Below are positions 1 through 27,589 of a stretch of DNA of 27,589 bases, piece after piece. Made by a program: the position numbers and the translations under genes. The stretch is taken from positions 1 through 27,589 of the IMG/VR virus record IMGVR_UViG_3300006790_000094. One strand, written 5' to 3'. Numbering within the stretch: the first letter of the stretch is position 1; every line of letters begins with the position of its first letter. The notes beneath the pieces were generated by a model. It saw only the letters and a program-made list of their open reading frames with translations, was not told where the DNA came from and did no database searches. The DNA is from a virus.

Positions 1-2
1 AG

Positions 3-521
3 ATAGGATACTGCAGTACAGGCCCATATGAAGGCCGAGTTGTCTTTCCTTCCTTTGATTTATCTGGTAATTTAAACTATTTTGTTGGTAGAAGTTACGA
101 CAGAGACTGGAAGCGCTATAAGAACCCGCCATCAAAAAATAATATGATATTTAATCATTTGTATTTAGATTTTCTACACCCAATTACAATTGTTGAGGGC
201 GTATTTGATGCAATCAAGGCCGGTGCCAACTCAGTGCCTTTACTTGGGTCAACTTTTTCAGAGAAATCTCTACTTTTGTCTGAAATTGTTAAAAATGACA
301 CAACTGTTTATCTTGCACTAGATTCTGATGCACATGTTAAAACAAATAAAATAATTCAGTTGCTTCTTAAATACGATATTGAAGTAAACTTAATTAACCT
401 TGCAAGTACAAAGTACGATGATGTTGGTGAGATGTCACATGAGGCTTTTCTGCAGTTAAAATCAAACTCTGAAAAAGCTGATTTGGATTCTCTACTAATT
501 AATAAAATTATAAATTTATAA
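3..521 (+). CDS. DNA primase, DnaG-type, C-terminal part (partial)
   Basis: The reading frame enters from the left edge and is open from base 3 to the stop at 519-521, so the true start lies outside the window. The first residues (GRVVFPSFDLSGNLNYFVGR, then RYKNPPSKN) match the catalytic-core region of DnaG-type primases that precedes the Toprim fold. Toprim motifs follow: TIVEGVFDAIKAG carries the conserved glutamate and LALDSDA the acidic metal-binding pair. Such enzymes make RNA primers for lagging-strand synthesis, in T4-like phages together with the replicative helicase. The N-terminal zinc finger is not visible because of the truncation. Little follows the Toprim fold, so a long helicase-binding tail like that of bacterial DnaG seems absent. 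The ATG at 144 is internal and should not be taken as the start. The downstream neighbour is the recombination nuclease, consistent with a DNA-metabolism block. Confidence 0.85.
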   Translation: MGYCSTGPYEGRVVFPSFDLSGNLNYFVGRSYDRDWKRYKNPPSKNNMIFNHLYLDFLHPITIVEGVFDAIKAGANSVPLLGSTFSEKSLLLSEIVKNDTTVYLALDSDAHVKTNKIIQLLLKYDIEVNLINLASTKYDDVGEMSHEAFLQLKSNSEKADLDSLLINKIINL

Positions 522-561
522 TAACGATAGCAGTTGTTATATTTAAACAACAGGTATATAT

Positions 562-3500
562 ATGAAATTTGCACACATAGCTGATACACATATTAGAAAT
601 TTGAAGTATCACAAAGAATATAGAGCAGTTTTCCAAGAGCTTTATAAAAATTTAAGAGAGGAGAAGCCTGATTATATTATCCATTGTGGTGATATTGCGC
701 ACACAAAGACTCAGATTTCTCCTGAGTTTGTTGAGATGTGCTCAAGCTTCTTGTCAAACTTGGCTGATATTGCTCCTACATATGTAATTTTGGGTAATCA
801 TGACGGAAATCTTAAGAATTCTAGTCGTCAAGATGCATTAACACCTATTGCTGACGCATTAAGCCATCCAAACTTATATTTACTTAAAAACTCAGGAGAA
901 ACTAAATTAGATGATGAATTTACTATTAACGTCCTTTCAGTTTTTGATCGAGATAACTGGCAGAATCCCACCTGCAACGAGCGAATTAATATTGCTTTGT
1001 ATCATGGCGCGATTAGCGGCATAAAAACTGATACTGGCTGGACAATGGAGCATGGCGAAGATGACATTGATATTTTTAATAATTTTGATTATGGTTTTCT
1101 TGGAGATATACACAAAACCAATCAATCCCTCGACAAAGCGGGAAAAATACGCTATCCGGGTTCGACAGTACAGCAAAACCACGGGGAAACGAACGACAAG
1201 GGTTTTCTAATTTGGGATATCCAAGATAAAGATACGTTTGAATGTAGGCATATAATTCTACGTAATCCTAAACCTTTTATTACTATTAGGCTGACACCTA
1301 AGGGAAGGCTGCCTAATAAGCTTGAAGTGCAAAAAAATGCAAGATTACGGCTTATTTCTGAGAATAATTTGCCTTTAGACGTTGTCCGACGCGCGGTTGA
1401 TGTAGCTAAGGTGCGATTTAAGCCTGAAGCAATCACTTATTTAAATAAATCTGCCGGCGATAGAGGGTCTGTTGAGGAGCTAACAAATGGATTAATTCAA
1501 GAGGACCTCCGCGACATTGCTGTGCAGGAAGAATTTATTGATGAGTATCTAAAAGACTACCAACCCAGTGATGATGCACTTAAGCAAGTATTCGACATGA
1601 ATAGAAAATTTAATGCTATCGTTGAGGACGAAGAAGACGTAAGGCGTAATATTAACTGGAAGCTTAAGAAAGTTGAATGGGACAATCTTTTTAATTATGG
1701 AGAGTCAAATTGCATTGACTTTTCTAAAATGGAGGGGATTGTTGGTATTCTAGGAAAAAACTTTTCTGGTAAATCTAGTATTATTGATAGTATTTTATAT
1801 ACAGTATACAATACAACATCTAAAAATAACAGAAAAAACTTTAATCTTATTAATCAAAATGAAGATTGGTGCCGTGGGTATGTTGAGATTGATATTGGCA
1901 CTAAGACCTACAGCATTGAAAGAAAAAGCACTAAATACGTTAAAAAGCTAAAAGGTAAAGAAACAGATGAAGCAAAGACCGATGTAGAGTTTAATGTATA
2001 TGATAATGCAACCAGTGTTAGTACCAGCCTTAATGGTATTACCAGGATGCAGACTGATAAAAACATTCGCAAGATCTTTGGCACTATTGAAGATTTTCTT
2101 ACAACATCAATGGCTAGCCAGTTAGAGTCTTTGTCTTACATTAATGAAGGCTCAACAAGAAGAAAAGAAATATTAGCAAAATTTCTTGACTTAGAGATTT
2201 TCGAGAGAAAGTTTAAATTAGCAAAAGACGAGTCTGGTGATCTTAAAGGTGCGATTAGAAAGATGTCTGATCGTAATTTTGAAGAAGAAATAAAAGAATC
2301 CAACGCCGAATTAGCTAGAGTTCAAACAAAGCTTTTAAATAGACAAAGATTAAATGAAGAGAGCGTTATGGCTCTGCAAGGCCACAAAGATTCTTTGAAT
2401 ATTATACATGATCAAATTAGATCTATTCCAGAGGAGATGATTGATATTAAGCAAGTGTTAGGCAGACTTAAAACTGTTAAGAGTGAAGCTGCAAAAATAG
2501 AAATCAATCTTGAAAAGAAAAAAGAGAGGATGATTGGTGAAAGAGAACTTTTACAGAAAATTGAGAACTTTGTTGATGGCTTCGACATTGAAGACATTAA
2601 TAGTAAAAAACAAATTGCAAGTGAATTTGTACAGAGGCTGCAGGAAATTGAAGACAAAATTACAGAGCATGAGTCTAAAAAGCAAATAATTGAGAAGAAA
2701 ATTGAATTATTAAAGTCTGCTCCGTGCAGTCATAAACTTCAAGAAAAATGTCACTTTGTTTCTGATGCTAGATATGCGATTGATGATACAAATAGAGTTA
2801 AAATTGGGTTAAATCAGCTTAGTTTGAACAAAATCACAATTGCAAAGAAACTAGATGAAATGAATGTTAATAAATTAGATGAATATTCCAACAAATATTT
2901 GCTTCTACAAGAAAGAGGTGTTGCAATTAGGAATGAAGTATCAAGTTTAAAGATTGACATTGAGAAAGATAAGATGAAACTGCTCAAGGCTAACTCTCTT
3001 CTAGAGAATCTAGAGGAAAAAGAGAAGCTGTATGAAGATAATAAAGAAGTCATTGAGAATTTAGAGCAACTTGAAGAGCAAAAAGCTGAATTATCAGAGA
3101 ACATAGACAATTTAGAGAGTGAGATACAAACACAAAAAGCTGAATTAATTGATTTGTATACTTCAGTTGGTCGCTTTGAACAAAAAAATACTGAATTGAT
3201 TGCGCAAAGAGATAACTATGAAGATATGCAGCAAGAGTATACAACTGCTGATTTATTTATGCGCTGTATGCATGCAAATGGTATTTCATACGATATTATT
3301 AAGAAGCGTCTTCCCCTTATCAATGACGAGATCTCTAAAATTTTAACTAATATTGTTGAGTTTGAAGTCTTTTTTGAGAACGATGATAAAAAACTTGACA
3401 TCTTAATTAAGCATCCGAGTCATGATGCGCGCCCTATTGAGATGGGCTCCGGAGCAGAGAAGACTATTGCTGCCATGGCCATTCGTTTAGCTCTTTTGAA

Positions 3501-3717
3501 TGTCTCCACCCTTCCAAAAGGTGATGTATTTATTCTTGATGAGCCAGGCACTGCATTAGATGCAGATAATATGGAAGGCTTTATTAGAATTCTTGATATG
3601 ATTAAGACGCAATTTAAAACTGTGCTTTTAATATCACACTTGGATTCATTAAAAGATATTGTTGATAGTCAAATAATTATTGAAAAGTTAGAAGGTAAGG
3701 CATATGTCAATGAATAG
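562..3717 (+). CDS. 46/47: Fused recombination nuclease-ATPase (gp47-gp46, Mre11-Rad50/SbcD-SbcC type)
   Basis: This 1051-aa protein joins two functions that T4 encodes in adjacent genes 47 (339 aa) and 46 (560 aa). Residues 1 to about 340 are an Mre11-type metallophosphatase: D8 and H10 in HIADTHI, D44 in HCGDIAH, N79/H80/D81 in LGNHDG, H148 in ALYHG, and D182/H184 in GDIH. From about residue 364 the protein becomes a Rad50-type ATPase. It has Walker A GKNFSGKSS at 398-406, a Q-loop glutamine near 520, long charged coiled coils at about 560-890, signature MGSGAEK at 961-967, Walker B VFILDEP at 989-995, D-loop ALDAD and H-loop ISH. The expected role is resection of DNA ends for recombination-dependent replication and host DNA breakdown. 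At the coiled-coil apex the cysteines are C722 and C730 (CX7C) rather than the usual CXXC zinc hook. There is no stop or internal restart at the junction. Only a weak AGG lies upstream of the start. Confidence 0.93.
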   Translation: MKFAHIADTHIRNLKYHKEYRAVFQELYKNLREEKPDYIIHCGDIAHTKTQISPEFVEMCSSFLSNLADIAPTYVILGNHDGNLKNSSRQDALTPIADALSHPNLYLLKNSGETKLDDEFTINVLSVFDRDNWQNPTCNERINIALYHGAISGIKTDTGWTMEHGEDDIDIFNNFDYGFLGDIHKTNQSLDKAGKIRYPGSTVQQNHGETNDKGFLIWDIQDKDTFECRHIILRNPKPFITIRLTPKGRLPNKLEVQKNARLRLISENNLPLDVVRRAVDVAKVRFKPEAITYLNKSAGDRGSVEELTNGLIQEDLRDIAVQEEFIDEYLKDYQPSDDALKQVFDMNRKFNAIVEDEEDVRRNINWKLKKVEWDNLFNYGESNCIDFSKMEGIVGILGKNFSGKSSIIDSILYTVYNTTSKNNRKNFNLINQNEDWCRGYVEIDIGTKTYSIERKSTKYVKKLKGKETDEAKTDVEFNVYDNATSVSTSLNGITRMQTDKNIRKIFGTIEDFLTTSMASQLESLSYINEGSTRRKEILAKFLDLEIFERKFKLAKDESGDLKGAIRKMSDRNFEEEIKESNAELARVQTKLLNRQRLNEESVMALQGHKDSLNIIHDQIRSIPEEMIDIKQVLGRLKTVKSEAAKIEINLEKKKERMIGERELLQKIENFVDGFDIEDINSKKQIASEFVQRLQEIEDKITEHESKKQIIEKKIELLKSAPCSHKLQEKCHFVSDARYAIDDTNRVKIGLNQLSLNKITIAKKLDEMNVNKLDEYSNKYLLLQERGVAIRNEVSSLKIDIEKDKMKLLKANSLLENLEEKEKLYEDNKEVIENLEQLEEQKAELSENIDNLESEIQTQKAELIDLYTSVGRFEQKNTELIAQRDNYEDMQQEYTTADLFMRCMHANGISYDIIKKRLPLINDEISKILTNIVEFEVFFENDDKKLDILIKHPSHDARPIEMGSGAEKTIAAMAIRLALLNVSTLPKGDVFILDEPGTALDADNMEGFIRILDMIKTQFKTVLLISHLDSLKDIVDSQIIIEKLEGKAYVNE

Positions 3718-3728
3718 ACTATTTAGTG
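3718..3728 (+). promoter_or_regulatory. Weaker copy of the putative late-promoter element (ACTATTTAGTG)
   Basis: It begins directly after the stop codon of the gp47-46 fusion and lies 6 bases before a strong Shine-Dalgarno (AGGAGG, 3733-3738) for the holin-like gene. It matches ACTATTTA but has G where the five other copies have T. Position and similarity suggest the start of a new transcription unit, but the mismatch makes this the least certain copy. Confidence 0.4.
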
Positions 3729-3746
3729 TATTAGGAGGTCTATATT

Positions 3747-3941
3747 ATGGCACAGGTAAGAGCATGGCTTGACAAACATGTTGAGCGATTTATTTCAAGA
3801 AAGTTTTTAGCGTGGGGTACAGCCACGTATCTCGTTTATATGAACGCTTTGACAAGCGAGGACTGGGTTGCAGTCACCTTAGCTTACATTGGATCACAGG
3901 CACTTGTCGACCTTGCAACACAATGGAAACATGGAAAATGA
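3747..3941 (+). CDS. Small holin-like membrane protein, two hydrophobic segments
   Basis: This 64-aa protein has a short charged N-terminus followed by two hydrophobic stretches, roughly residues 19-36 and 40-58, and ends in a basic tail (QWKHGK). Size, hairpin-like topology and charged ends resemble small phage holins, which make holes in the inner membrane at lysis, but I recognise no specific family. The start is well supported by AGGAGGT seven to eight bases upstream. The next gene starts inside its stop codon (ATGA at 3938-3941), implying translational coupling. No endolysin is visible nearby, so a lysis role is inferred only from topology and the neighbouring membrane proteins. It could equally be another small inner-membrane protein. 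Confidence 0.6.
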   Translation: MAQVRAWLDKHVERFISRKFLAWGTATYLVYMNALTSEDWVAVTLAYIGSQALVDLATQWKHGK

Positions 3942-4297
3942 AATTAATATTAGAAAGTTGGCGCAAATATTTAAATGAGGCTGATACTGATGGCGACGGC
4001 TCATTAGACCCCGAAGAGCTTCGTAAAATGGCAGCAGATTTAGAGAGAGACGAAGTTAGAATTCCTGGCCGTACAATAAATGGCAGGGATGTGTATTATG
4101 TGAAAAATAAGAATGATAAGCGAGACGCGGGCCGAGTGGCCTTGACGCGCACATCAGAGCCGCTTTCGATTGAGAAGCAGAGAGAACACTGTCGCTCTAG
4201 ATCTAGAAATGAACGTGTACATTTTAATGAAAAAACAAAAAGATGCGAATATGATTATCTGAATGAGGAGGAAACAAATGAAATCATTACTACATAA
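3938..4297 (+). CDS. Small EF-hand (calcium-binding loop) protein, function unknown
   Basis: This 119-aa protein starts at the ATG overlapping the previous stop (ATGA). Upstream in-frame ATGs at 3812 and 3923 lie inside the holin-like gene and are less likely starts. After MKLILESWRKYLNE comes a textbook EF-hand loop at residues 16-27, DTDGDGSLDPEE: D at positions 1, 3 and 5, G at 6, L at 8 and E at 12. The rest is strongly charged (GRTINGRDVYYVKN, then a basic stretch rich in R, K and E) and ends acidic. There is no signal peptide or membrane segment. EF-hand loops of this form normally bind calcium. Only one is evident, so it may act as a dimer or as a dockerin-like interaction motif. I do not recognise the family. 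Confidence 0.7.
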   Translation: MKLILESWRKYLNEADTDGDGSLDPEELRKMAADLERDEVRIPGRTINGRDVYYVKNKNDKRDAGRVALTRTSEPLSIEKQREHCRSRSRNERVHFNEKTKRCEYDYLNEEETNEIITT

Positions 4298-4379
4298 ATT
4301 AGCAAATTTATTTAATAGCAAGCATTGTTGCTGTTGTTGCGGTTGTTGTGTATGTGCTAATTGTTCTGGGACTTGCTAA
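4278..4379 (+). CDS. Cysteine-rich 33-aa microprotein
   Basis: A very short frame starts at ATG 4278, five bases after an excellent Shine-Dalgarno (GAGGAGGA, 4265-4272). It overlaps the end of the EF-hand gene by 20 bases. Its stop TAA (4377-4379) shares an A with the next start (TAATG). The product has an amphipathic N-terminus (MKSLLHKLANLFNSKH) followed by CCCCCGCCVCANCSGTC, so 10 of the last 17 residues are cysteine. The strong ribosome site and the coupled overlaps on both sides argue that it is translated. Possible roles are metal binding, palmitoylation-like anchoring or disulfide crosslinking, none of which the sequence decides. I know of no named family. Confidence 0.65.
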   Translation: MKSLLHKLANLFNSKHCCCCCGCCVCANCSGTC

Positions 4380-4780
4380 TGTTCACAGCGCTTTTTTGGA
4401 AAAAAGTTTGGACTTGGATTAAACATTATTGGTATTGGCCTGTTATAATAATATTGTTGATATTTTCAATGGTGTCCAGTAAAGGTTTGAAAGACAAGCT
4501 TTTTGGTCTTTTGATGAAGTCTAAAGAGAATTACGAAAAAGAAATAAAAGTTATAAAGGAAGTCAATGAACAGAAAGACGTTAAAAAAGAGCAAGCTGTT
4601 GAAGAGCACATTGAAGAAATCAGAAAAATTGAAGAAGAGCATGACATCAAAATTGAAGAACTTGAAATTAAAAAGCAAAAAGAGCTTGCAGAAACAATTG
4701 AGAAAAACAAAGATAGGCCTGAAAAATTAGCAGAAGATATTGCAAAAATTTTAAGTTCTGAATTCTTAAAAAAAGGGTGA
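4379..4780 (+). CDS. Membrane-anchored coiled-coil protein
   Basis: The start is placed at the ATG that overlaps the microprotein stop (TAATG), with GGGA about 8 bases upstream. An in-frame ATG at 4361 would overlap the microprotein further and has no better ribosome site. The 133-aa product begins with a tryptophan-rich segment (FWKKVWTWIKHYWYW), then one membrane span (PVIIILLIFSMV, about residues 21-33), then about 90 residues of K/E-rich helix typical of coiled coil, ending EFLKKG. An N-terminal membrane anchor plus a long coiled coil is the layout of inner-membrane spanins (Rz-like), and the next gene is exported. The pair could therefore be a lysis or envelope module. No sequence match to a known spanin is claimed. 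Confidence 0.6.
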   Translation: MFTALFWKKVWTWIKHYWYWPVIIILLIFSMVSSKGLKDKLFGLLMKSKENYEKEIKVIKEVNEQKDVKKEQAVEEHIEEIRKIEEEHDIKIEELEIKKQKELAETIEKNKDRPEKLAEDIAKILSSEFLKKG

Positions 4781-4784
4781 TCCT

Positions 4785-5243
4785 ATGCTAAAAAAAATAG
4801 TATCTTTGTTGGTGGCGGTAGCCATTTTTCTATTTCCCTTGCAAGCTAATGCCGAGGGGCTAGATGGTAGAGTAACTTCTCTTGCCATCAATGAAAAAGC
4901 ACCATTTGCTGGTGTTTTACTTGATTCTGTCGCAGCATCAAAGATGATTGTAGATCAGAAATATCTTCGCATGGAGATTGAGTTAGAATTAAGAAAAGAG
5001 TTCCAAAAAGATTTAGCTGACAAAAGAATGGCCTATGATCTTTTAAAAATTGATCATGATTCATTGAAAAAGATTCATGAAGAGACAATTAAGATTAAAG
5101 AACAGCAGATAAGCGATTTAAATCTAATGTTAAAAGAGGAAATGAAACCCAGTTACACAGAGTGGTGGGTGTTAGGAGGAGTAACAATTGGAATATTATT
5201 ATCTGTGGCGGTATTTTACGCCAGTGTGGAAATTGCAAAATGA
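4785..5243 (+). CDS. Exported coiled-coil protein with C-terminal membrane anchor
   Basis: This 152-aa protein starts with a clear signal peptide (MLKKIVSLLVAVAIFLFPL, then QANA) with a signal-peptidase-I type AxA site before EGLDG. No lipobox cysteine is present. A conserved-looking segment KAPFAGVLLDSVAASKMI follows, then a charged coiled coil (about residues 55-120) and a final membrane span (WWVLGGVTIGILLSVAVF, about 127-145). The mature protein would sit in the periplasm, anchored by its C-terminus in the inner membrane. The preceding gene stops 4 bases upstream, with a GTGAT ribosome site near its end, and the next gene overlaps by ATGA. Phage proteins with an 'APFxGVLL' segment are common near lysis genes, which is a weak hint for an envelope role. 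Confidence 0.6.
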   Translation: MLKKIVSLLVAVAIFLFPLQANAEGLDGRVTSLAINEKAPFAGVLLDSVAASKMIVDQKYLRMEIELELRKEFQKDLADKRMAYDLLKIDHDSLKKIHEETIKIKEQQISDLNLMLKEEMKPSYTEWWVLGGVTIGILLSVAVFYASVEIAK

Positions 5244-5635
5244 GCGAGAAAGATCTGAACTACATAGCAGCGCTAGAAAAAGCAATTAAGAAAAAGTATG
5301 GTGATGATGCCATACAAAATCCAGCAAAGTATTGGGACGAGGATAAAGAAAAAGATTATCTTCAACAACTTAAAGATTTTGTTGATAAACAAAGAAAATA
5401 TGAACTTCAAGTTGAGCCTGAAAATGTTAACGGTGTTTTAATCACAAAAAAACTACTTAATAAAGAGAGAAAAAATATATGTCCAGTATGTGGTAGCTCA
5501 GTAAAAAACATTAACGATGATATATACATTTTAAAATTTGATTGTTGTGAAAAATGCTATATTAGTTATGTTGAAGATAGAGAAGCCCGCTGGATGAAAG
5601 GATGGAGACCAGAAAATGTCACAAAAAGTACTTGA
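5240..5635 (+). CDS. Zinc-ribbon protein of unknown function
   Basis: The start is the ATG overlapping the previous stop (ATGA). A longer in-frame version from 5162 would run through the previous gene's membrane span and is rejected. The 131-aa product begins with a helical part (ALEKAIKKKYGDDAIQNP, then KYWDEDKEKDYLQQL). It has a zinc ribbon with C81 and C84 (CPVC) and C102/C103 and C106 (CCEKC), then a distinctive end with REARWMKGWRPE. Four cysteines in two CXXC-like pairs indicate a structural zinc. The last 20 bases overlap the next gene. I have the impression that similar proteins occur in other marine T4-like phages, but I cannot name a function. Its place shortly before the terminase suggests a packaging or head link at most. 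Confidence 0.65.
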   Translation: MSEKDLNYIAALEKAIKKKYGDDAIQNPAKYWDEDKEKDYLQQLKDFVDKQRKYELQVEPENVNGVLITKKLLNKERKNICPVCGSSVKNINDDIYILKFDCCEKCYISYVEDREARWMKGWRPENVTKST

Positions 5636-6158
5636 AATTGTAAGAGGCCTTAGCCAAGCAGCCGCCGATATTGGTTATGACGGGGCCCTCACTGAAGATG
5701 GTGAGCTTATGGACTTTGGTATGAAAAGACACCAAGGCCACCCAATTTATGGCTCTCGTGTTATGGATGGCTTTAATATTGGCATTTCTGGCACTAAGCT
5801 TATTTTATCATATCATACGGACCTTAAGTTAAAAGAGATTTACTCACAAGATCTTGAGGCTGAGGTTGAGGGTATGATGAAGAAAATTATTAGCGAGCTT
5901 AAAAAACGCTACAAGAAGAATACTGGTAGCGGAGTCACTTTAACTAAAGAAGGCGAGCTTGATGTTCGTGTTGAATCAACTAGCCGTGTAAGATATTTTG
6001 CCACTGCAAGATGTGTATATAATATTGGTGGTATGGGTGATGTTGCAAATGTTCTTGAAGAAGGCCCACCCGAGCTTGAAAAAAACTTTAAGAGCTTTTT
6101 AGAGCAAGGTGACCTAGGCAAAAAAGCCCCTAATGATAAGCGCAGAGCTAATAGTTAA
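5616..6158 (+). CDS. Conserved-looking protein upstream of the terminase, function unknown
   Basis: This 180-aa protein has a start overlapping the zinc-ribbon gene by 20 bases, preceded by GGAG. Two bases separate its stop from the terminase ATG. In T4 this slot holds the small terminase subunit gp16 (164 aa). Here the protein looks mixed alpha/beta, with a glycine-rich centre (MDGFNIGISGTKLILSYHTD), a basic helix (MMKKIISELKKRYKK) and an end rich in K and R. The basic helix could bind DNA. I do not see the central coiled coil expected of gp16, so the small-terminase idea rests on position only. A minor virion protein is an equal alternative. Confidence 0.6.
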   Translation: MSQKVLEIVRGLSQAAADIGYDGALTEDGELMDFGMKRHQGHPIYGSRVMDGFNIGISGTKLILSYHTDLKLKEIYSQDLEAEVEGMMKKIISELKKRYKKNTGSGVTLTKEGELDVRVESTSRVRYFATARCVYNIGGMGDVANVLEEGPPELEKNFKSFLEQGDLGKKAPNDKRRANS

Positions 6159-6160
6159 AT

Positions 6161-7744
6161 ATGTCTTTTTCCTTGACAAAGGAAGATATTCTAAAAGAGA
6201 TTGTTAAGTCGGGTAAGGATCCGGTTTATTTTATTAACAATTACGCTAGGATATCACACCCTATGAAAGGTTTAATTCCTTTTAAAACTTACGATTTTCA
6301 AACTGATCTCATACAAGACTTTAATGACTATCGTTTTAATGTTATCTTAAAAGCTAGACAGCTAGGTATATCAACAATTACTGCGGCATATGTTGCCTGG
6401 ATGATGCTTTTTCATCGTGATAAAAACGTATTAGTTATCGCAACTAAGTTTGGTACAGCTGCAAATTTAGTTAAGAAAGTTAAAGCGATACACAAGCATT
6501 TACCAAAATGGATGAAGATAGCCAACATTTCAATTGACAATAGGACTTCTTTTGAGCTTTCAAATGGCTCACAAATTAAAGCTTCGTCTACATCATCAGA
6601 TGCTGGTCGTTCTGAAGCATTGTCGTTGCTGGTTATAGACGAGGCTGCTCACGTTGATGGGTTAGAGGAGCTATGGACCGGCCTATACCCTACACTTTCT
6701 ACTGGTGGTCGCTGTATTGCTCTTTCCACACCAAATGGTGTTGGTAATTGGTTTCATCAGACCTGCATGGACGCAGAAATTAGCAATAATGATTTTCACA
6801 TGACAACTCTACCATGGGATGTACATCCTGATAGAGACCAAGAGTGGTTTGAGAAAGAAACTAAAAATATGTCAAGAAGGCAAATCGCTCAAGAGCTAGA
6901 GTGCAACTTTAATATGTCTGGAGAGACTGTTTTTCATCCAGAAGATATGGAGTTGATACAAGCTAATTTATGTGATCCTAAGTACAAAACAGGGTTTGAT
7001 AGAAATTTATGGATCTGGGAAGAATATAAGCCCGACAGTACATATTTTATAACTGCAGACGTTGCCCGAGGCGACGGCGAAGACTACTCGACTTTCTTAA
7101 TATTCAAAATTGAAACTAGTGAGATTGTAGCAGAGTATCAAGGCAAGGCAGCTCCAGATTTGTTTGCAAATATACTATTTCAGACTGGCGTAGAGTATGG
7201 TAAATCATTAATAGTGGTAGAAAACAATTCTGTTGGCTGGGCTGTCTTAAGTAAACTACAAGAAGCAGGATATCCCAACATATACTACTCAAAAAAGTCT
7301 ACACATGAGCAAGTTGAATCTTATTTAGCTGAATCATCTGGCGTAGTTCCAGGTTTTTCAACTACAATGAAAACTAGACCATTGATAGTAGCTAAATTTG
7401 AAGAGTTTGTCAGAAATAAACTAATTAACATAAAGTCTAAGCGTTTATTCAACGAAATGAAGACATTTGTTTGGCATAATGGGAAACCGCAAGCTATGAA
7501 AAAACACAATGATGATTTAATTATGGCTTGTGCTATTTGCTGTTGGATTAGAGATACGGTATATGCCTCTAATCAAAGATCTGCAGATTACCAGAAGGCG
7601 TTTTTATCTTCAATGGCTACATCGAATAAATCATTGAACACTTCTATACCAGGTATGATAGCATATGAGAAGCTGCAGCGCGACCAAAAATTTGAAAAAG
7701 ATTTACAACAACATAAAGACTTTTTGTGGTTGCTTAAGGGGTAA
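6161..7744 (+). CDS. 17: Terminase large subunit (gp17-like DNA packaging motor)
   Basis: This 527-aa protein (T4 gp17 is 610) drives DNA into the prohead with its N-terminal ATPase and cuts concatemers with its C-terminal nuclease. The ATPase has a Walker A-like loop KARQLGIST at 64-72, Walker B LLVIDEAAH (D160, E161) and coupling motif ALSTPNG at 187-193. The RNase H-like nuclease has D300 in ITADVARGDGEDYS, E354 in VVENNS and D451/D452 in KHNDDLIMA, equivalent to the T4 acidic triad. The Walker A loop lacks lysine at the usual GK(S/T) position but has K64 at its start, a known variation in phage terminases. Only 3 bases separate it from the portal gene, so packaging motor and docking ring are co-expressed. 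Confidence 0.95.
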   Translation: MSFSLTKEDILKEIVKSGKDPVYFINNYARISHPMKGLIPFKTYDFQTDLIQDFNDYRFNVILKARQLGISTITAAYVAWMMLFHRDKNVLVIATKFGTAANLVKKVKAIHKHLPKWMKIANISIDNRTSFELSNGSQIKASSTSSDAGRSEALSLLVIDEAAHVDGLEELWTGLYPTLSTGGRCIALSTPNGVGNWFHQTCMDAEISNNDFHMTTLPWDVHPDRDQEWFEKETKNMSRRQIAQELECNFNMSGETVFHPEDMELIQANLCDPKYKTGFDRNLWIWEEYKPDSTYFITADVARGDGEDYSTFLIFKIETSEIVAEYQGKAAPDLFANILFQTGVEYGKSLIVVENNSVGWAVLSKLQEAGYPNIYYSKKSTHEQVESYLAESSGVVPGFSTTMKTRPLIVAKFEEFVRNKLINIKSKRLFNEMKTFVWHNGKPQAMKKHNDDLIMACAICCWIRDTVYASNQRSADYQKAFLSSMATSNKSLNTSIPGMIAYEKLQRDQKFEKDLQQHKDFLWLLKG

Positions 7745-7747
7745 AAA

Positions 7748-9721
7748 ATGGCGAGAACTATAAATAAAAAAAATGACAGAAATCCTAATAGTCCGCTTTT
7801 TAAGCAATTAACAAAGCTACTTTCAGGTCCTTTGGTAAAATACAGGCGCCAGGATACGCGCCAGCTTAAAAGACGCTATCTAGATAAGTATAAAACTCGC
7901 TTTAGATCTGCCTCAGGTCAAGAGTTTAAAAAATCTCAGTATAGCGAGGTATATGGCGCCCTACAAACTGATTATTATGCCAACCAAAATCGAATGGATC
8001 GCTATGTTGACTTTGATCAAATGGAGTATACACCTGAGATTGCCTCAGCGCTAGACATATACGCTGATGAGATGACAACCTCGTCTGTATACCGAGATAT
8101 ATTAAACATCTCGTGCAGCAATCAAGAAATAAAAGCTGTCTTAGAGACACTTTTTTATAATATTTTAAATATTCAGTTCAATCTATACGGCTGGGCTCGA
8201 TCAATGTGCAAGTATGGTGATTACTTTGTCTATTTGGATATTGAGCAGGATGAAGGTGTTAAGAATGCAATTGGATTACCAGCAAATGAGCTTGAGAGAC
8301 TAGAAGGCGAAGACGAGAATAATCCAAATTACATACAGTATCAATGGAATTCAGCCGGAATAACTCTAGAAAACTGGCAGGTTGGACATTTTAGAGTTTT
8401 AGGTAATGATAAGTTTGCACCATATGGTACTTCAATTCTTGAGCCTGCTAGAAGAATTTGGCGCCAGCTTACGCTCCTTGAAGACGCTGTAATGGCATAT
8501 AGAATTGTTCGTTCACCCGAACGTCGTGTTTTTAAGATTGATGTTGGTAATATCCCTCCCGAAGATGTTGAACAATACATGCAAAAAGTCATGACTCAGA
8601 TGAAAAGAAATCAAATTGTAGATGTTAATACAGGCCGCGTTGATTTGAGATATAATCCTTTGAGTATTGAAGAAGACTACTACATACCAGTTCGTGGCAC
8701 TCAGTCAGGTACAGAAATTACAACTGTTGGCGGCGGCAAATATACTGGCGATATCGAAGACGTAAAATACTTAAGAGATAAATTATTTAGTGCACTTAAA
8801 ATACCAATGTCTTATTTGTCACGTGGCGATGGAGCTGATGAAGATAAGGCAACTTTGGCACAAAAAGACATTCGTTTTGCTAGAACTATTCAAAGGCTAC
8901 AAAGGTCTCTGACGTCAGAGCTTGAAAAAATGGCTGTTATTCATTTATTTACAATGGGTTACCGCGGTAATGATTTACTTTCATTTAAGTTATCTCTCAA
9001 TAATCCATCAAAATTGGCTGAAATACAAGAATTAGAGCATTGGAAAGCACGTTTTGAGGCAGCTGATGGTGCATCTCAAGGTTACTTCAGCCGTCGATGG
9101 GTCGCGAAAAATATTCTAGATATCAGTGAAGAAGAATTTGATAGAATGCAAGTCGAGATGTTCTATGACAGAAAACATGACTTTGCACTAGAGCAAGTCG
9201 GAGAAGCGATGGCTGGCGAAGCAGGCGCAGCCGGCGGCTTGGGTGATTTAGGCGGGGATCCTGCTGGAGATTTAGGAGGCGATTTAGGTGTACCACCTGA
9301 TACGCCTGATCTAGATGCTCCTGGTGGAGAAGATGCCCCGACCACTCCAGGCGGAGATACACCAGCCACTCCAGAAGAAGCCGGCCCTCTATTAGCCGCC
9401 CCCGGCGCCGCACCTCCAGCCAAAAGAGACGTTGATGAATATGGCCGATCTTACTCGGAAAACAAAGGCAAAAGGTACTATCATAAAAATAGGGATGATA
9501 GAAATGGCAGAAGATTAGCAATTCATGGGCTTGCAGGCCTATCTAAGAAAGATTCGCATGCGGGCAAAAGAGAGCTTGATGGCTTAACAAAGTTTTCTTA
9601 TAGTTTTTCTGAAAATTTAAAACCTAATTACTACGATGAGGAAGAGAAAAAACTTCTAAACGAAAATAATGAGATTAAAAAACTAATACAGTCCCTGGAG
9701 ACATCAAAAAATGAAGTTTAG
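7748..9721 (+). CDS. 20: Portal vertex protein (gp20-like) with long acidic Gly/Pro-rich tail
   Basis: This 657-aa protein (T4 gp20 is 524) forms the dodecameric ring through which DNA enters and to which the neck attaches. The conserved core runs to about residue 480. It includes DRYVDFDQMEYTPEIASALD near the N-terminus, the segment around YGDYFVYLD, and GGGKYTGDIEDVKYLRDKLF before the helix containing KIPMSYL, all typical of the gp20 family. Residues from about 485 to 557 are a low-complexity stretch of G, A, D and P (for example GLGDLGGDPAGDLGGDLG). About 100 charged residues with DEYGRSYSENKGKRYY and a helical end follow. The extension may be flexible or removed during maturation. The following gene starts within its last 11 bases. 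Confidence 0.93.
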   Translation: MARTINKKNDRNPNSPLFKQLTKLLSGPLVKYRRQDTRQLKRRYLDKYKTRFRSASGQEFKKSQYSEVYGALQTDYYANQNRMDRYVDFDQMEYTPEIASALDIYADEMTTSSVYRDILNISCSNQEIKAVLETLFYNILNIQFNLYGWARSMCKYGDYFVYLDIEQDEGVKNAIGLPANELERLEGEDENNPNYIQYQWNSAGITLENWQVGHFRVLGNDKFAPYGTSILEPARRIWRQLTLLEDAVMAYRIVRSPERRVFKIDVGNIPPEDVEQYMQKVMTQMKRNQIVDVNTGRVDLRYNPLSIEEDYYIPVRGTQSGTEITTVGGGKYTGDIEDVKYLRDKLFSALKIPMSYLSRGDGADEDKATLAQKDIRFARTIQRLQRSLTSELEKMAVIHLFTMGYRGNDLLSFKLSLNNPSKLAEIQELEHWKARFEAADGASQGYFSRRWVAKNILDISEEEFDRMQVEMFYDRKHDFALEQVGEAMAGEAGAAGGLGDLGGDPAGDLGGDLGVPPDTPDLDAPGGEDAPTTPGGDTPATPEEAGPLLAAPGAAPPAKRDVDEYGRSYSENKGKRYYHKNRDDRNGRRLAIHGLAGLSKKDSHAGKRELDGLTKFSYSFSENLKPNYYDEEEKKLLNENNEIKKLIQSLETSKNEV

Positions 9722-10508
9722 TCATAATAAAAAAAGAAATACAGCTTTTATATATGAAACTCTTTTAATGGAGTACTCAAAAGCTTCTATAAATGAAGAA
9801 GAGCAGAAGAAAAATAATATATTATCTATTTTAAAAGAATATTTTTCTAAAGCTAAAATCCTTAAACAAGATTTAGAGATTTATAAAGCTTTTGAAAAAA
9901 CAGATGATTTAGATAAAGAATTAATTACTAGGATGATTGGAGAGGCAAAGCTTCAATTTAATTCACTAGACAGAGAACAAATATTTGAGACACAAACAAA
10001 ATTAATCAACACGATCAATAAAAGTCTATCACCAAATGTCTGGACAAACTTTGTACCAAATTATAAAAAACTAGCTACGATCAATCAAGCTTTAAACAAA
10101 ACCTTAAATCCTAAAAAACAAGTGATTATTGAAAAAAAGTTAGTTAATATGCTTAGTAAAATTGAGCAAGAAAAGAAGCCATTTCCAAATGTTAACAACC
10201 TAGCTTTAAAGACCTTTGTAGAGAAATTTAATGATCAATATGGTGATAAATTGAATGAACAACAGAAAAAGTTATTATCTCACTATATTACTTCTTCAGA
10301 TGACGATACGGATTTTAAATTATATTTCTATGAAGAAGTCAGCAGGCTTAAGCAGACAATACAAGAAAAAATTAATAATAGCGACAAGAACTTATCTAGC
10401 AAGTTGCAATTAATTTATGAAAAAGTTGACGACTATAACAAAAGAAAATTAGATACAGATCTAATGACTGAAGTACTTAGAATACAGTCTTTAATTGAGG
10501 AAATATAA
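9711..10508 (+). CDS. Helical protein after the portal, function unknown
   Basis: This 265-aa protein is rich in K, E and N and predicted to be almost wholly helical, beginning MKFSHNKKRNTAFIYETLLM. It has no membrane span, cysteine cluster or catalytic motif I can recognise. Its start overlaps the portal gene by 11 bases with GGAG upstream, and the next gene follows after 3 bases, so it belongs to the packaging and prohead operon. T4 has its small prohead-core genes 67 and 68 between genes 20 and 21, and this protein sits in the same interval. It is larger than either (80 and 141 aa) and no homology is visible, so a core or scaffold role is only positional inference. Confidence 0.65.
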   Translation: MKFSHNKKRNTAFIYETLLMEYSKASINEEEQKKNNILSILKEYFSKAKILKQDLEIYKAFEKTDDLDKELITRMIGEAKLQFNSLDREQIFETQTKLINTINKSLSPNVWTNFVPNYKKLATINQALNKTLNPKKQVIIEKKLVNMLSKIEQEKKPFPNVNNLALKTFVEKFNDQYGDKLNEQQKKLLSHYITSSDDDTDFKLYFYEEVSRLKQTIQEKINNSDKNLSSKLQLIYEKVDDYNKRKLDTDLMTEVLRIQSLIEEI

Positions 10509-10511
10509 TTT

Positions 10512-11039
10512 ATGGCTCTTAAATTAAAAATAACAATTGATAATCGCGTCATTGAAAAGATACTTCTCAATGCTAGAAAGACAATAGATGGCAATATTAT
10601 TGTTCGCGATCATCCTGATATTGATATTTTTATTATATCTGGCAAAAATAAAGTTGTATGTATGCCGAAAGAGCAAATGGATGATGAAGTTTATGATGCT
10701 CAAAAGAGATTATTTAAGCATTTAACACAAAAAGGTGTTATTGATATTAATTCTATTCAAGCCGGCAATACATTTATGTCCATGGAAGGAGCAATACCCA
10801 AAGCTGATAGTGGTGATCCCATTCAATTTGTTCTTTTTGCTATTTCAGACTTTTGTGACCAAGAGCAGCCTTTCTACGACGATTTAAAAGACTTTGAAAA
10901 AGAGATGGAAAAGCAGCTACTTGAGCCAGAGCCGGATGAGCATACTGAATTTGATCCAGAGAAGTACCATTCCGATGTTAAAGGCTCTCTACCACCTAGG
11001 TTTGCTAGCTATGGCATTAATAGCATATATAGAATATAG
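10512..11039 (+). CDS. Protein of unknown function in the portal-protease interval
   Basis: This 175-aa protein has a good ribosome site (GAGGAAA) about 10 bases before its ATG. The N-terminal half looks like a small alpha/beta fold (ALKLKITIDNRVIEKILLNA, then DIDIFIISGKNKVVCMP). The second half is acidic (YDDLKDFEKEMEKQLLEPEP) and ends PRFASYGINSIYRI. There is no signal peptide, membrane span or known motif. Its place between the portal and prohead protease genes suggests a structural or prohead-assembly protein. I do not recognise a family. Confidence 0.65.
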   Translation: MALKLKITIDNRVIEKILLNARKTIDGNIIVRDHPDIDIFIISGKNKVVCMPKEQMDDEVYDAQKRLFKHLTQKGVIDINSIQAGNTFMSMEGAIPKADSGDPIQFVLFAISDFCDQEQPFYDDLKDFEKEMEKQLLEPEPDEHTEFDPEKYHSDVKGSLPPRFASYGINSIYRI

Positions 11040-11046
11040 GTGATTG

Positions 11047-11355
11047 ATGGGATTAATATATTTTATTTTATGTGCATATGGATTAACGTACATTTTAGTT
11101 TACGGATCTATATTTAACTCAATAAGGCCGAAAGAAGGCAAACTAGGTGAGCTTTTTCACTGTCCTCTATGTACAGGCTTCTGGGCAGGCGTTTTTTTGT
11201 GGAGTATCAATTGTTTTACAGAACTATTTACCTATGATTACAATATAATAAACGCTTTGCTTTTGGGATGTTTGTCTGCCGGGACAAGTTATTTCTTAAG
11301 TTCAATATTAGACGATTTCGGCTTAAAATTTAGAAATACACAAGGGGGTGATTAA
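11047..11355 (+). CDS. Small inner-membrane protein with CPLCTGFWAG motif
   Basis: The start is taken at ATG 11047, with AGGTGAT just upstream. A TTG three bases earlier is possible but less likely. The 102-aa product has a hydrophobic N-terminal segment (about residues 2-22), then FHCPLCTGFWAGVFLW leading into a second segment, and a third near residues 67-88 (IINALLLGCLSAGTSYFLSS). The CPxCxGFW pattern just before a membrane helix resembles that of small DUF1360-like membrane proteins, though this assignment is from memory of the pattern. A membrane protein inside a head-assembly operon is notable because T4 proheads assemble on the inner membrane. Any such link is inference. Confidence 0.6.
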   Translation: MGLIYFILCAYGLTYILVYGSIFNSIRPKEGKLGELFHCPLCTGFWAGVFLWSINCFTELFTYDYNIINALLLGCLSAGTSYFLSSILDDFGLKFRNTQGGD

Positions 11356-11357
11356 TA

Positions 11358-11423
11358 ATGAAACGGCGCAATATTGCAGAAGTAAGGCGTTGCTGTAACG
11401 GTAGCGAATTCGTGCAGGGGTAA
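11358..11423 (+). CDS. Possible 21-aa leader peptide or microprotein
   Basis: An ATG two bases after the previous stop opens a 21-codon frame (MKRRNIAEVRRCCNGSEFVQ plus a final G) with AGGGGGTG about 7 bases upstream. Its stop codon lies in the loop of the hairpin at 11414-11430, just ahead of the next gene's ribosome site. It may be a leader whose translation affects the hairpin, or chance. Nothing else supports it. Confidence 0.3.
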   Translation: MKRRNIAEVRRCCNGSEFVQG

Positions 11424-11430
11424 GCCCTGC
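11414..11430 (+). promoter_or_regulatory. Stable hairpin before the ribosome site of the 35-aa gene
   Basis: A perfect 6-bp stem GCAGGG/CCCTGC closes a 5-base loop (GTAAG). The Shine-Dalgarno GAGG for the 35-aa gene begins 3 bases downstream at 11433. No T-run follows, so it is not a terminator. It could control translation or RNA processing ahead of the small gene and the prohead protease. Confidence 0.45.
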
Positions 11431-11442
11431 TTGAGGAAAAAA

Positions 11443-11550
11443 ATGAAGAAAGAAAGCACAAAACCATCTCCTGCTTCATATGTTTGGGGTGTAAAAAACC
11501 CAAAAAAAGTTGCAAACAAATATAATGGATATGGGGTGGTTAAAAAATAA
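11443..11550 (+). CDS. 35-aa basic microprotein upstream of the prohead protease
   Basis: The ATG at 11443 has GAGG with 6 bases of spacing, and the stop TAA shares its last A with the prohead protease start (TAATG), so the two are probably translationally coupled. The product (MKKESTKPSPASYVWGVKNP, then KKVANKYNGYGVVKK) is basic, with tyrosine and glycine near the end. There is no membrane span or cysteine. T4 places small prohead-core proteins just before gene 21, which makes a core or assembly peptide possible. I cannot recognise homology. Ribosome site and coupling support translation better than length alone would. Confidence 0.55.
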   Translation: MKKESTKPSPASYVWGVKNPKKVANKYNGYGVVKK

Positions 11551-12182
11551 TGTCGAAGCAGCTCTTACAAGAATATTTTGAGTTATGCCCTGAGGGTAGG
11601 TGCCCTGTCCATGCTCTAAACGAATCTGAAAAAAGAAACGTTATGGATGGAGCAGTCTATCTTGTTGGTATTGTACAGAAAGCTGGCACAAAAAATGGTA
11701 ATGGTCGAGTTTACCGTCGCGAGACTTTAGAGAGGGAAGTTAAAAACTATCAAAGAGCGATAGAGGAGCGTAGGTCTTTAGGCGAGTTAGACCATCCAGA
11801 CGATTCTGTTGTTAACTTAAAGAACTGCTCTCATTTAATAACTAAATTGTGGTGGCAGGGCGACGACGTTATGGGAAAAATTGAAGTGCTTGATACACCT
11901 TCAGGAAAAATTTTAAAAGATTTAGTAAAAGCTAATGTCAAGTTAGGTATTTCTTCTAGAGGGCTGGGCTCCGTTAAGCAAGAAAAAGATAAAACAATTG
12001 TTGAAGATGATTTTCAGCTAATTTGCTTTGATATGGTTTCTGAACCTTCTACTCCGGGTGCCTACGTGTCACCAGCAAGAGCAAAAACTCCTATCAATAT
12101 GGATCCTCAAATAAATGTTTATTTAAATGAGTCTAAGGATTCCAAAATTGATAATTTAATAGATTCAATACTAAGAGATTAA
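11550..12182 (+). CDS. 21: Prohead maturation protease (gp21-like)
   Basis: This 210-aa protein (T4 gp21 is 212) is the serine protease inside the prohead that cuts the scaffold and capsid proteins after assembly. Visible family features are NGNGRVYRRETLEREV near residue 50, the catalytic histidine H82 in GELDHPDDS, and the catalytic serine in GISSRGLGS (residues 133-141). FDMVSEPSTPGAYV follows at 160-173. The N-terminus carries an unusual CPEGRCPVH with two cysteines. It overlaps the 35-aa gene by one base and is followed after one base by the next gene. Its likely substrates, gp22 and gp23, are encoded 3.5-5 kb downstream. Confidence 0.93.
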   Translation: MSKQLLQEYFELCPEGRCPVHALNESEKRNVMDGAVYLVGIVQKAGTKNGNGRVYRRETLEREVKNYQRAIEERRSLGELDHPDDSVVNLKNCSHLITKLWWQGDDVMGKIEVLDTPSGKILKDLVKANVKLGISSRGLGSVKQEKDKTIVEDDFQLICFDMVSEPSTPGAYVSPARAKTPINMDPQINVYLNESKDSKIDNLIDSILRD

Positions 12183-12183
12183 T

Positions 12184-12573
12184 ATGAAAGCAAATGAGTT
12201 TAAAAAATTAATAAAGCCAATAATAAAACAAACTATAAAAGAAGTTCTTTTAGAAGAGGGTGTTTTATCTAACATTGTTTCTGAGGTTGCCATAGGCTTG
12301 CAGAATCAAAGAGTTGTAACAGAAGGCGTTACAGTCACAAAAAATACTGAAGACTTAGAAGCAAAAGCTGAGCGTTTGGAGCAACAAAGGCAAGAAAAAA
12401 TTAAAAAGCTAAATGAATCTTCCAAGCTGGGAGGAGTTTTCACAGGCACCACACCGTTAGCTGAGTCTTCAGGGCAAGGCCCCTTAGCTGGTACCAGTCC
12501 TACAGATGCTGGTGTAGATATTACTGCAATTCAACAAATTGCAAATGGCAAATGGAAACATTTAATTAAATAG
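12184..12573 (+). CDS. Small helical protein between protease and bS21, function unknown
   Basis: This 129-aa protein starts one base after the gp21 stop. The first 80 residues form helices (MKANEFKKLIKPIIKQTIKE, then VLLEEGVLSNIVSEV and a charged coiled coil to about 77). The last 50 are G/S/T-rich and flexible (GGVFTGTTPLAESSGQGPLA), ending ITAIQQIANGKWKHLIK. The layout of helix, linker and short terminal helix, and the place next to the prohead protease, fit an internal head or prohead-core protein. I do not recognise a family. A tail peptide on a scaffold is one reading, not shown by the sequence. Confidence 0.6.
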   Translation: MKANEFKKLIKPIIKQTIKEVLLEEGVLSNIVSEVAIGLQNQRVVTEGVTVTKNTEDLEAKAERLEQQRQEKIKKLNESSKLGGVFTGTTPLAESSGQGPLAGTSPTDAGVDITAIQQIANGKWKHLIK

Positions 12574-12581
12574 GAAATACA

Positions 12582-12818
12582 ATGTCCAAGCAAAGAGCAG
12601 TTAATGTTAAAGTACATATTAGAGAGACAAAAGGCGACATAACCCGCCTAATAAAGAAATTTATGAAAAAGGTTAAAAAAGAAAGGGTGTTAGACGACTA
12701 TTTAGATAGAAGATTTTTTGAGAAACCTTCGTCTAAAAGAAGAAAAGAAAGAATCAAAAAGAAAAGAAATGCCCAAAAAGCACAGCAAGAAAGAAACAAA
12801 AAACTAGATATAAAGTAG
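12582..12818 (+). CDS. rpsU: Ribosomal protein bS21 homologue
   Basis: This 78-aa basic protein (bacterial bS21 is about 70) follows a clear AGGAAA ribosome site. The bS21 pattern is visible in order: a beta start VNVKVHIRETKGDITRLIK, the helix KKFMKKVKKERVLDDYL, the hallmark RRFFEKPSSKRRKERIKK and a basic tail to the end. In bacteria bS21 sits on the small ribosomal subunit near the anti-Shine-Dalgarno end of 16S rRNA and affects translation initiation. Phage copies are known, notably in SAR11 phages, and may replace the host protein. Here it is inserted in the head-gene operon between the protease and virion genes, so it would be made with late genes if the operon is late. Confidence 0.9.
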   Translation: MSKQRAVNVKVHIRETKGDITRLIKKFMKKVKKERVLDDYLDRRFFEKPSSKRRKERIKKKRNAQKAQQERNKKLDIK

Positions 12819-12828
12819 GAGAATAAAA

Positions 12829-13401
12829 ATGGCAGTAGACGCAAAAACAGGACAGCCAATATTTGGTGGCTCACATGGTGTAGGATTAAGTCATGTTGGC
12901 TCTTACCAATCTGCTGGAACACCTTTTTTAACTGCATCAACTTTGGGCGCAGAAGCGAACAAAGGATCAGTACAGAGAATCGAATTTCCTCGCGTTGCAA
13001 AATCTGTAACAGTGCAGGTTGTTCCACACAGTCTCCTCGGTGGAGCTACTGTAGCCAGTGATCCAATTGTTGTTTCTTTCGGAGAATCTCGCGAATCAGA
13101 TGGAACATTAAGAGTTGGCGAGAATGTATATTTAACAAATGGCACTAATGCTCCGATGCAATATTTAAATAAGCATGGGTTTACGCTGCAATTAGTTAGC
13201 GGCTCAACTGATGGTGTATTATATGGCGAAAGCGTCACTCTTGGGGCGCGCACTGATCATGTTAATATATCAGTCAATGGTTTCGGCGGCGCCGTCGCCA
13301 GCGGGTCGTTTCAGATATATGCTGAACTAACAAATATTTTAGCAGAGAGAATGCCTGATAATTACATCAGTGGCTCAGGCATTAACGTTTCTGCTGGTTA
13401 A
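12829..13401 (+). CDS. Beta-rich virion-like protein, function unknown
   Basis: This 190-aa protein has a strong ribosome site (TAGGAG) and a composition typical of phage structural proteins: rich in G, S, T and V, few charges, alternating hydrophobic residues. Recognisable stretches are PIFGGSHGVGLSHVGSYQSA at the N-terminus and VTLGARTDHVNISVNGFGGA near the end. There is no signal peptide or catalytic motif. It lies between bS21 and the fibre gene, 15 bases before the latter, so it may decorate the head or attach the fibre. I have an impression of similar proteins in marine T4-like phages but cannot name one. Confidence 0.65.
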   Translation: MAVDAKTGQPIFGGSHGVGLSHVGSYQSAGTPFLTASTLGAEANKGSVQRIEFPRVAKSVTVQVVPHSLLGGATVASDPIVVSFGESRESDGTLRVGENVYLTNGTNAPMQYLNKHGFTLQLVSGSTDGVLYGESVTLGARTDHVNISVNGFGGAVASGSFQIYAELTNILAERMPDNYISGSGINVSAG

Positions 13402-13416
13402 TGAAGGAGTATATAC

Positions 13417-15612
13417 ATGCCAACAGCGTCAGGAAGTTTAGCATTTTTAGGAGCAGCGAGATTCCAAGGTTATTGGGATGCTACAACTAATTCAGCTACC
13501 GGTTCAGGTTTACCTGGCCAAAAGCTGAATGGTGTTGTTAATGGGTTATTTTCTACTGGAAGCTCCTCTAACGCTGGTGGCTACGCAAATGCAACCGGCC
13601 TAACCGCCTCAATAGGTGATTATTGGCAGGTCACAGGATCAGGTACACACAATGTAGATGGCTCAACATCATGGGTGCTTAATGATTGGTGCGTATATTC
13701 TGGTTCAGCTGGGTCCTCAGGCAATTGGTCTAGGCTTTCATTTGATGATACAATTGCATCTATTGTTTTAGGCGATTTATCCGCTAGTTCTTTTCATATT
13801 GGCAGTACAGCAAATGACAAGCATGTAATATTTGCTACAGGGTCCGTTCATAGCGGCTCTAGTAATTTTACTTTTGATTATACAAATAATTTATTAGCAG
13901 TTGCTGGAAATATTACTGCTTCGACAAACATTTCAGCTTCAGCTTTTTATGGAGATGGCTCTAATTTAGAAAATGTTGGCGGCGGAGCCATTTCTTCCGT
14001 TACAAACGGTGCTAATGACAGAATTGCCACTTTTTCAGCTGCTAGCACTCTTAATGGAGAAGCTAATTTAACATTTAGCTCAGCAAACTTACTCACCGTT
14101 GCGGGCAATATCACAGCCTCAACAAACATCTCAGCTTCTGCTTTTTACGGAGATGGAGCAAACTTAACAAATCTCCCAATCTCAACTGTTGCAAATGGAG
14201 CGGATAATAGACTAGCAACATTTTCGTCTGCAGATGCTTTAAATGGAGAGGCTAATCTAACATTTGATGGTAGCACGAACTTATTAACAGTTGGTGGTAA
14301 TATAACTGGATCACAATTTTATGGTGGAAATATCTACAATAAGGATGATCCTGATACTTTTATAGATTTTGAAACAGCAAACAATCAAATCAATTTCATG
14401 GCAGGCGGTTTTTTTGTTGCCACGGCCCTCGGCACCGGCGCAAAGAATTTTAAAGTCAATACTTTACTTGATGATGTTGATTTCATAGTTCATGGCGATA
14501 ATACTGCAAACTTAATTTATGCAAATGCAGGCCTAGACAGGGTTGGTATAGTTACCAGCTCTCCCGAGCATATTTTATCAGTTACAGGCACATTGGGTGT
14601 TAGTGGTGACACGACTATTTCTGGATCTTCCTATCTTAAGAACGCAATTGTCACTCCTGGGGCATCTGGAGGCACCGGAATAACAGTTACACATACTGAT
14701 GTTGATCAAAATGGTATTACAATTAATGCCACTAATACAACAACTGGTGGCTCTTTGTTGATTAATCATGATGACGACACAACTGCAGCTGCAGACCGAA
14801 AAACATCTTTTGCAATTGATTTTGATAAAACAGGCGTCCAGGCGCAGTCTACAACTGCTTCCTTTGTTGCTTCAGAGATTATCATGGTTGATTCAGCAAA
14901 TAACCATGCAGGTGGAACAGTTCACATGACTGGATCTACGATATTTGTTACTTCCTCGCATGTTGGTGGCTTAAATACAACAAACACAGGCTTGAGAGTT
15001 ATAACTCAAGGTGCTGATACAAACTACGACGCACTTTTCTTAGGTGGTAATGTAGGTATTGGAGATTCGGCTCCGCTTACAAAATTGTCAGTTGTTGCTA
15101 ACTCACCCAACAACACTGCATTGTTTGTTAGAAATGATGGTAATGATGCAAACAGAAATGGTATATTTATTTCGTGCGGCAAAGATGCTCCTGGAACAAA
15201 TGGCGATATTATTTGGCTTCTTTTGGCTGATGGAGACAGTGATGGATCCAGTGGCGTTATCTCAAGAATTAGGTATGATACAGGCGGCGCCGGCGCTGTA
15301 TTAGAGTCTGCTTCAGATAAGAGAATTAAAACTGATATTAAGCCCTCAGAGGTCAATGCTTTAGAAATATTAAATAATATTCCTCTTTCAGAATTCAGAA
15401 TGGCCAAGAAGAATAATCCAGTTGGCGAACTCAATAGAGTTGGCTTTGTTGCACAAGATTGTGAAGAAGCTTGGCCGGAAATGGTTAGTGAGATGGAGGA
15501 CAGTGACTATGCACATAAAATTAAAACTGTCGCCCCAGCAACTTTAATACCTGTTTTAGTCAAAGCTGTGCAAGAATTATCAGCTGAAATAGAGGCTCTT
15601 AAGAACAAGTAG
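13417..15612 (+). CDS. Fibre or spike protein with C-terminal S74 self-cleaving chaperone
   Basis: This 731-aa protein has a G/S/T/N-rich body and a C-terminal intramolecular chaperone of the peptidase S74 (endosialidase-tail) type. The chaperone begins at about S633 in ESASDKRIKTDIK, continues through LNRVGFVAQDCEEAWPEMV and ends in a helix PVLVKAVQELSAEIEALKN. In this family the domain trimerises the fibre, then cuts itself off just before the SD pair, here between A632 and S633. The N-terminal 110 residues hold GYWDATTNS and a tryptophan-rich stretch that may attach to the virion. The middle has about 65-residue repeats of GNITASTNISASAFYGDG. The gene precedes the scaffold gene, an unusual place for a fibre. 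Receptor or surface-glycan binding is the expected role. Confidence 0.85.
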   Translation: MPTASGSLAFLGAARFQGYWDATTNSATGSGLPGQKLNGVVNGLFSTGSSSNAGGYANATGLTASIGDYWQVTGSGTHNVDGSTSWVLNDWCVYSGSAGSSGNWSRLSFDDTIASIVLGDLSASSFHIGSTANDKHVIFATGSVHSGSSNFTFDYTNNLLAVAGNITASTNISASAFYGDGSNLENVGGGAISSVTNGANDRIATFSAASTLNGEANLTFSSANLLTVAGNITASTNISASAFYGDGANLTNLPISTVANGADNRLATFSSADALNGEANLTFDGSTNLLTVGGNITGSQFYGGNIYNKDDPDTFIDFETANNQINFMAGGFFVATALGTGAKNFKVNTLLDDVDFIVHGDNTANLIYANAGLDRVGIVTSSPEHILSVTGTLGVSGDTTISGSSYLKNAIVTPGASGGTGITVTHTDVDQNGITINATNTTTGGSLLINHDDDTTAAADRKTSFAIDFDKTGVQAQSTTASFVASEIIMVDSANNHAGGTVHMTGSTIFVTSSHVGGLNTTNTGLRVITQGADTNYDALFLGGNVGIGDSAPLTKLSVVANSPNNTALFVRNDGNDANRNGIFISCGKDAPGTNGDIIWLLLADGDSDGSSGVISRIRYDTGGAGAVLESASDKRIKTDIKPSEVNALEILNNIPLSEFRMAKKNNPVGELNRVGFVAQDCEEAWPEMVSEMEDSDYAHKIKTVAPATLIPVLVKAVQELSAEIEALKNK
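13891..14330 (+). repeat. Tandem 190-200 bp repeats inside the fibre gene
   Basis: Two near-identical coding units begin at 13891 and 14089, and a third diverged and shortened unit at 14281. Each begins LL(A/T)V(A/G)GNIT; the first two continue ASTNISASAFYGDG. Unit spacing is 198 and 192 bases (66 and 64 residues). DNA identity is clear but synonymous changes are present, so the duplication is not recent. Such repeats are common in fibre shafts and can change length by recombination. Confidence 0.75.
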
Positions 15613-15664
15613 TGGCTGCTTCAGAGCGGTCATTCTGAAAATCAGTCTTTTAAATGTTTAACCT

Positions 15665-15675
15665 ACTATTTATTA
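15665..15675 (+). promoter_or_regulatory. Putative late promoter element before the scaffold gene
   Basis: ACTATTTATTA lies in the 91-base gap between the fibre and scaffold genes, 29 bases before the scaffold ATG. It is identical over 11 bases to the copies at 18756 and 22473. A strong gp22-gp23 transcription unit ending in the terminator at 18696 is implied. Confidence 0.55.
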
Positions 15676-15703
15676 TGACAAATTGTCTTTTGGGAGCCTG
15701 TAA

Positions 15704-16873
15704 ATGTCCGATATGTTAGAACAAGCTATTATAGACGCGGCAGCTTTGAAGGAGGCTGCTACAAAAAATGCTGAAACACTAGTACTAGAGAAATATTCTT
15801 CACAAATTAAAGATGCAGTAGAGACCTTGTTAGAACAAGATGATCCTGCTGCTGGAATGATGTCAGATGCACCGGCTGAAGAGGAAAAATCATCAGTCTT
15901 GGAGCATATTCCTTTAGCTGTGACAAGCGAAGATGAAGAAGAGATTGAAATTCCATTAGATAAATTAACTGAAGAGTTAGCTATATTTAACGAGAGCCTT
16001 CGTCTTGGTGGCGATTCACATAATATTTCTGAATTGTTTGAACATAATCTAGTTGATATCAATGAAGAACACTTACACGAATTAGCCGAGGAAGAGCTTG
16101 AAGAAGATTTAGACTTAGAAGAGGCCGAGGAGCTTGACGAAGAGCTAGATCTGGAAGAAGGAAGCTGCAGCGAAGATGAGTCAGTTGATGAAATGCATTG
16201 CGGCACCAAGAAAGATAGAAAAGACGAGAATCTAGACGAAGAAATTGATCTAGATGAAGATATTGTAGAGGCAATTGCTGAACAACTTACTGTAGATCTC
16301 CCCGGCCCAACAAAAACTGGATGGGCAGGCATGCCAGAGAAACTAATACAATTAGCCGAAGAAGAACTTTTGGCAATTGAGCAAGATTCCAAAGTTAAAG
16401 AAGAAAAAGCTGCTATGAGAAAAGCTGTTGCTAAGCTTCAAGCAGCAAACGAATCTTTGGATCATAAAAATAGCAAATTACAAGAGACGCTTAAGCAAGC
16501 GTCCAGCCAATTACTGAAGAGTAAAGAAGTAATTATGACTTTGCAGAATAAATTAGAAGAATCTAATTTGACAAATGCTAAATTACTTTATCAAAATAAG
16601 GCAATGACTAGCGACTCCCTGAATGAGCGACAAAAAGAAAAACTTGTCGAAGCTGTATCAAACGCCGAAACAATTGAAGAAGCAAAAATGATATTTGAGA
16701 CACTTCAAAACACAGTGGGCAGCACCTCTCGCAAATCGCAGCCAAAATCACTGAGTGAGGCCGTACAAAAAACTTCTTCTGTAATCTTGTCTGCTAGAAG
16801 AAATTCTGCGCAACAAGAAAAATCAAACCCAACGATTGATCGTTGGAAATTCCTTGCGGGAATAGACAAATAA
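15704..16873 (+). CDS. 22: Prohead core scaffold protein (gp22-like)
   Basis: This 389-aa protein (T4 gp22 is 269) forms the inner scaffold on which the capsid assembles and is then degraded by the prohead protease. The N-terminus has alternating helices (EQAIIDAAALKEAATKNAET). Residues about 95-195 are extremely acidic, with runs such as EEELEEDLDLEEAEELDEEL. The C-terminal half is coiled coil with the family-like segment LTNAKLLYQNKAMTSDSLNE, then RQKEKLVEAVSNAETIEEAK and FETLQNTV. The long acidic insert accounts for the extra length. The ribosome site GGGAG lies about 9 bases upstream and the gene is 18 bases from gp23, so scaffold and shell are co-transcribed. Confidence 0.9.
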   Translation: MSDMLEQAIIDAAALKEAATKNAETLVLEKYSSQIKDAVETLLEQDDPAAGMMSDAPAEEEKSSVLEHIPLAVTSEDEEEIEIPLDKLTEELAIFNESLRLGGDSHNISELFEHNLVDINEEHLHELAEEELEEDLDLEEAEELDEELDLEEGSCSEDESVDEMHCGTKKDRKDENLDEEIDLDEDIVEAIAEQLTVDLPGPTKTGWAGMPEKLIQLAEEELLAIEQDSKVKEEKAAMRKAVAKLQAANESLDHKNSKLQETLKQASSQLLKSKEVIMTLQNKLEESNLTNAKLLYQNKAMTSDSLNERQKEKLVEAVSNAETIEEAKMIFETLQNTVGSTSRKSQPKSLSEAVQKTSSVILSARRNSAQQEKSNPTIDRWKFLAGIDK

Positions 16874-16891
16874 TATATAGGAGAATTAACA

Positions 16892-18676
16892 ATGTCTGTT
16901 TTACAAAAATTAACTGAAGGTATCGTTGAAAGATCCCTACAGAGAGAAGGTGCTGCCCTACTAGATAAGTGGGAGGCTACTGGACTTCTTGAGGGTATCG
17001 ATGGCGATAACCAAAAGGCGGGAATGGCCCGTCTATTAGAGAACCAGGCTGCTCAGCTTCTTAAAGAGGCTTCATCCATGGCAGCTGGTGATGTCGAAGG
17101 CTTCGCTAGCGTTGCTTTCCCAATTGTTCGTCGTGTTTTCGGTGGACTTCTTGCAAATGACCTCGTGTCAGTTCAGCCTATGAGCTTGCCTTCTGGTCTG
17201 ATTTTCTTCCTTGATTTTACCTACCAAGATGGTCGTATGGGCCAAACAGAAGATAAGTCAGTCTACGGTGGTGGAGTGGTTGCTGCTGAGATCACCGGTG
17301 GTGTCACTGACATTACTGAAGCAGGTGGCGGCTTCTACAACATGGCCAATGCTTACTCACATGCTACGGCATCTGCAACTGCTAACATGGACTTAATTGT
17401 CATTGATTCTGTAACAAACAGCTCTTTGACCGAGGCCAATAAGAAGTCTCTTCGTTTTGACCCAGATCTTTTAGATGATCTTGAGACGAATACTTCAAAG
17501 AAAGTTGCTGTTGTTGGTGTTGCAATTGGCGATCTAGATCGCTTCAATAGAGATCATGCTACAGCTGTTTCTTTGCTTAACGCAAAGTATGGCGACGGCG
17601 ATACAACTCAGGATGATGATCATAATGCTACTCTTGTTCGTCGACTTTCCAGAGTTGAGAAGTTGGATTCCAGTGGTAATGTTGATCTAGCAAATGGTAC
17701 TGAGTACCTTGTTCTTACAATGGTCGGCGCTTCATTGGCAAACTTCAATGATGATGACACAATTGGCTTGGTTTATCCTAAGTCAGATGCCTTCCAAGCC
17801 GGCGACGGCCTAGGCTCTGTTGTTGGTACTTCTAACTGGCCTCTTGAAGAGCCTAGTCCTGGTACCGGCAATGATACTGGCTTATCGTCTGGTAAGAACA
17901 CGATTGCTGAGATTGATATCAAAGTTGACTCAATCGCTGTGACCGCTCAGACCAAAAAGCTCAAAGCTAAGTGGACCCCTGAGCTTGGTCAAGATCTTAA
18001 TGCTTACCACAACCTTGATGCAGAGGTTGAGCTTACGCAGATTCTTTCCGAGCAAATTGCTCTAGAGATCGACCGTGAGATTGTTAACGACTTGGTTGAC
18101 GGTGCAACAGCTGGTACGTACTACTGGTCACGTTCACCTGGTTTGTTTGTTAATCGCCTCACTGGTGCTGAGCTTGGTGCAACTGCTGCGTCACCTGACT
18201 TCACAGGTACAGTCAGCGAGTGGTATGAGACTCTCATTGAGACAATCAACGATGTCTCGGCTCAGATCCACAGAAAGACTCTCCGTGGTGGAGCAAACTT
18301 CTTGGTGACATCACCTGAGGTTGCTAATATCCTTGAGTTTACTGCTGGTTTCCGCGCTAGCGTCACACACGATGCTGATAAGGGTACTGTTGGTGCAGTT
18401 AATGTGGGCTCTGTTTCACGTAAGTTTGAGGTCTATGTTGATCCTTACTTCCCAAGAAATGTGATCCTCGTTGGTCGTAAGGGCGGAAGCTTCCTTGAAA
18501 GTGGCTTCGTATACGCTCCTTATGTCCCACTACAGGTCACTCCGACGATCTTCGGTACCGAGGACTTCGTGCCACGTAAAGGCGTGATGACTCGCTACGC
18601 GAAGAAGATGGTCCGTCCAGATATGTACGGTCTTGTCATTTGTCGCGGTCTTCTTGGTGAGTCTGGCGCAAGCTAA
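16892..18676 (+). CDS. 23: Major capsid protein (gp23-like)
   Basis: This 594-aa protein (T4 gp23 is 521) forms the hexamers of the head shell. Family features are PIVRRVFGGLLANDLVSVQP followed by MSLPSGLIFFLDF at about 76-110, the DREIVNDLVDGA helix region, and a C-terminal part with KFEVYVDPYFPRNVILVGRK, FVYAPYVPLQ and KKMVRPDMYG. The N-terminus is a helical propeptide. A gp21-type cleavage site LKE|A (E59|A60) sits where T4 gp23 is cut (E65). Codon use leans toward G/C-ended codons more than in neighbouring genes, as expected for the most abundant protein. TAGGAG precedes the start and a terminator follows 20 bases after the stop. Confidence 0.96.
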   Translation: MSVLQKLTEGIVERSLQREGAALLDKWEATGLLEGIDGDNQKAGMARLLENQAAQLLKEASSMAAGDVEGFASVAFPIVRRVFGGLLANDLVSVQPMSLPSGLIFFLDFTYQDGRMGQTEDKSVYGGGVVAAEITGGVTDITEAGGGFYNMANAYSHATASATANMDLIVIDSVTNSSLTEANKKSLRFDPDLLDDLETNTSKKVAVVGVAIGDLDRFNRDHATAVSLLNAKYGDGDTTQDDDHNATLVRRLSRVEKLDSSGNVDLANGTEYLVLTMVGASLANFNDDDTIGLVYPKSDAFQAGDGLGSVVGTSNWPLEEPSPGTGNDTGLSSGKNTIAEIDIKVDSIAVTAQTKKLKAKWTPELGQDLNAYHNLDAEVELTQILSEQIALEIDREIVNDLVDGATAGTYYWSRSPGLFVNRLTGAELGATAASPDFTGTVSEWYETLIETINDVSAQIHRKTLRGGANFLVTSPEVANILEFTAGFRASVTHDADKGTVGAVNVGSVSRKFEVYVDPYFPRNVILVGRKGGSFLESGFVYAPYVPLQVTPTIFGTEDFVPRKGVMTRYAKKMVRPDMYGLVICRGLLGESGAS

Positions 18677-18695
18677 ACCACTAGGTAGCTAATCT

Positions 18696-18732
18696 AACCC
18701 CACCTTGGAGAATTCCTCGGTGGGGTTTTTTA
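18696..18732 (+). terminator. Rho-independent terminator after the capsid gene
   Basis: A 9-bp GC-rich stem AACCCCACC/GGTGGGGTT closes a 14-base loop and runs into TTTTTTA. It ends the gp22-gp23 unit and is followed 24 bases later by a promoter-like element. Confidence 0.9.
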
Positions 18733-18755
18733 TTTGGAACTTAAAACATTATATG

Positions 18756-18766
18756 ACTATTTATTA
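18756..18766 (+). promoter_or_regulatory. Putative late promoter element before the 153-aa virion-like gene
   Basis: ACTATTTATTA lies just after the capsid terminator and 44 bases before the next ATG, which has its own AAAGGAG ribosome site. Its place between a terminator and an isolated gene is among the best evidence that this element starts transcription. Confidence 0.6.
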
Positions 18767-18809
18767 TGATTGATAAGGCGCATTGCCTTTTTAAAAGGAG
18801 AAAACGAAC

Positions 18810-19271
18810 ATGAGTAAGATCGGAAGATACAGCGCGGATAGAAAAAAAATTGAAGCACTCAGTGATGACAAGACAATTCAAGTTGCCGATTGTGGCACTA
18901 TTTTTACTTTAGCCTCAGGCTCTGATGGAGTTGCTGGGAGAAGTGGAGAGTATACACTAACTTTGCCTACTTTAGCAGCAGCCGGTAATGGCTGGTGGTG
19001 CAAACTTATTCTAACAGAAACTACCGGCGGTGACGTTACAGTTTCAGGTTCAGCTGGAGACTCAAATAAAGTCAATGTGCACGTTGTTGGTACAGCAGCT
19101 GGTGGCGGCGCCGCTACCGTTCCAGGCTCAGCACCTGTTGTGTCACAGCAGGCTTTAAGATTTGATGTTTCAGCCGGCGCTGTTAATGACACAGTTGAAA
19201 TCTTGACGGATGGTAGTACCTGGTATGCCCAAGCAGTTTGCTCAGGCTCGGCTGGCGTCATTAAAGCATAA
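18810..19271 (+). CDS. Small beta-rich virion-like protein, possible head decoration
   Basis: This 153-aa protein (MSKIGRYSADRKKIEALSDD at the start) is rich in G, A, S, T and V with a repeated beta pattern (KLILTETTGGDVTVSG, then GSTWYAQAVCSGSAGVIKA at the end). Residues CGTIFTLASGS and AGNGWWCKLIL look like folded core strands. It has its own putative promoter and terminator and directly follows the major capsid gene, so it would be made independently and perhaps in quantity. That fits a capsid decoration or other abundant virion protein, but no sequence motif proves it. T4 Soc and Hoc are not recognisably similar. Confidence 0.65.
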   Translation: MSKIGRYSADRKKIEALSDDKTIQVADCGTIFTLASGSDGVAGRSGEYTLTLPTLAAAGNGWWCKLILTETTGGDVTVSGSAGDSNKVNVHVVGTAAGGGAATVPGSAPVVSQQALRFDVSAGAVNDTVEILTDGSTWYAQAVCSGSAGVIKA

Positions 19272-19298
19272 ATAAATTATAAAAGCCTTATCAATACT

Positions 19299-19330
19299 AA
19301 GCCCTTTGTTAAACAAAGGGCTTTTTATTT
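19299..19330 (+). terminator. Rho-independent terminator after the 153-aa gene
   Basis: A 10-bp stem AAGCCCTTTG/CAAAGGGCTT with a 5-base loop (TTAAA) is followed by a T-rich stretch. It isolates the 153-aa gene from the next unit, and a promoter-like element starts 6 bases beyond it. Confidence 0.9.
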
Positions 19331-19335
19331 TATAT

Positions 19336-19346
19336 ACTATTTATAT
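19336..19346 (+). promoter_or_regulatory. Putative late promoter element before the H1-like gene
   Basis: ACTATTTATAT follows the terminator immediately and ends about 10 bases before a perfect AGGAGG (19356-19361). It would start the unit carrying the H1-like gene and the neck genes gp13, gp14 and gp15. Confidence 0.55.
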
Positions 19347-19366
19347 TAGTAACTTAGGAGGCCCTC

Positions 19367-19807
19367 ATGGGTAAGAGAAAGAAAAGATTAACAATGGCTA
19401 AATATGCTAAGAAATATGCTACAATTAGAACAAATATAGCTAAATTAAAGGGTGAGGATATATTAATCAATGAGGCTTCAGAAATCACAAATAATTTACA
19501 GCTTGAAGAAAACACCTCTTCACAAGAAGAAGTGGTTGTTGAGACTGTACCTGTGGTCATTGAGGAAGAGACACCACTTATTGAAGAGGCTCCTGAAGAA
19601 GTTTCTGTAGAGCCTGTAAAAGTTGAAGAAGAGGTTATTGAAGTTGCCAAGCCTGTTGAGAGTATAGTTGAAGAAATAGTAGCACCAAAAAAGACCGCTG
19701 CTAAAAAAACAACAACTGCTAAGAAACGCTCAACCAGCCCAAGAAAGAAAGCTGGAACAAGGATCGCAAGCTCAAGACAAAAGGGTAAATCAGCTGCAGC
19801 AAACTAG
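19367..19807 (+). CDS. Tripartite basic-acidic-basic protein with histone H1-like tail
   Basis: This 146-aa protein follows a perfect AGGAGG. Residues 1-28 are basic (MGKRKKRLTMAKYAKKYATI). Residues 36-105 are acidic with V/E/P-rich repeats (EEVVVETVPVVIEEETPLIE). Residues 107-141 are a lysine/arginine-rich tail (PKKTAAKKTTTAKKRSTSPR) like histone H1 or H1-like bacterial proteins. The ends could bind nucleic acid while the acidic middle keeps the protein soluble or mimics DNA. T4 packages internal head proteins, so co-packaging with DNA is conceivable. The position between capsid and neck genes fits a virion-associated role, but function is unproven. Confidence 0.65.
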   Translation: MGKRKKRLTMAKYAKKYATIRTNIAKLKGEDILINEASEITNNLQLEENTSSQEEVVVETVPVVIEEETPLIEEAPEEVSVEPVKVEEEVIEVAKPVESIVEEIVAPKKTAAKKTTTAKKRSTSPRKKAGTRIASSRQKGKSAAAN

Positions 19808-19831
19808 TTATAGTGATAGGAGGCTGTATGC

Positions 19832-21109
19832 ATGGCAACACCAACTTTAACCCCCAAGTCACAAACATCTGCAATTGTGCTGCCCTCTACAGGCGCTTTT
19901 TCAGTAGCTAGTGAAGCTAGCAACTATCCTTATGGTCTTTATTGTGATGAAAATTCACAATTATTTGATGCAAATTTTGTAACAGGCGCCGTTGAACAAG
20001 TAACTTACGTGTTTCGTAAGCTTGGCGGCGATGTACTAGATCTAGAGATAACTGATAAGAATGTATATTCAGCCTATGAAGAATCGGTGCTAGAATATTC
20101 ATATATTGTTAATGTTCATCAATCAAAGAATATTCTTCATAGTTCTTTAGGTGCAACCACGGGTACATTTGACTCAGATGGTCAAAGAACTGATTTATTA
20201 AGTGGAAGCAACGTTGAGATAAAATATCCAAAATTTAAGTTTGGTTATGCAAAAAAGTTGATGGACCAAGCTAGCGCTGAAGCTGGTTTAGGCACAACTA
20301 CAACTGTTTATTCAGCTTCTATAGATATGGTTGAGGATCAGCAAGATTATGATCTGCAGAATTTAATTTCAAGCTCAGCGAATGACTCATCTTCTCCTTT
20401 TTATAATAAGGTAGGAAACAAAAAAGTTACTATTCGTCGTGTATATTACAAGACACCACATGCTATGTGGAGATTCTACGGCTACTATGGTGGAATGAAC
20501 TCAGTTGGTAATATGTCAACTTATGGTATGTTCTCTGATGATTCAACATTTGAAGTAATTCCCCCATGGCACAACAAGCTTCAAGCCATGGCATATGAAG
20601 ATGCCATATATACAAGAAATTCACACTATTCTTATGAAATTATTAATAATAACTTAAGAATATATCCAATCCCAACATCAGTATCTCCTGCTAAGATGTA
20701 CATCAACTTTTCTATTAACGAAGAGCCTTGGGAAGAGGAGTCTGATAAAGAGTCTGGAGTTAGTGGTGTTAATAATATGAATACGCTTCCATTGGCAAAT
20801 ATACCATATAAAAACATTAACTCAATTGGTAAACAATGGATCAGACGTTTTGCTTTGGCTCTTGTAAAAGAGACTTTAGGCGAGATTCGTTCAAAATTTA
20901 ATAATGTTCCAATTCCAGGCCAAACTGTAACTTTAAATGGTACAGCACTTATCACACAAGCGAGAGAAGAACAAAAAACTTTAAGAGAAGAGCTGCAGAA
21001 AGTGCTTGATGAGATGACTTATCAGAAGATAACAGAAATTCAAAGCGCTATGTCAGAAAACACAGCCAAGATGGCTAGAACTTACCCTTACTTTATTTAT
21101 ACAGGATAA
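19832..21109 (+). CDS. 13: Neck protein (gp13-like)
   Basis: This 425-aa protein (T4 gp13 is 309) closes the filled head and helps form the neck that joins the tail. N-terminal FRKLGGDVLDLEITDKNVYS followed by AYEESVLEY parallels T4 gp13's RRLGAPIINVELTPDQIYD. The C-terminal block (KQWIRRFALALVKETLGEIR, then PIPGQTVTLNGTALITQARE and EELQKVLDEM) parallels the same region of T4 gp13. The extra length lies in the middle, including an aromatic, methionine-rich stretch (MWRFYGYYGGMNSVGNM). ATG 19832 is preceded by AGGAGG; an ATG at 19828 is out of frame. The gp14-like gene follows after 6 bases. Confidence 0.87.
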   Translation: MATPTLTPKSQTSAIVLPSTGAFSVASEASNYPYGLYCDENSQLFDANFVTGAVEQVTYVFRKLGGDVLDLEITDKNVYSAYEESVLEYSYIVNVHQSKNILHSSLGATTGTFDSDGQRTDLLSGSNVEIKYPKFKFGYAKKLMDQASAEAGLGTTTTVYSASIDMVEDQQDYDLQNLISSSANDSSSPFYNKVGNKKVTIRRVYYKTPHAMWRFYGYYGGMNSVGNMSTYGMFSDDSTFEVIPPWHNKLQAMAYEDAIYTRNSHYSYEIINNNLRIYPIPTSVSPAKMYINFSINEEPWEEESDKESGVSGVNNMNTLPLANIPYKNINSIGKQWIRRFALALVKETLGEIRSKFNNVPIPGQTVTLNGTALITQAREEQKTLREELQKVLDEMTYQKITEIQSAMSENTAKMARTYPYFIYTG

Positions 21110-21115
21110 CACTAA

Positions 21116-21610
21116 ATGTCAGATGAAACAAACAAATGGTCTCAGCCTGATAATCCACCACCTCCCATGTTTTTAGGTGAGAAAGAAAGGGATTTAGTTA
21201 AGCAAGTTAATGACGAAATTATTGAAAGAGTTGTTGGCCAGTCTGTTGCTTATTATCCAATAGATTTGGAACATACAAACTTTCACCCTCTTTACAATGA
21301 GGCCATCGTTAAGTCATTTTTGCCTCCTGTTAGGGTATATGCTTTGGTTGAGTTTCAGGGTGAATCGACCATGACTGATAAATATGGTATTGACAAGACA
21401 ATTAAAATAAAAGTTCATTTTCATAAAAGAAGATTAACAGAGGACCAAGATCTTTTTGTGCGCGAGGGCGATTTTCTTGCTTACGGAAATAATTTTTATG
21501 AAATAGTCAAACTAGAAGAACCACAAGAGCTTTTTGGTCAAGTCGATAAAAGAATAGAAATTTCTGCTGAATGTATTAAATCTAGGGAGGGCTTATTCGA
21601 TGCCTCATAA
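21116..21610 (+). CDS. 14: Neck protein (gp14-like, short)
   Basis: This 164-aa protein (T4 gp14 is 256) probably works with gp13 to form the neck. The order of motifs follows gp14: a leader IIERVVGQSVAYYPID, then FLPPVRVYALVEFQGES, a beta block IKIKVHFHKRRLTEDQ, the turn FVREGDFLAYGNNFYEIVKL and EPQELFGQVDKRIEISAECI. T4 gp14 has the same sequence of elements plus a C-terminal extension that is missing here. It starts 6 bases after the gp13-like gene and overlaps the gp15-like gene by 11 bases, so the three completion proteins are coupled. The assignment combines pattern with synteny. Confidence 0.75.
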   Translation: MSDETNKWSQPDNPPPPMFLGEKERDLVKQVNDEIIERVVGQSVAYYPIDLEHTNFHPLYNEAIVKSFLPPVRVYALVEFQGESTMTDKYGIDKTIKIKVHFHKRRLTEDQDLFVREGDFLAYGNNFYEIVKLEEPQELFGQVDKRIEISAECIKSREGLFDAS

Positions 21611-22451
21611 AGATGATTTTAATGAAGAACAGACAGCCAGAGACGTTAAAAGATATTCATCTACTTTGGAAGATGTTGATTTTGCGGTTTATAACTTTTT
21701 TGACGAAGTAATGGATCTTAAAACTTCAACAAATAAAGGCTTTAAGAAAGTCCCTATTGTCTGGGCTGGCTCTGAGCGCGCTCATAATATCAAGAATGAT
21801 GAATTAAGCCGTGATTTGACTGGTCAATTAACTTTGCCGATTATTAGTGTTGAGAGAGTTAGTGTAAAAAAGAATAAAGAAAGCAGAGTGATACCTTATT
21901 CAATTGTTGATCCTGTTGGTGATATAAAAGGCGGATATTTGACAATTAATAAAGTTATTAAGCAGGACAAAACAAGCAACTTTGCCAATGCAGATGCTTT
22001 TCGACAGAAAAAACAAGAAAACTATCCTTTATATCGAGGCAAGAAAAATGAAAAAATTGTTTACGAGACAATAACGATACCAATTCCAGTATATGTTGAA
22101 GTGGGCTATAAGGCAGTTATTCGAACTGAGTATCAAGAGCAAATGAATGATTTGTTGACCCCAATAATAAGAAAAACAAATGCACACAAAAGGGTATATA
22201 TTAAACATAGACATAATGCCTATGAAGCTTTTATACAAGAAGATTATTCAATGAGCAATAATATTTCTAGTTATGAAACAAATGAAAGAAAATATGAAAC
22301 AGAGATTACTATGAATGTTTTTGGTTATTTGATAGGCGATGGCAAGAATCAAATTCAACCAAGAGTTGTTCGACGAGAGAACGCAGTACAGATAAGATTT
22401 GCTAAAGAAAAAATCATGGTGCAAGACGAAGATGGTGAATTTAGAATTTAA
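21600..22451 (+). CDS. 15: Tail completion and sheath stabiliser (gp15-like)
   Basis: This 283-aa protein (T4 gp15 is 272) is expected to cap the tail end that binds the neck. Features shared with the family are an early helix ending FDEVMDLKTST, the strand KKVPIVWAGSERA (T4: RVPITYASKEH), LTLPIISVERVSV and a central ITIPIPVYVEVGYKAVIRTE, which matches the region where gp15 binds the sheath. The second half has charged beta segments and ends DEDGEFRI. The start overlaps the gp14-like gene by 11 bases with AGGGAGG upstream. It ends the neck unit, and the sheath gene then has its own promoter-like element. Confidence 0.75.
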   Translation: MPHKDDFNEEQTARDVKRYSSTLEDVDFAVYNFFDEVMDLKTSTNKGFKKVPIVWAGSERAHNIKNDELSRDLTGQLTLPIISVERVSVKKNKESRVIPYSIVDPVGDIKGGYLTINKVIKQDKTSNFANADAFRQKKQENYPLYRGKKNEKIVYETITIPIPVYVEVGYKAVIRTEYQEQMNDLLTPIIRKTNAHKRVYIKHRHNAYEAFIQEDYSMSNNISSYETNERKYETEITMNVFGYLIGDGKNQIQPRVVRRENAVQIRFAKEKIMVQDEDGEFRI

Positions 22452-22472
22452 AGGACTTTGTAAGCATCGAAT

Positions 22473-22483
22473 ACTATTTATTA
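22473..22483 (+). promoter_or_regulatory. Putative late promoter element before the tail sheath gene
   Basis: ACTATTTATTA sits in the 82-base gap before the sheath gene, 50 bases before its ATG. It would start the sheath, tube and gp26-like transcript that ends at 27089-27120. Confidence 0.55.
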
Positions 22484-22489
22484 AGTAAA

Positions 22490-22509
22490 AGTTCACAAAA
22501 ATTTGAACT
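22490..22509 (+). promoter_or_regulatory. Small hairpin in the sheath gene leader
   Basis: A 6-bp stem AGTTCA/TGAACT with an 8-base loop lies between the promoter-like element and the AGGAG ribosome site (22520-22524). It could stabilise the 5' end of the transcript. It is short and AT-rich, so chance is possible. Confidence 0.3.
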
Positions 22510-22533
22510 GGTGTATAATTAGGAGCAGAAAAC

Positions 22534-25446
22534 ATGGCAGTCGATAAATTTAAGTTTGTATCTCCGGGCATTTTCATTGATGAGATTGATGAGTCAATCA
22601 CAACACCTTTGCCCGAAAGAATGGGTCCGTTAATTATTGGACGTTTTGCAAAAGGCCCGTCTAACAGGCCAACAACAGTAGATTCTTTTAAAGATCTTGT
22701 TGCTCAATTTGGCGCTCCACATGATGGTAATCACCCTGGTGATTCATGGAGAAGCAATACCCCTACAGCTCCTACTTATGCTGCATATGCTGCTCAAGCT
22801 TGGCTAAAAAATAATAGCCCTTGCACAATTTACCGTGTTTTAGGTGAAAATGCCTCAAACGCAGCTACTGGTGATGGCCAAGCTGGATGGAAACTAACAA
22901 ACGGATTTAGCAGCGGCTCTGAAATTCATGAAAATGGCGGCGCTTATGGTTTAATTGTTTTTCCATCCGCAGCTGCTGAGACCACTCCATGCACAGGTAC
23001 TTTAGCTGCTGTCTGGTATGTCGACGAAGGCGCAGTTCTTCTTCAAGGAGCTGTCCGAGGTACTGGTTCGGCTCAAGTAACTCAAGCCGGTGCTTTAATT
23101 AAGTCTTCTAATGGAGAGTTTACAGCTGTTATCTCTGGCTCAGGTGGAGTACTAAAAACTGCAACTTTTGATTTTAATAAATCATCTAGAAAGTTTATTC
23201 GCAAAGTGTTCAATACAGACGCTACTTTATTAAACAGCACGCTCCACACTACCACTGAAAAATATTTCCTTGGTGAGACGTTCGAGTCGAACGTTATTAA
23301 TGGTCAAAATAGTGAATTGGCCCTCGACGGCGCTGCTTATACTGGTACTGCTCTGCATGGCGCAATTGTTGCTCTCGACGGCACTGGAGAATCTGGAATT
23401 GTTTGGGCAGACCACAAAAAGCAAGCTACAGCAGCTCAGACTGGTTGGTTTATTTCACAAGGCATGGGCCCAACAGCTAATTTTGATCCTGCTAGTGACA
23501 CTTATGTTGAGAAGCTATTTAAATTTCATGCCCTAGATAGTGGTGAGCATGCCAATAGAGACTACAAGATCTCGATTCAAGAGATCAAGCCTTCACAAAA
23601 TGAATTCAATGATTTTGGTACCTTCACAGTATTAGTCCGAAGAGGCTCTGACACCGATCAAAATCCTGTCGTACTGGAAAGATACAGCAATGTTAATCTA
23701 AATCCAAAATCACTAAACTTCATTGAGAGAGTAATTGGTGATAGGCACCTAAATTATGACTCTGACAAAAAAGTTATCACAGAATTAGGTAATTACCCTA
23801 ATAGATCTTCTATTATTAGAGTCGAAGTATCACCTCAAGTTCGTGATGGCAAAGCAAAGGCTGGCTGGCTTCCATTTGGAGTTAGAGGTCCATTGGTTCC
23901 AGCAACTTTAGAAATTAAAAATGGTACTGGTGCAATTGCAGATACCGGCTGGGTTGACGGCTCTGGTTCTTTGTCTGGCGATACTTTGAATCCGCTTCAC
24001 CCTGCAGGCAACATACTATTTGTTGCTCCTGCCAATGGCGAAGAAGGCGGCGATGCCAATCATGACAGTTTCACTGGCTCGTTAGTATTCCCAAGAACTA
24101 GATTAAGATTGTCTTCTTCTGAGGGCGATATGGTTAAACCAACAAAAGCTTACTTTGGCTATCAATCTAATCTCATCAATACAAAGCGTTTTGATGAGAC
24201 AAATGTAGACCTCCTTAGAGGCTCGCCGGCTGGCTTGAATCAATTTGCAAAAGGAACAAATAACCAATATTCTTGGGTATTTACATTAGACGACTTAAGG
24301 GCATCAGAGACTGATTCTGCTCATGTTTACCATAATCCAGGATCTAGAGCAGCTGCTGGCTCACTTACGGCACTTTCCGGTAGCACCTTTGTTTTAACTG
24401 GCTCTTCAGGCGGAAGGTCATTTGCATTTAATCGCTTCACTTCTCCATTATTTGGAGGTTTTGATGGCTTTGACATTAAAGAAAAAGATCCACTTAGAAA
24501 TGGATTTCTTCAGGGCGGCGATGAAAGATCAAACTATGCTTATTACAGCCTTAAGAAAGCAATTGATGTAACTTCTGATCCAGAGTTTGTTGAATTTGAT
24601 GTTGCTGTAATGCCAGGTATTACAAATAGCAGCTTAAATACACAATTAATTAGCTCTTGTGAGGAGAGAGGCGACGCCCTAGCTATTGTTGACTTGGCAG
24701 GAAACTATACTCCACCAGAACACTCAAACTCCGATGAAAAAGATCGTTTGGGCTCTGTCGATGAAGTTGTTAATTCAGCAAAAGATCTAGGCCTAAACAC
24801 AAGCTATGGATGTACATTCTATCCTTATGTTCAGATTAGAGACACTCTAAGTGATTCTGTTCTTTACGTGCCTCCTTCAGTTGTGGCTTTAGGTACATTC
24901 TCTAGTTCACAAAGAAAATCAGCAGTTTGGTTTGCGCCGGCAGGCTTTACTCGCGGCGGATTAAGTGAAGGCTCAGCTGGACTTCCAGTTATCGGCGTTA
25001 GAGAGAGGTTAACATCTGATGACAGAGACAAGCTTTATGATGTTAATATTAATCCAATCGCTTCTTTCCCAGCGGAAGGTATTGTAATATTCGGTCAGAA
25101 GACTCTACAAGTAACACCTTCCGCCTTAGACAGAATTAATGTCAGAAGACTTCTAATTTTCGTCAAGAAAGAGATTTCCAGGATTGCAGCAACGACATTG
25201 TTTGAGCAAAACGTATCTGCCACTTGGGATAGATTCAAAGGTAGTGTTATTCCATTCTTGGAAGAGGTTCAGGCTGGCTTAGGTCTTACAGACTTTAGAG
25301 TTATCTTGGATGAGACAACAACAACACCTGATTTGGTTGATAGAAATATTTTATACGCTAAGATTTTCTTGAAACCAGCTCGCTCAATTGAGTTTATCGC
25401 TCTAGACTTTATCATTACTAAGAGCGGTGCTTCTTTTGATGATTAA
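22534..25446 (+). CDS. 18: Tail sheath protein (gp18-like), enlarged
   Basis: This 970-aa protein (T4 gp18 is 659) forms the contractile sheath. The N-terminus (KFVSPGIFIDEIDES, then RMGPLIIGRFAKGP) and the last about 180 residues (NINPIASFPAEGIVIFGQKT, then SALDRINVRRLLIFVKKEIS and FLKPARSIEFIALDFIITKS) are typical of gp18 and supply the conserved core and the subunit-linking terminal strands. About 300 extra residues lie in the middle, G/S/T-rich and beta-like, probably surface-exposed domains as seen in other myovirus sheaths. TAGGAG precedes the start. The tail tube gene follows 43 bases later with no terminator between them. Confidence 0.93.
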   Translation: MAVDKFKFVSPGIFIDEIDESITTPLPERMGPLIIGRFAKGPSNRPTTVDSFKDLVAQFGAPHDGNHPGDSWRSNTPTAPTYAAYAAQAWLKNNSPCTIYRVLGENASNAATGDGQAGWKLTNGFSSGSEIHENGGAYGLIVFPSAAAETTPCTGTLAAVWYVDEGAVLLQGAVRGTGSAQVTQAGALIKSSNGEFTAVISGSGGVLKTATFDFNKSSRKFIRKVFNTDATLLNSTLHTTTEKYFLGETFESNVINGQNSELALDGAAYTGTALHGAIVALDGTGESGIVWADHKKQATAAQTGWFISQGMGPTANFDPASDTYVEKLFKFHALDSGEHANRDYKISIQEIKPSQNEFNDFGTFTVLVRRGSDTDQNPVVLERYSNVNLNPKSLNFIERVIGDRHLNYDSDKKVITELGNYPNRSSIIRVEVSPQVRDGKAKAGWLPFGVRGPLVPATLEIKNGTGAIADTGWVDGSGSLSGDTLNPLHPAGNILFVAPANGEEGGDANHDSFTGSLVFPRTRLRLSSSEGDMVKPTKAYFGYQSNLINTKRFDETNVDLLRGSPAGLNQFAKGTNNQYSWVFTLDDLRASETDSAHVYHNPGSRAAAGSLTALSGSTFVLTGSSGGRSFAFNRFTSPLFGGFDGFDIKEKDPLRNGFLQGGDERSNYAYYSLKKAIDVTSDPEFVEFDVAVMPGITNSSLNTQLISSCEERGDALAIVDLAGNYTPPEHSNSDEKDRLGSVDEVVNSAKDLGLNTSYGCTFYPYVQIRDTLSDSVLYVPPSVVALGTFSSSQRKSAVWFAPAGFTRGGLSEGSAGLPVIGVRERLTSDDRDKLYDVNINPIASFPAEGIVIFGQKTLQVTPSALDRINVRRLLIFVKKEISRIAATTLFEQNVSATWDRFKGSVIPFLEEVQAGLGLTDFRVILDETTTTPDLVDRNILYAKIFLKPARSIEFIALDFIITKSGASFDD

Positions 25447-25489
25447 AAAAAATATTAAAAACTAATTAAGTATACAGGAGACAAAATAG

Positions 25490-26086
25490 ATGGCACAGTT
25501 TTTCAGCCCAGCAGAACAAGGTTTTCAACCGAAAAGAAAGTTTAGATTTTTGATTAATTTTAGTGGTCTAGGCTTGGAAACACAGTACATGGTCACACAG
25601 ACCAAAAAGCCTTCTTTTGAGTTAACAGGTCCAACAGAGCATAGAGTTCTGAACCACACTTTCAAGTTTCCTGGTATTGTAAAGTGGAATGATATTGACG
25701 TCACTTTTATTGACGCTATTGATCCAAACATTGGCTCAAAATTTTACAATGTTTTAAGAAACATGGGCTATATTCAGCCAACTGATTTTAATAATTTAGC
25801 AGCTGGTATTTCTAAGACTCAAGCAAGAGCAGCTTTAGGCGAGATCGTCATTAAGCAGCTTGACGCCGGCGGTTTTGAAGTTACACCAGGTACAGGTGGT
25901 GAGTTACCTACTAACGTTGTTCCAGGTACTAGATATTATGAGGAGTGGTCACTTAAGAATGCTTTCTTGAAGAGTGTTGACTATGGTGATCTTTCTTATG
26001 ATGACGAAGGTTTGGTAAATGTCACAGTTGGTATTACATATGACTATGCTGTTTACAACGCTTACGAGGGCGGCCTTGCCCTTTAA
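25490..26086 (+). CDS. 19: Tail tube protein (gp19-like)
   Basis: This 198-aa protein (T4 gp19 is 163) builds the inner tube through which DNA passes. Family features are the start MAQFFSPAEQGFQPKRKFRF, MVTQTKKPSFELTGPTEHRV and HTFKFPGIVKWNDIDVTFID, then a C-terminal WSLKNAFLKSVDYGDLSYDD followed by NVTVGITYDYAVY. Extra residues around 100-140 (ARAALGEIVIKQLDAGGFEV) form a likely loop or small insertion. ACAGGAG precedes the start. The sheath upstream and the baseplate or assembly gene 15 bases downstream complete a tail operon. Confidence 0.93.
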   Translation: MAQFFSPAEQGFQPKRKFRFLINFSGLGLETQYMVTQTKKPSFELTGPTEHRVLNHTFKFPGIVKWNDIDVTFIDAIDPNIGSKFYNVLRNMGYIQPTDFNNLAAGISKTQARAALGEIVIKQLDAGGFEVTPGTGGELPTNVVPGTRYYEEWSLKNAFLKSVDYGDLSYDDEGLVNVTVGITYDYAVYNAYEGGLAL

Positions 26087-26101
26087 ACAAGAGAGGTTTA
26101 A

Positions 26102-26923
26102 ATGAGAAACAACCAGAAGCGCTTAGGTGCACAGCCTCAGGCTGCGGCTTCTAAAGCACCTTCCACTGGTTTAGTTTATGAAGTGCCAACAGAGTTTGTT
26201 GAGCTACCTTCTAGAGGTATGTTCTATCCACCTGATCATGCACTACATAACCAAAAAACTATTGAAATTAAGCTAATGACAACCAAAGAAGAAGATCTTC
26301 TAGCATCAACAGCCTTAATAAAGGAGGGTGTTGTTATTGATCGATTGATGGAGAGTATTGTCGTTGGCGATGTCGACGCTAATGAATTATTGGTTGGCGA
26401 TAGAAATGCGATTATGATTGCAGCTAGAATTTCTGCATATGGAAATGAATATAAGGCTACTAGCCGATGTGGCGTTTGCTTCCACTCACAAGATCATTCA
26501 TTTGACTTGAAAAAAATTAATTATCTAGATTCTTGTTTTGATCAAAAGAAGTTAAAAAAGATGGGAGTTACTTGGAATGCAGAGCAGCAGGTTTATGAGT
26601 ATAAGCTTCCTAAATCTGGTATAAAAGTTGGCATACAAATACCTACTGGCAATGATGAGTTGCTTCAAAATCAAATTGAAGCTAATAGAATAATATCTGA
26701 GACAATGAAAAAATTAATTTATTCAGTTGATGGTCATTGTGAGGAAGACGTCGTTTCAGGATTTGTTGAGAATATGTTAGCATGGGACTCTAGAAGCCTA
26801 AGAGAGGTAATTCCCAATATTTTCCCAAATATTGAATTAAAACAACCAGTAGAGTGTAAAAAATGTGGAAGTGTAGAAGATAGGGAGGTTCCGCTTACTG
26901 CGGAGTTTTTTTGGCCTGGATGA
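26102..26923 (+). CDS. gp26/gp51-type baseplate or tail-assembly protein, zinc-binding
   Basis: This 273-aa protein carries the T4 baseplate-family opening FVELPSRGMFYPPDH and IEIKLMTTKEEDLLASTALI, then a helix with NAIMIAARISAYGNEYKA. Two CXXC pairs, C123/C126 (CGVC) and C252/C255 (CKKC), probably share a zinc ion. It ends TAEFFWPG. In T4, gp26 belongs to the baseplate hub and gp51 acts in hub assembly without being a virion part. Which of the two this resembles cannot be settled here. It lies between the tube gene and a coiled-coil gene that may be the tape measure, the slot usually held by tail assembly chaperones. Its final codons contain a T7 run that could allow a shift into the next frame. 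Confidence 0.8.
   Translation: MRNNQKRLGAQPQAAASKAPSTGLVYEVPTEFVELPSRGMFYPPDHALHNQKTIEIKLMTTKEEDLLASTALIKEGVVIDRLMESIVVGDVDANELLVGDRNAIMIAARISAYGNEYKATSRCGVCFHSQDHSFDLKKINYLDSCFDQKKLKKMGVTWNAEQQVYEYKLPKSGIKVGIQIPTGNDELLQNQIEANRIISETMKKLIYSVDGHCEEDVVSGFVENMLAWDSRSLREVIPNIFPNIELKQPVECKKCGSVEDREVPLTAEFFWPG
26906..26912 (+). promoter_or_regulatory. T7 slippery run, candidate programmed frameshift site
   Basis: TTTTTTT is read GAG TTT TTT TGG in the gp26-like gene, six codons from its stop counting the stop itself. A +1 or -2 shift enters the frame of the 51-aa product, which is open from 26877 to 27083. Just upstream lie a small hairpin (CCGC/GCGG, 26890-26904) and a Shine-Dalgarno-like AGGGAGG (26882-26888). 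Confidence 0.45.
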
Positions 26924-26930
26924 AAAATAT

Positions 26931-27086
26931 ATGGAAAGAGTGTATGAGCACTTTTTTTATATGAAATATTATGGTGGCTGGAGTTTCATTGAGGCCTATA
27001 ATCTTCCAGTTGGACTTCGAATGTGGTTTTTGCGAAAGCTTTCTGATCAGATTGAGAAAGAAAATGAAGCTTTAAGCGGTAATTAA
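26931..27086 (+). CDS. 51-aa tail protein, or frameshifted C-terminal extension of the gp26-like protein
   Basis: From ATG 26931 this frame encodes MERVYEHFFYMKYYGGWSFI, then EAYNLPVGLRMWFLRKLSDQ and a short charged end. The frame is open further upstream to 26877, overlapping the end of the gp26-like gene. The codons just before the ATG read GLDEKY, which looks protein-like. No good Shine-Dalgarno lies 5-10 bases before the ATG, which favours entry by frameshifting at the T7 run over independent initiation. The W-x-F-I-E-A-Y-x-L-P pattern and the position between tube and putative tape-measure genes resemble the second part of phage tail assembly chaperones (the lambda G/GT arrangement). A plain small gene remains possible, as does a homopolymer sequencing error. 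Confidence 0.6.
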   Translation: MERVYEHFFYMKYYGGWSFIEAYNLPVGLRMWFLRKLSDQIEKENEALSGN

Positions 27087-27088
27087 TT

Positions 27089-27120
27089 AAGCCTTGTGTG
27101 GAGCAAGGCTTTATTTTTTT
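27089..27120 (+). terminator. Rho-independent terminator ending the tail operon
   Basis: An 8-bp stem AAGCCTTG/CAAGGCTT with a 7-base loop (TGTGGAG) is followed by TTTATTTTTTT. It lies 2 bases after the stop of the 51-aa frame. A promoter-like element follows 7 bases later. Confidence 0.9.
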
Positions 27121-27127
27121 GTGTAAA

Positions 27128-27138
27128 ACTATTTATAT
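27128..27138 (+). promoter_or_regulatory. Putative late promoter element before the last gene
   Basis: ACTATTTATAT directly follows the terminator and is 5 bases from GGAGG (27144-27148). A transcript starting about 6 bases past the element would carry the ribosome site almost at its 5' end. Confidence 0.55.
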
Positions 27139-27158
27139 AGGCTGGAGGTTTATTTATA

Positions 27159-27589
27159 ATGCCGGAAAATGATGACAGTATTGTAGCGTCGACCATTGAA
27201 GCTTTAATTGGTCAAGGCTTGGATGCAGGGAAAATTAAAGAACATACCGAAGAGCTTAAAAAAGCAATTAATGCCACACAAGATTTTACCAGTGCACAAA
27301 AAATTGCTCTGGCAAATAGGCTGGAAATACTTAAATCTCTAGAGGATTCCACGCGCGAGGTGAAGTTGCTTGCCGCGGCTGAGAAAGAGGGAGCCGACGA
27401 AAAGCGTAAGCTTGCAGAAGCTATCAATGCTGCCAAAGAATCGCTTGAAAACTTTCGAAATTCTCAGAGCGCTCACATCATGAGCCTGAAAGAAGAGATT
27501 GGGTTTAATGAAATTAATTTATCTCAGCTTAAAAAGATAGAAAAAATATATGAGTCTGGACTAGGAAAAAAACTACGCGATGAGGCCGA
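27159..27589 (+). CDS. Coiled-coil protein, partial; possible tail tape measure
   Basis: The frame starts at ATG 27159, 10 bases after GGAGG, and is open to the window edge (143 complete codons seen). The product begins MPENDDSIVASTIEALIGQG and continues as a long charged helix (KIKEHTEELKKAINATQDFT, then STREVKLLAAAEKEGADEKR) typical of coiled coil. There is no catalytic motif or membrane span in the visible part. A separately promoted gene after the tube and gp26-like genes, opening with coiled coil, fits a tail tape-measure protein (gp29 in T4) or another large tail protein. The missing end prevents a firm call. Confidence 0.6.
   Translation, partial: MPENDDSIVASTIEALIGQGLDAGKIKEHTEELKKAINATQDFTSAQKIALANRLEILKSLEDSTREVKLLAAAEKEGADEKRKLAEAINAAKESLENFRNSQSAHIMSLKEEIGFNEINLSQLKKIEKIYESGLGKKLRDEA

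Follow-up and report, generated by a model that had tools for sequence, protein, structure and literature searches.

A true bS21 gene fixed among the head genes of a T4-like phage lineage, with an embedded candidate promoter element

Viruses might remodel the ribosomes of their hosts by exchanging a ribosomal protein for one of their own, a possibility raised here by a small gene in a virus record of 27,589 nucleotides (IMGVR_UViG_3300006790_000094; the whole stretch analysed is called the window below). The head and tail module of this 27.6-kb record is T4-like and lies on the plus strand. According to the original prediction, the gene encodes a bS21 protein embedded between the prohead protease and the virion genes, which the phage may load onto host ribosomes during late expression, to the advantage of its own mRNAs. 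The identity of the gene, its hold on this place, the signals around it and the readings that they permit are taken in turn.

The bS21 gene and its place among the head genes

The genes and sites of the head region are as follows.

6161..7744, plus strand: terminase large subunit (phrog_2, 5.1e-55)
7748..9721, plus strand: portal protein (phrog_213, 9.5e-78)
11047..11355, plus strand: p11044, a small gene (DUF1360 match just under the cut-off)
11550..12182, plus strand: prohead core protease, Peptidase_S77, gp21-like (PF03420, 2.4e-32; phrog_207)
12184..12573, plus strand: p12184, 129 residues, upstream of bS21 and adjoining it in most loci
12572..12575, plus strand: AGGA, the weak Shine-Dalgarno (SD) site of bS21, from the sequence
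12582..12818, plus strand: bS21 gene, 78 residues, ATG start (PF01165, TIGR00030, PHROG 21469)
12708..12731, plus strand: codons of the bS21 signature RRFFEKPS, residues 43-50 (translation; alignment with PDB bS21 chains)
12765..12767, plus strand: codon of R62, the ungapped equivalent of the anti-SD-blocking Y54 of F. johnsoniae (counted from the KPS motif; 7JIL sequence)
12829..13401, plus strand: p12829, 190 residues, fast-evolving, directly downstream of bS21 (no family match)
13417..15612, plus strand: fibre-like protein, 731 residues, with an S74 chaperone domain (PF13884, 1.3e-10)
15704..16873, plus strand: scaffold-like gene before the capsid gene (position and synteny; no strong family match)
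16892..18676, plus strand: major capsid protein, gp23 family (PF07068, 2.2e-74)

The predicted 78-residue protein was borne out, in that an open reading frame lies exactly at the predicted place, its translation contains the hallmark RRFFEKPSSKRRKERIKK, and its product exceeds the curated cut-offs of both Pfam PF01165 (E 2.7e-9, 37 bits against 27) and NCBIfam TIGR00030 (E 7e-10, 38.6 bits against 28.95), in addition to matching PHROG 21469, 'ribosomal protein S21', at E 8.8e-4. Among the 39 PDB sequence matches at E of at most 10, the top 36 are bS21 chains (best E 3.7e-4), mitochondrial and chloroplast forms included, and the lowest three are one unrelated enzyme. The product is strongly basic, and a basic C-terminal helix follows the EKPS motif. 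Two long helices (20-43 and 49-75) and a short one (13-16) are predicted in a model of pLDDT 84 and pTM 0.45; with this model, Foldseek gave as its sole match the bS21 chain 7qv1_b at E 3.6, and a VIA search gave no match at Z of at least 2, neither search giving a significant match in the PDB. In an alignment of 25 sequences, the first long helix carries, with some departures, the clade signature RFMKKVKKER, the constancy of which is due in part to the search pattern used. At a place where the aligned bacterial PDB chains have mostly KAG, most members of the clade have KER, so that the fit of the clade protein to the ribosome may differ. By analogy with its family, the window protein is likely to associate with ribosomes.

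The window has the head module of a T4-like myovirus, with a gp21-type protease, a gp23-type capsid protein, portal, terminase, and contractile sheath (PF03420 and PF07068 as listed, with phrog_213, phrog_2, and phrog_23). The gene does lie between the protease and virion genes, as had been proposed, with p12184 intervening on the protease side and scaffold and capsid genes downstream; it starts 8 nt past the stop of p12184 and ends 10 nt ahead of p12829. A bS21 query yielded 41 viral loci, in all of which, as in the window, the recognisable head genes share the strand of bS21. The gene order, traced along whatever length each contig offers and interrupted at some points by insertions, is portal, three genes, protease, p12184, bS21, p12829, (fibre genes), scaffold, and capsid. 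Since this first sample had been picked by bS21 itself, a second was drawn by the protease: among the best 80 of 498 protease relatives, bS21 follows p12184 on the same strand in 71, the remaining nine contigs stop within 548 nt of the protease, and no longer contig is without bS21, the rows being not all independent (15 of the 80 contigs were already in the bS21 sample and others are near-copies). Thus bS21 is a fixed part of the locus in close relatives, and its slot between protease and capsid is older than the clade, since Microcystis phage Mel-JY01 and the uncultured phage LR756508 have bS21 between the same two genes.

The gene is also under purifying selection. The window and locus L002 encode identical bS21 proteins while about 21% of their synonymous sites differ (pS 0.21); dN/dS is 0.07-0.23 in six further comparisons with the window, the one with L003 being saturated. 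Ten other pairs gave 0.03-0.17 in nine cases and saturation in the tenth. All these ratios are rough, because many synonymous distances are near saturation. For p12829, the five computable comparisons gave 0.31-0.56. Together with the 41 viral relatives and the protease-based sample, the low ratios show the gene to be there by more than chance: the window encodes a true bS21, fixed among the head genes of this T4-like phage lineage.

Two further observations concern the neighbouring genes. Fibre-like genes are inserted at varying places around bS21 in relatives, and in the window 12829-15612 holds p12829 and the S74 gene; given a fast-evolving p12829 and an S74 fibre-like gene amid head genes, with shifting fibre insertions, a head fibre is possible. 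A 35-residue reading frame at 11443-11550, read by hand, has a stop that overlaps the protease start.

Shine-Dalgarno use and the host

The original prediction spoke of many strong AGGAGG sites. This was overstated as to the full motif, which stands ahead of only 3 of the 28 window genes scored (3747, 19367, 19832), and held for SD sites of at least 4 nt, which lead 20 of the 28 as against 14 of 135 internal ATGs. SD use was defined as the fraction of genes preceded by an SD of 4 nt or longer, with one gene-calling script for all records and internal ATGs as control. It is 0.73 in the window and 0.58, 0.64, and 0.59 in three long relatives, which measure 158-190 kb (internal ATGs 0.11-0.14 in these four), 0.47 in Mel-JY01 (internal ATGs 0.07), and 0.55 in Pelagibacter phage HTVC008M. 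Values of 0.05 and 0.06 were obtained for Flavobacterium phage immuto and for the host contigs of a Flavobacteriaceae metagenome-assembled genome (MAG), the internal-ATG controls across all these records being 0.07-0.22. LR756508 is SD-poor (0.12 against a control of 0.31 in the 33.6 kb examined). Among the 40 loci L003-L042, 38 have at least five scored genes, and SD use is at least 0.45 in every one of the 38. Late genes are SD-led in 28 of 33 cases and replication or other non-structural genes in 22 of 34 (Fisher p 0.09).

Tyr54 of F. johnsoniae bS21 is reported to block the anti-SD, and its replacement in Y54A to raise the translation of SD reporters (PMC9976891). No aromatic residue stands at the equivalent position in any of the 40 loci scored out of 41 (L036 being unscored), the window having R62. 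In a control of 26 Bacteroidota bS21 rows, this position holds Y in 7 and R in 18, with one unscored; arginine being common there, it does not exclude other members of the phylum. With SD-led genes in the window and its relatives, the host is probably a bacterium that makes use of SD sites, which Bacteroidia do not, and the SD use of the phage genes argues against a Bacteroidia host.

The earlier proposal that bS21 phylogeny would reveal the host lineage failed, as none was identified. The tree (101 rows, 77 columns) sampled two bacterial phyla and three PDB rows; 12 of its 93 inner branches are starred, 7 of the 61 bacterial loci are missing from it, and the fragment L022 was dropped. In it the 41 clade rows cluster, HTVC008M joins them, and Mel-JY01 and LR756508 stand apart, each on a long branch; poorly resolved as the tree is, the phage cluster is placed closer to the rows from Bacteroidota than to those from the phylum of Halobacteriovorax (fork support 87). 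The bS21 signature was no better a guide, a scan of genome contigs for FMKKVKK having returned 589 stretches, none of which encodes a bS21 relative. A TerL search of genome contigs found two in MAGs, one assigned to Flavobacteriaceae (L158, PAAD01000063.1), a relative with bS21, and one to Halobacteriovorax, a more distant relative with no bS21 within the 17.5 kb examined. This route was likewise set aside, the MAG binning of phage contigs being weak and the SD data contradicting the Flavobacteriaceae assignment: L158 is SD-rich (0.61) inside a MAG whose own contigs are SD-poor, and is therefore probably misbinned. The samples are, to judge from their IMG numbers, presumably marine. Other features of the three long relatives (G001, G003, G008) are genes for GroEL, Hsp20, PhoH, and tRNAs, with GuaB in two of the three, and several replication genes whose best match, among the references used, is immuto.

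The ACTATTTA element as a candidate late promoter

An 8-mer, ACTATTTA, recurs in the window, and three of its sites bear on the bS21 locus.

11223..11230, plus strand: ACTATTTA within p11044, ahead of the protease gene; candidate late promoter for the unit running from protease to bS21
12697..12704, plus strand: ACTATTTA inside bS21, codons GAC TAT TTA (D39 Y40 L41)
15665..15672, plus strand: ACTATTTA 39 nt before the scaffold-like gene

The other plus-strand sites are at 3718, 18756, 19336, 22473, and 27128; six of the eight are intergenic, and the opposite strand has none. The coding strand is likewise favoured in the three long relatives (19 against 3, 14 against 2, and 23 against 4). Out of 279 permuted 8-mers, those as frequent as ACTATTTA number 0 in the window, 1 in G001, 28 in G003, and 0 in G008, so that in G003 the total count alone is not striking. 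Across the window and the long relatives, 45 of 64 sites are intergenic, with intergenic DNA just 6-8% of the sequence, and 37 of these 45 lie 11-62 nt ahead of a start codon. Of 25 loci, 19 have the element ahead of the scaffold-like gene, in 18 cases at a distance of 40-44 nt. In p11044, the codon of Leu60 is CTA in 31 of 32 rows, against a background of 0.11 of Leu codons.

At bS21 itself, the 42 loci (window included) have ACTATTTA inside the gene in 12 cases, in the gap between bS21 and p12829 in 9, and at neither place in 21, in some of which p12829 was not recognised; in the nine gap cases, out of 30 loci without it in bS21, it lies 29-59 nt before p12829. Among 83 distinct bS21 rows, 21 match D/S/N-Y-L, and all 19 with D use GAC TAT TTA (codon backgrounds 0.30, 0.71, and 0.27), although several of these rows are close relatives and 19 is thus not a number of independent events; the two rows with S or N are without ACTATTTA.

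A further test was made on 51 additional distinct loci, again with 279 permuted 8-mers as control. In 43 of 49, ACTATTTA lies 100-700 nt ahead of the protease; it precedes the scaffold-like gene in 21 of 23, is inside bS21 in 10 of 42 (in one of these, L150, outside the DYL codons), and occupies the gap before p12829 in 5 of 35. At none of these four places does a permuted 8-mer equal it, although ahead of the protease one attains 36 of 49, a score that conservation of coding DNA can produce.

Beyond the clade, ACTATTTA occurs in immuto 26-27 nt before the portal gene and two other genes, its total there (17 plus, 5 minus) being inside the permuted range (maximum 21). Mel-JY01 has no excess in the 79.6 kb examined (4 plus, 3 minus), and the 33.6 kb of LR756508 examined contain none. 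In HTVC008M (L043/L048) there are 2 on the plus and 16 on the minus strand, which amounts to TAAATAGT on the strand of most genes; this recalls the T4-type late promoter. As to known promoter types in the window, ATAAATA, the T4-type late promoter, was found 13 times against 10.3 expected, which is no excess, and a sigma-70 scan found 25 against 25.9 expected. A gp55-type late sigma factor is matched weakly in each of the three long relatives (E 5e-6 to 2e-5). TATAAATA precedes a ribosome-binding site and ATG in 6 of 31 cases, as against 37 of 64 for ACTATTTA. No related report of ACTATTTA as a phage late promoter was found in the literature, as judged by title and the start of the abstract, and among the matches listed for ACTATTTAT, none looks related by title.

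From its sequence context, ACTATTTA is a candidate late promoter of this phage lineage, and one that, standing also before several immuto genes, is directly testable. Its presence inside a bS21 gene has not been seen described before, unlike phage bS21 near head genes. The gene may even be bifunctional, encoding a ribosomal protein while carrying an embedded promoter for p12829 that fixes the D-Y-L residues in the helix of the protein, with the same element, as found within p11044 and some 40 nt ahead of the scaffold-like gene, serving as late promoter of the lineage and so tying bS21 synthesis to head assembly; this is a tentative proposal, towards which we remain slightly sceptical. A separate observation is that the C-terminal codons of bS21 (window 12804-12821) are unusually constant among relatives (L75 CTA in 15 of 19, I77 ATA in 14 of 15); they adjoin the ribosome-binding site of p12829 and could be a second DNA or RNA signal.

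Possible roles and known systems

The preferred reading, which we judge to be evenly poised between right and wrong, is that a lineage-fixed true bS21 is made late, exchanges with host bS21, and keeps or retunes initiation for SD-led late phage mRNAs. Late transcription would start near ACTATTTA in p11044 and cover protease, p12184, and bS21 as a single unit, p12829 being served from a second start inside bS21; phage bS21 would thus appear late, together with the head proteins. On the 30S subunit, beside the 3' end of 16S rRNA, it would then exchange with host bS21, which is only loosely bound there, and keep or retune initiation as SD-led late phage mRNAs surge. The earlier idea of a late bS21 acting for the phage stands as to identity, head-gene place, and constraint; late expression, which gene order and the ACTATTTA element suggest, is plausible because bS21 runs in the same direction as the head genes and a candidate late promoter lies upstream of it. 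The transcription of bS21 along with structural genes that Chen et al. describe for Bacteroidetes phages (PMC9723584) accords with this. Binding to host ribosomes is likely, given family membership and a published relative: pelagiphage bS21 is reported to be incorporated into E. coli 70S ribosomes (PMC6375957). A preference of the phage protein for phage mRNAs is put forward purely as a hypothesis.

Several results count against the preferred reading. Late genes do not exceed the others significantly in SD use; most of the clade has KER instead of KAG, and the model (pTM 0.45) is without a significant PDB match; bS21 and the structural genes are described as not forming one operon in the phages of Chen et al. 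(PMC9723584); and ribosomes with pelagiphage bS21 are reported to make only about 5% of the control product in vitro (PMC6375957). The same account gives about 75% for tagged E. coli bS21, so that the tag alone does not explain the loss. This last result suits an unlikely alternative, in which phage bS21 lowers the activity of host ribosomes on host mRNAs and the phage gains reduced competition only. The departure of the clade from bacterial bS21 in the first long helix, none of the 589 FMKKVKK stretches being bS21, fits it too; against it, the in vitro assay used the bS21 of a phage of a different host, and the gene belongs with late head genes, at a stage that calls for sustained translation.

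It is also improbable that the phage merely tops up a bS21 that is limiting or easily lost, the ribosomes staying active and no mRNA being selected. The description of bS21 as dynamic and exchangeable (PMC6375957) agrees with such a supply, as does the lack of a significant difference in SD use between late and other phage genes; the altered sequence common to the clade would be left unexplained.

That a basic bS21-derived protein serves prohead assembly or is injected with the DNA is very unlikely, for all its constant place among head genes and its strongly basic character. Its N-terminus is basic, as the capsid-targeting sequences of T4 are not known to be, and its bS21 signature is kept under purifying selection. 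Searched in full, the records of Flavobacterium phage immuto (terminase 43.8% identical) and Rhodothermus phage RM378, two phages whose capsid genes are related, gave no bS21 match. In favour of this reading, encapsidation of phage bS21 has been raised as a possibility by Chen et al. (PMC9723584).

Hardly credible, finally, is an unmasking of the anti-SD, in which a Bacteroidia host bS21 would hide the anti-SD and a phage bS21 without Tyr54 would free it and let SD-led phage mRNAs win: R62 for Y54, the want of aromatic residues in the clade, the SD-led genes, the Y54A result (PMC9976891), the placing of L158 in a Flavobacteriaceae MAG, and the lean of the poorly resolved two-phylum tree towards Bacteroidota all accord with it, yet the non-structural genes, many needed before late bS21, are SD-led too, which lowers it, the contrast of L158 with its MAG suggests misbinning, and immuto, a Flavobacterium phage, is SD-poor. 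Returning to the lineage at large, bS21 is present in every locus long enough to tell, with SD-led genes and no anti-SD-blocking residue, which suggests that its benefit is independent of the Bacteroidia anti-SD mechanism; such independence would narrow the possible mechanisms.

Among known systems, tblastn of bS21 against phage records gave no match, a failure of sensitivity, since a profile search finds bS21 in Mel-JY01 and LR756508. Mel-JY01 (PP395634), on which no literature was found, resembles the window in its order of protease, small gene, RpsU, further genes, and capsid on the same strand, and in its SD-led genes; it differs in a diverged bS21, a terminase 41.6% identical, and the lack of a ACTATTTA excess. 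As a named phage with a recorded host and the same arrangement, it is a possible test system if in culture. In the 484-kb LR756508, too, bS21 shares the strand of the protease and scaffold/capsid genes and lies between them; this phage is unlike the window in being SD-poor, in the very long branch of its bS21, and in having no ACTATTTA in the region examined. By eye, its 574-residue protease frame (L046 532-2256) has a long insert that looks like an intein, and several small protease-scaffold proteins (L046 4759-6835) start with an LR..I.EE-type motif, which p12184 partly resembles; these are possibly capsid-targeting sequences.

The parallel with SAR11 phages in the original prediction is a loose one: HTVC008M shares a phage-encoded bS21 and not the head-gene place, its bS21 adjoining cobS about 16 kb from the capsid gene, and pelagimyophage bS21 is said to belong to no specific gene cluster (PMC7029224). 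The bS21 of F. johnsoniae (7JIL, PMC9976891) is of the same family and has the same KPS motif; it has the anti-SD-sequestering Y54 and KTG where the window phage has R62 and KER.

The closest published counterpart is that of Chen et al. (2022, PMC9723584), who had already reported phage bS21 near head genes and the late-takeover idea; no other report of bS21 among head genes was found among the papers listed. Among their 900 bS21 phages, a prohead protease lies within ten genes in 310 and a major capsid protein in 154, and the Bacteroidetes-phage bS21 is described as transcribed along with structural genes. As in the window, the bS21 of these freshwater Bacteroidetes phages, which are myoviruses, lies few genes from terminase, portal, prohead protease, and capsid, and a late role is proposed for it; unlike in the window, it is reported on the strand opposite to the head genes, with an aromatic residue at position 54 in all 61. 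The window locus therefore joins a published kind, and is distinct from the phages of Chen et al. in its same-strand arrangement, in having no aromatic residue at position 54, and in its SD-led genes.

Follow-up and report, generated by a model that had tools for sequence, protein, structure and literature searches.

Two tail assembly chaperones, a short TAC-N and an extended TAC-NC, are most probably produced by programmed +1 ribosomal frameshifting at a locus of an uncultured, distant T4-like phage, a reading drawn from comparative sequence evidence to which we give a probability of about 0.84. The same forward slip is very probable in hundreds of relatives. The window, meaning the whole stretch of 27,589 nucleotides analysed here (positions 1 to 27,589 of IMG/VR virus record IMGVR_UViG_3300006790_000094), would carry the chaperone pair of this phage. 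Most ribosomes would stop at 26921 and release TAC-N, and a minority would slip one base forward at TTT TTT TGG. The peptidyl-tRNA-Phe in the P site would move from UUU to the overlapping UUU with UGG waiting in the A site, and the shifted ribosomes would go on to read GGC CTG GAT in the +1 frame, yielding TAC-NC with its additional TAC-C domain. An internal Shine–Dalgarno sequence (GGAGGU), together with a hairpin that refolds next to the E site, would favour the forward shift and hold back −1 slippage. By analogy with the G/GT system of phage lambda, TAC-N would coat the tape measure protein and TAC-NC would recruit the tube protein.

The tail gene cluster and its overlapping frames

The window covers part of the genome of a distant relative of T4. 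It encodes a T4-type terminase, portal, prohead protease and Gp23 capsid protein, together with a 970-aa tail sheath, a tail tube protein and a gp26/gp51-type protein, and it breaks off within a probable tape measure gene. Elsewhere in it, a single 1051-aa ORF (562–3717) joins a calcineurin-like phosphoesterase (gp47/SbcD-like) to an AAA/SMC domain (gp46/SbcC-like), which are two separate genes in T4, and a 731-aa ORF (13417–15612) with a C-terminal Peptidase_S74 chaperone domain lies among the capsid genes, 5′ of Gp23.

All features of the tail locus are on the + strand. TAC-N (26102–26923, 273 aa, the 0 frame) belongs to the T4 gp26/gp51 family of short tail assembly chaperones, matching PF12322 T4_baseplate (E=1.9e-13) and PHROG 150 (E=7e-15). 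Its 5′ neighbour is a gp19-like tail tube protein (25490–26086; PHROG 4542 tail tube, E=2.4e-23), and the probable tape measure gene begins at 27159, an assignment made by position, its ORF continuing past the window end at 27589. A large ORF 3′ of TAC-C in one relative, L016, matches the tape measure family PHROG 167 (E=8e-4), and the downstream gene carries a tape measure annotation in phages immuto and SP-15, which places the chaperone gene between the tail tube and tape measure genes, the latter as identified in relatives. TAC-N of the window clade also contains two conserved CxxC pairs, C123/C126 and C252/C255, suggesting a zinc ribbon.

The 0 frame of 26102–26923 ends in GAG GTT CCG CTT ACT GCG GAG TTT TTT TGG CCT GGA TGA; the T run in it is exactly seven long (26906–26912), and the TGA stop (26921–26923) comes 15 nt past the T that opens the slip site. 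No stop interrupts the +1 (equivalently −2) frame between 26877 and 27083; it includes SFFGLDEKYMERVYEHFFYMKYYGGWSFIEAYNLPVGLRMWF and is closed by TAA at 27084–27086; from before the slip site to 27083, it translates as FFGLDEKYMERVYEHFFYMKYYGGWSFIEAYNLPVGLRMWFLRKLSDQIEKENEALSGN. TAC-C, the C-terminal domain in the +1 frame (FFGLDEKY...), occupies 26907–27083, and its fusion to TAC-N gives a TAC-NC of 327 aa. A preliminary description of this DNA had noted a gp26-like ORF ending at the T run near its stop and an open shifted frame, and both observations are confirmed. An intrinsic-terminator-like hairpin followed by a T tail (27089–27121) lies directly 3′ of the TAC-C stop and 5′ of the probable tape measure gene.

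Relatives and invariance of the proposed slip site

The small frame, taken with the residues that precede its ATG, was searched against 2.9 million viral contigs and yielded at least 593 confirmed relatives. The upstream ORF stood in the same +1/−2 relation in 80/80 loci kept from this search, and a version with six T's or an in-frame fusion occurred in none of the 80. An independent DNA pattern, TTY TTY TGG, extended the sample to a pooled set of 198 loci, 164 of them non-redundant; the slip site is consequently pattern-defined in part of the data set, with both Phe third positions left free. The same pattern scanned over genome contigs gave one relative and otherwise chance matches, which served as the TTT/TTC background alone. 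A profile search then added a second clade of 80 further loci, kin to Microcystis phage Mel-JY01 and Flavobacterium phage immuto (n=68 non-redundant), where a TAC-C HMM assigned the domain to the +1 frame 78 times and to the −1 frame once (L404), the remaining locus lying on a cut contig.

A sequencing or assembly artefact, in which a single continuous gene with six T's had gained a base, is a natural first suspicion given that homopolymer errors are common, but the same frame relation recurs in well over 200 contigs from many metagenomes and in the isolates Mel-JY01 and immuto, non-homopolymer variants preserve it and the 0-frame stop is conserved. Across the family an artefact is already refuted, and for the locus its probability is next to negligible. 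The exceptional L404, the only second-clade contig with TTCTTCTGG at the site (around 3180–3400), has TAC-C in the −1 frame and counts against the +1 reading; an assembly indel or a direction-switched lineage are the candidate readings. Rhodothermus phage RM378 has TTTTTTTGG with a +1 continuation whose downstream domain falls below HMM recognition, making it a case of motif and frame, and a scan of viral contigs for RM378 homologues gave no match beyond RM378 itself. TAC-C-like sequence in the +1 frame also occurs without TTTTTTTGG in Listeria LIS04, Streptococcus GXN1 and Bacillus SP-15 (L088, L089 and L348, with weak HMM scores) and in LR756508 (L087), the candidate slip sites of these four being TTTTTTAGT, CCCCGA and TTTCTATTCCC.

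The slip site itself (26906–26914) reads TTYTTTTGG in 164/164 relatives of the window clade. TTTTTTTGG accounts for 149 and TTCTTTTGG for 15, and TTC at the second Phe codon for 0, at a TTC usage of 20% among the Phe codons elsewhere in the same genes. Invariant TTT at this codon has a probability of about 1e-16 at 80% TTT usage, with the sequences treated as independent, and genome background matches to the same DNA pattern have TTC there in 55/117. The first Phe codon varies, being TTC in 15/164 with at least seven changes on the tree. The P-site codon of the second clade is TTT in 67/68 and CTT in 1/68, with T next in all, and its A-site codon is TGG, TAC, TAT or TTC. A P-site codon able to re-pair one base forward (YUU U) is therefore present in 232/232 non-redundant sequences. 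In the window, the P-site tRNA would leave TTT 26909–26911 and re-pair on TTT 26910–26912, with TGG 26912–26914 in the A site. That the A site holds a sense codon (UGG or UAY), and not a stop or an evident hungry codon, counts against the +1 reading.

The preliminary description had left the direction as +1 or −2, and this invariance narrows it to +1, the second Phe codon being always TTT or CTT followed by T and the first free to be TTC. A −2 ribosomal shift as in phage Mu would reach the same final frame, and seven T's do permit P-site re-pairing two bases back, but in TTCTTTTGG relatives the P-site tRNA would then face TCT, a middle-position mismatch, so that the Mu-type re-pairing possible on T7 fails there. 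We favour +1 over −2 because the invariant element is the one that one-base-forward re-pairing (YUU U) requires, not the one that −2 requires, and we regard a −2 shift as quite improbable. The two would differ in product, EFFFGLDEK for −2 instead of EFFGLDEK for +1; the predicted tryptic peptides of the window are EVPLTAEFFGLDEK for the +1 junction, EVPLTAEFFFGLDEK for the −2 junction and EVPLTAEFFWPG for TAC-N.

Could TAC-C instead be translated as a gene of its own, with GGAGGT serving as ribosome site and the start lying either at the internal ATG (26931) or at a point of reinitiation past the TAC-N stop? The ATG is present in the window and in 100/164 relatives, and the GenBank records of immuto and Mel-JY01 annotate small genes of this kind. 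The codon at this position, however, is something other than ATG in 64/164, with at least 27 changes of state along the tree, no ATG, GTG or TTG occurs in the first 14 codons of the frame in 54/164, and the FGLxxxY residues 5′ of the ATG are conserved as protein. Moreover, GGAGGT lies about 41 nt from the ATG, a stop less than 15 nt before the slip closes the frame in 37/198 loci and the constraint sits on the slip codon, all of which makes a separate gene highly improbable. The 0-frame stop falls 12–24 nt past the slip in 164/164 relatives, and the +1-frame GAT codon that often carries the TAC-N stop is conserved; since the stop is kept within 24 nt, both products appear to be selected. The suggestion that the gp26/gp51-type protein would be made in two forms by frameshifting, as a G/GT-like tail chaperone, thus draws strong support from the comparative evidence.

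Selection on the upstream RNA

Just before the T run, the preliminary description had seen an AGGGAGG and a hairpin, and in the window clade both prove to be under strong RNA-level selection. The internal Shine–Dalgarno (SD)-like GGAGGT (26884–26889), its GGAGG inside AGGGAGG (26882–26888), is kept in relatives, GGAGG occurring within 45 nt before the slip in 159/164 of them vs 63/2765 (2.3%) of other 45-nt stretches and lying 6 nt farther upstream in four relatives. The hairpin CCGC-TTACT-GCGG (26891–26903), extendable by a U26890–A26904 pair, lies directly 5′ of the slip site and adjoins the E site. The Glu codon of GGAGGT is GAG in 156/159, against a usage of 40%, and is the top synonymous-conservation column. 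All six top columns of 226 fall within 13 codons ending with the TTT TTT TGG block, and the top columns include, besides this GAG, two codons of the hairpin stem (CCG and GCG) as well as GAC and TTT.

Folding gives a similar picture, the last 18 nt having a mean MFE of −5.42 kcal/mol vs −0.80 ± 0.09 for synonymous shuffles, and none of 18 control positions elsewhere in the gene showed a comparable excess. The hairpin is kept in the TTC variants (TTCTTTTGG; MFE −6.62). Covariation of its closing pair exceeds that of shuffles when relatedness is ignored and is not claimed as support. The second clade (n=68) has the T run and lacks conservation of the hairpin, so that the hairpin and SD are an elaboration of the window clade. 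Downstream of the slip, synonymous conservation indicative of a stimulator is absent beyond the dual-coded overlap, and stability shows a modest excess (−9.6 vs −7.2 kcal/mol, n=60).

A hairpin followed by seven T's is also the right geometry for transcriptional slippage, in which RNA polymerase, aided by the nascent hairpin, would drop one U at T7 and normal translation of the shortened transcript would give the fusion, the loss of one U producing the TAC-NC frame. But natural variants that keep frame and hairpin interrupt the run, TTCTTTTGG (TTCTTTT) in 15/164 relatives and TTTCTTTGG (TTTCTTT) in both immuto and L413, and in the second clade the T run occurs although the hairpin is not conserved. 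Nor do longer runs occur: TTTTTCTGG, with a longer T run, is absent from all relatives, and T8 is avoided, a T preceding T7 in 0/149 compared with 35% T at third positions elsewhere. Stem-loop-mediated slippage would go with an unbroken run, longer runs being tolerated or favoured, and several lineages interrupt the run; we consider this route improbable.

Under +1 ribosomal frameshifting, the SD and hairpin at this locus may have a stimulatory role. In experiments on 70S ribosomes, a hairpin or SD duplex located upstream, next to the E site, stimulated +1 frameshifting and reduced −1 frameshifting (PMC6321510), and the effect is likewise seen in yeast and human cells (PMC3639245). Attenuation of backward slippage by upstream duplexes beside the E site (PMC6321510) also speaks against a −2 shift. 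The SD and the P site are 19 nt apart, a distance that shrinks to about 6 nt with the hairpin closed; this differs from the spacing in the gene for release factor 2 (RF2) and counts against the +1 reading.

Protein family and comparison with known systems

TAC-C of the +1 clade is homologous to the −1-frame TAC-C of P-SSM2, S-PM2, phiM12 and HTVC008M and to the C-terminus of T4 gp51 (hhalign probability against cyanophage TAC-C and the gp51 C-terminus 91%, E=1.1e-6). Cyanophages, HTVC008M and phiM12 encode the domain in the −1 frame, and by eye the same appears to hold for RAS14, MIJ3, Atu_ph07 and LR756511, where HMM scores do not decide the frame; T4 has two genes, a short gp26 and a long in-frame gp51. 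In a tree of the N-terminal domain, which has long branches and leaves RM378 unplaced, LR756508 joins the window clade and the second clade in one group (SH-aLRT 97), from which the cyanophage and jumbo groups are separate. The TAC-N and TAC-C parts of the 327-aa fusion were modelled apart. The AlphaFold model of TAC-N (pLDDT 88.8) resembles the gp26-type proteins of SP-15 and Aeromonas phage 25, matching gp26-type proteins in BFVD with a best TM of 0.76; its top match in the PDB, the HK97 gp13 tail chaperone (2ob9), is weak (E=0.81, prob 0.38). The TAC-C model gave no fold match. DUF6760 was rejected as an identity for TAC-C because its matches are weak (7/9 members, best E=0.004); these matches (window 26910–27083 and relatives) may connect TAC-C with a bacterial family of unknown function.

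We think it reasonably probable, with clearly less confidence than in the frameshift itself, that the locus carries a natural +1 signal of a bacterial virus, made of an internal SD, an E-site hairpin, UUU_U and a sense A-site codon, within a family that has switched shift direction: backward (−1) in cyanophages and in some of the jumbo phages, forward (+1) in far-T4 marine, Flavobacterium and Microcystis phages, and none in T4. Natural variation at one +1 site, sampled in more than 230 non-redundant sequences (164 and 68), shows which bases are free and which are fixed, and the presence of −1 and +1 members, seemingly doing the same job, opens the change of direction to study. The GenBank annotations of the relatives examined here either omit TAC-C and TAC-NC or start them at the wrong place.

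The 2022 study of Vladimirov, Gautam and Davidson is said to have found frameshifting conserved in several T4-like groups, with T4 using genes 26 and 51. The PRFect paper (PMC10885494) and the phage Adele paper (PMC12846349) cite it (PMID 34826709) for T4-like TACs, and the latter also for −1 poly-T slip sites. The idea that descriptions of T4 relatives do not usually include such a system is hence out of date, this study having identified T4-like TACs. These systems share with the window the PF12322 family, the C-terminal domain, a poly-T slip region and short and long forms, but those compared here shift by −1 (cyanophages, HTVC008M and phiM12, with several jumbo phages best read as −1) and T4 uses two genes, whereas the window would shift by +1 with another signal. 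The −1 poly-T class has TAC-C in the −1 frame, which is not where the window has it. Frameshifted chaperones in T4-like phages are thus already known, and as far as the accessible parts of these sources go, the +1 direction and the SD/hairpin signal appear unreported.

The G/GT shift of phage lambda is a −1 shift at GGGAAAG. Lambda has in common with the window a chaperone between the tube and tape measure genes and a 3′-end frameshift that adds a C-terminal domain (Xu, Hendrix & Duda 2004), but the direction differs, −1 in lambda vs a probable +1 in the window, and the likeness is one of gene order and frameshift.

To our knowledge, bacterial-type +1 frameshifting has few well-studied signals, mostly that of RF2. 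Escherichia coli prfB (RF2) likewise has a P-site YUU followed by U (CUU U in immuto and L413) and an internal SD upstream. It differs in having a stop in the A site and the SD 3 nt upstream, whereas the sites compared here have UGG/UAY in the A site, and the window has its SD 19 nt from the P codon with a hairpin in the interval. For tail chaperones, +1 shifts have been put forward in HF1-group haloviruses (PMC7230728) and HSTV-2 (PMC5009743); as presented in the accessible parts of those papers, these share a +1 shift within a pair of tail chaperone genes of a myovirus, with TTT at the site in the HF1 group, and differ in their archaeal hosts and TTT-CGC motif, an SD/hairpin element not being described there. 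A parallel to the upstream element is provided by reporter constructs (PMC6321510, PMC3639245), where an E-site hairpin promotes +1 and attenuates −1 shifting; these were designed, whereas the window clade has a naturally selected and conserved arrangement of upstream hairpin and SD that matches what they studied.
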